A stretch of 64,000 nucleotides of DNA from Spirochaetota bacterium (GTDB taxonomy: Bacteria; Spirochaetota; UBA4802; UB4802). Where the stretch lies: NCBI GenBank assembly GCA_040756435.1, contig JBFLZD010000012.1, positions 1 to 64,000 of the forward strand, read 5' to 3'. A program made the translations under genes and the position numbers. This document shows positions 1 to 64,000 of the stretch, one piece after another (position 1 is the stretch's first letter; every line of letters begins with the position of its first letter). The notes under the pieces are model-generated. The model ran no database searches, was not told the origin of the DNA, and was given only the letters and a program-made list of their open reading frames with translations.

Positions 1-70
1 GAAAATTCCTGCATGAAAATGAGTAGTAAATGGGATTTTTTAATTTTTTTCAGTATCAAGTACTTAAAAT

Positions 71-109
71 AAAAAAAAAGGCCGTCCCATAGTTTGTTTT
101 GAGACGGCC
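71..109 (-). terminator. Rho-independent terminator for the sigma/FecR operon
   Basis: Read on the minus strand, the arms GGCCGTC (103-109) and GACGGCC (80-86) form a 7-bp stem, followed by a run of nine T (71-79). It lies about 185 bases after the stop of the FecR-type gene. The loop carries the TTTGTTTTGAGACGG string that also forms one end of the repeats near 46.97 kb and 48.27 kb, so this terminator may be a repeat-end remnant. Confidence 0.75.
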
Positions 110-293
110 CCTATATTCATTATGAAAATTTTTAAGGAATTATTACTGAAAAAGTTTAGTACCTTTGTCACAGAATATTGTAGCCTTTTATTATGAACAG
201 TATTTAAAGGTATTCAATAAAAAAACTAATTTTTATAGTAATGTCCATCATTTTTGTTAGTAGAAATTTGCAGTTTGACAACAATTTTGTAAT

Positions 294-2096
294 TTATAAC
301 CGCAAGGCAAGGAAGCTGTTTCCTGAGCGAATATAAACTGTTTTAGGTGTTACTGACAGTATTTCAGTATTTCTGGTAGGTAACGTATACGACCATAATA
401 CTTCACCGCTATCAGAAATTTGATAAAAAACATTCTCAGCTATACAGACAATTCCCTTTGAGGTATATTGTAATGAATGTATTTCTTTGCCGGGATTTAT
501 ACGCCACTCTAACGTTCCGTTAGTTGTGATTTTACCTAATGTACCCTTAGCGGTTGCAAATACTATCCCTTGAGGATGTTCTACTGCTGCCACTATCTCA
601 CTGTCGTCATGTCTCCATATAATTTCATCCCGTAAAAGATGAATTTTTTGGATAGAAGCAGGTGTTACTATATATATTTCAGGGTAACGGGCAAAAATAC
701 CATTATCCAGAACCTTCCCAATATGTTTCCTGTAAATGCTGACACCTAACACAATATCTATTGCATACAGATATCCATCAGCAGTTACGACACATACCAT
801 CTGACCAAATGAAATGGGCCTTGAAACAATTGGAGCATTGCAATCAACCCTGTGCAGTATCTTGCCATTTTTACTAATAAAATACAGTAAGCCTTTTGTG
901 GTTGGAATTACCAGTTTATCACGTATCTGGACAATACTATCGCCAATACTATTCCCTTCAATTTCTATGGCCCATTTACTGTTGCCTTTTGTATCAAGAG
1001 CCTGCAACATTTTACTCTGAAAAATAATAAAATCATCCCATATATATGGTTTAGATAATGGATAAAAATCCTGCGTCCATTTTATAAGATTATTCTCACA
1101 ATAATAGATGCTGTTATTTGTTGTTACAACTACAGCATTCCTGAATGGCGTGATAGAAACAATAGGATAAAGATCATTAATACTGGAAGGTTTTTCCTCA
1201 TCAATGACAACTTCACTCACATCCTGATTAAGCGCATGAAGGACGTTTATCGCTTTTTCATCTGCTACGGATACAGGAATCGATTCCTGAATTGCTTCAT
1301 CCAGTGATACCTTTTTTTCTCTAATAGCTTTTTGTATGGTTCTCAGTGTACGGGTATCGATAACACAGGATTTTCCTCCATCAACCACAACACCTGTAAT
1401 ATCTTCCTGTTGGCTATCCTGTAAGCGTGGCGATAGAATCACCTTGCCATCAAGCACAACCAGTTTGGTTGACTGGCTATCGGATTTTACCAGAAAAGAA
1501 GTTCCGCGAATACCTGCAACTGCAGTTTTTGTTTTTACTAAAACACTATCTCCTTTTTGCAATTTCTGCACTGTTGCATAAAGTATACCTTTATCCATTG
1601 AAGTAGCAAGCGATAGCACCTGTTTTTGTTGCAGAGAATCAAGTGAAACTTTAGAATTTGCGTCAATATGTAATGTTGCTGAGCCAATCTCTATTACCGC
1701 CATTGAGCTTTTATCACATACAATAATATCAGATTGCAACACTTCCATACCGTTGGTAAGATGAATATTTTCCTTACCCCTTTGTATCATAACATTGCCA
1801 ACAACAGCTTTACATAGTGCATGCGATTGAGCAGGTTTTTCCATAAAGCGGTTAAAAAGTACAATACCAAATATAACAATAGCAGCTACTCCTGCCGCAA
1901 CAACTGAAAGTATCTGTTTTGAATATGATTTTGATGTTCTTGACTGTTCAATGATATCGTTATACGTACCTGTGTCACGCAAGGCAGGTAATGATGATTG
2001 CCAGTTATGCAGTAATGTAAACAAAGCATCTGCCGAATCACCGGCATACCCGGCTATTTCTGAATACAGTTCTTTATCATCAGCCCATCTATTCAT
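294..2096 (-). CDS. FecR-domain protein with C-terminal PQQ-like beta-propeller
   Basis: This 600-residue protein sits 56 bases downstream of an ECF-type sigma factor gene and is probably its membrane-bound partner. A short cytoplasmic N-terminus (about 1-58) is followed by one membrane helix (about 60-82) and a FecR domain (about 95-225) containing the family-typical AVAGIRGTSF stretch. Residues about 300-600 form repeats resembling PQQ/quinoprotein propeller blades, with recurring short hydrophobic strands and G-rich turns. Classical FecR proteins relay an outer-membrane signal to a sigma factor. Here the propeller may be the periplasmic sensor or a scaffold, which is inference. No TonB receptor gene is adjacent, so the inducing signal is unknown. 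The start is the ATG at 2096, preceded by a modest AGGA. Confidence 0.8.
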   Translation of the reverse strand: MNRWADDKELYSEIAGYAGDSADALFTLLHNWQSSLPALRDTGTYNDIIEQSRTSKSYSKQILSVVAAGVAAIVIFGIVLFNRFMEKPAQSHALCKAVVGNVMIQRGKENIHLTNGMEVLQSDIIVCDKSSMAVIEIGSATLHIDANSKVSLDSLQQKQVLSLATSMDKGILYATVQKLQKGDSVLVKTKTAVAGIRGTSFLVKSDSQSTKLVVLDGKVILSPRLQDSQQEDITGVVVDGGKSCVIDTRTLRTIQKAIREKKVSLDEAIQESIPVSVADEKAINVLHALNQDVSEVVIDEEKPSSINDLYPIVSITPFRNAVVVTTNNSIYYCENNLIKWTQDFYPLSKPYIWDDFIIFQSKMLQALDTKGNSKWAIEIEGNSIGDSIVQIRDKLVIPTTKGLLYFISKNGKILHRVDCNAPIVSRPISFGQMVCVVTADGYLYAIDIVLGVSIYRKHIGKVLDNGIFARYPEIYIVTPASIQKIHLLRDEIIWRHDDSEIVAAVEHPQGIVFATAKGTLGKITTNGTLEWRINPGKEIHSLQYTSKGIVCIAENVFYQISDSGEVLWSYTLPTRNTEILSVTPKTVYIRSGNSFLALRL

Positions 2097-2152
2097 AACA
2101 ATCCTATAATCACAGTATATCTCTCTTTCAACACCCAGTTATACATGAAATG

Positions 2153-2722
2153 TTATATGGCTCCCCTTTTTTTAAGAAAGTCCGTGATATACATGATAGC
2201 TCTTTCCATACGCCATTTTGCAGTGCGTTCTGAAATATTTAAAATTGTTGCAATATCACTATATTGCAATTGCTGCCCAAACCGTAACAGGAATACTTCC
2301 CTAAATTTATCAGTTAATGTATCAACAGCTAAAGAAAACTCTTGAGCCAATTCATTATCAATGATATGTTCTTCAGGTGTTTTTACCCCTTCTGCCTGTA
2401 TCAGACGCTGTTCTTCCCTTTCAATCATGGTATCAGTTTTACGTACTTTATACCTGTGATTCTTGGCACAATTAATTGCAATCTTATAGATCCATGAAGA
2501 AAATGTGCGCGTAATATCAAACTTATGCAAATGCCTGTAAGCTCTTATAAATACATCGTGCATAAGATCTATTGCGTCTTCCTCATTGTAAACATAGCTA
2601 TATAACAGCTTAAAAATACGTTCAGAATAACGCTGGTAAAGCTCTTCAAATGCCTGGTCATTGCCATCAATCACACACTTAACCAATTCTTCATCTGTCA
2701 GAGCTTTAAAAGTTTGACTCAT
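2153..2722 (-). CDS. ECF-type RNA polymerase sigma factor
   Basis: The 189-residue protein has sigma-70 region 2 (about 25-95, with the DAIDLMHDVFIRAYRHL core and a downstream FSSWIYKIAIN stretch) and region 4 (about 130-185, with a helix-turn-helix around YSDIATILNISERTAKWR). The lack of regions 1 and 3 and the length fit an ECF (RpoE-like) sigma factor. It should direct RNA polymerase to a specific promoter set, likely under control of the FecR-domain protein encoded next. The 90-base gap upstream, after zapA, should hold its promoter, but I cannot assign boxes confidently. Confidence 0.9.
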   Translation of the reverse strand: MSQTFKALTDEELVKCVIDGNDQAFEELYQRYSERIFKLLYSYVYNEEDAIDLMHDVFIRAYRHLHKFDITRTFSSWIYKIAINCAKNHRYKVRKTDTMIEREEQRLIQAEGVKTPEEHIIDNELAQEFSLAVDTLTDKFREVFLLRFGQQLQYSDIATILNISERTAKWRMERAIMYITDFLKKRGAI

Positions 2723-2812
2723 TGTTATTAGTATATATCACTGGAATGTAGTAAAAGTGCAATGCAGGTAAAATTTTTTTTGGATATTTATTATTTCATT
2801 CATACTATCTAT

Positions 2813-3154
2813 TTATAGATGCTGACGGGGTTTCCCGGATATACTGAAAACATCTCCAATCAACCCCTCGTCAAGCATTGAAATGAGCATATTGGTTTTT
2901 TCACGGATTTCATCAGTTGCCATATACTCAGATTCTTTAATCTGAAAGAGTTCGTCCGCAATATTTAGCGCAGCAAGGATTGCAATCTGCAGTGGGCTTG
3001 CATTTGTTATGTTGTTTGCAACATCATCCATTTTTGCGTTAACAAAATCAGCAACTCTTGCTATATAATCAGCTGATGCATCTCCTTCGATTGTATAAAC
3101 CTGCCCCAGTATGGTTACTTTTACCTTATTGGGATTATGCACACCTGATATCAT
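2813..3154 (-). CDS. zapA: Cell division protein ZapA
   Basis: The 113-residue protein has the ZapA layout: an N-terminal beta-rich globular part (VKVTILGQVYTIEGD, about 9-25) followed by a long helix predicted to be a coiled coil, with an ADYIARVADFVNAKMD stretch and the alanine-rich ILAALNIADELF motif. ZapA bundles FtsZ filaments at the division ring. Its ATG overlaps the stop of the upstream coiled-coil gene (ATGA, 3151-3154), so the two are translationally coupled. The length is typical of the family. Confidence 0.85.
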   Translation of the reverse strand: MISGVHNPNKVKVTILGQVYTIEGDASADYIARVADFVNAKMDDVANNITNASPLQIAILAALNIADELFQIKESEYMATDEIREKTNMLISMLDEGLIGDVFSISGKPRQHL

Positions 3155-3786
3155 TTTTCATCATCCTCAATAATTATAAAATCTTCATCATCAGAAATTT
3201 TGTCTTTTGATTCTTTCTTTTCCGTTGTTTCTTCATCAATGATTATCAAATCCCCATCAACATCATCAATAACTATCTCTTCATCTGTATCATCCAGTAA
3301 TACGATTTCATCTTCTTCTGTTGGGAGGGTTTCAACTTCCACATCACCCTTTGAGCCTTGCGTATCATCAATAATGATAATATCCTCTTCTTCTGGTTTC
3401 TCTTCCAGAAATTCCTCTACAGGTTTTGGTTCAGGGCGTTGTGGTTTTGGTTGCTCTGGCTGCGGCTCTGGTTTTGCGTCAAATGCAGGAGCTTTACCCG
3501 ATTTTAATGTATCAAGTTTACCCAGCATTTCAATAATCTTCTTTTCCAGCACTTCCTCGCGCTGCTTAATCTGATAAAGCTCATTGGTAGCATTCTCTAT
3601 CTCCTTTTTAAGCCGTGCTATTTCCTGCTCCTTTTCTTCTAAGCTCAGACGCGCTTCTTCAGCCTGTACTTTTAGCGATTCATTATCTGATTCTAACTTG
3701 GCATTTTCGGCTCTAAGATCTCCAATAAGCTGTAATGCTTTTATAATCCTGCTTTCAAGCTCCTCTAATTGCTGCATTGTAATCAT
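3151..3786 (-). CDS. Coiled-coil protein with acidic tail, coupled to zapA
   Basis: This 211-residue protein has no recognised enzymatic domain. Residues about 1-95 form a long heptad-rich coiled coil. A short proline- and glutamine-rich linker follows (about 100-125), and then a very acidic tail of repeated D/E-rich patches alternating with strings of isoleucine (IIIIDD, EIVLLDD, DLIIIDEE, FIIIEDD). The 4-base overlap with zapA suggests a divisome role, perhaps a ZapB-like partner of ZapA. That role is inference from position and coiled-coil nature, not from sequence similarity. The repeating hydrophobic-acidic tail segments look like several copies of one short binding motif. Confidence 0.7.
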   Translation of the reverse strand: MITMQQLEELESRIIKALQLIGDLRAENAKLESDNESLKVQAEEARLSLEEKEQEIARLKKEIENATNELYQIKQREEVLEKKIIEMLGKLDTLKSGKAPAFDAKPEPQPEQPKPQRPEPKPVEEFLEEKPEEEDIIIIDDTQGSKGDVEVETLPTEEDEIVLLDDTDEEIVIDDVDGDLIIIDEETTEKKESKDKISDDEDFIIIEDDEK

Positions 3787-4048
3787 GAGAAAATCCTCCC
3801 GAATTAATCATTTTATAAAAGTTTTACTGTATTAAATGTCGGCACAAAAAAAACATCAATAAACTAAAATATTATACCATTCATCTAAAAAAAAAATCAG
3901 CATACTTTTAAAAATACTCAATAACTCTGGCAACCGTTTACATTGACTGACAAACAATGTACCAGGTTACCCTTTACATCAGTAACAATAAAGTATAATC
4001 ATCACAGTATAAAATCAAGAGAATTTTTTTAATTTTTATTATAAAAAA

Positions 4049-4981
4049 TTACCATACCGATGCTACCTCTATCCCAATTGCATAACGCAGGGAATAATTA
4101 TAATCTTGCAATGCATTGTATACTAATCCAGAACCAATGTATGTTTTTTCACTAAAAAAATACCGGACACCTAAAGAAATAACCAGAAAGAGTGTATCAT
4201 TATATCCTTTATACAAAACAGGCAATCCATGCTCTCCATATACAGAGCTGTTATTAATCCTATCTCCTACACAAAAGGATACATACGGTATCACAGGGTA
4301 TATCTCATAAACAAAAGTTAAAGAAAAAGAGCCTATATCATCTGATAATTTTTTGTAATAAAGCATACTATCTTTTTTCCATGGGTTTAAACCAAATAAG
4401 CTGCTCCAGGTACTTGAACGAGTTACATTAAACGTAAGCCCTTCAAATACCGATTCACCAGGTTCGGGTATAAATGTATAACAGCCGGAAAATAGTAGAG
4501 TCATTGCATGTTTATTATATGCAGCCACAAAATGTAATGAAAATGTTGTAAATCCTAACTCGGTAGGAAAGGTTTTTTCATTAAAATATGCATCGGGAGC
4601 GGTTGGTAATCCCAATTCAATGAGCATACCTGATGCCACAGTATTCCATAACAGCCCAAAACTGTGCCAGATACCAATTGCGCAATCTCCTATGGTATTG
4701 TTCGATAGTTCATGCAGAGTGGGCTGTAACAGTGAAGCAGAAAACCTGATATCAGTCCCGGGCACTATGCCTGTTTGCATGTGCATGGTTTCTTTGCTAT
4801 ATGTTGATTTTGTTTGAATTACATCTATACCTAAATACCCTTCAATTGAACCCTCATCAACAGTATACATTGAAGGTGTTAATGGCCTGCCGGTAGCCTG
4901 GTTATTGGAGATAGTTACCATAAAAACAAAAAGCGCCACAATAATGGCGCTTGTAATTTCTTGTTTGAATAGCATAATCAA
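4049..4981 (-). CDS. Secreted barrel-like protein of unknown function
   Basis: I do not recognise the family. The 310-residue product begins with a signal-peptide-like helix (about 8-24, cut possibly after NNQA). It is rich in alternating aromatic/hydrophobic strands and ends in a terminal tryptophan, as outer-membrane beta-barrels often do. An integral outer-membrane protein is therefore the best guess. The gene starts 8 bases after the rplT stop and is likely co-transcribed with the ribosomal genes, an odd companion for infC-rpmI-rplT. An alternative start at the third codon (4975) would not change the conclusion. Confidence 0.6.
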   Translation of the reverse strand: MIMLFKQEITSAIIVALFVFMVTISNNQATGRPLTPSMYTVDEGSIEGYLGIDVIQTKSTYSKETMHMQTGIVPGTDIRFSASLLQPTLHELSNNTIGDCAIGIWHSFGLLWNTVASGMLIELGLPTAPDAYFNEKTFPTELGFTTFSLHFVAAYNKHAMTLLFSGCYTFIPEPGESVFEGLTFNVTRSSTWSSLFGLNPWKKDSMLYYKKLSDDIGSFSLTFVYEIYPVIPYVSFCVGDRINNSSVYGEHGLPVLYKGYNDTLFLVISLGVRYFFSEKTYIGSGLVYNALQDYNYSLRYAIGIEVASVW

Positions 4982-4989
4982 TTACATTA

Positions 4990-5346
4990 CTATGCAGCTT
5001 TGTTGGTTACCTTTTCAACAATTGCTTTGAAAGCATTGGTATCGCTAACTGCAAGTTCAGCCAGCATTTTACGATCAATAAGGATATTGGCTTTCTTCAT
5101 ACCGTCAATGAGGCGGCTGTATGAAATACCATAAAGCCGTGCAGCGGCATTAATGCGCATAATCCATAATGCCCTGAAATCTCGCTTTTTACGCCTTCTA
5201 TCCTTATACGAATTCTGCAACTTTTTTCTGCGGGCATCTTTTGCAGTTCGCCACAGGTTTTTACGTGCACCGTAAAAACCTTTAACATCTTTCAATATCT
5301 TTTCTCGTCTTTTATGATGAACCTTACCTGTTGTTGCTCGTGGCAT
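4990..5346 (-). CDS. rplT: 50S ribosomal protein L20
   Basis: The 118-residue product has the standard L20 length and signature: a basic N-terminus (RREKILKDVKGFYGARKN), the FRALWIMRINAAARLYGISYSRLIDG core, and an alanine-rich C-terminus. L20 binds 23S rRNA early in 50S assembly and in several bacteria also represses its own operon. It is the third gene of the conserved infC-rpmI-rplT order. Confidence 0.97.
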   Translation of the reverse strand: MPRATTGKVHHKRREKILKDVKGFYGARKNLWRTAKDARRKKLQNSYKDRRRKKRDFRALWIMRINAAARLYGISYSRLIDGMKKANILIDRKMLAELAVSDTNAFKAIVEKVTNKAA

Positions 5347-5364
5347 AATGTGTACCTCACTGTA

Positions 5365-5562
5365 TTATGAATATGGCAGTAATCGCGCAAAACGCTTTGC
5401 ATCTGAATCAGATACATATGAAGCCTTTCTCAACGCACGTTTGCGCTTTGGGCTTTTTGATTCCAATAGATGGCTTTTCCATCCTTTTGCACGTTTTATC
5501 TTGCCAGTAGCTGTCACTTTAAAACGCTTCTTTGCTCCACTGCTGGTTTTTAACTTGGGCAT
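5365..5562 (-). CDS. rpmI: 50S ribosomal protein L35
   Basis: The 65-residue protein is basic and has L35 family features: [17 protein letters not shown] at the N-terminus, then [12 protein letters not shown] and [20 protein letters not shown]. It lies between infC and rplT, 17 bases after the former and 18 before the latter, in the usual operon order. It is a structural component of the large ribosomal subunit. Confidence 0.97.
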
Positions 5563-5579
5563 CGTATACCTCTCTTCAC

Positions 5580-6137
5580 TTATTGGTTATTGTGCTCCTG
5601 AATCCGCTTCTTCTGTGCAGCTGACATTGGAGCCATTATCATGGTTATATTTCTGCCTTCTTTTGAAGGATTAGTTTCTACTAACGCTACATCTTCTAAA
5701 GCCTGTTTCACATCTTCCAACACCTTGAATCCCAAATCGCTATGCACCACTTCCCTTCCTCTGAACATGACAGTGAATTTTACCTTATTGCCTTCCTCAA
5801 TGAATTCACGTGCGTGGCGCACCTTATGTTGAAAATCATGTATATCAATAGAAGGTCTAAATTTAATCTCTTTTACCTGAATGACCTTCTGTTTCTTTTT
5901 GGCTTCTTTGGCTTTTTTGATTTGCTCAAATTTGAATTTGCTGTAATCTATGATTTTCACAACTGGTGGATCCTGATTGGGCGATATTTCAACTAAATCC
6001 AGCCCTTTATCCTGCGCTTTCTGTAATGCTTCCTGTAATGGAATTACCTGTGGCCCACCATCTTCGCCAACTAAACGAACCATAGAGGCTCGTATCTCCT
6101 CATTTACCCTGAAACGCTTGGTATCAACCCGGTCTAT
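5580..6137 (-). CDS. infC: Translation initiation factor IF-3, starting at an AUA codon
   Basis: The first ATG in this frame (6083) would give 167 residues and cut off the conserved IF-3 N-terminus. Reading upstream without a stop gives [17 protein letters not shown] before that methionine, which is the standard [11 protein letters not shown] segment of IF-3. The most likely start is therefore ATA at 6137-6135, preceded at ideal distance by AAGGAGGG. The full protein has 185 residues, with the N-domain to about 85 and the C-domain ([19 protein letters not shown] and [10 protein letters not shown]) after it. IF-3 discriminates against non-AUG starts, so a non-standard codon on its own mRNA is the known autoregulatory device (AUU in Escherichia coli). 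Confidence 0.9.
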
Positions 6138-6149
6138 GTTACCCTCCTT
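6135..6149 (-). promoter_or_regulatory. Strong Shine-Dalgarno with non-canonical AUA start of infC
   Basis: On the minus strand AAGGAGGG (6142-6149) lies 4-5 bases before ATA (6137-6135). No ATG, GTG or TTG exists in frame between the Shine-Dalgarno and the conserved coding start. The combination of a near-perfect ribosome site with a poor start codon is what an IF-3-sensed autoregulatory switch would look like. Confidence 0.8.
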
Positions 6150-6376
6150 ACACTTTTTCTATACACAAAATTTATAAACTAATTGATATACTATATACCG
6201 TAGTATAGGAAATATTTCAACGAAAAAATTTTCCACATCTTATCACTGTTATATATTAATCAACAACAATTTGTACAAAAACACAAAAAATATTATCTTA
6301 TGCACTGCACCCTTAGGTTACTAAAAGTAGGGTGAATGAACACATCTTCATATTCTGATCACAAGATTACACACAC

Positions 6377-8281
6377 CTATTGTTTATCAGCTATCTGCCT
6401 CTGAATGAATGTAATAAAATCTTCCGTTTTCATTGTTTCAGGCTTCTGCTCGCCTCGTTTACGCACAGCAATAGTATTTTCCTGCATTTCCCTGCCACCA
6501 ATAACACCTATATAGGGAACTTTCTGTTCAATAGCATCACGTATCTTATATTTTATTGTCTCATCACGCAGATCAGTTTTAGCCCGTATTCCCTGCAAGA
6601 GCAGTTTCTTGGCCAGATCTCTTGTATAATCAGCCTGTTCAGGCCCCACATTGACCAGGATTACCTGTACTGGCGACAACCATACAGGAAACCTCCCGGC
6701 ATAATGTTCGGTTAAAATGCCTATGAAGCGCTCCATTGATCCTAACAGTGCCCTGTGTATCATGTACGGCCGGTGCTTCTGTGCATCGCTACCAATATAG
6801 TAAAGGTCAAACCGATCAGGAAGATTGAAATCAAACTGTATGGTGGTCATCTGCCATTCACGGCCCAATGCATCTTTTACTTTAAGGTCAATTTTTGGCC
6901 CATAGAATGCTCCACCACCTTCATCAACTTCTATATCCAGCTTTTCAGCCTCTACAGCTTTTTTTAACGATTCCTGTGCATCTATCCATCGGCTACTATC
7001 GCCCACTGATTTTTCAGGTTTTGTTGCTAAATATGCTTTGATATTGGAAAATCCCAACACCTTCCACATATACAGTGAAAAACGTAACACCTCGCGTACT
7101 TCATCTTCCATTTGTTCAGGAGTACAGAAGATATGCGCATCATCCTGCGTAAACCCGCGCACGCGCAGCAATCCGTGCAACACGCCCGACTTTTCATACC
7201 GGTACACTGTGCCAAGCTCTGCCCACCGCAGCGGCAGATCCCTGTAGGAGTGCAGGCTGGTTTGATAAATCTTGATATGGAAGGGACAGTTCATTGGTTT
7301 TATATAGTAGTCATTGCCATCAATATCCATGGGCGAATACATATTTTCTTTGTAGAAATCTAAATGCCCTGATGTTTCCCACAATGTTGCACGCCCAATA
7401 TGTGGTGTATATAATATCTCATAGCCATTTTTAAAGTGCTCGTCACGCCACCACTGTTCTAAGATTGCCCTTAGCCTTCCACCCTTTGGATGCCAGTAAA
7501 TAAGACCACCGCCTGCATCCTCGTGAATGCTGAATAAATCTAACTCCTTACCTAATATCCTGTGATCGCGCTTTTTTATTTCCTCTAAGAAAGCTAAGTG
7601 CTCTTTAAGCATCTTTTCATCAGGAAAAGCAACACCATAAATGCGCTGCAGCATCTTGTTTTTTTCATCACCACGCCAGTAGGCACCAGCAATACTTAAA
7701 AGCTTAAACGCTTTGATGTAGCCGGTACTGGGAAGATGCGGTCCACGGCATAGATCAACAAAATCGCCCTGTTCATATAATGAAACAATTTCGTCCGATA
7801 GTTCCTGTAACAGTTCAACTTTATAGATTTCACCTAACGTTGAAAATAAATCTATGGCATCCTTTCGCGATAATTCTTTGCGGATAATGGGTATATCCTC
7901 AGTAACTATCTGCTTCATTACCTCTTCTATTTTTTCTAAATCTTCCTGGGTAAAACCGCCGGGTTTATCAAAATCATAGTAAAAACCCGTGTCGATAGCA
8001 GGACCAATAGATACCTTCACTTCAGGGAAAAGCCGTTTTACTGCCTGAGCCATAAGGTGCGATGCAGAATGCCAGAACACATCCCTTCCTTCAGGGCTAT
8101 CAAATGAAACAAGCTCAACCTGTGTGGTGCCGCTTACAGGCGTTCGGAGATCTTTCAGTGCCCCGTTTATTCTGGCTGCAACAGGTTTACTCTTTCCATT
8201 AAGCTGGGCAACAACGTCAAGCAGCGTTTTGCCATCCTGTATTTCCAGTGTTTTCCCGTTTTGTAACTGTACCGTTGCCAT
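6377..8281 (-). CDS. thrS: Threonyl-tRNA synthetase
   Basis: The 634-residue length and domain order match bacterial ThrRS. They are a TGS domain (about 1-62), the second N-terminal editing domain (about 65-225, with HSASHLMAQAVKRLFP, and CRGPHLPSTG near its end), the class II catalytic core (about 240-530) and an anticodon-binding domain (about 535-634). The zinc-binding residues include the Cys of MNCPFHI. The IGGREMQENTIAVRKRG motif near the end is typical. It charges tRNA-Thr. thrS sits upstream of infC, as is common, separated by about 240 bases that hold only a weak 6-bp stem (6308-6334, CACCCT/AGGGTG) of uncertain meaning. The ribosome site (AAAGG) is weak. Confidence 0.97.
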   Translation of the reverse strand: MATVQLQNGKTLEIQDGKTLLDVVAQLNGKSKPVAARINGALKDLRTPVSGTTQVELVSFDSPEGRDVFWHSASHLMAQAVKRLFPEVKVSIGPAIDTGFYYDFDKPGGFTQEDLEKIEEVMKQIVTEDIPIIRKELSRKDAIDLFSTLGEIYKVELLQELSDEIVSLYEQGDFVDLCRGPHLPSTGYIKAFKLLSIAGAYWRGDEKNKMLQRIYGVAFPDEKMLKEHLAFLEEIKKRDHRILGKELDLFSIHEDAGGGLIYWHPKGGRLRAILEQWWRDEHFKNGYEILYTPHIGRATLWETSGHLDFYKENMYSPMDIDGNDYYIKPMNCPFHIKIYQTSLHSYRDLPLRWAELGTVYRYEKSGVLHGLLRVRGFTQDDAHIFCTPEQMEDEVREVLRFSLYMWKVLGFSNIKAYLATKPEKSVGDSSRWIDAQESLKKAVEAEKLDIEVDEGGGAFYGPKIDLKVKDALGREWQMTTIQFDFNLPDRFDLYYIGSDAQKHRPYMIHRALLGSMERFIGILTEHYAGRFPVWLSPVQVILVNVGPEQADYTRDLAKKLLLQGIRAKTDLRDETIKYKIRDAIEQKVPYIGVIGGREMQENTIAVRKRGEQKPETMKTEDFITFIQRQIADKQ

Positions 8282-8308
8282 TTTTAAAAGCCTTTATAAT
8301 AAAAAATT

Positions 8309-8382
8309 GGGCGATACTGGAGTTGAACCAGTGACCTCCTGCGTGTCGAGCAGGCGCTCTAACCAGGCTGAGCTAATCGCCC
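8309..8382 (-). tRNA. tRNA-Val(GAC), with C instead of U at position 33
   Basis: On the minus strand the 74-base cloverleaf is complete: acceptor GGGCGAT/ATCGCCC, D-stem GCTC/GAGC, anticodon stem CCTGC/GCAGG, variable AGGTC, T-stem ACTGG/CCAGT with a TTCAACT loop. The anticodon loop is TCGACAC, so positions 34-36 read GAC (valine, codons GUC/GUU), discriminator A. CCA is not encoded. Position 33, almost universally U, is C here. The gene lies 27 bases upstream of thrS on the same strand and may share its transcript. Confidence 0.85.
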
Positions 8383-8441
8383 ATAAAAAATAGTAATTAC
8401 TTTTAAGGATGCAATGTAAATACGAAAGAGCTTGTTACCTG

Positions 8442-8846
8442 TCAAGACTTTTTCATAAATTCACGCTGTAGTGACAGTATAGCACACAATCCAAAAACCA
8501 CACACCAAATATTAATAAATGCGTTGAGCACTCCATCCATTACTGTGATTGTGTACATGCCATTCTGCCAGTTGAACGCCATATCAAGTAACCCTAAAAA
8601 TATCAATCCACCACTTGCCGGTAAAAGTAGTACCAGTGAGGCTACCCCTTTTTTTATTGCTAGCATGCCACCTATAATTAACGATATGGCCAATACTGTA
8701 TCAGGCACGGGGAAGGAATGTTCATAGGCAAAATAGCATGCTGGCGGATTTTCCGGAGCAAGCCCTACCGTGAAAAAGGCAATCCAGAATAAAAGGATCC
8801 CTATCCCGGTAACTATCGCCAAATATGCTGTTGTTTTTAATGACAT
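8442..8846 (-). CDS. Four-helix membrane protein of unknown function
   Basis: The 134-residue product has four hydrophobic segments (about 7-28, 48-66, 68-88 and 106-126) with short loops and a basic C-terminus. No catalytic or binding motif is visible and I do not recognise the family. A good AGGAGG precedes the ATG at 8846. The gene starts 14 bases after the stop of the SDR gene on the same strand, so the two are probably one operon. The protein may serve the same pathway, but that is inference. Confidence 0.65.
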   Translation of the reverse strand: MSLKTTAYLAIVTGIGILLFWIAFFTVGLAPENPPACYFAYEHSFPVPDTVLAISLIIGGMLAIKKGVASLVLLLPASGGLIFLGLLDMAFNWQNGMYTITVMDGVLNAFINIWCVVFGLCAILSLQREFMKKS

Positions 8847-8860
8847 AAAACCTCCTGTTA

Positions 8861-9688
8861 TTATTTTTTACCCTTTTTCTTTTGCACCTTTTTTATTTGA
8901 CTATCCATTACTGCTTCAACAAGCCACGGAGCATACCGTTTAGCAATCCAGGTAAATTTACTATCACCGTTTGCAAGGATAATAAATTTTTTCTTTTTCA
9001 TGCCTTTAAGCAAGGCCTGTGCCACTTCATCGGGTGTCATAAGCTTTGCCGATTTAGATATTTCTTTGGTTTCATCAGGCTTTGTTTTATTTTCAACTTC
9101 AAAGCCAGGAGTGTCGGTGTCAGGGGGACAGAGCACCGATACGGTAATGTTATATGGCTTTAATTCACTGCGCAATACCTCTGAAAAACCTACAATAGCA
9201 AATTTTGATGCGCTATAATCGGCATATCCAAACACACCCACAAGCCCTGCTACCGATGAGGTATTAACGATATATCCTCCTTTTTGTTTCATGTGCGGCA
9301 CCATAAATGAACAGGTATTCCATATTCCAAAGAGATTTATTTTCATGGTTTCTTCAAACTGCTTATAGCTTATATCTTCAAAATACTTTGGATAGGCCCT
9401 GCCAGCACAATTGATGAGAATATCACATGAGTCAAACTGACGTAAAGCCTGCGTAAAAACTTTTTTAACCTGTGCATTGTCTGCAACATCGCACTGATAC
9501 CAGGCAAAGCGCTGTCCATGGCGCTTTTTTGCCTGTTCAATTTGTTTCATTGCTTCTTCAAGGCGCACACGGTTGCGGGCAAAGATAGCAATATTGGCTC
9601 CCTGCCCTGAAAGAAGCTTGGCTACTGAAAGGCCTATACCACTTGAGCCGCCTGTGATAAAGACTGTTTTACCTGCAAAATTTTCCAT
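8861..9688 (-). CDS. Short-chain dehydrogenase, 3-ketodihydrosphingosine-reductase-like
   Basis: The 275-residue protein is a classical SDR. It has the NAD(P) motif TGGSSGIG near residues 14-21, an INCAG motif, the active-site serine in NTSSVAG, and Tyr158/Lys162 in YSASK. After the active site comes PPDTDTPGF followed by an ENKTKP stretch, which to my knowledge is characteristic of eukaryotic KDSR/Tsc10 and its bacterial relatives, reducing 3-ketosphinganine. The tail is strongly lysine-rich. No serine palmitoyltransferase is in the window, so sphingolipid synthesis is a hypothesis. Other ketoacyl substrates are possible. It shares an apparent operon with the following membrane protein. Confidence 0.8.
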   Translation of the reverse strand: MENFAGKTVFITGGSSGIGLSVAKLLSGQGANIAIFARNRVRLEEAMKQIEQAKKRHGQRFAWYQCDVADNAQVKKVFTQALRQFDSCDILINCAGRAYPKYFEDISYKQFEETMKINLFGIWNTCSFMVPHMKQKGGYIVNTSSVAGLVGVFGYADYSASKFAIVGFSEVLRSELKPYNITVSVLCPPDTDTPGFEVENKTKPDETKEISKSAKLMTPDEVAQALLKGMKKKKFIILANGDSKFTWIAKRYAPWLVEAVMDSQIKKVQKKKGKK

Positions 9689-9723
9689 AGTAACTATCTC
9701 CTCTGAAAATATGATTTTATAAA

Positions 9724-9821
9724 TGTCATTACGAACTAGATCAGGAATTACAATACCGTCATTCCGAACTGGATTCGGAATCTCTCATTGATTTGAGTTC
9801 CTGAATCAAGTTCAGGATGAC
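9724..9821. repeat. Palindromic intergenic repeat (GTCATTCCGAAC family), copy 1
   Basis: Left arms at 9724-9748 and 9758-9782 (GTCATTCCGAAC...GGATTCGGAATC type) pair imperfectly with a right arm at 9797-9821 ending in TTCAGGATGAC. The first left arm is a diverged duplicate of the second. A related copy lies at 28876-28941. Such elements are common dispersed intergenic repeats that fold into long hairpins. Confidence 0.7.
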
Positions 9822-9881
9822 TTTGCATATATTTTATTTTCATCACGTTTGATCTTTTGTGCCATAATCATGAGAAACGTT

Positions 9882-10886
9882 TTACTTTGTCTTCAATGAT
9901 TCAAGGTCAAGGCTTTTCAGCCACTGCATGGTGCGCGTAAAGCCTTCCTGAAAAGAGATTTTTGGTACCCAGCCCAACTCCCGTTTTGCCTTATCAATGC
10001 TGAATTGCAGGCGCGACCCTAAATTTTTTACGGTATACGTGGTGAGTAGAGGACGCTTTTCTATAGCAAATAATTTCCATAACGATTCCATGACCACAGC
10101 TGCCATATATGCTGTCCAGTAGGGTATATGGGTTTTGATGGGTTTAACACCTAAAGCATTGGCAATACCTTCGCAAAATTTTTGCAACGTAACGCTTTCT
10201 CCATCATGCACCAGATAGCCATTACCAATAGCGCGTTTATCAACGGCAATCAACAATAGTAAATCTACAAGATTTTCAACATAGGTTGGCCACACCAGTA
10301 CATCTTTGCGCCAGAAGATAAGCTCGCGTTTGATAATGGCATCCGCTAAAAGCGGCACAAATGTCTGGTCACCAGGTCCATACACCCAACAAGGGTATAC
10401 CATGGTTACGGGGAGCTTTTTTTCACGATGGTAGCGCCACATCACTTCTTCGGCTTTGATTTTATAATCAGGATAGGGTTCCCCCCAGGGTTCAAGCGGG
10501 AAGGATTCATCCATAACCACATCTTCTCGCAGGCCAAATACATCATTGGTGGAAATATCAACAAGGCGCTTAACCTTTGCCCATACTGCAGCTTCACAAA
10601 CATTCTTTGCTCCACCTACGGTAACCTCTTCAAAAAGCTTTTGCGGTGCCCAGTCAGTCACCACAGCAGCACAGTTAAATACCACATCGCAACCGTTTAC
10701 TGCTTTTTTAACAGATTCAAGATCCCTGATATCACCCTGCACAACCTCTACTTTATTCTTTTTTAGTTCCGGAATTTTGGGGTCGTTGGGTAATACCAGT
10801 GTCTTTACTGAATGCTTTTTTGCCAGCAATGCTTTAACTAAATTTCCTCCAATAAAACCAGTTGCACCAGTAACACATGCTTTCAT
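9882..10886 (-). CDS. NAD-dependent epimerase/dehydratase (3-beta-HSD-like)
   Basis: The 334-residue protein is an extended SDR. The N-terminal Rossmann motif GATGFIGGNLVKALL begins at about residue 7, an NCAAVVTDW stretch follows, a substrate-side STNDVFG motif lies near 115, and the catalytic YxxxK is in PYPDYKIKAEE. The C-terminal half resembles 3-beta-hydroxysteroid dehydrogenase or HpnA-like epimerases that act on lipid-linked or sugar substrates. The exact substrate cannot be read from the sequence. It is on the same strand as the KDSR-like gene, separated by the palindromic repeat. A good GGAGG precedes the ATG. Confidence 0.85.
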   Translation of the reverse strand: MKACVTGATGFIGGNLVKALLAKKHSVKTLVLPNDPKIPELKKNKVEVVQGDIRDLESVKKAVNGCDVVFNCAAVVTDWAPQKLFEEVTVGGAKNVCEAAVWAKVKRLVDISTNDVFGLREDVVMDESFPLEPWGEPYPDYKIKAEEVMWRYHREKKLPVTMVYPCWVYGPGDQTFVPLLADAIIKRELIFWRKDVLVWPTYVENLVDLLLLIAVDKRAIGNGYLVHDGESVTLQKFCEGIANALGVKPIKTHIPYWTAYMAAVVMESLWKLFAIEKRPLLTTYTVKNLGSRLQFSIDKAKRELGWVPKISFQEGFTRTMQWLKSLDLESLKTK

Positions 10887-11186
10887 TGAAAACCTCCTTG
10901 AATGTATTATTTTTTGGATATCTTTTTTTCATCAGGTTTGATGTTATGTTTCATTATAGTGGAAACAATTTATTTCATTTTTTAAACTATCTATAGTCAT
11001 ATTCAAAATTTCAAGTAAAATATATGCTTTTTGCTTGCATTTGTTTACTTTACGAAAGTTGCCAAAATCTGTATGCAGGCAAGTGAGTTTGATTGAGAGC
11101 ATATTGATGCTCTGACCCTCTTTTTTCTTTTGTAGTGATATTTATGGCATTGTATAACTGCATAAAAAGTAATAGCACAGAGTTAG
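10887..11186. other. AT-rich intergenic stretch with one hairpin and a GCTCTGACCC repeat
   Basis: No open frame of note. A perfect 7-bp hairpin, AGAGCAT/ATGCTCT, lies at about 11096-11113, followed on the plus strand by a T-rich tract, so it could terminate plus-strand transcription. Its right arm runs into GCTCTGACCC (11109-11118), a 10-mer found three more times in the window. Confidence 0.5.
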
Positions 11187-12230
11187 TTACCATATGCTAT
11201 CAAGCACACGTTTACAATAGGGAATATTTTCATTCATATCCCTGAAAGGCTCTGATAGGTGCTTCATCCCTGCTTTACGACATATAGCCTCATATTTACA
11301 TAAAGAACATATTGTAGCATCTTTTCCAACTGTGTCCATATAATCCTGGGATGAAATGATACGAATAATTTCACCCGGGCTGTATACTCCTAATGATTGA
11401 TGTATGGAATGAGCTACCGTAATGCGTTTATCAGCCAATATTGTGATTTTCCCTGGTCTTACCAGTTGTGGTGTATTGCAAAACCATGGCAATTGTAATA
11501 TGTGAGCTGCAACTGTTGCAAGAGGGTTTTCAAGCAATGAAACATTAAAACCATATACATTTAACATAGAAACCATTTTTACTAATGATAGAAAATCATC
11601 AGGTGATAACAATTCATTGGATATATCAAAACCATTATTGGCAACACGAATAAGTTGTATTAAGGTAATTTCCTTTATACCTGGAAATTTCTTGTATGCC
11701 CATTGTATAAAATGTGGTACATGTGGTAAAAGGCTTTTTCCAATCACGCAGAAAAGATATACTGGAATAGTATGGTATAGTGCCATTTCAATCCCTTGTG
11801 TTGTTTTAACAAAAGAATTATAACCACGGAAAGTATCATGTATTGCTTCAAATCCCAATAAGCTGATAGAAAGATTCAATTCTTTTATAGATTCAAGTTG
11901 CTGTAATGTTTTACAATCTAACAAAAATCCATTTGTATTTAAAAAAATTGACTCATAACCCATTGAAATAGCATCTTTTAAAATATCAAAAAGATATCCC
12001 CACAATAGTGGTTCACCTCCTGTTATATGGAGATGTCGATAGCCAATTTCGTAACCTTCCATTAGTATGGAGAATACTGTTTCAAAATCAAGATCATGAT
12101 ATTCAATACAACCAGATCGTACAAAGCAATAGGTACAGTTACTGGTACATCGTGAGGTAACTTCAATTGAAAGGTTTTCTTTCTTTACAGCTTCCAGAAT
12201 TTCAGATGGTATAGAATTAATCGCTGACAT
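11187..12230 (-). CDS. Radical SAM protein with SPASM-like C-terminal cysteines
   Basis: The frame opens at TTG 12248, overlapping the previous stop, but the ATG at 12230 has a good GTGGAG six bases ahead and is preferred (347 residues). The CxxxCxxC cluster motif (RCTSNCTYC) lies at Cys28, Cys32 and Cys35, followed by the SAM-contacting TGGEP motif. Near the C-terminus ICSLCKYEAIC plus a later Cys resemble the auxiliary-cluster cysteines of SPASM/twitch enzymes, which often modify peptides. The gene is directly downstream of and coupled to an isoprenyl-synthase-like gene, opposite a small protein and a sensor kinase. A peptide- or terpenoid-modifying role is inference. Confidence 0.85.
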   Translation of the reverse strand: MSAINSIPSEILEAVKKENLSIEVTSRCTSNCTYCFVRSGCIEYHDLDFETVFSILMEGYEIGYRHLHITGGEPLLWGYLFDILKDAISMGYESIFLNTNGFLLDCKTLQQLESIKELNLSISLLGFEAIHDTFRGYNSFVKTTQGIEMALYHTIPVYLFCVIGKSLLPHVPHFIQWAYKKFPGIKEITLIQLIRVANNGFDISNELLSPDDFLSLVKMVSMLNVYGFNVSLLENPLATVAAHILQLPWFCNTPQLVRPGKITILADKRITVAHSIHQSLGVYSPGEIIRIISSQDYMDTVGKDATICSLCKYEAICRKAGMKHLSEPFRDMNENIPYCKRVLDSIW

Positions 12231-12244
12231 TGCATTCTCCACTA

Positions 12245-13255
12245 TCAACTTCTATCTATCCCCTGAACAAAATGAACAAGTAATTTCATTATTTCATCTG
12301 AAAGGCCAGGAAGGCCAATATCTTCCACATGTTTTGCAGCAGTTTTTAATTCCTTAATAATCCTTTTTTTAAGAATAGGGATGACACCTGAATCCTGTAT
12401 CATTTCTTCAAGCATATTGATGTTATCATTTTTATGCTCTGGTATATTTTCCCCTTCAATTACGGTGGTTCCTATTTTTAAAAATTCATTCCAGCGACAA
12501 CGCACTTCCCCGGGCAGGCTAAGAGTCACTGCAGAATTCCGTCCATTATTCAGATCATCCATCATGTCCTGGATATCATCATATATCCGCCAGGCTAAAC
12601 CAAAACTCTCAAGTGAATTTTTGACACTTTCTTCCATAGATATGTCCCCTGCTAATTCTACAGCAAGCAGTGGGACAATAAGCCCCGTAGCCATTTGATC
12701 CCTGAAAATATGTAGATATTCTTCCAGGTCATCAATGACTTTATACGTGATCATACTTGCATAATATCTATCCAGACAGCTATTGACTATCTCCTCCCCT
12801 TTATGAATAATTGGGCATAAAATTGAAATAGAATCCCAGAATAGTTTCCATGCCTGACTTCGGATCAGGAGAGTCAAATGATCTGGTACAACCTGGCCAT
12901 CATTAATATGATTATCTAATGAATGAAGGAACATAACCATTGCATGAGCTATCGCAGCACGATACATAAACTCCTGTTTAACCTGTGTATCTGTACTCCT
13001 TGTTATGATATGAGGAATAATTGACCATATAGGTGAATAATAATTCCTGAAAAAATCCATATTTTCACCAGGCTCAATACCGGTATGTTGTATAAAGAAG
13101 ATCATTGCAGATGTTTGAACTGAACGGGGCAGAGAACGTACAAGGGTAATTATTGCATCGTTCAAAAGCACATAGAAAAATGCTCTGTATTCTTCACAAA
13201 TGCTCCCATTTTTGGCATAAGCATGCGAATGTTCATTATCATCCCATGATTGCAT
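12245..13255 (-). CDS. Class I isoprenyl diphosphate synthase-like protein
   Basis: The protein is all-helical, 336 residues from the ATG at 13255 (AGGTG six bases ahead; a GTG at 13264 is the longer alternative). The second aspartate-rich motif is intact as YDDIQDMMDD (about 226-233), followed by NGRNSAVTL as in polyprenyl synthetases. The first motif is reduced to LDNHIND (Asp114 and Asp119) in place of DDxxD. The fold family makes or transfers prenyl chains; ComQ, which prenylates the ComX pheromone, is a member. Only distant similarity is expected, so the product (free terpenoid or prenylated peptide) cannot be stated. Its stop overlaps the upstream TTG start of the radical SAM frame. Confidence 0.75.
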   Translation of the reverse strand: MQSWDDNEHSHAYAKNGSICEEYRAFFYVLLNDAIITLVRSLPRSVQTSAMIFFIQHTGIEPGENMDFFRNYYSPIWSIIPHIITRSTDTQVKQEFMYRAAIAHAMVMFLHSLDNHINDGQVVPDHLTLLIRSQAWKLFWDSISILCPIIHKGEEIVNSCLDRYYASMITYKVIDDLEEYLHIFRDQMATGLIVPLLAVELAGDISMEESVKNSLESFGLAWRIYDDIQDMMDDLNNGRNSAVTLSLPGEVRCRWNEFLKIGTTVIEGENIPEHKNDNINMLEEMIQDSGVIPILKKRIIKELKTAAKHVEDIGLPGLSDEIMKLLVHFVQGIDRS

Positions 13256-13430
13256 GAAGGACACCTATGAATTTTGAATGAAATAGTAATCTATAATATT
13301 AAAAACCGTAAACTTTTTTTTGACAATCAATAATTCTATTTTTCTTAGATATGATAAAATTTTGATTGATTTATTTCAGTATATCTACTCTATTTTAGAG
13401 CATAAAAAATGTATCAGGAGGTAACCAATC
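13256..13430. promoter_or_regulatory. Divergent promoter region between isoprenyl synthase and small-protein/kinase genes
   Basis: This 175-base AT-rich gap must carry both divergent promoters. A TTGACA box lies at 13320-13325 on the plus strand, but no good -10 box follows at 16-18 bases; TTAGAT at 19 bases is the nearest. The plus-strand gene has a strong TCAGGAGG ribosome site nine bases before its ATG. Confidence 0.5.
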
Positions 13431-13646
13431 ATGGCAGATTTTATTGATTTTATTGCAAAAGAAGCAGGGAATCGTGACGTTGGAAAGAAATTCATTGAGC
13501 TACTAAAAAAAGGTGATGCAGCAGAACTAAAGAGTTTTTTTGATTCAATTGATTATACTGGTGTATCACTTGATGATTGCAAAACTTTAATTAATAATAG
13601 ACAGAATATTATTAATTCAACTGAAACAAATCTTAAGGATTATTAA
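13431..13646 (+). CDS. 71-residue helical small protein, Nif11/precursor-like
   Basis: The product has two predicted helices (about 2-27 and 30-39), a turn, and a third short helix (about 46-62), then a polar tail ending in Tyr71. It has a single cysteine, Cys50, and no tryptophan. The pattern FIxFIAKE...KKFIELLKKGD...GVSLDDCKTLI resembles Nif11-type leader peptides and, in general shape, ComX pre-peptides; both comparisons are from memory. The ribosome site is strong and the stop is 3 bases before the GTG of the kinase gene, so the two are co-expressed. It may be a signal-peptide precursor modified by the divergent radical SAM and isoprenyl synthase genes, or a small regulator of the kinase. 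Confidence 0.7.
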   Translation: MADFIDFIAKEAGNRDVGKKFIELLKKGDAAELKSFFDSIDYTGVSLDDCKTLINNRQNIINSTETNLKDY

Positions 13647-13649
13647 ATT

Positions 13650-16600
13650 GTGATTGTTTTTTACAGAATATTTATAGTATTATCATTTTTGCTCTTTGCA
13701 TTTCATACTCCAGTTTTGCCATTTGATCTTAAGGAAGATCATGTTTTTTCTTTTTCGGAAACAATTATGCCTTTACCAAAATTATGGTATTTCCGGGCTG
13801 AAGATTCAGATAGTTATAAAGAAAAAAATTTTGATCATTCTAACTGGCAGATCTGGGCTATAAATCAACCATGGCATACTCAAAAAGAATTTCGAAATTA
13901 TAAGGGAAATGTTTGGTACAGGCTTGTTTTCAACTGCATTCTTTGTAATGACTATAAAGGTGACCTTGCACTGTTAGTGCCAATACATTATCGAGGAGCT
14001 CAATTTTATTTAAATGGAGTATTGGTTAAAGAAACACGTCCTTTTATAAATGGCATTTCACCACTGAAGCTTGGCAAACCTGATATTATTGTTCTTCCCC
14101 ATGATATACTAAAAAATGAACACAATGTAATTGCTATACGAATGGGCTCTTTTGACTATAATTCTGGTTTTGAAGGCATACTGCACATAGGGACTCTGCC
14201 AGAAATAACTAAAAAATTTGTTCAGAATAATTTATATTACGGATTATTGTTGGGAATTAATTTATTTTTATCATTATATTTCATTATTCTCTATTACTAC
14301 CGACGAAAAGAACGATTTTATCTTTATTTTTCAGGTATGGCTTTTTCATTTGCGCTATGGGCTGCAGGATATGTTGGTATCATACTATGGATTATTGACT
14401 CAAGAATTGCCTATCTTGTTTCAGCATATTGTGGTTCTGTGAGCATTGTTATTTGTGCAATTTTATTTATCCATTCCTTTTTAACATTACGATACAACCT
14501 GTTTTCAAAAATTCTTCTTTCACTATTACTGTTTTTATTAATCTACTGCACTACGGAAATCGTTATTAGAGGATTAGTTGAATCATACCGTATGTATCTA
14601 TTCAGGATTTTCCTGTTAACCTGCCTGATATATATGATTTATACTGCTATTTTATGTATGTATGCAATCAGGATACGAAGACCTCATGCTGTAAAAATAT
14701 TAATAGGAATTGGAACAGCTTATTTATTTATATTCTTATCAATTCTTACATGGCTTCATATTATAGATTATACCCCTTCATCAATTGAACCATTTATGGC
14801 AATGATATTTGTTTTTTCTCTTGTCCTTGCTTCACGCTATGCACAGGTATTTTCCGATCTTGAAAAAGCCCATTCAAAACTTCTTGTTCTTGATAAGATG
14901 AAAGATGATTTCCTTGCTACTACCAGCCACGAACTTAAAACCCCACTCCATGGAATAATAGGGATTGCAGAAACTATTATGGATGGTTCATGCGGACCGG
15001 TGACCGAAAAACAAATACAAAATCTGGCACTTATACGGGATGAGGCATCGCATCTCAACACAATGGTAAGTGACATCCTTGATTTCAGCAAGCTGCGTGC
15101 AGGGAAGGTTGATCTATTCCTTGAGCATATACTGGTGGAACAGGTTGCAGCAACGATTGTATCACTATTAACTCCTGAAGCTAATAAAAAGGGACTATCG
15201 CTAACAGTAAAATCTTCAGGACCCTGTGAGATAGTTGCTGACCGTACCCGCCTAAGACAGATACTCATTAACCTGGTGGGAAATGCTATTAAATTTTCAG
15301 ATAAAGGCACTATTACCGTAAATGTAGAATCATATAACGAGGGTGTAATAATTTCAGTGAGCGATGAAGGCCCGGGTATAGACGATAGCGATAGAGAAAG
15401 GATATGGAATCCATTTGTACAGGCAGAAAGCGCAGACAGTCGTCATTATGGAGGTACAGGCCTTGGACTCCCAATAACAAAATATTTAGTGGAACTTCAT
15501 GGTGGGTCCATTCATATTGAAAGCCAAAAAGGTAGGGGAACATCCTTCATTGTTACACTCCCAAAAGAGCCCAAAACCCGTGGTATACAAAAAATCAAAC
15601 AAATTGAAGCAGAAACTGATAGCCTTGTGCTACCTCAAGAAATTGCTCCTTCATCTTTTGAACAGGATGAAGCTCTTGAAAAAATCCCATTTTTCACAAA
15701 AGCTAAAATCCTGGTTGTTGATGACGATGAGGTTAATCGCAAAGTAATTGAGGGTTTCTGTACAATAGCAGGATATGAACTAATACCTGCATACGATGGA
15801 CCAACAGCTCTTGAACTTATGGAAAAACACAACATTGATCTTGTACTTCTGGATCTCATGCTTCCTGGAATGAGCGGATATGAAGTATGCCAGAAAATAC
15901 GCCAGGCAGAAAAATTTATTAACATCCCCATTATTATGGTAACAGCTCGCGATAGTGCATCAGATATGGTGCGGGGTTTTGTTACCGGTGCCAATGATTA
16001 CATTACCAAGCCATTTACCCGAAGTGAGCTACTCATCAGGATTGAGAATCAATTAGCCATTAAACAAATGCTGGAAATAGAGCGTTCAATTGTGCATGAA
16101 CTCAATAAAGAGATGGAATTGAACAGAGGTCTTTATCAAAGAAGTATTGAGTTAAAGCAGATGGCAACGCAAATACTTTCCTGGGAGCGGGTAATCAAGG
16201 AAGATATGGAAGTTGCCAAAGTTTTCCAGAAACGTCTCATGGCATGCCCCACACATATACCAGGACTCCAATTCCATGTTATGTACCATCCATTAGCAGA
16301 GTTAAGTGGTGATGTGTATGATATTATTACACTCACTCCAGATATCATCAGGATATTTATAGCTGATGCTACCGGTCACGGGATTACTGCTTCACTTAAT
16401 ACTATAAAAATTCTTTCAGAGTACTCATCTGTTAAGGAAACAATGCATTCACCGCAGGATTTGCTCACCTTTCTAAACCAGCGATTCATGGAATTATTCA
16501 AGGATTATGCAATAGTTTTTACCTGCCTTATTGCTGATATTCATCTGAATGAAGGCAAACTATCAATAGTTTCAGCAGGTCACCCTCCTGCATGCGTAAT

Positions 16601-16931
16601 ATCAGATGGGATAGTTAATTTTATTAAACCCCATGGCCCAATCATTGGGCTTTCTTCCAACTATAAATATCAGCCAACAATAGTTCCTTTTAAAAAGAAA
16701 GATACAGTGCTTCTTTATACTGATGGACTGCCCGAATTCATTTATGCTCAAAGTAAAAACTTACAAGATTCTTTTAAAAATGAGTATGATAAGCTAAAAG
16801 AAATAATTGAAGGGCAAAATACTACTGGCTCATTAGAAAATCTGTGTAGATCACTTATGGGATTAAATTCTAATAGTTTTAACACATTTATCAATGACGA
16901 TATAACTATCATTGCTTTTCAGAAAGAATAA
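13650..16931 (+). CDS. Hybrid sensor histidine kinase with receiver and SpoIIE-type phosphatase
   Basis: The 1093-residue protein has a signal anchor and then a beta-galactosidase-like jelly-roll sensor (about 30-180). Seven to eight membrane helices follow (about 195-400, 7TMR-DISM type), then HisKA with phospho-acceptor His427 (SHELKTPLHG) and HATPase_c (NAIKF, DEGPGI, GGTGLGL). A receiver domain follows with Asp735 and the VDDDE acid pocket, and last a PPM/SpoIIE serine phosphatase (about 850-1090) whose metal aspartates are kept in SGDVYD, ADATGHG and TDGLPE. Output is thus protein dephosphorylation rather than DNA binding, as in partner-switching. The start is GTG at 13650, three bases after the small protein's stop. 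Confidence 0.93.
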   Translation: MIVFYRIFIVLSFLLFAFHTPVLPFDLKEDHVFSFSETIMPLPKLWYFRAEDSDSYKEKNFDHSNWQIWAINQPWHTQKEFRNYKGNVWYRLVFNCILCNDYKGDLALLVPIHYRGAQFYLNGVLVKETRPFINGISPLKLGKPDIIVLPHDILKNEHNVIAIRMGSFDYNSGFEGILHIGTLPEITKKFVQNNLYYGLLLGINLFLSLYFIILYYYRRKERFYLYFSGMAFSFALWAAGYVGIILWIIDSRIAYLVSAYCGSVSIVICAILFIHSFLTLRYNLFSKILLSLLLFLLIYCTTEIVIRGLVESYRMYLFRIFLLTCLIYMIYTAILCMYAIRIRRPHAVKILIGIGTAYLFIFLSILTWLHIIDYTPSSIEPFMAMIFVFSLVLASRYAQVFSDLEKAHSKLLVLDKMKDDFLATTSHELKTPLHGIIGIAETIMDGSCGPVTEKQIQNLALIRDEASHLNTMVSDILDFSKLRAGKVDLFLEHILVEQVAATIVSLLTPEANKKGLSLTVKSSGPCEIVADRTRLRQILINLVGNAIKFSDKGTITVNVESYNEGVIISVSDEGPGIDDSDRERIWNPFVQAESADSRHYGGTGLGLPITKYLVELHGGSIHIESQKGRGTSFIVTLPKEPKTRGIQKIKQIEAETDSLVLPQEIAPSSFEQDEALEKIPFFTKAKILVVDDDEVNRKVIEGFCTIAGYELIPAYDGPTALELMEKHNIDLVLLDLMLPGMSGYEVCQKIRQAEKFINIPIIMVTARDSASDMVRGFVTGANDYITKPFTRSELLIRIENQLAIKQMLEIERSIVHELNKEMELNRGLYQRSIELKQMATQILSWERVIKEDMEVAKVFQKRLMACPTHIPGLQFHVMYHPLAELSGDVYDIITLTPDIIRIFIADATGHGITASLNTIKILSEYSSVKETMHSPQDLLTFLNQRFMELFKDYAIVFTCLIADIHLNEGKLSIVSAGHPPACVISDGIVNFIKPHGPIIGLSSNYKYQPTIVPFKKKDTVLLYTDGLPEFIYAQSKNLQDSFKNEYDKLKEIIEGQNTTGSLENLCRSLMGLNSNSFNTFINDDITIIAFQKE

Positions 16932-17052
16932 CTTTAGGCTCTGACCCCTTGATTGTGCAGCTTTTAAAAGGCTCTTTATAAAATATTATTTGACAGCTTA
17001 TACCTTTCTGCTTTAGCATATTAATATTAAAAAATCACTAAGAAGGTTTATC

Positions 17053-19065
17053 ATGCATTATAAACTCTCTTTAGTTAAAAATGTATTATCACAGCATATT
17101 ATATCATTACGCAAAAAAAAGGTATTCATAGTATTCTATATTTTTATCACAATTTTATATGCCACCCATTTATCAGGACAATCATCTGAAAAAAAAATAA
17201 ATATACTTGTATATCCTTTCACTAATTCCGGCAATGCTCAGTATTCGTGGATATCTACTGGCATGACACAATCAGTCATATCCGATCTTTCCAAAATCTC
17301 CAGCATATCTGTATTTACTGAAGAGGACAGAAAAAAAGCCATTCAAGAGATTGAATTAGGCATGACTGGTCTTGTAAAGGAAAGCGACGTTGTCAAGGTT
17401 GGCACCATTATGGGTGCGCAGCTTATATGTTCTGGTAATTATACCGTTACCGGTAACAGAATACGAGTTAACGCAAAATTGGTTTCTGTTGAAAAGGCAA
17501 TTGTTGATAAAGCAATTTCTCTTGATGGTACTGTTGATAATCTTTTTGAATTGCAGGACAGGATTGTTACGGAGCTTATGTCCACTGCACAACAAACAAA
17601 CATTCCCGGAACCAGGAAACCTGTTTTTACATTAAAAGATAAGGAAAATATCAAAAAATTACCTCGTCCTGATATAAAAGCATTTGAGCTGTATGCAAAA
17701 GGCCTTGAAAATTACGATACAAATCCTCAAGAAGCTTTGAAGTATTTTAACCAGGCACTTTCAATTGATACAAACTATTTTTATGCATACCTTGCTGCTG
17801 GTGGGGTATGCAGTATTCTGGGGAATCTTGACAATGCTGAAAACTATTATGCAAGAGCAGTAGAAATATTAAAAAAAGAAGGGCTTGATAACTCTTTTGA
17901 ATCAGCATCTCTGTATTATACCATGGGGATTAATTTCTGGAATAGGGGCGATAGTGACCATGCAGTAACCTTTGCTGTCAAGGCATTCAATATCCTTGCA
18001 GCATTAGGTGAAGATAACTCCCGACTGGCAGCTGCCGTCCTCATGCTGTGTGGTGCAGGATATAGAACCAAGAACAGAATAGATGATGCACTCAAGTGTA
18101 CTCAACAATCCATAACAATCTACGAATATCTTGATTTGCAGAATACCAGCGATTATGCATGGGGGCTTAACAATCTGGCGGTAATCCATTCAATGGTGGG
18201 AAATCACAAAAAATCTGTGGAATTGTATAAGCAATGTTTAAAGATATGGGATACTTTAGGGTTAACAGTATCAATGGGGACCGCTTATACCTATTGCCAG
18301 ATTGGATATGAATATTATGTGTTGAAACAATACGAAAAAGCATACGACAATCTTATTAAAGGGAGAGATTATTGTATTAGTTTAAAACTTGATAATTCAT
18401 TTAATTTTGCATATTACATGTGGTATCTTTCCCTTGTCTACAGCGAAGGTTTTGGAGACTATTGCATCGCAGCTGAATTCCTTAATACATCAGTGAATAT
18501 CTTCCAAAAACAGAAAAATCCTGTTGCAAATGATGCGCAAAAATCATTGCAGGAATTAGAAAAAAAATGCGGATTTATTAGTGCAAAAAGAAAAAAAGAG
18601 GAAGAACTAATCTCTGCAGCTGTCAATGGTAATATAACAGGCGTTCAGAAGCTTATTAAAGAAAAAGTTAACATTAATGCCAGAGCATACTGGAAAGGCG
18701 AATCAGCACTGTATAACGCCGCATCTGTAGGCAATATGGACATGGTTAAATTCCTTGTTGAAAATGGTGCTGATGTTAATATTCGTATGTATAAAGGATT
18801 TACACCACTTATGGTAGCTATATATAAAGGACATTATGATGTTATCCAATATCTCCTTTCAAAAAATGCACTGGTTAATATGCCTGACTGCCGCGGAGAA
18901 ACTCCATTGATGTTGGCGGTCAGTACAAATACCAGTGATAAAATTATTGAACTTCTTATAACAAAAGGCGCTGACGTCAATGCCAGGGATGATAAAGGTG
19001 AATCTGTAGTACAGAAGGCAAACTCAAAGACAGCATTAATATTACGAAAACATGGGGCAAAGTAG
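17053..19065 (+). CDS. CsgG/FlgO-like domain protein with TPR and ankyrin repeats
   Basis: The 670-residue protein starts with a basic stretch and a signal anchor (about 24-41). Residues about 48-180 match the CsgG/FlgO/TolB-N type fold (INILVYPFTNSG, then GAQLICSGNYTVTGNRIRVNAKLVS). Five or more tetratricopeptide repeats follow (about 205-500). Four ankyrin repeats close it (about 525-665) with standard VKFLVENGADVNIR and ELLITKGADVNARD units. It probably acts in the periplasm as an assembly scaffold. The repeats suggest several protein partners, none identifiable here. A GCTCTGACCCC repeat lies between the kinase gene and this one. Confidence 0.8.
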   Translation: MHYKLSLVKNVLSQHIISLRKKKVFIVFYIFITILYATHLSGQSSEKKINILVYPFTNSGNAQYSWISTGMTQSVISDLSKISSISVFTEEDRKKAIQEIELGMTGLVKESDVVKVGTIMGAQLICSGNYTVTGNRIRVNAKLVSVEKAIVDKAISLDGTVDNLFELQDRIVTELMSTAQQTNIPGTRKPVFTLKDKENIKKLPRPDIKAFELYAKGLENYDTNPQEALKYFNQALSIDTNYFYAYLAAGGVCSILGNLDNAENYYARAVEILKKEGLDNSFESASLYYTMGINFWNRGDSDHAVTFAVKAFNILAALGEDNSRLAAAVLMLCGAGYRTKNRIDDALKCTQQSITIYEYLDLQNTSDYAWGLNNLAVIHSMVGNHKKSVELYKQCLKIWDTLGLTVSMGTAYTYCQIGYEYYVLKQYEKAYDNLIKGRDYCISLKLDNSFNFAYYMWYLSLVYSEGFGDYCIAAEFLNTSVNIFQKQKNPVANDAQKSLQELEKKCGFISAKRKKEEELISAAVNGNITGVQKLIKEKVNINARAYWKGESALYNAASVGNMDMVKFLVENGADVNIRMYKGFTPLMVAIYKGHYDVIQYLLSKNALVNMPDCRGETPLMLAVSTNTSDKIIELLITKGADVNARDDKGESVVQKANSKTALILRKHGAK

Positions 19066-19149
19066 GTGTACAATAATTCATTTTCATAAATATAAGGGAT
19101 TTTGAATTGGCTTATCCGTATTCATAACTTTTATTAAGAGGTAATCATT

Positions 19150-19476
19150 ATGAAAAAAATGATTTTGCTTTTTTTTCTTGTTTTTGCTCTATCATTTATA
19201 CTATCATTGTATGCACAAAGTACAGTTAGTGACAACTGGATACTTATGTGTTTGGATGAATGTACAAAAAACAACCCATCACATAAAGACTGCAACCAGA
19301 ATTCTATTGCCTTTATTGGTGATGAGTACGTACGTGCACGAAAAGGCGAATCCTACTGGCCATCTGATGGGGGGAAAACTTTTTCATTTGCTTTCCAGGC
19401 TGCTGACCACAGGTTTTCTCAACTTAAGGAAATTTGTCCCAAAGCTGCAGATGTATTGAAACGTAGCATCTATTAA
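19150..19476 (+). CDS. Small secreted protein with four cysteines
   Basis: The 108-residue product has a clear signal peptide (about 1-22, cut after LYA). The mature part has four cysteines (in MCLDEC, KDC and EIC), which could form two disulfides, and no recognised domain. A good GAGGTAA ribosome site precedes the ATG. It lies 84 bases after the CsgG-like gene and may be co-transcribed with it. Function unknown. Confidence 0.7.
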   Translation: MKKMILLFFLVFALSFILSLYAQSTVSDNWILMCLDECTKNNPSHKDCNQNSIAFIGDEYVRARKGESYWPSDGGKTFSFAFQAADHRFSQLKEICPKAADVLKRSIY

Positions 19477-19485
19477 ATAGATGCT
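19465..19485. terminator. Perfect palindrome between convergent genes
   Basis: Arms AGCATCTATT (19465-19474) and AATAGATGCT (19476-19485) are separated by one base and include the TAA stop of the small secreted protein. It sits between two converging genes, so a bidirectional terminator is possible, but there is no T-run on either side. Confidence 0.35.
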
Positions 19486-19493
19486 GTAGCCAT

Positions 19494-22037
19494 CTACCAC
19501 ACTATTACTGATTTATACTTATTTGTTTTAACAACAATATCCCCGGTTGCTGGTGTATATTGCACTAAGTTGCAATTAATAAGTTGCTTATGCTGTTTGG
19601 GGATTCGTGCTCGTATATAATAACTGTGTCCTGCTCCGCCGGGAGTGTATATTTCAATGCTATTACCCCTAATTTTAAAATTAACAGCAGAAGAATTATA
19701 TACAACAAACTCATAGAAAGCATCTTTCACAGTCATCCATCGTATCCATGGGTAATGTTGTTTTAATGTACCAAATTCTTTTTCAAAGTTGCTTTTTAGC
19801 CAAAGCCACCCCTCATAGGATTTTGAGCGCATTTCATCAAAAACATCGTCAGGATGGATAAAATGGCTTATTACACCAAAGTTATGAAATGCATCATAGA
19901 GTGCAAATTTGTCAAAATCCTGAAAATAATATCCAGAAGTAATGCGTGGTATCTGGTAAAACCTGTTATCTGGTGTCCAATCAAATTCCTGCTCAACCTC
20001 ACCACTTTTTGCAACATACAAAGTAGCTACTACACGTATGCTGGGAAACACCTCACCTAATGCCTGCAGGCCTGTTGCATCAATAATGTTATGGGGTGCA
20101 ACATACGTGAATGGTAAAGCACTTTCTCCATATAATGCAATCCATTCATTTTTTGCTACCGTCAAAGCCTGTATTATTGTTTTCTTATCAGGCCATGGTA
20201 CTGAATCATATTCCTTGGGTTTTGTTAAAGTTAATGACATGTGATTAAACCCATGAAGGCCAAGTTCAAAACCATTCTCAAGTGCAGCTAAACCCATTTT
20301 AGCGCTCAAGCCATTTTGTGAAAGATAAAAATCCCTTACAGAAAATCCAGCTTCATCTGCTTTTGTGTCCCTGTTATAATTGAATATCAGAAAACTTGAA
20401 TAAACAAATCCAAACTGCTTTTGCCATGCCAGTATGTCTTTAAACCATACATCAGAAATAAAAAGGGTGTCTGTTTCTTCAGGTAGTTTCTTTAACTTTT
20501 CAATGATCTCCTCTAATTTCTTTCGGTTAAATTTATCTTTTTCATTTTGTAATAAATCGCTGTAGTATTTGATTCTATAAGGCTTATATGCAACATTCCA
20601 CCATGGTGCAGGGAAATCATCAATCATCATTAAACCAACATTTATCATCCCTGTTGCAAACACATCTGCTATTTTATAAATGCTCTGAACAATCATTCCA
20701 CGAGTCAACTTAGATTCATCCAGCAAATTAGTATTCCAGTACAATATTTTGCCTTTCTTTATTGTTCGTTCCCATACTACAGGATATTTATCAGCATCAA
20801 ATAATGTATTAACTGTACCAAGAACTTTTACATCATTTTCCAGAACTGCTCTGCGTACATTACAGACTATATCATCACCAGGCACATTTACTCCATTTAA
20901 AAACAATGAGGGTTGTAACGTAAAACCCTGTTTAAAATATTCTTCTTTTTTTATATATTCTTTAATTCCTATAAACGTATTCAATTCACTATTTGGTTCA
21001 ACATAATTTAGAAATATACATTTTCCACCATTTTCCACATAACCTTTCAATAACTTTAATGGAACAGCATCTGCAGTTTTAGTTGCCACCAGTAGCGCTT
21101 CATATTCAGTTAAATCATTTGCCACCAATCCTTTTATTTCTTCTTTTGTATACACATCACAGCGAATCTTTGCATATTTAAAGGCATAGAGTATATTATT
21201 GTTTACTACATTTGATCTGTCTATGTCACCAATTATCACACCCACATTAAGATAGCCATCATCATAAAAGAGTGCTTCATGTATAAACCGTGATGTATTG
21301 AGCATTACTTTGCTCCCACGCACCACGTAGTTTTCTAACGCAAATGCTCCCGTCTTTGATATAACAATAACACTTGATTTGCCATCCCCTGCTTGAGGTG
21401 GTGCATCAGTTCGTTGTAGCTGTAAATATGTCTTCACATCTTCACGCAATGGGATAATCTGCTGATAGTGCAATGATTTTGTTACATCCTGCTTTTCATC
21501 CTTTTCTACCATTGCACTGTCTTTATATATGATCTTTATATTGTTTGGATTGTTGGTCCAGAATCCCTGGAAGTAAATCCCTATCTTTGTAAAAAGAGGG
21601 CGTATATAGGGAAGTAAATCCCATTTTGTTTCGTTGCCATCCTTATAGCCATATGCACCGTAGGAATTGACAATGATAATTTTTATCCCTTTATCAGCTG
21701 CATCAATCATGAACTTTGCATAGTTTATACCTATGTCCTTGCTTGCCACAACGCCGCCATTATACCAGGTAACTATCGCCCGTATATCATCAAGATTACT
21801 TAACGATGAAAAGCCCTTATCAAAATCATAATATTTTACCTGCAAACCATTTGCGGTAATATCCTTTTCAAAAAACCATTTTAACGGGTTACTATCATCG
21901 GTATACCCTTCGGATGATTTATAGATACACAATACCGAAAGCCCTTTTGCTTTTGCAAAAGAACTCACTGTGCTAAATATAACAATACAGAAAGATACTG
22001 TTATTAAAGCGATAGTTTTAATAAAGCTCAATTTCAT
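19494..22037 (-). CDS. DUF2194/COG4878-like protein with NodB-type deacetylase domain
   Basis: The frame opens at 22097, but the ATG at 22037 begins a proper signal peptide and is preferred (847 residues). It overlaps the previous gene's stop by 20 bases. Residues about 35-430 are an alpha/beta region of amidotransferase-like appearance. Residues about 470-800 contain the NodB-like elements LMMIDDFPAPWW (metal aspartate) and LGLHGFNHMSLT (metal histidines), matching the uncharacterised CE4 branch of COG4878 as I remember it. The protein probably removes acyl groups from an exported polysaccharide in the periplasm. It is the last gene of an operon with a TPR/barrel protein and a TPR lipoprotein, a Pga/Pel-like set. 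Confidence 0.75.
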   Translation of the reverse strand: MKLSFIKTIALITVSFCIVIFSTVSSFAKAKGLSVLCIYKSSEGYTDDSNPLKWFFEKDITANGLQVKYYDFDKGFSSLSNLDDIRAIVTWYNGGVVASKDIGINYAKFMIDAADKGIKIIIVNSYGAYGYKDGNETKWDLLPYIRPLFTKIGIYFQGFWTNNPNNIKIIYKDSAMVEKDEKQDVTKSLHYQQIIPLREDVKTYLQLQRTDAPPQAGDGKSSVIVISKTGAFALENYVVRGSKVMLNTSRFIHEALFYDDGYLNVGVIIGDIDRSNVVNNNILYAFKYAKIRCDVYTKEEIKGLVANDLTEYEALLVATKTADAVPLKLLKGYVENGGKCIFLNYVEPNSELNTFIGIKEYIKKEEYFKQGFTLQPSLFLNGVNVPGDDIVCNVRRAVLENDVKVLGTVNTLFDADKYPVVWERTIKKGKILYWNTNLLDESKLTRGMIVQSIYKIADVFATGMINVGLMMIDDFPAPWWNVAYKPYRIKYYSDLLQNEKDKFNRKKLEEIIEKLKKLPEETDTLFISDVWFKDILAWQKQFGFVYSSFLIFNYNRDTKADEAGFSVRDFYLSQNGLSAKMGLAALENGFELGLHGFNHMSLTLTKPKEYDSVPWPDKKTIIQALTVAKNEWIALYGESALPFTYVAPHNIIDATGLQALGEVFPSIRVVATLYVAKSGEVEQEFDWTPDNRFYQIPRITSGYYFQDFDKFALYDAFHNFGVISHFIHPDDVFDEMRSKSYEGWLWLKSNFEKEFGTLKQHYPWIRWMTVKDAFYEFVVYNSSAVNFKIRGNSIEIYTPGGAGHSYYIRARIPKQHKQLINCNLVQYTPATGDIVVKTNKYKSVIVW

Positions 22038-25000
22038 AACGTATATCCCATTTTGAAGGTTTATCTTTAAGGTACTGTACTTCTGCACCTGCACCAACAG
22101 TTTTTATTTCTGCAGCAAGATTTTTTAATCTTTCAGCTATTACTGCAGCCTGTTTTTGCGATAAAGCCATATTGGATTGCTTGCTTCCTACAGCATCAGT
22201 ATAGGCAACAATATTAATCCGTGTAAAGCCACCCATCTTTGCCAGTTTACCTGCAAGCTGGTCAAGTATCAGCACCCCATTGGTTGTAAGCTCATCACTT
22301 CGTCCTTTAAATATTGTATCCTGATTGAACATATATACAATACGTTTGCCTTTCTCCTGCTTTATCAGAAATCCCACCATAAACGGTACTTTCTTTGATA
22401 CTGCGGTATTGCCTGCATCATCTGTTATCTCCATTTGGGCTTCTAATTGCATATTATACACTGCAGGTTCACCTTTATCATCGGTCCCATCCCAGGAAAT
22501 TACTTTAGGCGGCATGCCTGCACCATTAATTACTTTAACAACAGCACCATCATCGCGCATAAATCTAATCTGCCACTGCGCAACATCTCCATCAACTGAT
22601 GGAGTAATACGCAATGGTGTTTGCAGCGGTGTAATTTCATTTGGCTCAACTTTTATGTCAACTGCTACTTTAGTAACGACAGTAACAGTAGCAGCTGGAG
22701 ACTTAACGACAATCCCATCATCATATTTTATAGTAAGTGCAGCTACATATTCTCCATCAGGTACTGTTTTGAGATTATCATCTAATCCGTCCCATAATAC
22801 ATCATACGGGATAAAGTCATTTCCTCTAATTGTTTTTACAATTCTATTTTTATTGCTTATAGAAACAAACCAACTGGCTATATTTTTCTTGTCCGTTGCC
22901 TGAATAGTAAAACTTACTGTATCCTTAATTTTATCACCGTTTGGTGAAAATTTGGGATATGATGGGTTCAGAGCTATAGCACGTTTTGCTGCAGATAGTA
23001 CAATCTCCTGCTTTTTAGAGTTGAATCGCTCACCTGCAGAATTTTGTATGGTAAGCTGAACATAGTATTTGCCTTCCGCAGCCAGCACATTGTTTCTGGC
23101 CGTACCATCCCATCTGAATGTTCCCGGCACCGCACCAGCAAGGCTATATTCCTGAATCTTCTGCCCTTTTTCATCATAAATTTCAATCCACCACTGCTGG
23201 ATACCTTTTTCATCAAATGCAGTTAAACTCAACGTTGCAAAGTCATCCTTGCCATCGCCATCAGGTGTAATAAGCGTTGGATTGGCTGACACAAATAGTA
23301 CTGGTTTGCCACCGGCCCCTTTTGGGCTATATATGCTGAAGAATTTACCTGTTGCACCAAACTTCAGGTCATGTGAGATATATGTTTTATCAGCAGTAGA
23401 TTTGGGCAGGGTAACATTTGAATACGTATACTCTGCAAACAGATTAAGTTTATCCCAGCTCTGTGAAAGTGAGATTCCTGGCATCATTATGCGCTGATCA
23501 AGTGAATCATATTGATACTGCAAAAATACAGAATACAACAACCGCCCGCTAAAAAGATTTTCAACCTGCTGCGTTATTTTAACCATTGGGCCATAATAAG
23601 AAACCCCCCGTGGAGCCCAGTATGGAACAAGCAGTATATCTCCGGAAGAATACTGGTTAAATTTTGTATCCTCGTACGAATAAATACCTGCAATATCAAA
23701 AAACATATTCCATTGCGGTATACGATATACTCGTACTGTAAGCTGGTTAAAGCTAGACAATCGAGTATTGGTATCCGATAGCATGCGGTATTGAAGCGCA
23801 TTATACCAGAAAAGCCGTTTACTCAATGGGAAATCATATTCAGAAAAATTTATATCAAGAATACCCTCAAACATATCATACGTAATGGCATCTCTAAACT
23901 TCATCTTTAACGACTGTGAGAGATCATTTTCATCATCATGACTATACGCTACTTTTACGGTAACTCCAGTACCTGGCGGCATCCACCAGAACCCAGCCCC
24001 ATAGGACAATGACATATAACTTAGTGATGTATCATACAAAGGATTGCCGTAATCTACCGTACCCGAATACATGGTACCGCCCAGATGTGCAAAAAGCCGC
24101 ATATACAAAAACCTGAAGGGAACTGCAATTTCAGCAAAAGCTTTATGCATTGTCACATTCCCTTTAGATGGATAAAAGAGCTGCCCGGTTGTAGCAATGC
24201 CTCCAGAATCAGTTTGTTTATTCAATTCATAGCCCGCCTGTAATGCAAAATACTGGCTGGGCTCATATAGACCACTTAAGCCAATACCATAGCGTGTGCG
24301 TATATTGTCACTAAAATATATACTATTGCCAGTAATAGAAGGAGCATGCTGTTTTTGTAATTCATAATGAGCCTTACGTGCATATTCAAAATCCGGTTGT
24401 GCATTAATGCATATTTCATAGTTTCCCTTAGCATCCTTCCAGTATCCCAAAAATTCATTGATATTGCCCATAGCAAAATTTGCTTCCACGTTCAACGGCT
24501 GCACTTTTAAAATATTTGAATAATATTCTCGTGAGGCATTATAATTGCCGTTTTGCAAATAGAAGTTGGCTATCTCTTTATAAATACGCGCATTGTCTAT
24601 CTCCAGGTCTAAGAACTGCTTTTCATACACATTGCGCATTGTGGCAAGGCCAAATGAAAGCTTCTGGTTAACATCATCATCAATAGATTCCAGCAATGAG
24701 TCTGTATTTGCCAGTAAAACTTCAATATCCTGAAGTGAGCTTTGAGAAGATATTTCTCCTTTACTTAATTTTACCAGTGAAAGCATTTGTTCAATATCAT
24801 TCTTATATGTTGCAGATACTTTTTTACTCTGCAATGACTCTTCTAAAAGAGCTATCGCCTCATTGTATTTTTTTGTTTGTGCATAGGCAAGGGGCAACCC
24901 GGGAAATTCAGCGCCGGCAGCCAATTTTTTTACCAACTCAAAAGAACTGACTGCATTTGACGGTTTATCATACAATAAATCAATGGTTCCCTGAACCTTA

Positions 25001-26934
25001 TATGGTTGATACATTTGTGGATTTAATTTCTTTGCAGTTGCAGCATACCTATAAATCCTGTCAGACTCAAAGTGCCAGCCTGTTGCCGCCTGCATTGCTG
25101 TATACGTCTGCACATCTTTGCCAAATGCCGCAGTGATATCATTGTATACATACAGCTCTTTCTGTATTTCTTTTAATTTTGCGTTGTACCATTCAAGCTT
25201 TGCTTTATCGCTGGCAAGCGACGATGGCTCAATGACAGCCTTGCCTTTCTTTTTATCATCTATCAGTTTTGCATATCGTTTTTTAATTATGCTACCATCA
25301 TCCTTAATGGTTTTAATCAAAGGCATTAATGATTGCAATCCAACAGTATGTATGGCCAATCGTGTTACCTTTTGTTCGGCCTGCTCAATTGAGTGAAACA
25401 TCTTATATGCAAGCAGAGCATCATATTCCTTAACCGCATCACCATACATTCTGTTCCATATATACGTATCAACAAGCCCTTTGCGTAAATTGACATCATC
25501 AGGATTTTTTACCAGTGCCTCTTTATAACTATCTATTAATGCCCGACGCTCTTTTGCAAGCTCATCTTTAACATCTAATGATATACCCGATAGTTCCGGA
25601 TATAAATCTACAACCTGTTTTGCATCATTAATTATTCTTGCTGCTTTTGTACTTTCACCTAAATCAAGATATATCTTAGCCAATTTTTTATATGCTGATA
25701 TCTGCTTTTCATTTATATCGATTATGCGGTAATATTGTCGTATGGCATCATACGCCCTTCCTGCCCAGTAATAATTATCACCTAAAACCTCAAGCACTTC
25801 AATATTACTGGGGGCAATAGTTTCAGCCTTTTCAAATGTGGCGATAGCTCTGTTCATTTCACCTTTCCACGAATATTGTGTACCCAGTGAAATATACGCA
25901 TCCACATTTTCCGGATCTATGGCAATAATTTCCTGATAATACTTTATTGCTTCATCATAGCGATTGTTCCAGCCTGCAAGTACTGAAAGAAGCTTTCGTG
26001 CGGTGATATTTTTTTCATCAATAGCAATGATATTTTTATATTCACTGATGGCTGCATCTAATTGATCTGACCATGAATAAAATGCAGCAAGCTCTAGCCG
26101 CATATCAAGATCACGTGGATTTTTTTCCAAATATTTTTTTAGTAAAAATATTGCTTTGTTATAATCATATAGCCAACCATAAATTTGCACAAGGGAAAAT
26201 AGTGCTTCTCTATCACTAATATTTGCACGTAATTTTTTTTCATAAAATTCAGGAGCATTAAACAGTATGCCATCACCCGGAGTGGCAAAATCTTTTGGTG
26301 CAACCTCAGGAAAATCCATAAGCTGTGCTATACCTGTACTATATTGAGGCAATAATAAAATGGCATCAACATAAAAGTAGTAATCCCAGCCGCTGCTTCT
26401 TTTTTGTTTTACTCTAATTGTCAGGGTGTGTTTCCCAGCATTGAGTGTACCACTGGCAATTTTTACCCAGTAGAACCCACCAATACCATAAAAACTTTTC
26501 ACATACACATTCTCAGCTGATGCTGTCTGAAACGGGCCGTTGTCAATTTGCCATTCAATGGGGGATGCATAGCCAGGCCTATCCTTATATGCTGATCCGG
26601 GAGGGGTGCATCCCATCCAGAAATCATATTCCTTGGTATGGGTAACATAAAAAACATAGGTAGCAAAATAACCGTCCTGTGGGGGATCAACATCTTTTGA
26701 AAGTTGTAACGCAAACTTATTACTGCAAAAGAAGTTATATATGGGTTCACGAGCAAAATTCGTTGATACCGCGTTTTCACCTTCTATCCATATATAATTT
26801 TTATATGTTATCTTAGAAGTGCGGTTTTTTTCATCGCTTTGAGCATTATCGGTAAATTGTGCATAGGTTATTGCTGCTATAACCAGAGCACTTATTATTG
26901 TAAAAAATATCTTTAATCTTCTTTTTATAATCAT
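22018..26934 (-). CDS. Giant TPR / beta-barrel / FlgD-like Ig / OmpA-domain outer-membrane protein
   Basis: This 1638-residue protein has a signal peptide (about 5-25), a carbohydrate-binding-like jelly roll (about 45-195), TPR arrays (about 215-470 and 640-890) and a barrel-like segment rich in amphipathic strands (about 900-1190). Three FlgD-type Ig-like modules follow (about 1195-1510; PDGDGKDDFATLSL and SPNGDKIKDTVSF mark two of them), then an OmpA C-terminal peptidoglycan-binding domain (about 1525-1638; NIVAYTDAVGSKQSN then LSQKQA). TPR plus barrel recalls PgaA and PelB, which export polysaccharide. It lies between a TPR/SLH lipoprotein and a NodB-like protein in one operon. The polymer is unknown; no glycosyltransferase is nearby. 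Confidence 0.8.
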   Translation of the reverse strand: MIIKRRLKIFFTIISALVIAAITYAQFTDNAQSDEKNRTSKITYKNYIWIEGENAVSTNFAREPIYNFFCSNKFALQLSKDVDPPQDGYFATYVFYVTHTKEYDFWMGCTPPGSAYKDRPGYASPIEWQIDNGPFQTASAENVYVKSFYGIGGFYWVKIASGTLNAGKHTLTIRVKQKRSSGWDYYFYVDAILLLPQYSTGIAQLMDFPEVAPKDFATPGDGILFNAPEFYEKKLRANISDREALFSLVQIYGWLYDYNKAIFLLKKYLEKNPRDLDMRLELAAFYSWSDQLDAAISEYKNIIAIDEKNITARKLLSVLAGWNNRYDEAIKYYQEIIAIDPENVDAYISLGTQYSWKGEMNRAIATFEKAETIAPSNIEVLEVLGDNYYWAGRAYDAIRQYYRIIDINEKQISAYKKLAKIYLDLGESTKAARIINDAKQVVDLYPELSGISLDVKDELAKERRALIDSYKEALVKNPDDVNLRKGLVDTYIWNRMYGDAVKEYDALLAYKMFHSIEQAEQKVTRLAIHTVGLQSLMPLIKTIKDDGSIIKKRYAKLIDDKKKGKAVIEPSSLASDKAKLEWYNAKLKEIQKELYVYNDITAAFGKDVQTYTAMQAATGWHFESDRIYRYAATAKKLNPQMYQPYKVQGTIDLLYDKPSNAVSSFELVKKLAAGAEFPGLPLAYAQTKKYNEAIALLEESLQSKKVSATYKNDIEQMLSLVKLSKGEISSQSSLQDIEVLLANTDSLLESIDDDVNQKLSFGLATMRNVYEKQFLDLEIDNARIYKEIANFYLQNGNYNASREYYSNILKVQPLNVEANFAMGNINEFLGYWKDAKGNYEICINAQPDFEYARKAHYELQKQHAPSITGNSIYFSDNIRTRYGIGLSGLYEPSQYFALQAGYELNKQTDSGGIATTGQLFYPSKGNVTMHKAFAEIAVPFRFLYMRLFAHLGGTMYSGTVDYGNPLYDTSLSYMSLSYGAGFWWMPPGTGVTVKVAYSHDDENDLSQSLKMKFRDAITYDMFEGILDINFSEYDFPLSKRLFWYNALQYRMLSDTNTRLSSFNQLTVRVYRIPQWNMFFDIAGIYSYEDTKFNQYSSGDILLVPYWAPRGVSYYGPMVKITQQVENLFSGRLLYSVFLQYQYDSLDQRIMMPGISLSQSWDKLNLFAEYTYSNVTLPKSTADKTYISHDLKFGATGKFFSIYSPKGAGGKPVLFVSANPTLITPDGDGKDDFATLSLTAFDEKGIQQWWIEIYDEKGQKIQEYSLAGAVPGTFRWDGTARNNVLAAEGKYYVQLTIQNSAGERFNSKKQEIVLSAAKRAIALNPSYPKFSPNGDKIKDTVSFTIQATDKKNIASWFVSISNKNRIVKTIRGNDFIPYDVLWDGLDDNLKTVPDGEYVAALTIKYDDGIVVKSPAATVTVVTKVAVDIKVEPNEITPLQTPLRITPSVDGDVAQWQIRFMRDDGAVVKVINGAGMPPKVISWDGTDDKGEPAVYNMQLEAQMEITDDAGNTAVSKKVPFMVGFLIKQEKGKRIVYMFNQDTIFKGRSDELTTNGVLILDQLAGKLAKMGGFTRINIVAYTDAVGSKQSNMALSQKQAAVIAERLKNLAAEIKTVGAGAEVQYLKDKPSKWDIRYEIELY

Positions 26935-26961
26935 ATATACCCCTCATCCCCAAATGGTGTC

Positions 26962-28029
26962 TTACTTTACTAATTTTTGAAGTATCATTATTGCCTGCAA
27001 TCCTGTTACTGATTCATCAGGATATGCATCCTGGCTCAAGGAAGCAGTCATAATACCCATATCAACGGCCAAACGCATAGCATTATAATATTCATTATCA
27101 TTTTTTATATCATTGAAAAAAGGAGGTGATTCATTTTTAAATTTTGACCGTAATCCTTCATTATTACGTGATAGTACTAAAAAATCCTCAACTAGCTTTG
27201 CCATCTCACCACGAGATACTACCATAAATGGTTCAAATGCGCTCCCCTGAATATACGAAAAGAATCCCTTCTGTCGTAAAGAGACAATTGCACTTTTATA
27301 CTGAGACTTCTCCAGATCAATAAAATTGGCATCAAGTGGCTTTGCAGTAGCAATATACTTTTGCAATTCAAATATTTCATATAATATATATGCAAGCTTA
27401 TCTCTTGTCATTGTGGGCTCAAGAATAAAGTCAGAAACTTTTGCTACATTGATGGACAGTGTCTTTATACGGGATATAACTTCAAGTCGGTTGGCAGCAA
27501 CAACCTGCAATTCCCTGTTAAGCAATAAGGCTTTTGTGTAATTATCACGTGCCTTATCATAATCTGCTTTTAAAAAATACGCATCACCCATTGCTATAAA
27601 TGCCATTGGATTATCCAAGCCTTCCACTGCACGTAAGATATCAAGTGCACCCTGAGCACCCGCTTTCCCTTTTGTAGAAAGCAGTACACGTGCCTGTATA
27701 ATTGCCCCCAATGGATTATTCCCTGATGGAGAAGAGGCAAGTTCAACCTGTGATGATGCATCCTGATAGTTCCCTTTTAAATAATAATAGTAGGCCAGTA
27801 AAGCAGCTACCGTTGTATCAGATTTTTTTTCTTTTATCAGTTCTGCCTGCCGTTGCATCAAAAGAGTATACGCTTTGTTAATAAGCTTATCTTTTAGCAC
27901 AGGATTTTCCAGTGATTCCGCATTGGTTAAATTTTTATATATACGTTCATAATCCTTTTGTGGGCTCTGCTTTATTAATTGCCCGCAAGAAATAAAAATT
28001 AGTAGAATAAAAATAAATATCTTTTTCAT
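26962..28029 (-). CDS. TPR lipoprotein with SLH-like C-terminus
   Basis: The 355-residue product has a lipoprotein signal with lipobox FISC (Cys about 15). TPR-like helical repeats cover about 50-210. The C-terminal 150 residues resemble two S-layer homology modules (MTRDKLAYILYEIF, FIDLEKSQYKSAI, VSRGEMAKLVEDFL, then a partial third). SLH modules bind cell-wall polymers. It is the first gene of the operon, 27 bases upstream of the giant barrel protein, and may play the part PelC or a PgaA accessory lipoprotein plays elsewhere. That role is inference. Confidence 0.75.
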   Translation of the reverse strand: MKKIFIFILLIFISCGQLIKQSPQKDYERIYKNLTNAESLENPVLKDKLINKAYTLLMQRQAELIKEKKSDTTVAALLAYYYYLKGNYQDASSQVELASSPSGNNPLGAIIQARVLLSTKGKAGAQGALDILRAVEGLDNPMAFIAMGDAYFLKADYDKARDNYTKALLLNRELQVVAANRLEVISRIKTLSINVAKVSDFILEPTMTRDKLAYILYEIFELQKYIATAKPLDANFIDLEKSQYKSAIVSLRQKGFFSYIQGSAFEPFMVVSRGEMAKLVEDFLVLSRNNEGLRSKFKNESPPFFNDIKNDNEYYNAMRLAVDMGIMTASLSQDAYPDESVTGLQAIMILQKLVK

Positions 28030-28173
28030 AACACACCACCATCATATTATTTACACTAAGCTCAAAGTATTATCAATAAATTATACTAAAAATAACTCAT
28101 TATTTACAAGAAAAATAATGATAATTTTTTACATCACCAAAGATAGTGCACTGAGTTAATAATCTTTTTTTCA

Positions 28174-28842
28174 TCAATAATAGCAGGATACTGCAAACAG
28201 AAGCTGTGCAGGTGCATACAATGACCATGTCACAACAGTGCTATGAGGTACTTTGTGTACAAACTGGTTAAATGCAAGAACACCGTCAGATATGGCAAAA
28301 AGGATTGCTGCTATGGTTACAATGGCACCCCGGGGGTATACATTTTTCATAAACGTACCAATAGCCAGGAGTAATACCAAGGATAAAACAAGCATATACA
28401 GTATGACCGGAATATATAGTTTACCTTTTGCTTTGTGAATTACTAAATAATACAAAAAGAAAATCAATAGAATAATCATTATAATAATTATATCAATGGT
28501 TCCAAAATGATAATTAATACTCAGCGCATACACATAGCACAGATGGGTTAATAAAAAGAAAAAAAGTCCATGGATAAAAAAGCTTATCTCTTCAATCATA
28601 AGAAAAGTATCCGCAATCAATGCAAAGACAAGTCCGGCAATAATAAAGATATTATACACGGTAAAACCACGGACATATGACAGATACAATGCAATAATAA
28701 TGACAATATAGGTGATAAGGGGGGTGAAAATATATTTAAGCTTCAAAATCTTTTTAAAGGCCACTATCTCACGGAGAATAAAAATAATAAAAAATATACC
28801 TACAAGATATGCAACATTTGTCTGTACAATAATATCGGGCAT
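28174..28842 (-). CDS. YhhN/TMEM86-family membrane protein, lysoplasmalogenase-like
   Basis: Eight hydrophobic helices cover almost all of the 222 residues from the ATG at 28842, which has AAGGGA ahead of it. An upstream ATG at 28902 lies in repeat DNA and is rejected. The family-typical acidic residues are present in LIADTFLMIEE and AISDGVLAFNQF, with an HGLFFFLLTHLCYVYAL helix between. Members hydrolyse the vinyl-ether bond of lysoplasmalogens in animals; bacterial members are less studied. Plasmalogens occur in anaerobes, so the gene may point to an anaerobic lifestyle (inference). Confidence 0.75.
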   Translation of the reverse strand: MPDIIVQTNVAYLVGIFFIIFILREIVAFKKILKLKYIFTPLITYIVIIIALYLSYVRGFTVYNIFIIAGLVFALIADTFLMIEEISFFIHGLFFFLLTHLCYVYALSINYHFGTIDIIIIMIILLIFFLYYLVIHKAKGKLYIPVILYMLVLSLVLLLAIGTFMKNVYPRGAIVTIAAILFAISDGVLAFNQFVHKVPHSTVVTWSLYAPAQLLFAVSCYY

Positions 28843-28875
28843 TTTCCCTTCCCCAAAAAATAGGATTTCACCACC

Positions 28876-28941
28876 ATCATTCCCAACATGATATGGATTC
28901 AATCACGTGATTGTAAGTCCTGAATCATGTTTGAAGATGAC
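28876..28941. repeat. Palindromic intergenic repeat, copy 2
   Basis: The left arm at 28876-28900 and right arm at 28917-28941 are imperfect inverted repeats of the same family as 9724-9821 (arms ending in TCATT and GATGAC). The centre holds the palindrome AATCACGTGATT (28901-28912). It lies between yhhN and csrA. Confidence 0.6.
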
Positions 28942-28988
28942 AGGATAGTGTTATCATTTACAGCAGGTACTTATGAACTGTGTTACTA

Positions 28989-29255
28989 TTATTTTTTTTG
29001 GTTGTCAATGTTTTTTTCTTTATGAGTCTGCAATATATCAGTAATATCTTTGAGTGTTTCGGGTTTAAGCTGAGATTTCATTGCGGCAATATTTTCCTTC
29101 TGTATTTCTTCATATATCTCTTTACGGTGCACTGCCACCGATTTTGGTGCCTTGATTCCTAATTTAACCTGATCACCTTTGATATCAATAATAACTATCT
29201 CAATGTCATCGCCAATCATGATACTTTCGTTTACTTTACGCGCCAGTACCAGCAT
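28989..29255 (-). CDS. csrA: Carbon storage regulator CsrA
   Basis: The 88-residue protein begins with [20 protein letters not shown] and continues with [25 protein letters not shown], the complete RNA-binding CsrA fold. The C-terminal tail of about 25 residues is longer than in Escherichia coli. CsrA binds GGA-containing mRNA leaders and represses flagellin translation in FliW-containing bacteria. It is the last gene of the flgN-flgK-flgL-fliW-csrA operon, 4 bases after fliW. Confidence 0.96.
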
Positions 29256-29259
29256 GCAA

Positions 29260-29721
29260 TCACCTCTTCACCTGTGCTTTTTTTATCTCTTCCAGGATGT
29301 AATGGCGCACCGTGTATTTATCGCTTAATGATATGGCCTGTTTGCCACGTCGTGTTTTAGGATTAATAAGAACAGGCCCCTGTAGATTGGCGGTCATTTG
29401 TGAAGGATCTTCTGGTATGGTAACTATCGCAAACACTATGACTTCATCAGGGCTTTTTGCACCTATATCCTCTAAATCTTCTGACATAACGTTCAGTTCA
29501 TACTGCATCATAAAATCTATGGGGCGTATAATCACAAATGCTAAATCAGGTTCATCATACGCCTGCAGCCATTTAAATGGTGATTTTTCATTGGCATCCA
29601 GAATGACAAATTTTTTAATGTCCTCAAAACCATAAATGCCTTCAGGGAAATCAATAATCTGCCGTTCATCAACTTCAATTTGCCCAAATGGTTTTGTTGC
29701 TATTGTTACCAACGGTTGCAC
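29260..29721 (-). CDS. fliW: Flagellar assembly factor FliW
   Basis: The 153-residue length and motifs ([30 protein letters not shown], then a [15 protein letters not shown] segment) are typical of FliW. FliW binds CsrA and flagellin in a partner switch that couples flagellin translation to secretion. The gene lies 15 bases after flgL and 4 before csrA, the standard arrangement. Confidence 0.95.
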
Positions 29722-29736
29722 CTCTTCATAGCGTTA

Positions 29737-30999
29737 TTATCGCAGGAAATCCATAAGTGTGGGCTTGATTGACCGCGCACCAACTGCCAGTGCATAGTTG
29801 TGTACTGATTCAAGCCACCTAAAGTTCATTATGGTTTCAGGAAAATCAATCCCTTCAGATTTTGCCAGTATGTCAAGTATATTACTCTTTGCATATTCCG
29901 AACGTTTTGCAAGTTCCTCAATCCTGTTTTCTTTTGCACCAACTGCAGCAATGTGGCGCAACACATTATCAAGCGCCATATCAATAAGTCCCAGGTCACG
30001 TCCACCAACAAGCTCCTGATCACCCCGCACCAGGTCATCACGCAATTGTATAACCATATCAAAAATTGACATACCACTTACTGACACCGTGGGATCAACA
30101 TTGTTTGGCGGATTGGGAAAATCAGGATTTACCATGCCAGCATCGCGCAAAAATGTCCCGCTACCTTCATCTTCAAGCCATATAGCATGCGGTACCGTTG
30201 TTTCAAGCACTAAATTGTTTCGCGCACCTAATGATGCTTTTACGCTCAGGCCAGCATTATTAATCTTGTCTATAACCATATCAATGGTATCACCGGCGGC
30301 AATCTGAATTGAAACGCCATCAATCTTAAATGATTGTGTGGCAAGGGCTCTGTATTGCGACACATCTTTGTTGGCCGATAGCACCTGATTGGTTGCCCAG
30401 AATGCCCAGTTTCCCGGAACATTAACATCCAGATACTCGCTGTTTGCAACCTCGCGCAGTATTTTGCCTATATTTCCACGGTACTGCACACCAATCATAG
30501 CATTCCCCTGATTGCCTGCAGTGAGTGTTTGATAGATGGGGACAAATGGGTCAGGTATATTTTCAGTGCCTGTTTGATAGCCACCAAAGATGGGCTTACC
30601 TGTCGCCCCCCTGATATTTGCAATGTTAACAAGTTCTTCTAACATCTGATTGATTTCGGTTGCTGCAGCCTCTTTTCGTTCAAATGAAGTGTAGATGCCA
30701 TGTGCACCCTGAACTGCCAGAACACGCAGGCGCTGAAAAATGCGAATAACCGATTGCAGTGCTGAATCCACCTCGCTTAATTTTGATTTTGATTCATCAA
30801 TGTTTTTAATATACTGCTCTATCTCAACCAGTGCAGTCTTGTACAGCATCTGATTGGTGGCAGCCACAGGATTATCACGCGGGAACTGCACATTTTTCCC
30901 TGTAGCCAGCATATCCTGCATTTTATCCATTTCCTGCTGATGCTTATTCAGGTTGTATATCATGGTATTATTAATCATCTGGTTGGTTACGCGTTGCAT
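29737..30999 (-). CDS. flgL: Flagellar hook-associated protein 3
   Basis: The 420-residue protein has the flagellin-like N-terminal helix (RVTNQMINNTMIYNLNKHQQEMDK) and a conserved C-terminal helix ending in a basic tail. It is the hook-filament junction protein secreted through the flagellar export apparatus. The middle third is a variable domain. It starts 3 bases after the flgK stop, so translation is likely coupled. Location between flgK and fliW is canonical. Confidence 0.92.
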   Translation of the reverse strand: MQRVTNQMINNTMIYNLNKHQQEMDKMQDMLATGKNVQFPRDNPVAATNQMLYKTALVEIEQYIKNIDESKSKLSEVDSALQSVIRIFQRLRVLAVQGAHGIYTSFERKEAAATEINQMLEELVNIANIRGATGKPIFGGYQTGTENIPDPFVPIYQTLTAGNQGNAMIGVQYRGNIGKILREVANSEYLDVNVPGNWAFWATNQVLSANKDVSQYRALATQSFKIDGVSIQIAAGDTIDMVIDKINNAGLSVKASLGARNNLVLETTVPHAIWLEDEGSGTFLRDAGMVNPDFPNPPNNVDPTVSVSGMSIFDMVIQLRDDLVRGDQELVGGRDLGLIDMALDNVLRHIAAVGAKENRIEELAKRSEYAKSNILDILAKSEGIDFPETIMNFRWLESVHNYALAVGARSIKPTLMDFLR

Positions 31000-31002
31000 G
31001 GT

Positions 31003-32913
31003 TTATACCCCCTGGCCTAATTTAATGATAGTTTCAAGCATCCGGTCAATCATGGCAATTACTCGCGCTGAAGCATTGTATCCATGCTGGAACTGTACCA
31101 TATTTGCCATCTCTTCATCTAAGTTAATCCCTGATACTGACTCACGGAGATTGGCCAAATTTTTAAGCAATGTTTCCTGGCTTGCAATTCTGTCTTTTGC
31201 TTCTTCGCCCTGCGAACCAATGCGCGAAATAAGCGAAGTATAAAAATCATTGAACGTTGCATTTGAGTCTATCATTGCATGCTTGTGCTTGAGAGCTGCC
31301 AGTGCCAGTGCGTTAGATCCATCACCAACACCATTTGATGTATTGTAGTCACCGGTACCACCTAAATCTTTTCCTTTTGCAGCAGCTATTGAATCAATAT
31401 CGTATTTGATTGCATCATCAATATCCATGTACGATGCAGGATTAAACATTGGCGTAATGGTGATATGTTCTCGCGATGCAATTATCTTGCGTATATCATC
31501 CACCCTGCGATAATCAAATGCACCCTGTGGACCTGACTCTTTCAAAATGCCTGCATACCCCACTAATAGTTGCCCTGAATCTTCTAAGTGCCGTATAATA
31601 AAATTTTTCTTATCAGTGTCTTCGGCGATAGTAGCTTTGAAAGCTAACTGGCTGTTGTGATTAATGTAACCCACAACGCCAATCTTTGCATCATTCACAC
31701 GCTTGATGACATCAAGCAGCGTGTCAGTTGCATAATAATTTATCTTGATTTCCTGATCCATTGCGTTGTTTTTCACGAAGGTAAGTGTACCGGTAATTCC
31801 AATGGCAGCGGAAGCATCAACCTTATTGTTACCTGAGATTTTAAAAAGTGCTGTTACATCATAGATGCCATCATTGTTCAGATCAAAGTTTCCTTCGACA
31901 TTGTCGCTTACCGCGATGTGTTTAAAGAAATTATTATTTGTTTGATTGTTTTTCCCAAAGCCATCTCGGTGCACTTCATTTATTAAATCAGCCAAATTTA
32001 TTGCAAAAGCATTCACATCATTAATATTCTGGCGCAAAACTCCATCACGTATAGAAATAAGACCTGCTAACTCACCGCTCTGAATAGTAACATCGGTGAG
32101 TGTCTGTTTCCACAGTACCTTATACATGCCATTATTGTCGGGATCCTCAATGGCAACAAGTGGCCTGAATACCTCACCCTGCACCAGGTTTTCCCCACCA
32201 ATATACACTATAAGCTCATCCTTGTCCGTGCGGCTGACACTAATATTTATAAGCTGGGACAGCTTTTCTATCAATGCATCACGCTTATCTTTAAGGTCAT
32301 TGGGATTATCGCCTAAGGCTTCAGCTTTCAATATTCGTTCATTCAAATCACGGATTGTCTGCGCGTATTCGTTTATCTGCTCCACGGTATGCCCAATCTG
32401 CCTGTTTGCCTGCTTCTGCAGTTCATATAATTTACCATACGTATATTTCACTTCATTTGCTAAAGCTATTGCCTTTTCTTTAACCACCTCACGAGTTGAG
32501 CGCTCTTCGGGGTATTTTGACAATTCCTGAAATCCTTCCCATAGCGCATCCAGGCGGCTTCTAATTGACTGGTCAGAAGGTTCATTATATACCATTTCAA
32601 TCTGATAGATAAAATCATTGCGGGCTTTCCAGTACCCAAAAGCCTGCTTTTCAACCATAATGCGGTCATCAATAAATTCATCACGAATGCGCTGAATCAT
32701 TGCCACTTCACTGCCCTGACCAATATTGCCAGGCTGGTTAGCCCTGTTTAAAGCCGGTACATACAATGGATCAGATGCTGTTATCACCACTCGCTGGCGT
32801 GAATATTCTTCATTTGCAGCATTTGAAATATTGTGACCGGTCACATGCAATGCCTGCTGGTGGGCAAGTAACCCTTTTTTACCAATTTCTATTCCCATGA
32901 ATGTTGAATTCAT
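31003..32913 (-). CDS. flgK: Flagellar hook-associated protein 1
   Basis: The preferred start is the ATG at 32913, giving MNSTFMGIEIGKKGLLAHQQ (636 residues). A GTG four codons upstream overlaps the flgN stop and would be a longer but less likely start. The conserved N-terminus (HVTGHNISNAANEEYSRQRV) and the C-terminal helix (NLDEEMANMVQFQHGYNASARVIA) identify FlgK. The long middle section is variable. With FlgL it joins hook and filament; FlgN is its export chaperone. Confidence 0.95.
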   Translation of the reverse strand: MNSTFMGIEIGKKGLLAHQQALHVTGHNISNAANEEYSRQRVVITASDPLYVPALNRANQPGNIGQGSEVAMIQRIRDEFIDDRIMVEKQAFGYWKARNDFIYQIEMVYNEPSDQSIRSRLDALWEGFQELSKYPEERSTREVVKEKAIALANEVKYTYGKLYELQKQANRQIGHTVEQINEYAQTIRDLNERILKAEALGDNPNDLKDKRDALIEKLSQLINISVSRTDKDELIVYIGGENLVQGEVFRPLVAIEDPDNNGMYKVLWKQTLTDVTIQSGELAGLISIRDGVLRQNINDVNAFAINLADLINEVHRDGFGKNNQTNNNFFKHIAVSDNVEGNFDLNNDGIYDVTALFKISGNNKVDASAAIGITGTLTFVKNNAMDQEIKINYYATDTLLDVIKRVNDAKIGVVGYINHNSQLAFKATIAEDTDKKNFIIRHLEDSGQLLVGYAGILKESGPQGAFDYRRVDDIRKIIASREHITITPMFNPASYMDIDDAIKYDIDSIAAAKGKDLGGTGDYNTSNGVGDGSNALALAALKHKHAMIDSNATFNDFYTSLISRIGSQGEEAKDRIASQETLLKNLANLRESVSGINLDEEMANMVQFQHGYNASARVIAMIDRMLETIIKLGQGV

Positions 32914-32921
32914 ATACCACC

Positions 32922-33416
32922 TCACACTGTTTTATTCATCAGTACTGCCCCGCTGGCACTGCGTTTTGCTAATCCTTCTGGTCCATAGCCTGTTTCAATG
33001 GTTACCGCTTTTCGTAGTGAAGTCAGGATTACATTAAAAAACTCTATATTATCATTAATAAGCTTTTTGTTTGCTTCATGAAGGCGTGCAAATTTTTCAA
33101 TAGTAGTTTTAAGCTTTTGAGCCTGTGCTACAAGATTTGCGTCATCATGCATCCTGGTTAGCGTAATAAAGTCCTTGAGTGTCATATCGTGTGATTGAAA
33201 TGTACGACCGGTTGCATGGGTTTTAATTAACTGTTGTCGTGACTTTTCCAGCTTTTCCAGAGTAAGGATTAATGTTTCCTGCTCTTTTGATAATGAAAAA
33301 AGTAAATCACCGTTAAAAGCCGTTATAGCTTCTTTCTTCTGTTCTTCCAGCTGTACTAACCGGCTGTATATTTCTTGCTCCTGTGAAAGGATAGATTGCA
33401 GGGTTTTGGTACTCAT
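32922..33416 (-). CDS. flgN: FlgN-like export chaperone
   Basis: The 164-residue helical protein has heptad-like repeats throughout (about 5-145) and sits directly upstream of flgK, which fits FlgN, the chaperone of FlgK and FlgL. FlgN proteins are poorly conserved, so the name rests on size, helix content and position. The C-terminal tail is short and basic. Confidence 0.75.
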   Translation of the reverse strand: MSTKTLQSILSQEQEIYSRLVQLEEQKKEAITAFNGDLLFSLSKEQETLILTLEKLEKSRQQLIKTHATGRTFQSHDMTLKDFITLTRMHDDANLVAQAQKLKTTIEKFARLHEANKKLINDNIEFFNVILTSLRKAVTIETGYGPEGLAKRSASGAVLMNKTV

Positions 33417-33501
33417 GAACTCCCTCCTTGGATATAAGGATACTACTGTTTCCTATCGGAATATTTGGGCAGTTCATGAAGATTTTTATTTGGCAGGTTA
33501 G

Positions 33502-34590
33502 TTAAACTTTCACACCAGCAGATTCTAAATATTCGTGGTAATGGACTTCGCTCAATGCATCTATATCTTTAATCTGACAACCAACTTTAATGATCTTGTT
33601 CTCCATCAAAGCAATATTGCGCACCACACACAATACATTTGCCCTGGCACCATTGGGCAGTAGAATATCCCCAATGACATAGCTTCCTTCTTTAAAATAC
33701 CGTATATACTTTCGTTCCCTGAACACAATGCCAATTCCGCTAAATGATGCATCAGCAATAAGCAAACGATCAGTTTCGGGGATAAATAGCTTATTTTTTT
33801 TAAAAAGCTCATCAGCAACAACACCCAACCGTTTTATAACTGAAAATATACCATCAGTCAGTGGCTTGTCACTGTTAACCTGTATATAGCCATAGGGGAT
33901 CTTGCCATGATACAATACCGGCACTGCAATTTCAGCAATAAGATTTTTTCTGTTTTGAAGAGCATGATCCTTTGCATAAATCTCGTTTATATAGGTGTTA
34001 AATATCTTCTGACTTTTTGCATCAGGTTGTGCATTGATATTTGGTATAAAAAAAGGAATCGGGTTGGCATAAAAATATTTCATTCGTGGATCGGCCATAC
34101 CCTCATTTAAAAAATATATTTTTACATACGGGAAGCGTTTTTCTAAATCAAACCGTAAAATTTCCTTAACATTATCTACTTTTTTAAGCGATAGCGCCAG
34201 CGAATTTTGCAATATATAATCAGAAATCAGGTTAGTAATAAACAATACTGCCTTTCCTGCACCTAACTCAATTCTTTCTTCTTTTCGGGGAGTTGAAATT
34301 ATCTGAAACTGTACAGGATAAAAGACATACATATCGTCAACATCTTTTTCTTTTAACTTAAACACACCATTAACGATATAACTGTCTTTACGGGTTAATA
34401 TAACACATGAATCAGGCATATTTTTAACATAGGGAATTTTGAATGCAACCGTGCCGTCAGCAAAACCCATATAGACTATCTTTAAATCCCCACTGGCAGT
34501 TCTTAAAAAAACATCATTATTGGCAAAAAAAAGAGAAAATATTTTTGGAAACTGCCCTTTATCTGTTATAGTGCGTATCTGTTCTGACAT
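33502..34590 (-). CDS. PilZ-like protein, possibly DUF1577, upstream of flgN
   Basis: I believe this 362-residue protein resembles the Spirochaete DUF1577 family, but I cannot verify that here. The N-terminal half is beta-rich, residues about 110-260 form a mixed region, and the C-terminal 90 residues (LLIADASFSGIGI, then YVIGDILLPNGARANVLCVVRNI) look like a PilZ fold, though the classic RxxxR motif is not clear. A link between cyclic di-GMP and the flagellar operon would be natural. It lies 85 bases upstream of flgN on the same strand. Confidence 0.6.
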   Translation of the reverse strand: MSEQIRTITDKGQFPKIFSLFFANNDVFLRTASGDLKIVYMGFADGTVAFKIPYVKNMPDSCVILTRKDSYIVNGVFKLKEKDVDDMYVFYPVQFQIISTPRKEERIELGAGKAVLFITNLISDYILQNSLALSLKKVDNVKEILRFDLEKRFPYVKIYFLNEGMADPRMKYFYANPIPFFIPNINAQPDAKSQKIFNTYINEIYAKDHALQNRKNLIAEIAVPVLYHGKIPYGYIQVNSDKPLTDGIFSVIKRLGVVADELFKKNKLFIPETDRLLIADASFSGIGIVFRERKYIRYFKEGSYVIGDILLPNGARANVLCVVRNIALMENKIIKVGCQIKDIDALSEVHYHEYLESAGVKV

Positions 34591-34868
34591 GATTACCTTG
34601 CATTTTTTACTACTTGGACAATTTTAGTACAATTGGACTGATTTTCAATAATTTTTTTGATACCTTTAAATGTTGCATACATTGAATATACTTAATTTTC
34701 AATCAATAAAAAAATACTTATCTTTGATTCTGCCCAATCTTTATAATTATATATTAAGAGCTCCATTGATACTCTCACTCACTCTCATCATTTGTGTATA
34801 ATATATATAATACTATGGGAACAGGATAATAGTCTATCTAATTTGTTAAACTTCTTCAATGGGTGTAA

Positions 34869-35767
<899 letters not shown>

Positions 35768-35797
35768 TTTCTACCCCTCTTTAGATTTTTAACAGTA

Positions 35798-37014
35798 TTA
35801 CTTTGTCATGTGTTTTTCCCAAAATTTTATAGCATTATCTATCCAGCCTTCTGCGACTGTTCCTTCCCCAAGCCCAAATCCATGTGAAAGTCCCTGAAAA
35901 ACCTCTATTTCCGCATCGGTTCCATTTGCCTTAATCCTGTTGATTCTATCCTCCATCGTTTTGTACGATGCAATTCCGTCATTCGTTCCCACGCATGCAA
36001 ATGTCGGGGGTTCCTTTCCTGTCACTTCCGACAAACCGGTATACTGCAAAATGACAGCCACAGGACGCGGATACCTCTTTTCTCCAAAGCTCTCAGTTCC
36101 GTAGCTTCCAAGCCATGCTGCCATACGCGCTCCGGCAGACCCTCCCCAGAGAGAATAGTCTTGCATGTCTATTCCGAGTTTGCTGGCGTTCTTATGCAGG
36201 AAAGCAATTGCCCTTGCAAGGTCCTCACAGGCAGTACGCGCACCTGGGCGGTAAATTAAAGCAAATGCGTTATACCCCTTTTTGCTGAGTTCAAGAGCAT
36301 GGGGAAAACTGTCATGCATTGCTCCGACATATACAAATCCTCCGCCTGCATTGACAATTGCTGTTTTTGCGCCTTTATTGCCGCGAAAAAAAACAGCCCT
36401 GTATCCTCTTTGGTAGGGTCTTGTACTTTTTCTTTATCAGAATAAATTTCATAGAAAATTGTATCTCCTGATTCGGTACGTTCTTTCAAGTAATTAACGA
36501 TTTCCACTGTTTTATTCGGGTTAATGTTGCTATACCATGTCAGGGAGAGTTTTCCAAGAGTATCTCCACTGTAGTACCTTTTATCAGTCGGAAAAAGCAG
36601 CCTTCCAAAATTTCCAAAAGCTGGATCCTTAATCACATCTTCAATCCTTGTATCTGCAGTAAAAGCTTTATAGGATTGATCATTTCCTAACACTGACCTT
36701 ACTCCTTTATCCTGTGAATTCTTCTTACCACTCCATAATACTTTCTTCCCGTTATAGGTATATTTAATTTCAGCGTTTCTACCAGGGGAATACACTTTTT
36801 TAAAACAATACAGAAAATTGCCGACCACATTATCCTCAACATCAATAGAATAAACGGATGTTCGCATTAGATCCGTCCTGTTTTTGTCGTAGGTGTACGC
36901 AAAATCATCGGTTCCTGTCATTACAAAGACGAAGTAATAATTCTGTATTATCCCTAAGGCACCAAGCAACAGTGCCATGAGCAGTACCAGTACAGTAATG
37001 GCATTTTTCCTCAT
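35798..37014 (-). pseudogene. Alpha/beta-hydrolase broken by a frameshift in a poly-T tract
   Basis: Two overlapping frames belong to one gene. The upstream frame (36256-37014) has a signal anchor and runs to DTGLFFF. The downstream frame (35798-36319) carries the hydrolase core with the nucleophile motif GGSAGARMA, a GTNDG acid region and LSHGFGLG. Continuity (RGNKGAKTAIVNAGGG) is restored if one T is added to the T8 tract at about 36386-36393. Homopolymer slippage may be a mutation, reversible phase variation or a sequencing error. The intact product would be about 405 residues, an esterase/lipase-type secreted hydrolase. Confidence 0.75.
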
Positions 37015-37091
37015 TTGCTCGCATACCCTGTGTAATATACAACATTTTAAAGGACTTTTTTACTTTAAGTCCTTTCAACTGCATCTATAAC

Positions 37092-38412
<1,321 letters not shown>

Positions 38413-38489
38413 ATTTTTCCTCCTAACGTTAAAATATTTTACTAGCCTATTTACAAAAAGAACAAATATCTTTTCATTATCCTCAAAAA

Positions 38490-39677
38490 TTACAGTGCTG
38501 ATTTTAAAACTTCAATAATATCTCCCTCACTCATTGGCGGAAGTCCTGGCAATTTACCATTTTCATCATGTATAATGCGAATTGTATCAGCAGCATATTG
38601 AGGTATCAGTTTATCATCAATAGTAAGTTCAGATAATCTTGTTGGGCATCCAATACTTCTAAGAAATGATTCAAAACGATTTATTCCTTCAAAGGCACAA
38701 TCAAGATCTGAGGAAGATTTTGCCTTTAAGCCAAAAATTCTTTCGGCAAACTGCACAAATTTTTGAGTATTATACCTTGCTGCAAATCTCATCCATGAAG
38801 GATTGATAACAGCAAGTCCTGCCGCATGAGGGATATCATGATATGCAGACAAAGTATGTTCTATCATGTGGACGGGATATCCACCATTTACACCTGCTTG
38901 AACCCATCCATTTAATGCAACAACCGATGCCCATTGAACCTGCTCACGTGCTTGCACATTGCTGCCATCAGCCACTGCTTTTGGCCCCCATTCCATTGCA
39001 GTCAAAATAACACCTTCGGCAAAGCGATCCTGAATTGGCGTATAATCACTGCTATTAAAATAACCCTCTGTTACATGGGTGATTAAATCACATATTCCAT
39101 ACGCTGTATGATCCGCAGGAACAGTTATTGTAAGCTCAGGATCCACCAGTGCAACCTTTGGGTATAAACACTCTGCCTGAACAAAGGATTTCTCTCTTGT
39201 TTCTTCATTTGTTATTACTGCACCATCGTTCATTTCTGATCCCGTAGCTGCTAATGTTGGCACAGTAATTACTGGCAGAGCTTTAGTTGGATAATATGGC
39301 TTTGCCTGTCCATGATAAATCATATCCCATGGATCTCCATCATAATAAAAGGCTGCTGCCATTACTTTTGATGCATCCATGGTGCTACCTCCACCAAGAG
39401 CTATAATGACATCACACTTTTCTTCTCTTGCAATAGAGGCTCCTCTTTTTACTGTGGTAAGTCTTGGATTTGGTTCAACCCCACTGCACTCAACCCACTT
39501 TATCCCTGCCTCTTCAAGGCTTGCTACAGCTTTATCAAAGGTCCCATTGCGTTTTACACTTCCCCCACCTGTAACTATCATAGCCTTTTTACCATATAGA
39601 CTAACGAACCCACCAAGTCGTTTAACCACTCCTCTTCCAAAAATAAGACGTGTTGGGTTATAAAATTCAAAATTCAT
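38490..39677 (-). CDS. Iron-containing alcohol dehydrogenase, YqhD/BDH-like
   Basis: The 395-residue protein has the family's NAD(P)-binding GGGS motif (ALGGGSTMDASKVM), the PTLAATGSEM motif, and metal-ligand stretches DLITHVTEGYF and HMIEHTLSAYHDIPHAAG. YqhD uses NADPH to reduce short-chain and peroxidation-derived aldehydes. It is divergent from the AraC-type regulator, as yqhD is from yqhC. No damage is seen. Confidence 0.9.
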   Translation of the reverse strand: MNFEFYNPTRLIFGRGVVKRLGGFVSLYGKKAMIVTGGGSVKRNGTFDKAVASLEEAGIKWVECSGVEPNPRLTTVKRGASIAREEKCDVIIALGGGSTMDASKVMAAAFYYDGDPWDMIYHGQAKPYYPTKALPVITVPTLAATGSEMNDGAVITNEETREKSFVQAECLYPKVALVDPELTITVPADHTAYGICDLITHVTEGYFNSSDYTPIQDRFAEGVILTAMEWGPKAVADGSNVQAREQVQWASVVALNGWVQAGVNGGYPVHMIEHTLSAYHDIPHAAGLAVINPSWMRFAARYNTQKFVQFAERIFGLKAKSSSDLDCAFEGINRFESFLRSIGCPTRLSELTIDDKLIPQYAADTIRIIHDENGKLPGLPPMSEGDIIEVLKSAL

Positions 39678-39853
39678 GAAATCCCTCCTTATTAATTAAA
39701 AAATTTTGACTTAAATTAGCGCATTTCCATAATTCTGTAAATATCTGAATTTACAAATAATTGCCTGATTCTACAAACTTTTAAAATATTTATTGCATTA
39801 ATTAGCTATTTTTTGCTAAATTATACAAAATGCTATAAATCAGGTATAATTTT

Positions 39854-40732
39854 ATGAATCATAACAGAATGGTTGAGCTTTTAAGCTCCCTTGTGCCAGA
39901 AGAAGGTGTTATACAGAATGTTATTGAAGGAGTGGATTTATTTCGTATAACATCATCAACACCAAGAACACCAGTAACTTACAGCCCGGCAATTATTATA
40001 CTTGCACAGGGACAAAAGAAGCTTTTCATTGGTGATGATATTGTTATCTATGATCCACTTAACTATCTGGTTTTATCTGTTCCACTGCCGATGGAATGTG
40101 AAACAACAGCTAGTGCAGAGAAGCCCTTGATGGGTGTTAAAATCAAAGTAGATACAAAGACAATAGGGGAGATTCTTCTTGCAATTGATAATGATAATCA
40201 CAACATGACATCCCTTCCTAAGGGCATTCATTCAGTTCCACTTGACGAGCAGATAATAAATGCAACTATCAGGCTTTTAGAATCGTTACATTCATTAAGA
40301 GACCGTCGTTTTCTTGGACCAATAATTGTAAAAGAAATTATATATAGGGTCCTCTGTGGTGAAAAAGGAGGGGCCTTGATGGCACTGGCTTATAGAAATA
40401 AGCATTTCTTTCAGATTGCACGTATTCTTGATAAGATACATGAATCATACATCGAAAAGCTTGATATAAATTCTCTTGCTCATGAGGCAGGTATGAGCAT
40501 ATCTGCTTTTCATGATAACTTTAAAAAAGTGACGAATATGACTCCCCTCCAATATATAAAAAATGTCAGACTGCATAAAGCTCGCATATTAATGATGGAA
40601 GAAGGAATCAGCGCCTACAGTGCAGCCTACCATGTGGGATATGAAAGTCCATCACAATTCAACAGAGAATACAAAAGGCTTTTTGGCATAACACCAGGAA
40701 AAGATTCTGGAAAAAAGTTGATAAATCTTTAA
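39854..40732 (+). CDS. AraC-family regulator, YqhC-like
   Basis: The 292-residue protein has an N-terminal AraC_N cupin-type region (about 20-180; ITSSTPRTPVTYSPAIIILAQG) and two helix-turn-helix motifs at the C-terminus (IDKLDINSLAHEAGMSISAF, and AYHVGYESPSQFNREYKRLFG). It probably activates the divergent alcohol dehydrogenase gene in response to aldehydes. The 176-base intergenic region is AT-rich and should contain both promoters. Intact. Confidence 0.88.
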   Translation: MNHNRMVELLSSLVPEEGVIQNVIEGVDLFRITSSTPRTPVTYSPAIIILAQGQKKLFIGDDIVIYDPLNYLVLSVPLPMECETTASAEKPLMGVKIKVDTKTIGEILLAIDNDNHNMTSLPKGIHSVPLDEQIINATIRLLESLHSLRDRRFLGPIIVKEIIYRVLCGEKGGALMALAYRNKHFFQIARILDKIHESYIEKLDINSLAHEAGMSISAFHDNFKKVTNMTPLQYIKNVRLHKARILMMEEGISAYSAAYHVGYESPSQFNREYKRLFGITPGKDSGKKLINL

Positions 40733-40760
40733 TGAAAGATGTATCAATAATTTAGAACTT

Positions 40761-41561
40761 ATGAAAAATTACCTAAAAGCAACATATATCTTTTCGCTAC
40801 TGCCACAGCAGGTAAAAAGTCATTGCCTGACATCATTGAACAATACTCAGCGTTCATTGCTGGAGAAAGGCCTTACAGAAATAAGCACTTTAACCACTAA
40901 ACAGCAGATCACTATACTGACAGAATATATCAACTATCTGCAAAGGATACAACTCCATTATATTCATCTGCGGGATATATGCGTTATAATTTCTTTTTCT
41001 ATTTTTGTGGTGCTCATTATGTTGTCGGTACTCTTATCGTATGGAAGTGGTCGGGCACTCTCTAGTATGATGTACATATTGCAGTACGGTGGTGCACATG
41101 CAATCATATCCCCTTTTATTGCTGTGTATGCATACAGGGTAATGCAAAAGCAAATCATTCTACTCTTGACACCGTTACATACTTTTCGTGATCTGCTGGG
41201 TGCTCTGGGAGCTACTATCGCAATTATACTTCTTTTTTCCGTTACAATTCACGCGCAGGCGATAGTTGTTACAAAAATATCTATTGCTACTGGTATACTA
41301 TCAATTACAGCAGTACCTTTTACCGAAGAATTATTTTTCAGAGGGATAATCTTTTTGCATGGTGGGAAGAAATATGGGTATGGTGCTTCGTGGATTTTTA
41401 CTTCGTTTGTATTTGCCACTATTCATCTGCCGCCAACACCTATGGAATTTTTAGCATATTTTATGTGCAGCAGCATTTTATGTTATGTTGCTTACAGATA
41501 TTCATTGTTTGCATGCCTGGTTTCCCATGCACTATCTAACGGCCTACTATTTTTACTATAA
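40761..41561 (+). CDS. CPBP-family intramembrane protease
   Basis: The 266-residue membrane protein has six to seven hydrophobic helices. The motifs EELFFRG (metal/catalytic glutamates), FATIHLP and SHALSN match motifs 1-3 of the CPBP (Rce1-like) family. The N-terminal 60 residues are soluble and unrecognised. Substrates of bacterial members are mostly unknown, though some give immunity to or process peptides. It lies 28 bases after the AraC gene on the same strand, but the two need not be functionally related. Confidence 0.82.
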   Translation: MKNYLKATYIFSLLPQQVKSHCLTSLNNTQRSLLEKGLTEISTLTTKQQITILTEYINYLQRIQLHYIHLRDICVIISFSIFVVLIMLSVLLSYGSGRALSSMMYILQYGGAHAIISPFIAVYAYRVMQKQIILLLTPLHTFRDLLGALGATIAIILLFSVTIHAQAIVVTKISIATGILSITAVPFTEELFFRGIIFLHGGKKYGYGASWIFTSFVFATIHLPPTPMEFLAYFMCSSILCYVAYRYSLFACLVSHALSNGLLFLL

Positions 41562-41601
41562 TTACTATAGCATTTAAAATAGCAGGAATTATTGCAAAAA
41601 A

Positions 41602-43503
41602 CTATGCTGCAGGAAGATACAGACTCATCGCAGTACCCTTACCTGGTACAGAATCAACATGAATAAATCCACCACCATTGGTAATAGTTGAATACACAAT
41701 TGAAAGCCCCAACCCCGTGGCAATGGATTTTTCTTTTGTAGAAAAAAATGGCTCAAATATACGCTGCTTTGTTTGTTCATCCATACCCACGCCATCATCG
41801 CTGATCGTAATAATGGCATATTCAACATCTGGGTTTGCCTCGGGATGCACTGCTACTACAGTATCAGAACACCTGCTTTTTACACATTCAATAGTTATTG
41901 TGCCTCCCTGAGGTTCATTTTTTCTCATTAAAGTTACTGCATGCGAGGCATTAATGCAACAATTAATAATGGCCTGCGTTAACAATACTTTATCGGTAGC
42001 AACATAAATTTCCCTTTCTGGTATCTTGTATATAACAGTAACTATTTTTGGGAAACTGCTGGTGCATATAGTTTTCACATCATTTATGACATCCTGTATT
42101 TTCACATTTTCTACATTACCGGTTGTTTTGCGCGAAAAACTTAACAGCTTTTTAACCAATTCGGCAGCCTGTGTTGCTGATGCTGTTGCAGCATCAATAG
42201 ATTGTTGTAGGGACCTGGTAAAATCAAAATCTTTTTTTTCTAAATATATTGTGCTCAGATTCAGGTTGCCAATAATGCTGGTAAGCATATTGTTAAAATC
42301 ATGCGCAATACCACTGGCAAGTGTTGCCACTGCCTCCATCTTCTGCAATTGATGAATATGCTGGTTTAATTCATTACGCTCTTTTTCATATTGTACTATG
42401 TTTGTGATATCCTTACATGTAACCAAAATAACATTGCCCCGTTCAGGATGTATCAATACAAGAGTAATATCCGCCCAGAAATGATTGCCATTTTTTTTCC
42501 GGTGTACCCATCTAAATTGTATCTTCTTGTTGGTTAATGCCTCTTTAATATACCTGTTTGCTGATGCCCGTGAATCATTGCCATCAGGCTGTTTGGGTGG
42601 TGATATATCTGCAGGATGAAGACCTAAAAGCTCATCTTTTGAAAAGCCAAAAATCTGTTCTGCTGCTTTATTGCAATCAATGATACCGTGTTCATCAATA
42701 ATCAAAAGCCCATCGGTAAATTCTTCAAATATTGCTTTAAAGCGTTCCTCGCTTGCCTCCAATGCTTTCTGCAACTGCCGTTCACGGGTAATATCATGCA
42801 CCACTGCCATAATGACTGTTTTATTTGATATGGCAACCAGTGAAAGGTGAACTTTAAGCCACATAAGCTCACCACTTTTTTTATAAGCACTCCATTCAAA
42901 TATATCTGCACCATTTGTTACTGCTTTATCTATATGTTCTATTGCATTGGCAAGTGTAAATTGGGTATTGGGAGGATACGCAATTGAGGGATTTTCGGTC
43001 ATAAGTTCTGTACGCGAATAGCCAAATAGCTCCGTAGCAGCTACATTCACATCAATCACTTCACCGGTATGGCTATCATGTAAAAAGACAGCATAAGGAA
43101 TGGTTTCAAAAATATCATGATAGTGGGTAAGCGCATACGGATACTCTTTTACCGTGGCAAGGTTTTCCTTCTGATCTGAATAATCGGTTCCAAGCAAAAT
43201 TGCCTCAACATCTTTTACAAGTTCCTGAGCCTGGAGCATTGTACAGTGAGAATTTTCTTTACGGTATATTACGGGTAATACCGGCACTTCACTCCAGCGT
43301 ACAATATCTAAATACAGTAAAAAGTCTTCATCACTGTGCATGCCCACATCAAACAACACAATATCAGGCATACGTTTGTTAATGGATTCTTTACTGCATT
43401 CATCGCGTTCCACCAAAGACAATTGAAATCCCTTCTGTGTAAAAACCTCAGAAATCTGGTCACGCAGCGCTTTGTTTAACAACAATACTATTAAGCTGGG
43501 CAT
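41602..43503 (-). CDS. PAS-domain sensor histidine kinase with N-terminal receiver-like domain
   Basis: From the ATG at 43503 (GAGGTG four bases ahead) the protein has 633 residues. Residues about 1-120 are receiver-like, with an Asp in DIVLFDVG. Two PAS domains follow (about 145-260 and 270-390). HisKA is next with GIAHDFNNMLTSI (the His before DFNN), then an HATPase_c domain with DDGVGMDEQTKQRIFEPFF and TGLGLSIVY. No membrane helices are seen, so it is probably cytoplasmic and senses a soluble or redox ligand. The response regulator is not adjacent. Confidence 0.9.
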   Translation of the reverse strand: MPSLIVLLLNKALRDQISEVFTQKGFQLSLVERDECSKESINKRMPDIVLFDVGMHSDEDFLLYLDIVRWSEVPVLPVIYRKENSHCTMLQAQELVKDVEAILLGTDYSDQKENLATVKEYPYALTHYHDIFETIPYAVFLHDSHTGEVIDVNVAATELFGYSRTELMTENPSIAYPPNTQFTLANAIEHIDKAVTNGADIFEWSAYKKSGELMWLKVHLSLVAISNKTVIMAVVHDITRERQLQKALEASEERFKAIFEEFTDGLLIIDEHGIIDCNKAAEQIFGFSKDELLGLHPADISPPKQPDGNDSRASANRYIKEALTNKKIQFRWVHRKKNGNHFWADITLVLIHPERGNVILVTCKDITNIVQYEKERNELNQHIHQLQKMEAVATLASGIAHDFNNMLTSIIGNLNLSTIYLEKKDFDFTRSLQQSIDAATASATQAAELVKKLLSFSRKTTGNVENVKIQDVINDVKTICTSSFPKIVTVIYKIPEREIYVATDKVLLTQAIINCCINASHAVTLMRKNEPQGGTITIECVKSRCSDTVVAVHPEANPDVEYAIITISDDGVGMDEQTKQRIFEPFFSTKEKSIATGLGLSIVYSTITNGGGFIHVDSVPGKGTAMSLYLPAA

Positions 43504-43747
43504 TGGCACCTCGTTTTTAGGCATTTGCCTAACATACATAATTTTAAAATTAAATCAACAAAAAATTATACTATAAGCACATTTCTTGTTTGCCTGGTGA
43601 TTATCAGGGATGTCTGGAAGTATAATAAGAGGGGATTATGGTGAGTGCATACTATTTGAAAATAATATACGAAACCAACCTTTTATTCAGTTACTATCGC
43701 TCAATAACACCATTTACAATATATCACAGTATAATGAATTAAACAAC

Positions 43748-45850
43748 TTAAAAAACTTTAAACTTTGCCTTTACATCAAGGCTTATTAAAAGCTGAGTAT
43801 ACCTATACGGTATCTGTGTATCAAGCGGGTTGTAGTAAAACCAGCGGTGCCGTATTGTTAATGACAGCCATGTATTAATCTTAATGCTTACGGCATTACG
43901 TATCTCAGTCCTGATTTGATAGGTACTATCGCCACCTTGAGGAACCGAAATAAAATTGTCTACGGTAAAGGTGTATGTAAAATAATCCCAGAATGGGAAC
44001 TGCAATTGGAAAATTGACTCTGCACCATACAGCAAATCTTTTTCAGGATCCTGCGTCTGCTTTTCAAAACCAAAACCTAATCTTCCACTAAAATAGCTAT
44101 ACAAAAACGATGCACCAACCGTTTCACGAAACAAAATTGGGCGCAACCCGTCTTCTTTTTCTACCACCACAGTATCAACCTGAGATTTGTGATAGGGATT
44201 TATATAGGGGTTAAAGGTAAAAGTATAAAAAAGAGTCCCGCGCAGTAAATTTTGTAAATATAGCTCATCCTGCCGCATGTAATAGATATAGGGAGTTAGT
44301 GTCAATCGGTGGTATTGATTATACACTGTAATATCAGCACTATCCTCAATACCCCACTTTTTATATGTTTGTGATGGCATGCCAGGAGGAGTGGAAGCAG
44401 TATCATTGGTTGTAATAACGGAGTTATCATATATATTTGAAAGGTTAATATCAACCGTAAGCCTGAAACGGTTATCTAAGTATGAGAAATCATTTTTAGC
44501 AATATTTTTATTCCCCTGTATGTCATTTGTAATAATCGATGACAGTGGAGTCCACGTATTGATATATGAAACCTCACCCACCACAGCAGCTATTGTATCA
44601 TAGGCTGACTGCGTTGAAACAACACGATACATCCTGTTAGGATCTACCGCCACACCCTGAATTTTCCCTGCCGAAAGCCCGGAAAAAATGAGTGAAGGGG
44701 CAGTGCTTATTGCTTGTATCTGTTTACCGCTGAGTCTATAGGTAAAAATGGTGTAATCGTTTTGAATAAGCCGTTGCACATCAATGGAGGTAACTTTTCC
44801 GCTTAGCGTTGTTGCAAATATATCACTCACAGTGACAACAGCAACCTCAGCAGTATAGTAGTGGCGCAGCAAATGTGCGATAGTTACTGATGATACACTG
44901 GTTGCCGGGAAATTGTCAGCCAGTGTTACTGTTCCAATTTCAGCATAACGCTCCTTCCACAGATTAACCCGTTCAACCAGGTCAATGTAGGAACTATCGC
45001 TTACCTTTTTATCTACACTTGAAAAACTTATCTTTTCACATATAAGGTTATCTTTCAATCCCAGCCTGATAGTATAATGACCATTTGATTTTGAAAGTGT
45101 AATCACCGAGCGCCCGTCTTCCAGGTCAACACGTGGTGCATATACATCATAGTACAAACCTGCGGCATCACCTCCAGCTAATATAAGATTTATATCAGGA
45201 TACTCTTTCAAAAGCAGCATGTTCTGATCTGCAGAAAGGCCTGATAGTACAATGATATATTTACACCCCATTCCTTTGAGTGCTGCAATAGTGCTGGTAA
45301 GATACTCACCATACCCTGCAAGCGAAATACTTAATGTGCTTTTCTCTGCAACATCGAATATACCTTTTGATGAAGTAATACCAACAAAGCCAATGGCAAT
45401 ATCATTTTTTTTGTGCACCCAGTATGGTTTAAAAATTGGTTTATTGTCTACCGTAATATTAAGAGATAGAAGCTGTGTAAAGCGGCTCCGCGATGCCAGT
45501 TCCAGGTTACGCAATCCAACAGCAATATCGTGTGAACCAAGTAGCACAGCATCACACTGTAAAAATTCAAAATAATCAAGCATGACAGCACCATAGCTGT
45601 ACTTTGATAGCACCCCGGGCGAAAATGCATTGCCTAAATCAATATAGCAATCAACCTGTTTTGTTGCACGCTCTGCAATGATACCGCGGGCAACGGTTAA
45701 CAGTGGATCAGTAGCATCATCCATATCCAGTGAAAAATTGCCCCGTAAATTGCTGGTTGCAATAATAGTGAGAGTATCATACGCAAACGCACCGGAAAAG
45801 AATGCCATAATAAAAATCAGACAGAATGTACAGTAGTAACCAAAACGCAT
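43748..45850 (-). CDS. Degenerate 5'-nucleotidase-like protein fused to an outer-membrane barrel
   Basis: The 700-residue protein has a signal peptide (about 1-23) and a metallophosphatase-like region (about 25-290) followed by a 5'-nucleotidase C-domain-like region (about 300-460). The metal motifs are altered: the usual NDxHG is SNLRG, DxGD is DLGN, and GNHEFD is GSHDIA, so catalytic activity is unlikely. Residues about 475-700 are strand-rich with many aromatics and end in Phe, as an outer-membrane barrel would. The fusion is unusual. The lipoprotein gene upstream is 3 bases away and co-transcribed. Confidence 0.75.
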   Translation of the reverse strand: MRFGYYCTFCLIFIMAFFSGAFAYDTLTIIATSNLRGNFSLDMDDATDPLLTVARGIIAERATKQVDCYIDLGNAFSPGVLSKYSYGAVMLDYFEFLQCDAVLLGSHDIAVGLRNLELASRSRFTQLLSLNITVDNKPIFKPYWVHKKNDIAIGFVGITSSKGIFDVAEKSTLSISLAGYGEYLTSTIAALKGMGCKYIIVLSGLSADQNMLLLKEYPDINLILAGGDAAGLYYDVYAPRVDLEDGRSVITLSKSNGHYTIRLGLKDNLICEKISFSSVDKKVSDSSYIDLVERVNLWKERYAEIGTVTLADNFPATSVSSVTIAHLLRHYYTAEVAVVTVSDIFATTLSGKVTSIDVQRLIQNDYTIFTYRLSGKQIQAISTAPSLIFSGLSAGKIQGVAVDPNRMYRVVSTQSAYDTIAAVVGEVSYINTWTPLSSIITNDIQGNKNIAKNDFSYLDNRFRLTVDINLSNIYDNSVITTNDTASTPPGMPSQTYKKWGIEDSADITVYNQYHRLTLTPYIYYMRQDELYLQNLLRGTLFYTFTFNPYINPYHKSQVDTVVVEKEDGLRPILFRETVGASFLYSYFSGRLGFGFEKQTQDPEKDLLYGAESIFQLQFPFWDYFTYTFTVDNFISVPQGGDSTYQIRTEIRNAVSIKINTWLSLTIRHRWFYYNPLDTQIPYRYTQLLISLDVKAKFKVF

Positions 45851-45853
45851 TGT

Positions 45854-46570
45854 TTATTTGCTTTCTTCTTTTTTTTGCTCGTCTTTCTTTGTTTCACTTC
45901 CAGTATCCAGAGCCTTCTTTGGTTCTGCAACACTGGATTTTTTCATCTCATCCAGTTCTTTCTGGATTTTCTGAATGAGTACCTCGGCCTCAGCTAACCT
46001 GCTTTTAAGCTGTTCTTTTTCCGAAGTTAATGATGTCACCTGCTTCTGTAAATTATCAATAGTAGTTTGATATTCTATCTCCTTTTTTGCATTCTGATTT
46101 ACTATATTTTCTTTTTCTTTAATAAAATCAACTTCCTGTTTGCGGATAACTTCATTTAACCGTGCTATTTCATCTGCCATCTTTTTTTCAAGTTCTTTGT
46201 TGCGCTGATCCAGTTCCTGCAGTTTAACATCACTTTGCTTTACAAACACATCATATTTTTGCTGTAGCGCAGTATACCGCTGATTCCACATAGCAATATC
46301 ATTAGTGTACTTTGTTTGCAATGCATTTAAGTCTGACTGCAGCAGATTATTCCTTGATTGAAGATTTACATTTTCCTTTTTATATTTTGCATTTTCAGCT
46401 TTCAGAACATCATTTTCGCGCATAAAGAGGTTCAGGTTCTGTGAACATACCCTGTTTTCAGCTTTGAGTTGATCCACAAGCTTTGTATCCTGGGTATTGA
46501 GTGTTGCACATGAAGATGCAAAAACAACAATTGCAATGATAAATGTTGAAATGCTTGCAAAATTTCTCAT
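45854..46570 (-). CDS. Coiled-coil lipoprotein
   Basis: The preferred ATG is 46570 (GGGGGC ahead), giving 238 residues with lipobox ASSC (Cys21). The longer frame upstream runs into a MITE-like repeat and is rejected. Residues about 28-210 are nearly continuous coiled coil with strings of polar heptads, followed by a lysine-rich end. It is probably anchored in the outer membrane or inner leaflet and spans the periplasm. It lies upstream of the barrel-fused protein, suggesting a shared envelope role. Confidence 0.72.
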   Translation of the reverse strand: MRNFASISTFIIAIVVFASSCATLNTQDTKLVDQLKAENRVCSQNLNLFMRENDVLKAENAKYKKENVNLQSRNNLLQSDLNALQTKYTNDIAMWNQRYTALQQKYDVFVKQSDVKLQELDQRNKELEKKMADEIARLNEVIRKQEVDFIKEKENIVNQNAKKEIEYQTTIDNLQKQVTSLTSEKEQLKSRLAEAEVLIQKIQKELDEMKKSSVAEPKKALDTGSETKKDEQKKEESK

Positions 46571-46600
46571 TAATAGCCCCCACTTGCCTGATAAATATAA

Positions 46601-46706
46601 GGGAACGTCTAAAAACTGTTTTTTGGATATTCCCTTGAATATTAGGATAAAACCGCTTTCTTTATACAAATAAATTTTAGGAAGAAAGCAGTTTTTAGAT
46701 GTGCCC
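46601..46706. mobile_element. MITE-like element with 26-bp terminal inverted repeats
   Basis: The left end (46601-46626) and right end (46681-46706) are imperfect inverted repeats sharing TCTAAAAACTG and flanking GGG. The interior of 54 bases is AT-rich and has no coding sense. No transposase is in the window. It is adjacent to repeat copy A. Confidence 0.6.
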
Positions 46707-46732
46707 ATAGTCTGTATACTTTGCTGCTAAAG

Positions 46733-46971
46733 AGGGTGTCCCAAAAGACACCTCATTACAATTACTTTGCACGCGCGTCATTGCAAGGAACGAAGTGACG
46801 AAGAAATCCTGTCTTCTGAAGCATAGAGATTGCTTCACTTCGACATGCTCAGTGCAAGCACTTCGACATGCTCAGTGCAAGCACTTCGACATGCTCAGCA
46901 CAGGCGCTACGTTCACAATGACATTGTACTCACGTCATTGAAAGCCCCACAGTTTGTTTTGAGACGGCCCC
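46733..46971 (+). repeat. Dispersed repeat copy A with terminator-like end
   Basis: The copy opens with the hairpin GGTGTC/GACACC (46735-46752), contains the GTCATTGC...GAAGTGACGAAG...GCGCTAC tract and closes with TTTGTTTTGAGACGGCCCC. Copy B (48270-48475) is the same structure in the opposite orientation. The two flank a single gene. Confidence 0.75.
46837..46905 (+). repeat. Three tandem 23-bp units inside repeat copy A
   Basis: Units start at 46837, 46860 and 46883, each beginning ACTTCGACATGCTCAG; the first two are identical over their 23 bases and the third diverges after that prefix. Copy B has a single related site. The expansion is local to copy A. Confidence 0.85.
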
Positions 46972-47253
46972 AATAGCAATACAATAATCATAAGCAACCT
47001 TTACTCAGATTCAACCTTTTTTTATCTTAATCCAGAAAATTATTCCAAATAAAAGCCGTATAAAGGCTCTGACCCCATAGTTAAAAAATTTTAAATAAAA
47101 ACCGACTAATTGGTATTTTTTTATTGACAATTTTTAATTTTAGCATTAAATGTACCAAATTCCACCGCACTGAGTGAATAATCACTCAATTCGCAAATGA
47201 TCCTATTTTCCTATCTCACGGTGAATAATATTTCAATATACTAGGGGGGTTCT
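46972..47253. promoter_or_regulatory. Promoter and operator-like dyad before the YiiX-like gene
   Basis: TTGACA (47124-47129) is followed after 17 bases by TAAATG (47147-47152), a moderate sigma-70-type promoter. About 18 bases downstream the perfect dyad TGAGTGA/TCACTCA (47171-47188, 4-base spacer) could bind a repressor. A GCTCTGACCCC repeat lies at 47066. A strong AGGGGGG ribosome site ends the region. Confidence 0.5.
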
Positions 47254-48243
47254 ATGAAATTTTTAACAAAGGTTTGTTTTATTGTGGTTATGCTCTTTGC
47301 CAGCACAACCATTTTTGCAGCATGGGTTTATGTGCCCATGAGCATTAATGCCCAAAAAGGCGATATTGTCCTTTCAACAAGTCCCGGATTTATTATGGAC
47401 CTGCTTGCTATTCTGGGTTGTTACTGGAGCCATAGTGGCATGGCAGTTGATAATGGATATAATATTCGCCACAATACCATGTATGTTAGCCAGATCCCAA
47501 TAGAGTACAATTACATCTGGTTTATCAAGACTACACCAAAACGTCTTGATCCCACAAGATTAAGCAATGGGCTTCCTGGCATTTTAACTGAAGATATTGA
47601 TACCGCGTACAATACAACACTAAACTTCCATGCTGCAGGTGGAGCTATACTAAAACCCACTGCTGCCAATGAAGCATTGTACAGGCAATATCTAAATGCT
47701 GCTGCAGATGTCTTCAATTACCTCAAAGCGTACTACCGTGTACATGCATACGTCAATATGTATCAGCTTGACTATGCCAATTATTATATAACAGGCCGTG
47801 GTAATCATTGCTCAGGGACCTGCTGGTACGCTAACTACTTTGCCGGTAAAACAATGGCAGTGGCCACCATACCGTCTGCTCTTGTGACACAATGTGCCAA
47901 TTCACTCTATACATCAGTTAAAAATATGGTCCGTGATGAGGCTGGCGGATTTGGTGCATTCATCATTGATATAGAAGGATTATTTGGTACAGGTGCAGAT
48001 GAAAAGATAGCCAACCAGATTGTTAACACATTTGGTTTTGACAGGTCAACAGATACATCATCATACTGGAGAAATTACATTAATCAGGTAACAGCTACCG
48101 CAAATGCACCTGATCATCTCATTCTATCATCATACACCAATCCATCCGGTCACAATGTAGGTGTACAGACAACTTCAACTTCATATTATGGCCAGGTTGA
48201 GCCACTTGTAATAACTGATGGATATTATGTTGAAGTCCCTTAA
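47254..48243 (+). CDS. Secreted YiiX/C92-like permuted papain-fold protein
   Basis: The 329-residue protein has a signal peptide (about 1-22). KGDIVLST (about 36-43) and WSHSGMAVD (about 58-66) carry the candidate catalytic histidine, and GNHCSGTCWYANYF (about 187-200) carries the candidate cysteines. The His-before-Cys order is that of permuted NlpC/P60-like (YiiX, peptidase C92) proteins, which cleave peptides or lipid amides. The C-terminal 100 residues are unassigned. It stands alone between inverted copies A and B of a repeat and downstream of a MITE. Confidence 0.65.
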   Translation: MKFLTKVCFIVVMLFASTTIFAAWVYVPMSINAQKGDIVLSTSPGFIMDLLAILGCYWSHSGMAVDNGYNIRHNTMYVSQIPIEYNYIWFIKTTPKRLDPTRLSNGLPGILTEDIDTAYNTTLNFHAAGGAILKPTAANEALYRQYLNAAADVFNYLKAYYRVHAYVNMYQLDYANYYITGRGNHCSGTCWYANYFAGKTMAVATIPSALVTQCANSLYTSVKNMVRDEAGGFGAFIIDIEGLFGTGADEKIANQIVNTFGFDRSTDTSSYWRNYINQVTATANAPDHLILSSYTNPSGHNVGVQTTSTSYYGQVEPLVITDGYYVEVP

Positions 48244-48269
48244 TGAGCAAAATCATCTTTAAATAAAAA

Positions 48270-48475
48270 GGGGGCCCAAAACAAACCGTGGTACTGGCAA
48301 TAACGCAGGTGCAAAGTCATTGCGAGCGTAGCGCATATGCTGAGCTTGTCGAAGCAAAGCAATCTCAATACCACAGAAGACGAGATTGCTTCGTCACTAG
48401 AGTTCCTCGCAATGACAATAAGGCTAAAGTTATTATATATTATAAAGAGGTGTCTTTGGGGACACCCCTTTTTTT
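48270..48475 (-). repeat. Dispersed repeat copy B, inverted relative to copy A
   Basis: Read on the minus strand the copy begins with the GGTGTC/GACACC hairpin, contains GTCATTGCGAGGAAC...GACGAAGCAATCTC...GCGCTACGCTCGCAATGAC, and ends with TTTGTTTTGGGCCCCC. It matches copy A (46733-46971) along its length, without the tandem expansion. Confidence 0.75.
48449..48475 (+). terminator. Rho-independent terminator at the end of repeat copy B
   Basis: On the plus strand GGTGTC (48449-48454) and GACACC (48461-48466) form a 6-bp stem with a TTTGGG loop, followed by CC and seven T. It can end transcription of the YiiX-like gene and lies just past the stop of the converging acyl-CoA synthetase-like gene. 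Confidence 0.7.
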
Positions 48476-49868
48476 ACATTTTTCCACGCTTGCTGAAATG
48501 AAACCGTAAAGCCTGCATGATTTGAATACACCTGCCAATTTCACCAAATACAGGAATACCACTACGTTCAGCATGTATCTTATAATTTTCAACTACGTCT
48601 TTTTCACCTACAAGCCATAAAACAACTGGCTTTTTATGGATACGCATCATTTGCCCAATATCATTGAAAAATGCAGGGTCATAGTAACGGCTTGCAAAAC
48701 ATTCAACGATTATTGCATCAACCGCTGTATCCTTCATCAACGCATCAACCGTTGCTTTATACACTGTATCAAGGCCATTCTGCTCAACAGCAGGCCACAG
48801 ATCAAGCGGATGCGTTGCCCCCATCCATGAAGGATATAATTTCTGAACTGCCTGTAGGGTATCATCGGAAAGGTTTGCAAGCGGAATAGTATAATCAGCC
48901 ATTAAATCAGTTGTGACAATGCCTGCACCACCAGAAAATGTCATCAGCGCAACACCTTTATCAGGGCGATAGTTCTTTATATACGAAAACGCTTTCACAA
49001 TATCAATAAGCTCATATAGATCTATCACCTGCACAACGCCCGCCTGTTTAAATGCTCCAGCCTGCACCGCTGTATTGCCGGCTAAACTTGCCGTGTGGCT
49101 CATTGCAGCCTTTTTACCCTGTTCGCTTCGCCCTGATTTTAAAACAACTATCGGTTTTTGCGTGCTTTTCACAATCTGCAAAAACTTCTTCCCATCAACA
49201 ATTGATTCTAAGTAGCAACCCACCACTCCCGTTTCACTATCGCCGCAAAAATAATCAAGAAGATCTATTTCATTGACATCACACTTGTTGCCAATAGAAC
49301 ACACTTTGCTTATGCCAATGTTGTCACGTTCCAGTACCGACATCAAAAAACCTGCCGACAGCATACCACTTTGCACAATAAGGGACACATCCCCCGGCTT
49401 CATTAATGTTTTCCATTTATCAGAGTACATGAATGAAAAGACATTGCGGGTATGACCATCTAAATACCCCATGCAGTTTGGACCCCACAAACGTATGCCA
49501 AGGCTTTTAGCAAGTGCCACCGCTTCTTTTTGCAATGCATCACCATGGTTGCCAACCTCAGCAAAACCAGCTGACTCAATTATTATTGCTCTGACCCCTT
49601 TTTTTGCTGCTTCTTTAATGGTATCCAGAATAAACCGCGCGGGGATGAAGTAAATTAAACATTCAAAGGTATCCGGAATGGATTGGATATCCGGATAACA
49701 TTTTACACCCAGTAGCTCAGAGTATTTTGGATTGATAGGATATACTCTACCGGTATAACCACCCAGCACATTTCGCAGGATATGAAAACCACCGGTGCGT
49801 TGATTTTCACTAGCTCCTAATACTGCCACCCCATCAGGATGAAAAAAATTATCTAACTCATGCTTCAT
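48474..49868 (-). CDS. Acyl-CoA synthetase (ADP-forming) alpha-type protein without ATP-grasp
   Basis: The 464-residue protein has the CoA-binding domain (about 5-125; AVLGASENQRTGGFHI) and two succinyl-CoA-ligase-like domains (about 150-300 and 305-450), with the phospho-histidine His258 in MSHTASLAG. The ATP-grasp part is absent, so it needs a separate beta subunit to make ATP from acyl-CoA, or it has a different role. The complete fused enzyme at 54.0 kb does not supply it in the same operon. The upstream gene (49884-50585) is 15 bases away. Confidence 0.8.
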   Translation of the reverse strand: MKHELDNFFHPDGVAVLGASENQRTGGFHILRNVLGGYTGRVYPINPKYSELLGVKCYPDIQSIPDTFECLIYFIPARFILDTIKEAAKKGVRAIIIESAGFAEVGNHGDALQKEAVALAKSLGIRLWGPNCMGYLDGHTRNVFSFMYSDKWKTLMKPGDVSLIVQSGMLSAGFLMSVLERDNIGISKVCSIGNKCDVNEIDLLDYFCGDSETGVVGCYLESIVDGKKFLQIVKSTQKPIVVLKSGRSEQGKKAAMSHTASLAGNTAVQAGAFKQAGVVQVIDLYELIDIVKAFSYIKNYRPDKGVALMTFSGGAGIVTTDLMADYTIPLANLSDDTLQAVQKLYPSWMGATHPLDLWPAVEQNGLDTVYKATVDALMKDTAVDAIIVECFASRYYDPAFFNDIGQMMRIHKKPVVLWLVGEKDVVENYKIHAERSGIPVFGEIGRCIQIMQALRFHFSKRGKM

Positions 49869-49883
49869 AACTTCCTCCGTTAA

Positions 49884-50585
49884 CTATTGCTGCAGCCGCA
49901 TGATATATTGTGTTGCTTTTTGATAATCACCCATCTTTTTATACAGTGAGGCTATTGCTTTTATATACATTTTGTTTTCTGGCTCTCGTTGTAAAGCTTT
50001 CCTGTACCATGCAAGAGCATTTTTGTAATCTTTCAGGTGGTAATAGCTTGCCCCAATAAAGTAATCACATTCACGCATTCCCCGTTCATAGGCCTGTTTT
50101 AAAACTATCAAAGCCTGCCTGTCATTACCCATATAGAAAAGTGCTTTTCCATAACACAACTGCATTACAGGAGTGTGTGCACCTTTCTTTGCAACAACCA
50201 TGATAACTTCTTTATAGGATCTGTTAGCATCAAGAGTGGTAATTATTTTTTCTAAATGATGGGTGTCATTGGGGATGTCATCTAACGCAATAAGGATAAA
50301 TGCACCTTTCACATTGTCTTGCGATAGTAGATATAATCCGGTATATTTTTTAATTTTTTTATTTGCCGGGTACAGCATGCTGCCATGTTCACAATATCGC
50401 TTTACCCTGGCATAATCTTTGTTGTTATACGCTTGTTCAATTTTTTTTACCAATGCTGCTTCATCTACTTTTTCAATTTTTTGATAATAAAATGCAAGAT
50501 AGTACCTGTACACTTCAGGTGCATAGAAATAAGAAACTGCAATTGCTGCACAACCCACAAGAAATAAAAAAAATTTAAATTTCAT
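49884..50585 (-). CDS. Membrane-anchored TPR protein
   Basis: The 233-residue protein has one N-terminal membrane helix (about 3-22) and about four TPR motifs (about 45-230), including YKNALAWYRKALQREPENKMYIKAIASLYKK near the end as a clear last pair. It has no enzyme domain. It probably acts as a scaffold, and its operon partner is the acyl-CoA synthetase-like gene. Confidence 0.78.
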   Translation of the reverse strand: MKFKFFLFLVGCAAIAVSYFYAPEVYRYYLAFYYQKIEKVDEAALVKKIEQAYNNKDYARVKRYCEHGSMLYPANKKIKKYTGLYLLSQDNVKGAFILIALDDIPNDTHHLEKIITTLDANRSYKEVIMVVAKKGAHTPVMQLCYGKALFYMGNDRQALIVLKQAYERGMRECDYFIGASYYHLKDYKNALAWYRKALQREPENKMYIKAIASLYKKMGDYQKATQYIMRLQQ

Positions 50586-51345
50586 AGTTTAATTACCAAT
50601 CATTAACCTGACGAATTCTTTGAAATACAGGTAATTCGTCAAGAAAAAAAGAATAATATACTTATATCATTTTGCAAGTTCAAGTTTGAAGTGCAACATT
50701 GAGCCATCCCCGTAAAACTCATACCAAGATTTCCATCCTTTAGACTCCCGTGGATGGTTGTTTTTTCATACGTACTTTTTCAAGCTTCTTTATCCTCTCT
50801 GAAGCAATTTTTTAGGATTGTCTTTATCCCACTATGCACTTTCTTTTGTCCAGACGGCAACAAAAGAAAGTGCCAAAGAAAAATGCCTTTTGCTTTCTGT
50901 ATGTATCATATCTTTGCCAGCGTGCTGCGGACGCCCTCCTGGCTATGTCCTCGCACCCAACATATGACGCCGTACCTCCTGTACGGCTGACATTGCCATA
51001 CCATTGCTTATGAAAATTTTTAAGATTTCCTTGTCCATTATACTCACTACCCACTGGTATTCCACTGTATCTTTGAAGTAAGTGTTGAGGAATGCCCCCT
51101 TAACGTTTGCGATATTTCCCATGAAGATGTTCCTTTATGATATACCATTTTTTGATGACAATTCTTTCTCCCAAGTCTATATGCCTCAAAGATACATCAT
51201 TTAATTTTTTGTTGTGAGAACATCCACTGTAAAGGAAGTATTATGTATGATGCTACATTTTTTTTATTTTGTGTTGCACTTCATTGTTGAATTTGCCTTA
51301 GAATATAATGTTTGTCTAAATAATTTGATAGGGGGTTATATCTAA
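50586..51345. repeat. Gene-poor tract with a strongly structured dispersed-type repeat
   Basis: A perfect 14-bp inverted repeat lies at 50836-50849 and 50860-50873 (arms GCACTTTCTTTTGT and its complement, loop CCAGACGGCA). A second hairpin, GCCGTAC/GTACGGC, is at 50969-50987. The GC-rich stretch between resembles a dispersed repeat or structured RNA. The frames here (about 50754-50990 and 50824-51054) look non-coding. From about 51060 to 51345 I see nothing except AT-rich sequence. Confidence 0.55.
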
Positions 51346-51555
51346 ATGAAAACATATATATTTTATACATCTGAAGGTTTTACCCAGGACAGTAACTTTG
51401 AACAGACCGAAAATTGCCAGATTTTAGATTGGCAAAAAGGGAATAATGAAAAAGAAGCATTTGAAAATTTTAAAAAAGAAAATCCAGATATACCATTTAA
51501 AAGTATTTGATGCCAGGAATTAGCAAATGAGAGAGTTTATTATTTTGAAATTTGA
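51346..51555 (+). CDS. Small conserved-looking protein interrupted by an in-frame TGA
   Basis: The ATG at 51346 opens a 54-codon frame (MKTYIFYTSEGFTQ ... ENCQILDW ... NEKEAFENFKKENP) that stops at TGA 51508-51510. The same frame continues for 14 sense codons (CQELANERVYYFEI) to TGA 51553-51555. From memory of small proteins with a TTEGYTF...ENCQVLG...EEAFENL pattern, the continuation aligns with the family's C-terminus, so the first TGA looks like a nonsense change. A weak GGGGG is 11 bases ahead of the ATG. Function unknown. Confidence 0.5.
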
Positions 51556-51711
51556 GCAAGCAATGTGTTTTTTTTACTTCATGAAGAGGATACCCTATAT
51601 TATCTATGTGATTACCTTAACTGATGTAAATAGCTAACATTTAGGAAATGATTATAAATAAAAGATTAAAAAATCCGTTTTTTTGAGTGAATTCAAAAAT
51701 TTGATAAATAA

Positions 51712-51915
51712 ATTACTAAACTAAAAGCTACTGCTGGTGAATACAGAAAGATGGCAGAATACTGGAAAAAACAAGGTTTTACATTTATCTGGATAACTGA
51801 TGGAAAAGGATGGAAAACAGCAATGAAGCCATTGAAAGAATATTATGATGATGGTAATTATTTACTTAACATTACTATGTTGGCAAATGGATACTTAAAG
51901 GATATAATTGAATAA
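51712..51915 (+). pseudogene. C-terminal remnant of a DpnII/MboI-type restriction endonuclease
   Basis: The frame after an upstream stop encodes about 67 residues with EYRKMAEYWKKQGFTFIWIT and the DGKGWKTA...NYLLNITMLANGYLKDII pattern, which I recognise as the end of DpnII-like enzymes. Nothing of the N-terminal catalytic part or of a methyltransferase is present. It is a relic of a lost type II restriction-modification system. Confidence 0.6.
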
Positions 51916-52050
51916 TAAAAACCAATATTTACTAAATATAACAAACAATTTCTCTCTTGACTTATTAAAAAATAATAGATACCATTTATATATAAATATC
52001 AAAAATTGATTATCAAAGTTTTATCATTTGGTTTGCTATAAAAATTTGAA

Positions 52051-52114
52051 TTGACAGAATTAGTAGCTAAAATATTTTATATACAATCTGCTAATATTTA
52101 TACATAGCAGATTG
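52051..52114 (+). promoter_or_regulatory. Promoter with operator dyad before the CoA-transferase operon
   Basis: TTGACA (52051-52056) is followed after 16 bases by TATTTT (52073-52078). Directly downstream the 10-bp perfect inverted repeat CAATCTGCTA/TAGCAGATTG (52084-52093 and 52105-52114, 11-base loop) covers the expected start site and 5' leader. It could be a repressor operator or an mRNA hairpin just before the AAAGGGGGG ribosome site. Confidence 0.6.
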
Positions 52115-52125
52115 AAAGGGGGGTT

Positions 52126-54024
52126 ATGGAGCAGAATACTGCAAAACTGGAAGATTTTAAAAGGATTTATCCAGAAAAGTTTCTTCCAGAAGAAAAGATT
52201 TTTAGCCACATCAACAGGGGCGATAGAATCTTCATTGGTACTGCCTGTAGCGAACCCCAGTATTTAGTCAATGCACTTGTTGAATATGTAAAATCATACC
52301 CCAAGGCATTCTTTGATACTGAAGTCATCCATGTGTGGACGTTAGGCGTTGCACCATACGCTGATGAAAAATTTAAGCAAAACTTCCGCCACAATTCATT
52401 TTTTATTGGCAACAATACCCGTGAAGCCATCAATCAGGGCATAGCCGATTACACGCCTATTTTTTTATCCCATGTACCAACATTGCTGCGCAAGGGAATT
52501 ATTGAAATTGATGTTGCACTAGTTCAAACATCATTACCTGATGAACATGGTTTCCTTAGTTTAGGCGTTAGTGTTGATATTGTAAAAACCGCAGTGGAAA
52601 GTGCACGGCTTGTGGTGGTACAGGTGAATAAACACATGCCTCGCGTGCATGGTGATGCATTTATTCATATTAAGGATGTTGATTTTATAGTACCCCATGA
52701 TGAACCCATTCTTGAGTTTACCACTAAAGCCTCAGATGAAATATCAAACCGCATTGGCAAATATGTATCACTTATAATTCAGGATGGTGACACCATACAG
52801 GTTGGCTATGGCAGGATGCCCAATGCAATTCTCAAACATCTTATCACAAAAAAAAATTTGGGAGTGCATACGGAACTGCTTACCGATGGCATTGTGGAGC
52901 TCATGAAAGCCGGTGTTATCACCAATTCTGAAAAAACTGTGGATAGAGGCAAAACTATTGCCTCTTTTTGCATGGGCACACAATCTACCTATGAATATAT
53001 ACACGACAACCCATCAATTGAATTTAAAACTATCGACTATACTAACAATCCGCTCATCATTGCGCAGCAACGCAGGATGACTGCAATAAATGCTGCACTG
53101 CAAATAGATCTAACAGGTCAGGCCACTGCCGAGTCGCTGGGCAAAATGTTCTTCAGCGGCATAGGTGGTCAGGCCGATTTCATGCGAGGTGCTGTACTTG
53201 CCCCTGGTGGCAAAACTATCCTTACCCTTCGTTCAACCACAGAAAATGAACAGGAATCACGTATTGTGCCGTTTATACCAGAAGGTGCCGGCATAACGCT
53301 TAACCGCGGTGATGTCCATTATGTGGTAACCGAGTACGGGATAGCCTATATCCATGGCAAAAACATCAGGGAACGGGCTATGGATTTAATAGCGATAGCT
53401 CATCCTAAGTTCAGACCATGGCTTATAGAAGAAGCCAAGAAAAACGGTCTCATTTACCGCGATCAGGCTTTTATACCGGGTAAAAAAGGCGAGTACCCTG
53501 AACACCTTGAAACATACCGTACCACAAAGACAGGCATCAAGCTAAAGCTGCGTCCTGTCAAGATCAGCGATGAAGAACTCTTAAAGGACTTTTTCTATTC
53601 ACTATCCGACCAGAGCCTCTACAGGCGCTTTATATCAACACGTAAAGACATGCCCCATGAGCGGCTTCAGGAAATGGTGGTAATTGATTACACCAAGGAA
53701 ATGGTAATTTTAGCTGTGATTGAACAAAACGAAAAAGAAGTTGTGGTCGGCGTTGGTCAGTACGGTATTCAGGAATATCAGCATTGGGCAGAAGTGGCAT
53801 TTGCTGTGCGTGATGATTATCAATATAAAGGCATTGGTCAGGTATTGTTATCATATCTGACTCAAATAGCAAAGAGAAATGGTTTACTGGGATTCACGGC
53901 AGAAGTGCTTGTGGAAAACAAGCCCATGCTGCATCTATTTGAAAAAATGGGGTTCAATATAGAAAAGAGGAGTAGCGCAGGAGTATATGAATTGAAGATG
54001 GAATTTAGGGGAGATGAACAATGA
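52126..54024 (+). CDS. Acetyl-CoA hydrolase/CoA-transferase fused to a GNAT domain
   Basis: Residues about 15-450 match the acetyl-CoA hydrolase/4-hydroxybutyrate CoA-transferase family (VALVQTSLPDEHGFLSLG, VDFIVPHDEPI, FFSGIGGQADFMRGA, and VTEYGIAYIHGKNIRERA). Residues about 475-632 are a GNAT acetyltransferase (VGVGQYGIQEYQHWAEVAFAV, then YKGIGQVLLSYLTQIAK). The fusion suggests acylation of a protein using the acyl-CoA handled by the first domain, perhaps lysine acetylation of the neighbouring synthetase (inference). Its stop overlaps the next start by 4 bases. Confidence 0.9.
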   Translation: MEQNTAKLEDFKRIYPEKFLPEEKIFSHINRGDRIFIGTACSEPQYLVNALVEYVKSYPKAFFDTEVIHVWTLGVAPYADEKFKQNFRHNSFFIGNNTREAINQGIADYTPIFLSHVPTLLRKGIIEIDVALVQTSLPDEHGFLSLGVSVDIVKTAVESARLVVVQVNKHMPRVHGDAFIHIKDVDFIVPHDEPILEFTTKASDEISNRIGKYVSLIIQDGDTIQVGYGRMPNAILKHLITKKNLGVHTELLTDGIVELMKAGVITNSEKTVDRGKTIASFCMGTQSTYEYIHDNPSIEFKTIDYTNNPLIIAQQRRMTAINAALQIDLTGQATAESLGKMFFSGIGGQADFMRGAVLAPGGKTILTLRSTTENEQESRIVPFIPEGAGITLNRGDVHYVVTEYGIAYIHGKNIRERAMDLIAIAHPKFRPWLIEEAKKNGLIYRDQAFIPGKKGEYPEHLETYRTTKTGIKLKLRPVKISDEELLKDFFYSLSDQSLYRRFISTRKDMPHERLQEMVVIDYTKEMVILAVIEQNEKEVVVGVGQYGIQEYQHWAEVAFAVRDDYQYKGIGQVLLSYLTQIAKRNGLLGFTAEVLVENKPMLHLFEKMGFNIEKRSSAGVYELKMEFRGDEQ

Positions 54025-56138
54025 AAGCAAAAAAGGATAGTATTGTATCTTTATTCCAGCCCAAAAGTGTTGCAATAGTTGGCGCTTCATCACAACCAGG
54101 CAAAATTGGGTTCAGCATCACCCGCAATATCATTCAGGGTGGTTTTAAGGGGAAAATTTATCCAATAAACCCAAAAGGTGGTGCAATTTTAGGCGTTGAT
54201 TGCTACCCAAGCATTTCAGACGTTAAGGATGAAATTGACGTAGCAACAATCTGTGTTCCTGCAAAATTAGCATTTGATGCAGTTAAGGAATGCGCTGATA
54301 AAGGCGTCAAACATGTTCAGATTATTACCTCAGGCTTCTCTGAAGTTGGAGAGGTTGAACTGGAACACAAAATTGTGGAATATGCTAATTCCAAGGGAAC
54401 ACGCGTACTTGGCCCAAACATCTTTGGCGTATACTCTGCATCAGGTAATTATAATTCAACATTCTCTGCCACAGATATTTTACGAGGGAATGTTGCTATC
54501 CTTACCCAGAGTGGTGCATTGGGAATAGCAATGATAGGAAAAACTGCAGTTGAGAATATGGGATTATCCGCTATCGTATCATTGGGCAACAAAGCAGATA
54601 TTGACGAAGCAGACTGTTTAGATTTCGTCATGCGCGATCAGGAAACAAAAGTTATTTTAATGTACATTGAAGGCGTAAAAGATGGCGAACGTTTTATTGA
54701 AGCTGTTCGCGAAGCAACAAAGTTAAAACCAATTGTAGTATTAAAATCAGGCCGTTCAAAACGTGGCGCAATGGCTGCTGCAAGCCATACCGGTTCACTG
54801 GCCGGTTCTGATGAAATCTTTGATGCTATTGCACGGCAGACTGGCCTGCTGCGTGCAGAAAGCTTACAGGAAGCATTTAACTGGTGTAAATTTTTAGCAT
54901 ATTCACCACGCCCCAAAGGCAAAAATACTGTTATCGTTACCAACGGTGGCGGTATTGGTGTTATGGCAACCGACGCATGTGAAAAATATGGTGTGGAGCT
55001 TTATGACGACCAGCTTGTATTAAAAGAAGTATTTGGTCCGGCAACACCTGACTTTGGTTCAACCAAAAACCCGGTGGACATTACCGGTGGAGCAAAAGCT
55101 GCCGATTATGACCTGGCACTAACCGCACCAACACGTTCTGAAGACATGCACGCAACACTGGCATTGTACTGCGAAACAGCTACATTTGATGCCGAAAACT
55201 TAGCGCCAATGATCAGAGATACCTATGGCAAGCATTTAGCCAGCGGTAAGCCTGTTGCGTATGCGATAGTTGGTGGCAAAGTAGTTGAAGATGCAGTAGT
55301 ACAACTGCGTAAAATGAATGTGCCAGTTTTCCCTGAAGTATACGAAGCAGTTTCCTGTATGGGTGCTTTGTATAAATATACCAACATGTTAGCCGAACGT
55401 GATGACAGTGTAGAAGATGCACAGATGGACATAGCTACAATTAACAAGATTATCGATGGCGCACTTGCTGACGGAAGAACATTCCTTCTTGCTAATGAAG
55501 GCCAGGCTGTCATGAAAGCCTCCGGCGTCATGATACCAGGTGCAGGTATTGGCAAATCAATAGACGAGTGTGTACGATTGGCCGAACAGATAGGTTACCC
55601 GGTTGTTATGAAGGTTGTTTCCCGTGACATCTTACACAAATCTGATGCTGGCGGTGTAGCATTAGATATATTGAATAAACAAGAAGTAATGGATGCCTAT
55701 GAAGCTATTATGAAGAACTGTCGCGCATACAAGGAAGATGCAGTCATAGATGGCATTGAAGTATGCGAAATGGTTCAGAAAGGTGTTGAGCTCATCATAG
55801 GAGCCCGCAGAGACCCACAATTAGGACCCATTGTCATGTGTGGTCTGGGTGGTATTTATGTTGAGGTCATGAAGGACGTTGCATTCAGGGCAGCATCAAT
55901 CAATAAGAAAGAAGCCCGCTCAATGCTTTCTGAAATACGCTCATATCCATTACTGTTAGGCGTTCGCGGTGAAGAGCAGAAGGATATTGATATTGTTGTT
56001 GACACAATTATCAAAGTTGCAACAATCATAAGGAAGATACCGCGAATCACAGATATCGAGATTAATCCTGTCGTTGTCTATGAGCAGGGCAAAGGCCTTA
56101 AAGCTGTAGACGTCAGGATAATAATTTCTAAATCGTAA
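54021..56138 (+). CDS. Acyl/acetyl-CoA synthetase (ADP-forming), fused alpha-beta
   Basis: The 705-residue protein has the CoA-binding domain (about 10-130; AIVGASSQPGKIG), the ligase domains with phospho-histidine His256 (SHTGSLAGSD), and a C-terminal ATP-grasp (about 480-705; GYPVVMKVVSRDILHKSDAGGV). It converts acyl-CoA, ADP and phosphate to acid, CoA and ATP, a route used by fermentative anaerobes. It is translationally coupled to the CoA-transferase/GNAT gene and 13 bases before the DRTGG-domain gene. Confidence 0.94.
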   Translation: MKAKKDSIVSLFQPKSVAIVGASSQPGKIGFSITRNIIQGGFKGKIYPINPKGGAILGVDCYPSISDVKDEIDVATICVPAKLAFDAVKECADKGVKHVQIITSGFSEVGEVELEHKIVEYANSKGTRVLGPNIFGVYSASGNYNSTFSATDILRGNVAILTQSGALGIAMIGKTAVENMGLSAIVSLGNKADIDEADCLDFVMRDQETKVILMYIEGVKDGERFIEAVREATKLKPIVVLKSGRSKRGAMAAASHTGSLAGSDEIFDAIARQTGLLRAESLQEAFNWCKFLAYSPRPKGKNTVIVTNGGGIGVMATDACEKYGVELYDDQLVLKEVFGPATPDFGSTKNPVDITGGAKAADYDLALTAPTRSEDMHATLALYCETATFDAENLAPMIRDTYGKHLASGKPVAYAIVGGKVVEDAVVQLRKMNVPVFPEVYEAVSCMGALYKYTNMLAERDDSVEDAQMDIATINKIIDGALADGRTFLLANEGQAVMKASGVMIPGAGIGKSIDECVRLAEQIGYPVVMKVVSRDILHKSDAGGVALDILNKQEVMDAYEAIMKNCRAYKEDAVIDGIEVCEMVQKGVELIIGARRDPQLGPIVMCGLGGIYVEVMKDVAFRAASINKKEARSMLSEIRSYPLLLGVRGEEQKDIDIVVDTIIKVATIIRKIPRITDIEINPVVVYEQGKGLKAVDVRIIISKS

Positions 56139-56151
56139 GCGAGGTGTAATT

Positions 56152-57183
56152 ATGAATAAAATAGTATTTGCGTGTACACGAAGAAGCGCCGGGAAAACAA
56201 CTATTTTCACTGGTTTGGCAAAAGCAATGGGGAAGGAAGTGGCATATATGAAGCCCTTTGGCGATAGATTGATATACCGTAAAAAACGCTTGTGGGATTA
56301 TGATGCTGCACTTTTAACAAATCTTTTTGGCTTAGAAGAAAATCCTGAAGATATGACCATTGGTTTTGAACATGCCAAGCTGCGCTATGTGTATGATGAA
56401 GCCAGGATAAAAGAAAAGCTTCAGGAAGTGGCAAAATCAATTGCCAAAAACCGTGAAGTCCTCTTCATTGAAGGGGGCAAAGACTTAGCCTATGGCGTTT
56501 CAGTATATCTTGACCCAATCACCGTTGCAAAATCACTTGATGCCAAGCTGGTTCTCGTCGTAGGCGGCAATGATGACGTCATCATTGATGACATTACACT
56601 TTTCAAGAAGTATGTAGATACAAGCGATATTAACTTCCTGGGTGTTATCATCAACAAGATTCACAACCTGGATGATTTCAAGAGTACCTATGCTGATAAA
56701 ATTGAAAAAATGGGTGTTCCTATTTTAGGAATGATTCCCTATGCAGCTGACCTTACCTACTTCTCTATGGACTATCTGTCAGAAGCATTGTTTGCCAAAG
56801 TAATAGCTGGTGAAGCTGGCTTAAATAAGGTTGTGAAGAATGTATTTTTAGGCGCAATGTCGGTTAATGAAGCGCTACGAAATCCTCTTTTCAATAAAGA
56901 AGGTAAGCTTTTAATAACAAGTGGCGATAGAAGTGACATCATTATTTCTGCGCTTGAAACAAATACTGTTGGTATCATTTTAACCAACAATATTCTGCCG
57001 CCTTCAAACATCATTTCAAAAGCAGCTGAAAAGAACATCCCGCTGCTTTTAGTTTCAAGTAATGCATATCAGGTAGCAGGCCAGATTGATAAAATGGAAG
57101 CGTTATTGACCAAAGACAATAAAGAAAAGATTGCACTGGCAGAAAAACTGGTAAAAGAAAATGTAAAGGTATCTGCTCTATAG
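56152..57183 (+). CDS. P-loop ATPase with DRTGG domain (phosphotransacetylase N-terminal-like)
   Basis: The 343-residue protein has a BioD-like P-loop (TRRSAGKTTIF, about 9-19) and a DRTGG-type domain (about 225-320; the core is SGDRSDIII). These two domains together form the N-terminal half of long phosphotransacetylases, but the catalytic PTA_PTB half is missing. It is likely a nucleotide-sensing regulator of the acyl-CoA synthetase encoded just before it. That is inference. A terminator follows. Confidence 0.85.
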   Translation: MNKIVFACTRRSAGKTTIFTGLAKAMGKEVAYMKPFGDRLIYRKKRLWDYDAALLTNLFGLEENPEDMTIGFEHAKLRYVYDEARIKEKLQEVAKSIAKNREVLFIEGGKDLAYGVSVYLDPITVAKSLDAKLVLVVGGNDDVIIDDITLFKKYVDTSDINFLGVIINKIHNLDDFKSTYADKIEKMGVPILGMIPYAADLTYFSMDYLSEALFAKVIAGEAGLNKVVKNVFLGAMSVNEALRNPLFNKEGKLLITSGDRSDIIISALETNTVGIILTNNILPPSNIISKAAEKNIPLLLVSSNAYQVAGQIDKMEALLTKDNKEKIALAEKLVKENVKVSAL

Positions 57184-57200
57184 ACGCAATTGACATTGGC

Positions 57201-57232
57201 AAAAAAAGGGGCTTTTATAGCCCCTTTTTTTT
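57201..57232 (+). terminator. Rho-independent terminator of the CoA operon
   Basis: AAAAAGGGGCT and AGCCCCTTTTT form an 11-bp stem with a TTTAT loop, continuing into a T-run. It lies 18 bases after the DRTGG gene stop. Confidence 0.9.
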
Positions 57233-57391
57233 ATGCATTTATTTTAATTTTAGATTATACTGTGCCAACAAAACGGCAGCAATGGAGATATTGATTATAA
57301 ACATCATTTTTTTCAATGCATTATGATAGATAGTGCATCACAGTAAATGCTTACGTTCACATCAAATAATTATTTGGTGGTATAAACTTCC

Positions 57392-57422
57392 TTGACAGGG
57401 CATAACGTTGTTATGCTATAGT
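57392..57422 (+). promoter_or_regulatory. Promoter with a 17-bp palindromic operator
   Basis: TTGACA (57392-57397) with GCTATA after 17 bases (57415-57420), or TATAGT after 19 (57417-57422), is interrupted between the boxes by the perfect palindrome GCATAAC-GTT-GTTATGC (57400-57416). A repressor binding here would block RNA polymerase. The gene at 57451 or the enoyl-CoA isomerase operon is the target. Confidence 0.6.
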
Positions 57423-57450
57423 ACTTTCAGTTTATCATAACTATACCAAT

Positions 57451-57828
57451 GTGTCATGTATGGCAACACCCTATATGTTACAAAATATGTACGATAGTTC
57501 TGTTTATTTGTGCCAGGAACGTATCTGGCATCAAATAATTGATACAGCATTTCAGCGTGGATTTCAGCCTGTGGGCACACGGCTTGATTATTATTACGAG
57601 TTAGATCTGGTATGGGATGCTGAGACTACATTTATGGAAAAGATATTCATGTCTATAATGACACATGCACGCTGTCTAAACTGGAATAAATATAATTTCA
57701 AAGACAGGGAAAACCAGATAGTATGCGATGAAGACTGCAGTGAATTATTATATGTTTTACAGGATATATTGCCTCAGGATTTAAAAGATTTTTTTTCCAA
57801 AGGCTCGTTTAGAATTTGCAGTGAATAA
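57451..57828 (+). CDS. Unrecognised 125-residue protein
   Basis: The frame starts at GTG 57451, with an ATG at 57460 as alternative, and neither has a clear ribosome site. The protein is rich in aromatic residues and acidic patches (DYYYELDLVWDAE, about 48-60) and has no known domain. A promoter with operator lies 30 bases upstream, and the enoyl-CoA isomerase gene begins 33 bases downstream. A leaderless or short-leader mRNA would be needed. Existence is moderately supported by the promoter. Confidence 0.55.
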   Translation: MSCMATPYMLQNMYDSSVYLCQERIWHQIIDTAFQRGFQPVGTRLDYYYELDLVWDAETTFMEKIFMSIMTHARCLNWNKYNFKDRENQIVCDEDCSELLYVLQDILPQDLKDFFSKGSFRICSE

Positions 57829-57861
57829 TAAATAATTTTATTACTAAAGGGGGTTATTTGT

Positions 57862-58584
57862 ATGGCCATTGTAGAATGGAAAAAGGATGAAAACATAGCA
57901 ATTATCACCATGAACACTACTGAAAACCGCCACAACGTTATGTTTGCACAGGCCATGTTGCAGGCTCTGGATGAAATTGAAGCTGATAAGGAAATTAATG
58001 GTATTGTGCTTACATCAAGTGATGCAAAAAATTTCAGTTTAGGTGTTGATATTGAATGGCTGATGCCACGCATGGCCGAAAAAGATTTCAAGGCAATCAA
58101 AGACTTTATGTACGGCATGAATAACGTGTTTAAGCGCTTGCTGCTTATACCCATGCCAGTTGTTGCAGCCATAAACGGGCATGCATTTGGCAATGGTGCA
58201 ATCCTTTCCTGTGCATGTGATTTCAGGTTTATGCGCTCCGATAGAGGATTTTTCTGCTTTCCTGAAGTTGATTTAGGAATCCCATTTTTGCCAGGCATGA
58301 TTGCTTTTGTCAAAAAAGCTATTCCCTATTATAAATTTAATGAGATGAAACTCACCGGCAGGCGTGTGGGCGCACCAGAGCTTGCTGAACATCATGTGAT
58401 TGAAAAAGCCTGTGCCAATGTTGAAGAACTCATGAAGGAATCAATTGCGTTTGCAAAAACATTCAAGAAAAAACGTGGAATTTTTGGGGAGCATAAAAAA
58501 AGGCTTCACAAACATATCATTGAAGTTATTGATAAGGAAGATCCTGAGTTTATTGAATCATTGTTCTTATTTATTCAAGATTAA
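57862..58584 (+). CDS. Crotonase-family protein, enoyl-CoA delta-isomerase-like
   Basis: The 240-residue protein has the crotonase oxyanion regions (KNFSLGVDIEWL and INGHAFGNGAILSCACDFRFM) and RGFFCFPEVDLGIPFLPG. The glutamate of FPEVDLG is retained, but the second catalytic glutamate of enoyl-CoA hydratases, expected in the AFGNGAILS stretch, is missing. The one-glutamate pattern and surrounding sequence resemble delta3,delta2-enoyl-CoA isomerases. It would move a double bond during breakdown of unsaturated fatty acids. A GGGGG ribosome site precedes the ATG. Confidence 0.82.
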   Translation: MAIVEWKKDENIAIITMNTTENRHNVMFAQAMLQALDEIEADKEINGIVLTSSDAKNFSLGVDIEWLMPRMAEKDFKAIKDFMYGMNNVFKRLLLIPMPVVAAINGHAFGNGAILSCACDFRFMRSDRGFFCFPEVDLGIPFLPGMIAFVKKAIPYYKFNEMKLTGRRVGAPELAEHHVIEKACANVEELMKESIAFAKTFKKKRGIFGEHKKRLHKHIIEVIDKEDPEFIESLFLFIQD

Positions 58585-58610
58585 AATATCAAAATGAAAA
58601 TCAATACTAT

Positions 58611-58641
58611 AAACCCTCGCTTACCATGGTGAGGGTTTTTT
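58611..58641 (+). terminator. Rho-independent terminator after the isomerase-like gene
   Basis: AAACCCTC (58611-58618) pairs with GAGGGTTT (58631-58638), loop of 12 bases containing the palindrome ACCATGGT, followed by a T-run. It lies 27 bases after the stop. Confidence 0.85.
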
Positions 58642-58658
58642 GGTATACAAAAATTTCA

Positions 58659-58687
58659 TTGACATATTAATGTCCATTCATTAATTT
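58659..58687 (+). promoter_or_regulatory. Promoter with TetR-like operator before the HSL-type hydrolase
   Basis: TTGACA (58659-58664), 17-base spacer, TAATTT (58682-58687). The arms ATTAATG (58666-58672) and CATTAAT (58679-58685) form a perfect dyad with a 6-base centre across the spacer and part of the -10 box. GACAT/ATGTC is a second, overlapping dyad. A TetR-type repressor is the likely reader, though no such gene is in the window. A GCGATAGT motif copy is just downstream (58698). Confidence 0.6.
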
Positions 58688-58733
58688 TTTACAGTAACTA
58701 TCGCACACAAAAAAAATATGAGGAGGTTTTTTA

Positions 58734-59651
58734 ATGTCATTGGATCCTTCTGTAAAAAAAGTCCTGGAATTGCTAAAAAATATTGAATTAAGCAGTTTGA
58801 CCGTTGAACAGGCTCGTGCATTGATGGACATGGGCATTGAAAGACAGATAAAAGAAGATGTAAAATCAACCAGAGATTTTGAAATAACATACAATGGTAT
58901 ATCTCTTCCCTGCCGTCTCTATGAGCCATTTACCACTACTGATGCACTTATTATATATTATCACGGTGGGGGTTTCATGTTTGGCAACATTGAGCTTTTT
59001 GACCATGTATGCAGGAAAGCAGCCAATTCTTCAGGTTGTAAGGTCATATCGGTTGAATACAGATTAGCTCCAGAACATAAATTCCCGGCGGCTGTTGATG
59101 ATGCATATCATTCATTCAGATGGATTAAAGAGCATGCTCATAACTATGCTGTGAATCCTTTAAAAATTGCAGTTGCTGGTGACAGTGCCGGTGCTAACCT
59201 TACCACTGTAACCTGTTTGCGATGTAAAGATACCAGTATGGATTTACCCAAACTCCAGGTGCTCTTTTATCCGGTTGTTGCACCAGATGTGTGTTCAGAA
59301 TCAGTACGACAATTTGGAGATGGATTTTTTTTAACCAGAGCTTCAATGAAATGGTTTACACAGCTTTATCTTTCTTCACCTGCCGATCTTATTAATCCCT
59401 ACATGTTTCCAATCTTTCACCAAAACCCTGGTGGACTGCCCGAAGCTATTATCATAATAGCTGAACATGACCCGCTGCGCGATCAAGGCGAAATGTATAA
59501 CCTGTTTTTACGTGAAGCAGGTATACAGTCAACATGTATTCAGGCAAAGGGGATGATACATGGATTTTTGAATTTCAGCTACCTTATACCATCGGCTGTA
59601 ACAATTGCAGATATGGTATGGTGTGTTGTTGGTAAAAAACTAAACATGTAA
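58734..59651 (+). CDS. Alpha/beta-hydrolase of the hormone-sensitive lipase type
   Basis: The 305-residue protein has the HSL oxyanion motif YHGGGF and a triad of Ser151 (GDSAG), Asp246 (EHDPL) and His276 (MIHGF). The fold is abhydrolase_3. Such enzymes hydrolyse short-chain acyl esters. A strong AGGAGG precedes the ATG, and the promoter at 58659 carries an operator dyad. It closes a run of acyl-CoA genes and may supply acids to them. Confidence 0.9.
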   Translation: MSLDPSVKKVLELLKNIELSSLTVEQARALMDMGIERQIKEDVKSTRDFEITYNGISLPCRLYEPFTTTDALIIYYHGGGFMFGNIELFDHVCRKAANSSGCKVISVEYRLAPEHKFPAAVDDAYHSFRWIKEHAHNYAVNPLKIAVAGDSAGANLTTVTCLRCKDTSMDLPKLQVLFYPVVAPDVCSESVRQFGDGFFLTRASMKWFTQLYLSSPADLINPYMFPIFHQNPGGLPEAIIIIAEHDPLRDQGEMYNLFLREAGIQSTCIQAKGMIHGFLNFSYLIPSAVTIADMVWCVVGKKLNM

Positions 59652-59662
59652 ATGAAGAATAT

Positions 59663-62128
59663 TTATACTTTGAAATATTCAAGCATTGCTTTTAGTTGCT
59701 GAGCCATAGAAGCCAAATTCTGGGCACTTGAATTCATCTCTTCTGCTGTACCTGCCACATTCTGTGTTAATGAATTAATGGTATTGATTGACCTCACAAT
59801 CTCATCTATAGCGCTTTTCTGATCTTCAACGGAATCAAGTATCTGTCGTGAAAGTGACTCGGTGTTATCCCATACCTGTTTCGTCTCGTTGAATATTTCA
59901 CTCTGTTCCCGGATTTTTTGTCCCATTGTACTTACTTCACGGCTTATGGATTCAATTCCTTTAATTATATTTGACATAGCAGTGACTGTATTTTCAGTAA
60001 TAATGATTCCTTGTTGAATTTCTTTCTCATTAGTTTTTACAAGTATATCAATATCCTTAAGGCTCTGTGCAATCTGGTCAGCTAATTTGGTTATTTCATC
60101 AGCCACAACTGCAAAGCCACGTCCCGCCTCCCCGGCGCGTGCTGCTTCAATTGCAGCATTCAGCGCAAGCAGGTTAACCTGATCAGCTATACCACGTATA
60201 ATCCCAGCAATATTTGAAATACCACGGGAGCTTTCAACTATCTTGTGCATACTTGTTTTCATCTGTTGTAGCGATAGTTGTCCCTGCTCTGCATCTTTGC
60301 TTATGGATTCAGTTTTTTGTGCTGATTCCTCCATTATCAGCAAAAATGAAAAAATGGATTGCGATAGTTCCTGTAAATGGCTGGAAAACTCACCCAAACT
60401 TTTTGATTCGTCTTTAGTATGTATTACAATTGAATCAAGGTTTGCCGATATTTCTTCAATCGTAGCAGTAATCTCTTCCGTTGATGCTGATTGATTGGAT
60501 GCAACTTCTGATAGTGCACTTATACCAGCAGACATCTGTTCAGACGCTGTGGACAACTCATCAGATGAATTTTTTATCTGGCTAATTACCGAACCAATTT
60601 TAGAAGTCAACGTTTTAACTGACGTTGCAATTATGCCAATTTCATTGCCATAGATTACTTCAGGAGTAATTGATATATCGCCTTCTGATATCCTGTATAT
60701 TGCATCACGAATAATTGTAAAAGGCTCAAATGCAAATGTTAATATCATAGCACTTGCAAGTATACCTAATACGATAACACCAAATGCCAGAAACCCAACA
60801 AATACTATGGTATTACGTATAGCAAGCCCAATATCATTTTCATAGACCGTTTGTGCAACAGCAAAGGATGGCTCATTATTCTCTAGCACATAAACAAATT
60901 TTCTTTCACCTTCCCAGATATATTTAACCACCTTCTTTTTCTGAAAAGCTTCACTACCCCAGGTATATTGTTTAAGATTTTCCCTGCCTATATAATCTGT
61001 TTTTGGATGTGCTAAAAACAGGCCATTCTTATCCATAATTAACATATACCCACGGTTACCAATTTTGTAATGTAAAAACTTTTTCTGAAACAAGGCATTC
61101 ACGTCATAGCAAATACAATACCACAGGTTATTATTTTTAGCGGCACATACTGCAACTGACCTTTGTATGTCAGGAATATAAACAAAATCTCCAATAAAAC
61201 TTTTCCTTTTTTTCATCCCTTGAGTCATCCCCAATGTATCTGATTGTAAGCCAGCAACTTTCCCGGTTAACGAACGCAGTGCTACTGCGTTTCCTTCATC
61301 TTTCATTATGAATATATCAATAATTTCATCTTTCCCCTTCATATACCCCAATGTATCAATACTTCCTTCACGAGCCGCAACTGAAACTAATTCTATACCT
61401 GTATAGAGATAATTTTTCACATCATTGGCAATAGCTGATGCGTTTATTTGCATTTGCTGTCCAAACTCATTAATACGTGCTTTAAATACAAACAATAAAG
61501 AAGATGAAGCAACAAGCAGAACAGCTAACAATACCATAGAACTTATTGAAACAGTAAGGGCATTCTTTAATGAACCCCAAAAACTTATATTTTTTTGTTG
61601 TGCAAAGCCCAGTAAATCTTTGATAAAATCATTATCAGCTATAAACTTGTTGATTAGTACCTGAGAAACAACTGTCATAGCAAAACTAACCGCTACCAGT
61701 ATACACGCACCTACTACAAAACATACCAGTATGGTTTCAATATCTATTTTTACAATCCACATGCCGGCAATGACTATGATGATGCTACCAAGCCAGAAAA
61801 GTATACCAATAAATGAACGCATCACCGGCAAAGAAAAAAGTCTTTCTCTGATTAATATCTTACAATGCGTATCAACTTCACGGCCATCTTTCAATGCATC
61901 AGCCATCTGTACAAAAGGTTTAAACATGTATTTTTGCACAGGAGGAAATACCACCAGGGCAATCACTGCAACAATACCAATTATTATTAATATATTGTAG
62001 AGCTGTTGGAGGGGGATGTCAGTTGATAGGGTAATGGCAATAACCGCCAGGGGGATAATTATGCAGTATTCGACGAGAGTGGTATAAAGATAAAAACGTT
62101 TCATGAATGCACGGATAGCCCCTTCCAT
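59663..62128 (-). CDS. Methyl-accepting chemotaxis protein with many N-terminal helices
   Basis: The 821-residue protein begins with about six hydrophobic helices (about 12-225) in place of the usual single anchor. It then has a dCache-type sensory domain (about 230-430; [19 protein letters not shown]), a further helix (about 435-465), HAMP (about 465-520) and the signalling hairpin with the invariant tip [27 protein letters not shown] (about 645-670). It reports to CheA/CheW. The extra membrane block recalls spirochete chemoreceptors. No cheA or cheW is in the window. Confidence 0.93.
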
Positions 62129-62196
62129 TGCAACCCTCCATTATTTTTATTTTGACCATCCTAATTACACCATCAGTATGAAGTTTTGTCAATGTA

Positions 62197-63627
62197 TTAT
62201 TTTATCCTTATATATTCTATTTCAGCTTTTGCTTTTCCGTTGCATACAAGAATATAAATACCGGAAAATTTCAAAAGATCATGTTTTTTTGCACTAATCT
62301 TACGCGCTACAAGCTCCCCATCAATAAATAATGAAAGCGTTTTGCCTTCACTGCGCAATTCATACTCATGCCATTGTGTAGTAGCATAGGGAATTTTGTA
62401 TCCACACACATCAACCTCTTCAGGCAATAATGTTATTACAGCAGCAAGCCCTCCATAACCAACGACTCCAGCAAGAATGACATTCCCGCTTAGTAAGCGC
62501 CCTTTTACCCTGCACACCATATTCTGAAAGCTTCCGGTCTTTTTATAAAGTCCACCCTTTTCATCTGAATTGAGCTTAACAATATTTGTATCTTTAAGTT
62601 TGGTAAAACTTATAGCTTCCTCAAAGCCAGAGTACATATGTTGCCAGCCCTTGGGTGTATGCGAATCTATCCATTCGTTAAACCTTTCATCAATAGTAAA
62701 GATTTCATCATTCTGGGTTATAGCTCCTGTTACCGGCTCAATGCGCTCCAAAAACTTGCCAAACACCCAGCCGCGGCTGCCACTTAATGAAACCACCCTG
62801 TACCAGTAGTCGCGCACATCGCCAATCTGCACCGAATCCATTGAGCGCTCTAATTGAATAACAAATTCGCCTTTATTAAGGTTGCCAGTGATTTGTCCGT
62901 GAGTACCAGCTGAATCTCGCAGATTGACATTTTCACCTTTGCACCTGAACAACCGGTAATACTCTACACTGGAGTTATACTTATTACAAAAGTTCTGTAT
63001 CATCTCAGTAAGCTTTTCAGCATGCCCTTTTAATTCAATCTTTGGATTTTCCAGCGCTTTTAATACTATATTGACAAGCGATGACAGGTAAGTGGTTTCA
63101 GGATAGCGTTTATAGAACTCCATAACTGGATTGATAGTACCCGGATGTTTACTCATAGTAAATTGCAACATATCAAAGTCTATTGATTCTATGTAGCGAC
63201 TGCCGGGATACAATGACACAAATTCGTCATATACCTTACCACCCATGGATATATAACACTCTGGTTCAATAATAAGTATTAGATCCACCTGTGCTTGTTT
63301 ATTTATTTCTTCTAACTTAATTTTGAGCTTAGATATTATTTTTTTGTTTTTTGTTTTTAGTATTTCAGCGCATTCATCGGCATAGTCTTCATTCATTTCA
63401 TTAATAAATCCTAAAAGCGCTTTTAACCGGTAATAATATATGCGTTCACCATCTTCATAATTTGCAGTTTTTGCAAGTGTATTAAGCACATTTAATGCCT
63501 TTTTATAATTTCCGCTGTCAATATGCTCAATAGCATTGTCAATGGTTGCCGGTGTCATGGCTCTATATACAAGGACACCAGCAATGGCCACAACGATAAC
63601 TATAGCAGCTATAAATTTCTTAGACAT
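62197..63627 (-). CDS. Membrane-anchored protein with SH3b and LamG-like domains
   Basis: The ATG at 63627 has GAGGA four to five bases ahead and is preferred over the upstream ATG at 63651 (476 residues). A membrane helix lies near residues 4-22. A helical TPR-like region follows (about 30-225), then an SH3b domain (about 233-300; NVNLRDSAGTHGQITGNLN and YWYRVVSLSGSRGWVFGKF). The C-terminal 150 residues (about 325-476) look like a concanavalin/LamG sandwich. It probably binds cell-wall or polysaccharide. It is 7 bases after the phosphoglycerate mutase stop, in one operon. Confidence 0.72.
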   Translation of the reverse strand: MSKKFIAAIVIVVAIAGVLVYRAMTPATIDNAIEHIDSGNYKKALNVLNTLAKTANYEDGERIYYYRLKALLGFINEMNEDYADECAEILKTKNKKIISKLKIKLEEINKQAQVDLILIIEPECYISMGGKVYDEFVSLYPGSRYIESIDFDMLQFTMSKHPGTINPVMEFYKRYPETTYLSSLVNIVLKALENPKIELKGHAEKLTEMIQNFCNKYNSSVEYYRLFRCKGENVNLRDSAGTHGQITGNLNKGEFVIQLERSMDSVQIGDVRDYWYRVVSLSGSRGWVFGKFLERIEPVTGAITQNDEIFTIDERFNEWIDSHTPKGWQHMYSGFEEAISFTKLKDTNIVKLNSDEKGGLYKKTGSFQNMVCRVKGRLLSGNVILAGVVGYGGLAAVITLLPEEVDVCGYKIPYATTQWHEYELRSEGKTLSLFIDGELVARKISAKKHDLLKFSGIYILVCNGKAKAEIEYIRIK

Positions 63628-63634
63628 ATATTCC

Positions 63635-64000
63635 TCACCATGGATACACATTGTTCACAATCATTGCTAAAAGTTCATGAGCTCGCTCAACAAATATACC
63701 TGTGTTCCCTGCATCTACCTCATTAAAGCCTTTACAATGAAAGCGATAGTTCATGCCAGGGGCATATATTACAAAAGGAACGGGATCGCTTGAATGTGTG
63801 CGCAGGCTAAGCGGTGTGGGATGATCAGGCATCACCAGCACAGCAAAGTCGCCGTAGCGATTGAGCATATTCACAACAGGACCCACCACCTTTGCATCAA
63901 AATCCTCTATTGCTTTAAGTTTGTGTTCTAAATTGCCTTCATGTCCGGATTCATCAGGTGCTTCGACATGCAAAAACACAAAATTTGCATTCTTCATTGC
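63635..64000 (-). CDS. apgM: Phosphoglycerate mutase, archaeal (ApgM) type, 5'-partial
   Basis: Only the last 120 or so codons are inside the window; the start is beyond the right edge. HVEAPDESGHEGNLEHKLKAIEDFD and LVMPDHPTPLSLRTHSSDPVPFVIY are typical of the C-terminus of the cofactor-independent, archaeal-type enzyme, a metal-dependent alkaline-phosphatase-fold mutase interconverting 2- and 3-phosphoglycerate in glycolysis. It is the first visible gene of an operon with the SH3b/LamG-like protein. Confidence 0.88.
   Translation of the reverse strand, partial: AMKNANFVFLHVEAPDESGHEGNLEHKLKAIEDFDAKVVGPVVNMLNRYGDFAVLVMPDHPTPLSLRTHSSDPVPFVIYAPGMNYRFHCKGFNEVDAGNTGIFVERAHELLAMIVNNVYPW

Follow-up and report, generated by a model that had tools for sequence, protein, structure and literature searches.

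Positions 11187–16931 of the window (the whole 64,000-nucleotide stretch of DNA analysed here) hold four genes arranged as a compact divergent locus; all four open reading frames proposed by the first-pass annotation are present where it placed them. On the minus strand, a radical SAM gene (11187–12248; 353 aa) and an isoprenyl synthase gene (12245–13264; 339 aa) overlap by 4 bases. The two operons diverge from an intergenic region (13265–13430) that contains the ribosome-binding site, AGGAGGT, of a small gene on the plus strand (13431–13646), the putative 71-aa precursor product of which comprises a Nif11/NHLP-like leader (approximately residues 1–60) and a variable C-terminal tail. Its final residue, Tyr71 (codon at 13641–13643, plus strand, with the stop codon next), is near-invariant and is the proposed modification site. 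Three bases past the stop codon of the small gene begins the gene for a membrane hybrid kinase (13650–16931, plus strand; 1093 aa), with a signal-peptide-like start. Promoter and terminator scans gave results no better than shuffles.

The kinase combines a 7TMR-DISM sensor domain (14229–14834; 7TMR-DISM_7TM), a kinase core of HisKA and HATPase_c (14898–15569), a receiver domain (15708–16043; Response_reg) and a SpoIIE (PP2C-type) phosphatase output domain (16347–16922), all on the plus strand and all above cut-off. As read from the sequence, it retains the H-box (SHELKTP), the receiver Asp and the SpoIIE metal-site motifs; SpoIIE matches in this genome number 23, the kinase output domain included. 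In Spirochaetota loci, a 7TMR-DISM receptor gene lies downstream of the small gene on the same strand. The output module varies among loci, with SpoIIE being common, not universal; the earlier description of a SpoIIE output replacing a DNA-binding regulator therefore applies at this locus, but not as a general rule.

The four-gene cassette is conserved, and its recurrence is far above chance. A search for this neighbourhood in other genomes, suggested as a check in the first-pass annotation, recovered the cassette in 17 of 59 relatives and beyond, across several bacterial groups. A survey of 393 genomes from the phylum found the small protein in 21, the radical SAM enzyme in 21 and the isoprenyl enzyme in 18, with overlaps of 19, 18 and 17 genomes (Fisher P < 1e-24 for every pair): the three occur almost exclusively together. 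The first-pass annotation named regular occurrence of the enzyme pair without the small gene as one observation that would count against the proposal; this was not encountered, the small gene being present in 19 of the 21 radical SAM genomes; in both of the other two, the locus lies at a contig edge. Individual loci depart from the common arrangement: the almost closed genome G380 has the small gene, receptor and radical SAM gene and lacks the isoprenyl enzyme, G015 carries an additional peptide–kinase pair beside its sole radical SAM gene, and in G030, which yielded neither enzyme, the small gene is missing both its start codon and the stop codon after Tyr.

In Deltaproteobacteria/Desulfobacterota, the genes for the small protein, the isoprenyl enzyme and the radical SAM enzyme again lie together, with a class III cyclase–AAA–TPR protein in place of the kinase. 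The trio is thus kept with a cyclase, not a kinase, which identifies it as the biosynthetic core. Some loci carry accessory genes, encoding an IPP-isomerase-like NUDIX protein (L029 and L037), FAD-binding oxidoreductases (L030, L034 and L085), methyltransferases (L032 and L038) or a second radical SAM protein (L104 and L113). In the Spirochaetota loci, neither an exporter nor a leader peptidase could be recognised as a conserved component.

The 71-aa protein is best described, from profile comparison, as a divergent leader peptide of the Nif11/NHLP type. Its profile aligned with Nif11 leaders at an hhalign probability of 95.4 and a score of 41.6, compared with maxima of 16.7 and 14.4 for 60 column shuffles and 54 real-protein segments, respectively (114 controls in all), and the signal was also obtained with the members of each group alone (scores 37.6 and 42.2). 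In single-sequence scans of 20 members, none was significant (PF07862, 1/20, best E = 0.038; TIGR03798, 2/20, best E = 0.017), which points to a divergent relative and not a standard member of the family; a TIGR03798 search of the delta genomes gave no match. Searches of solved structures with the profile returned designed helical proteins as top matches, and Foldseek with the structural model (pLDDT 67.6) found nothing significant (E of 4 or worse). An Exo70 match (E = 0.16) and weak matches of the profile to segments within longer proteins (in G007, G012 and others) were set aside as chance or local similarity.

The tail preceding the terminal Tyr varies in length and sequence, with the C-terminal Tyr alone being conserved there. 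A Tyr–stop ending is present in 35 of 37 distinct homologues (background, 7 of 211 open reading frames) and absent from two paralogous small proteins (G015 and G027). Of the two residues singled out by the first-pass annotation, Tyr71 has thus gained weight, whereas Cys50 is not invariant among homologues: it is missing from several members and lies in the leader part, and was rejected as the modified residue. Trp occurs among the last 12 residues in 3 of the 37 proteins, and the ComX model (PF05952) matched none of 20 members in a Pfam scan.

Judged by its domains and cysteines, the 353-aa radical SAM enzyme is SPASM-like, as had been proposed: it contains a Radical_SAM domain (E = 6e-18), a CxxxCxxC site and four invariant C-terminal Cys residues (C313, C316, C322 and C344) resembling one auxiliary-cluster site; in A5 numbering, C29/C33/C36 and C309/C312/C318/C340 are invariant across the alignment. 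The best sequence match of its profile among solved structures is the peptide maturase SkfB (E = 6.5e-19). The enzyme scored 37.5 bits against the mycofactocin model TIGR03962 (cut-off 265). It has no RRE domain, its core beginning near residue 20–28 with no space for one, and no RRE partner gene was recognised at the window's locus.

The isoprenyl enzyme falls under the curated cut-off for polyprenyl_synt (E = 0.004), and its profile gave weak matches to solved structures (best E = 0.019). A trans-prenyl-synthase fold is nevertheless backed by its AlphaFold model (pLDDT 85.7) and by Foldseek; its matches include Ord1, a free-tryptophan prenyltransferase. The first Asp motif reads D117-[DN]-H-x-x-D122 and the second D229-D-x-x-D233, in which DDxxD is invariant. 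Three residues ahead of D229 lies R226, an Arg that is nearly invariant in 17 sequences, in a position before the second motif where ComQ/PalQ-type Trp peptide prenyltransferases have Gln (PMC10853753, PMC13290415).

Among known systems, PalP/PalX/PalQ of Paenibacillus alvei comes closest, ahead of ComQXPA. In the published account (PMC10853753), PalQ prenylates the NHLP precursor PalX at its C-terminal Trp only, and the kinase PalP is encoded adjacently. The gene sets are alike: a histidine kinase, an NHLP-type precursor with a conserved C-terminal aromatic residue and a trans-prenyl-synthase-fold enzyme in one cluster. By contrast, PalX has Trp where the present peptides have Tyr, and PalQ has Gln where Arg precedes the second Asp motif here; the published three-gene cluster is without a radical SAM enzyme and belongs to a Gram-positive host, and PalP is not known to have a SpoIIE output. 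ComQXPA of Bacillus likewise unites an isoprenyl enzyme, a small precursor with an aromatic residue near its C-terminus and a membrane kinase. However, the second Asp motif of ComQ is degenerate, ComX is modified at an internal Trp, output passes through the separate DNA-binding regulator ComA, and a published census found no ComQXPA outside Firmicutes (PMC4008528, PMC5331326). The parallel with ComQ/ComX/ComP drawn initially is therefore retained as a list of parts but not as demonstrated homology, given the lack of a ComX match, the intact second Asp motif and the greater likeness to PalPXQ.

Other systems share single features. Mycofactocin (MftA/MftB/MftC) also has a precursor ending in Tyr and a SPASM-type radical SAM enzyme, but requires the chaperone MftB, has a fixed IDGxCGVY tail, belongs to a cofactor pathway that includes dehydrogenases and lacks an isoprenyl enzyme (PMC5264612). 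Nif11/NHLP leaders, to whose family profile comparison assigns the small protein, also occur with other RiPP enzymes. In MppE/MppC, for example, a Nif11-like leader accompanies a prenyltransferase, although MppC, of the ABBA type, acts on a lanthipeptide Trp, and the leader is atypically long (PMC12715784). Among SPASM/Twitch maturases, SkfB differs in having an N-terminal RRE and forming Cys thioethers (PMC6231123); no conserved tail Cys exists here.

In the reading that we consider probable, the small protein is a RiPP precursor whose terminal Tyr is acted on by both the SPASM-like radical SAM enzyme and the prenyltransferase; in Spirochaetota, the neighbouring 7TM kinase would then detect the product. 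The Nif11-like helical part would serve as a leader held by the enzymes, with Tyr71 as the target of both. The radical SAM enzyme would alter this Tyr, one precedent being the oxidative decarboxylation of the mycofactocin type, and the trans-prenyl-synthase-fold enzyme would equip it with an isoprenyl chain. The mature product would exit the cell or remain in the envelope and bind the 7TM sensor of the kinase, whereupon a phosphorelay to the receiver would switch the SpoIIE phosphatase, whose target would be a partner-switching (STAS/anti-sigma) module at a different site in the genome. The original idea, in which two enzymes produce a modified peptide for a kinase to read, survives the tests run (19/21 co-occurrence); we infer its chemistry, that is, the site and nature of both modifications, together with export and cleavage, ligand binding by the receptor and the phosphatase target. 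In its favour stand the leader homology, the Tyr–stop endings, the co-occurrence statistics, the Deltaproteobacteria/Desulfobacterota trio, the position of the Spirochaetota small gene ahead of a receptor gene, the extra pair in G015, the parallel losses in G030, the Ord1 and SkfB matches and the PalPXQ precedent. Counting against it are the missing RRE domain, the presence of both Asp motifs in the isoprenyl enzyme, the G380 locus, the G015 and G027 paralogues without a terminal Tyr, the failure to recognise a conserved exporter or leader peptidase, and the Trp specificity of all characterised prenyltransferases of this type.

With both Asp motifs present and conserved, the isoprenyl enzyme could produce a free isoprenoid, and the NUDIX, FAD-binding oxidoreductase, methyltransferase or second radical SAM genes added at some loci would suit a pathway in which the two enzymes supply the kinase with a free isoprenoid or meroterpenoid signal, the small protein being a carrier, a scaffold or the donor of a C-terminal Tyr. 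We regard this as rather unlikely: the small gene is hardly ever apart from the enzyme pair, its leader family serves peptide modification, and R226 replaces the Gln of Trp prenyltransferases (PMC13290415). Overlap with the favoured explanation arises if the Tyr is modified while still part of the peptide and released afterwards.

Improbable to a greater degree is a redox cofactor pathway of the mycofactocin/PQQ type, in which the C-terminal Tyr would seed a prenylated cofactor and the kinase would only regulate its use. MftA, whose terminal Tyr is decarboxylated by MftC (PMC5264612), offers a model, as does a tail that conserves nothing but this residue; yet the MftA tail motif is absent from the small proteins, no RRE partner or conserved dehydrogenase was recognised in the loci, and signalling proteins make up the conserved neighbours in Spirochaetota and in the delta/Desulfobacterota group alike. 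In the least credible reading, the small protein regulates the kinase as one of its subunits, and the enzyme pair forms an adjoining operon with no relation to them. Its attraction is the position of the Spirochaetota small gene upstream of a same-strand kinase gene, only 3 bases away here; against it stand the leader homology, the near-invariant Tyr and the delta/Desulfobacterota loci, which have the small gene and both enzymes without that kinase.

Compared with known systems, the tyrosine, the radical SAM enzyme, the varied tailoring enzymes, the mostly SpoIIE output and the distribution outside Firmicutes are new. More tentatively, and with some doubt, the modified precursors may constitute an undescribed peptide family, in which a C-terminal Tyr altered by a radical SAM enzyme is prenylated by a trans-prenyl-synthase-fold enzyme recognising Tyr, not Trp, to give a lipophilic Tyr-derived signal with control over a kinase/SpoIIE partner switch in Spirochaetota and, in Deltaproteobacteria, over a cyclase. 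Since every characterised prenyltransferase of this type acts on Trp (PMC13290415), a Tyr-directed enzyme would represent a new specificity, with R226 as a simple candidate determinant. If the favoured explanation is true, prenylated-peptide communication in the style of ComQXP/PalPXQ would reach well past Firmicutes, with a radical enzyme and another target residue; the kinase/SpoIIE receptor would gain a candidate ligand, and Spirochaetota and Deltaproteobacteria a candidate cell-to-cell signal.

The four open reading frames of the cassette lie exactly where the first-pass annotation placed them and form two divergent operons separated by a 166-base spacer: the genes for the radical SAM enzyme (11187–12248, minus strand) and the isoprenyl enzyme (12245–13264, minus strand) overlap by 4 bases in a single operon, and those for the small protein (13431–13646, plus strand) and the kinase (13650–16931, plus strand) form the second, with a 3-base gap. 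Pfam searches gave a clear Radical_SAM match, the full 7TM–HisKA–HATPase–receiver–SpoIIE series for the kinase, a polyprenyl synthase domain only at E = 0.004 for the isoprenyl enzyme, and no domain match for the single small-protein sequence. The gene directly following that for the kinase, also on the plus strand (17053–19065), encodes a protein with an FlgO-like start, TPR and ankyrin repeats. The closest named relative is a Spirochaetota metagenome genome with the same gene order and a radical SAM enzyme 71% identical. The genome containing the window (3.6 Mb, 126 contigs) has 23 matches to the SpoIIE phosphatase, which suggests an expanded partner-switching repertoire.

The four-gene neighbourhood, which the first-pass annotation had proposed to seek in other genomes, does recur: the isoprenyl enzyme finds matches in 17 of 59 relatives, and the same gene set, in varying order, surrounds nearly all of them. 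Across 393 genomes of the phylum, the small protein (E below 1e-8) and the radical SAM enzyme each occur in 21 and the isoprenyl enzyme in 18; small protein and radical SAM enzyme co-occur in 19, isoprenyl and radical SAM enzymes in 18, and isoprenyl enzyme and small protein in 17 (Fisher p < 1e-24 for each pair, values that overstate independence because the genomes are related by descent). The small gene is missing from genomes G033 and G111, but these loci lie at contig edges, as does that of G032, where the isoprenyl gene is missing. G018 and G030 have only the small gene and kinase, and the near-complete G380 combines small gene, receptor, radical SAM enzyme, a second radical SAM protein and a methyltransferase without the isoprenyl enzyme. 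A profile built from 15 small proteins brought in additional members, among them second and third copies in G015 (loci L033, L079, L080), G027 (L029, L077) and G034 (L032, L078), giving two to three small genes per single radical SAM gene; some of the copies adjoin a 7TM kinase, and a KASIII/HMG-CoA-synthase-like gene stands beside the small gene in L077 and L078. Look-alike proteins of 520–550 residues recur by the cassette (L032:6035–7618, without a Pfam match; L033:11396–12970; L080:4640–6295).

The small-protein tail varies in length and sequence, and its final residue is Tyr in 35 of 37 distinct sequences, preceded by G, D, L, S, A, K, P, N, Q or C; the background is 7 of 211 open reading frames of at least 200 residues from the same loci. 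Only two sequences depart from this, paralogues from G015 and G027 ending in FLT(R/H); this paralogous subfamily (L077:10668–10892, L079:9550–9843) is located away from the enzymes and has EEAIP(F/Y)LFLT(R/H) as its end in place of Tyr. The body of the protein is, on profile comparison, a Nif11-type leader: it matched Nif11 sequences drawn from Desulfobacterota genomes with a profile–profile score of 41.6 (probability 95.4%), or 37.6 and 42.2 with each group's members alone, against at most 16.7 in 60 column shuffles and 14.4 in 54 segments of other real alignments. Helices are predicted at 2–11, 15–27, 30–39 and 47–55, the underlying model being only moderately confident (pLDDT 67.6).

The isoprenyl enzyme, modelled with confidence (pLDDT 85.7), resembles trans-prenyl synthases and Ord1 in structure comparison. 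Of its two Asp motifs, the second (D229-D-x-x-D233) follows the canonical pattern, and the first is spaced differently (D117-[DN]-H-x-x-D122, with N118 in the window). Where Trp-directed prenyltransferases carry Gln (PMC13290415, PMC10853753), this enzyme has R226. The radical SAM enzyme retains its CxxxCxxC site, and another four Cys (CX2CX5C...C) are invariant; on our reading of the alignment, Arg and His occupy the first-ligand places of the other SPASM cluster. In sequence, its closest relatives of solved structure are SkfB, cytosylglucuronate decarboxylase, MoaA, anSME and PqqE.

The ComQXPA parallel drawn in the first-pass annotation stands as a parallel, but a more distant one than PalP/PalX/PalQ, a census having found no ComQXPA outside Firmicutes (PMC4008528). 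According to PMC10853753, PalP/PalX/PalQ unites a kinase, an NHLP precursor with a conserved C-terminal Trp and an isoprenoid-synthase-fold enzyme that prenylates this Trp solely as the last residue. The cassette shares this build, but has Tyr for Trp and a radical SAM enzyme in addition. No description of the cassette was found in the literature searched, weak evidence of novelty given that most subscription journals lay outside its scope.

Decay of the cassette tracks function. In G003, from the same genus as the window's genome, the isoprenyl match ends at residue 146, directly next to a radical SAM match that starts at residue 144, the pattern that one deletion would leave, and the small gene and kinase appear intact. 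In G030, in which neither enzyme was found, both the ATG of the small gene and the stop codon behind its Tyr are gone. This genome is only 73% complete, but the gene flanking the G009 isoprenyl gene here adjoins the kinase.

In Spirochaetota loci, a 7TMR-DISM receptor lies downstream of the small gene on the same strand. The SpoIIE output emphasized in the first-pass annotation holds for most of these loci but is not universal, being replaced by HisKA_3 kinases with PAS in two and a His_kinase module in one; in G380 the receptor (L113:6576–8645) is a short 7TM–SpoIIE protein with no recognised histidine kinase domain. Because outputs vary behind the same receptor type, the domain architectures suggest a shared input, presumably the peptide product, with interchangeable outputs.

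Run against the genome collection, the radical SAM profile also found the family in Deltaproteobacteria/Desulfobacterota, where the gene order is cyclase–AAA–TPR protein, isoprenyl enzyme, radical SAM enzyme and small protein, followed in several loci by genes for a C25-family peptidase, a further radical SAM protein and an FAD oxidoreductase. This cysteine peptidase, which has a propeptide and adjoins the precursor gene in L090:7935–10058, L094:10568–12715 and L102:10355–12616, is a candidate leader peptidase of these loci. Because all rows from this group fall on one side of a single branch of the radical SAM tree (support 90/87), a single swap of the sensor would be enough to account for the two types. 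Small protein, isoprenyl enzyme and radical SAM enzyme are the biosynthetic core, since they are kept together while the sensor changes.
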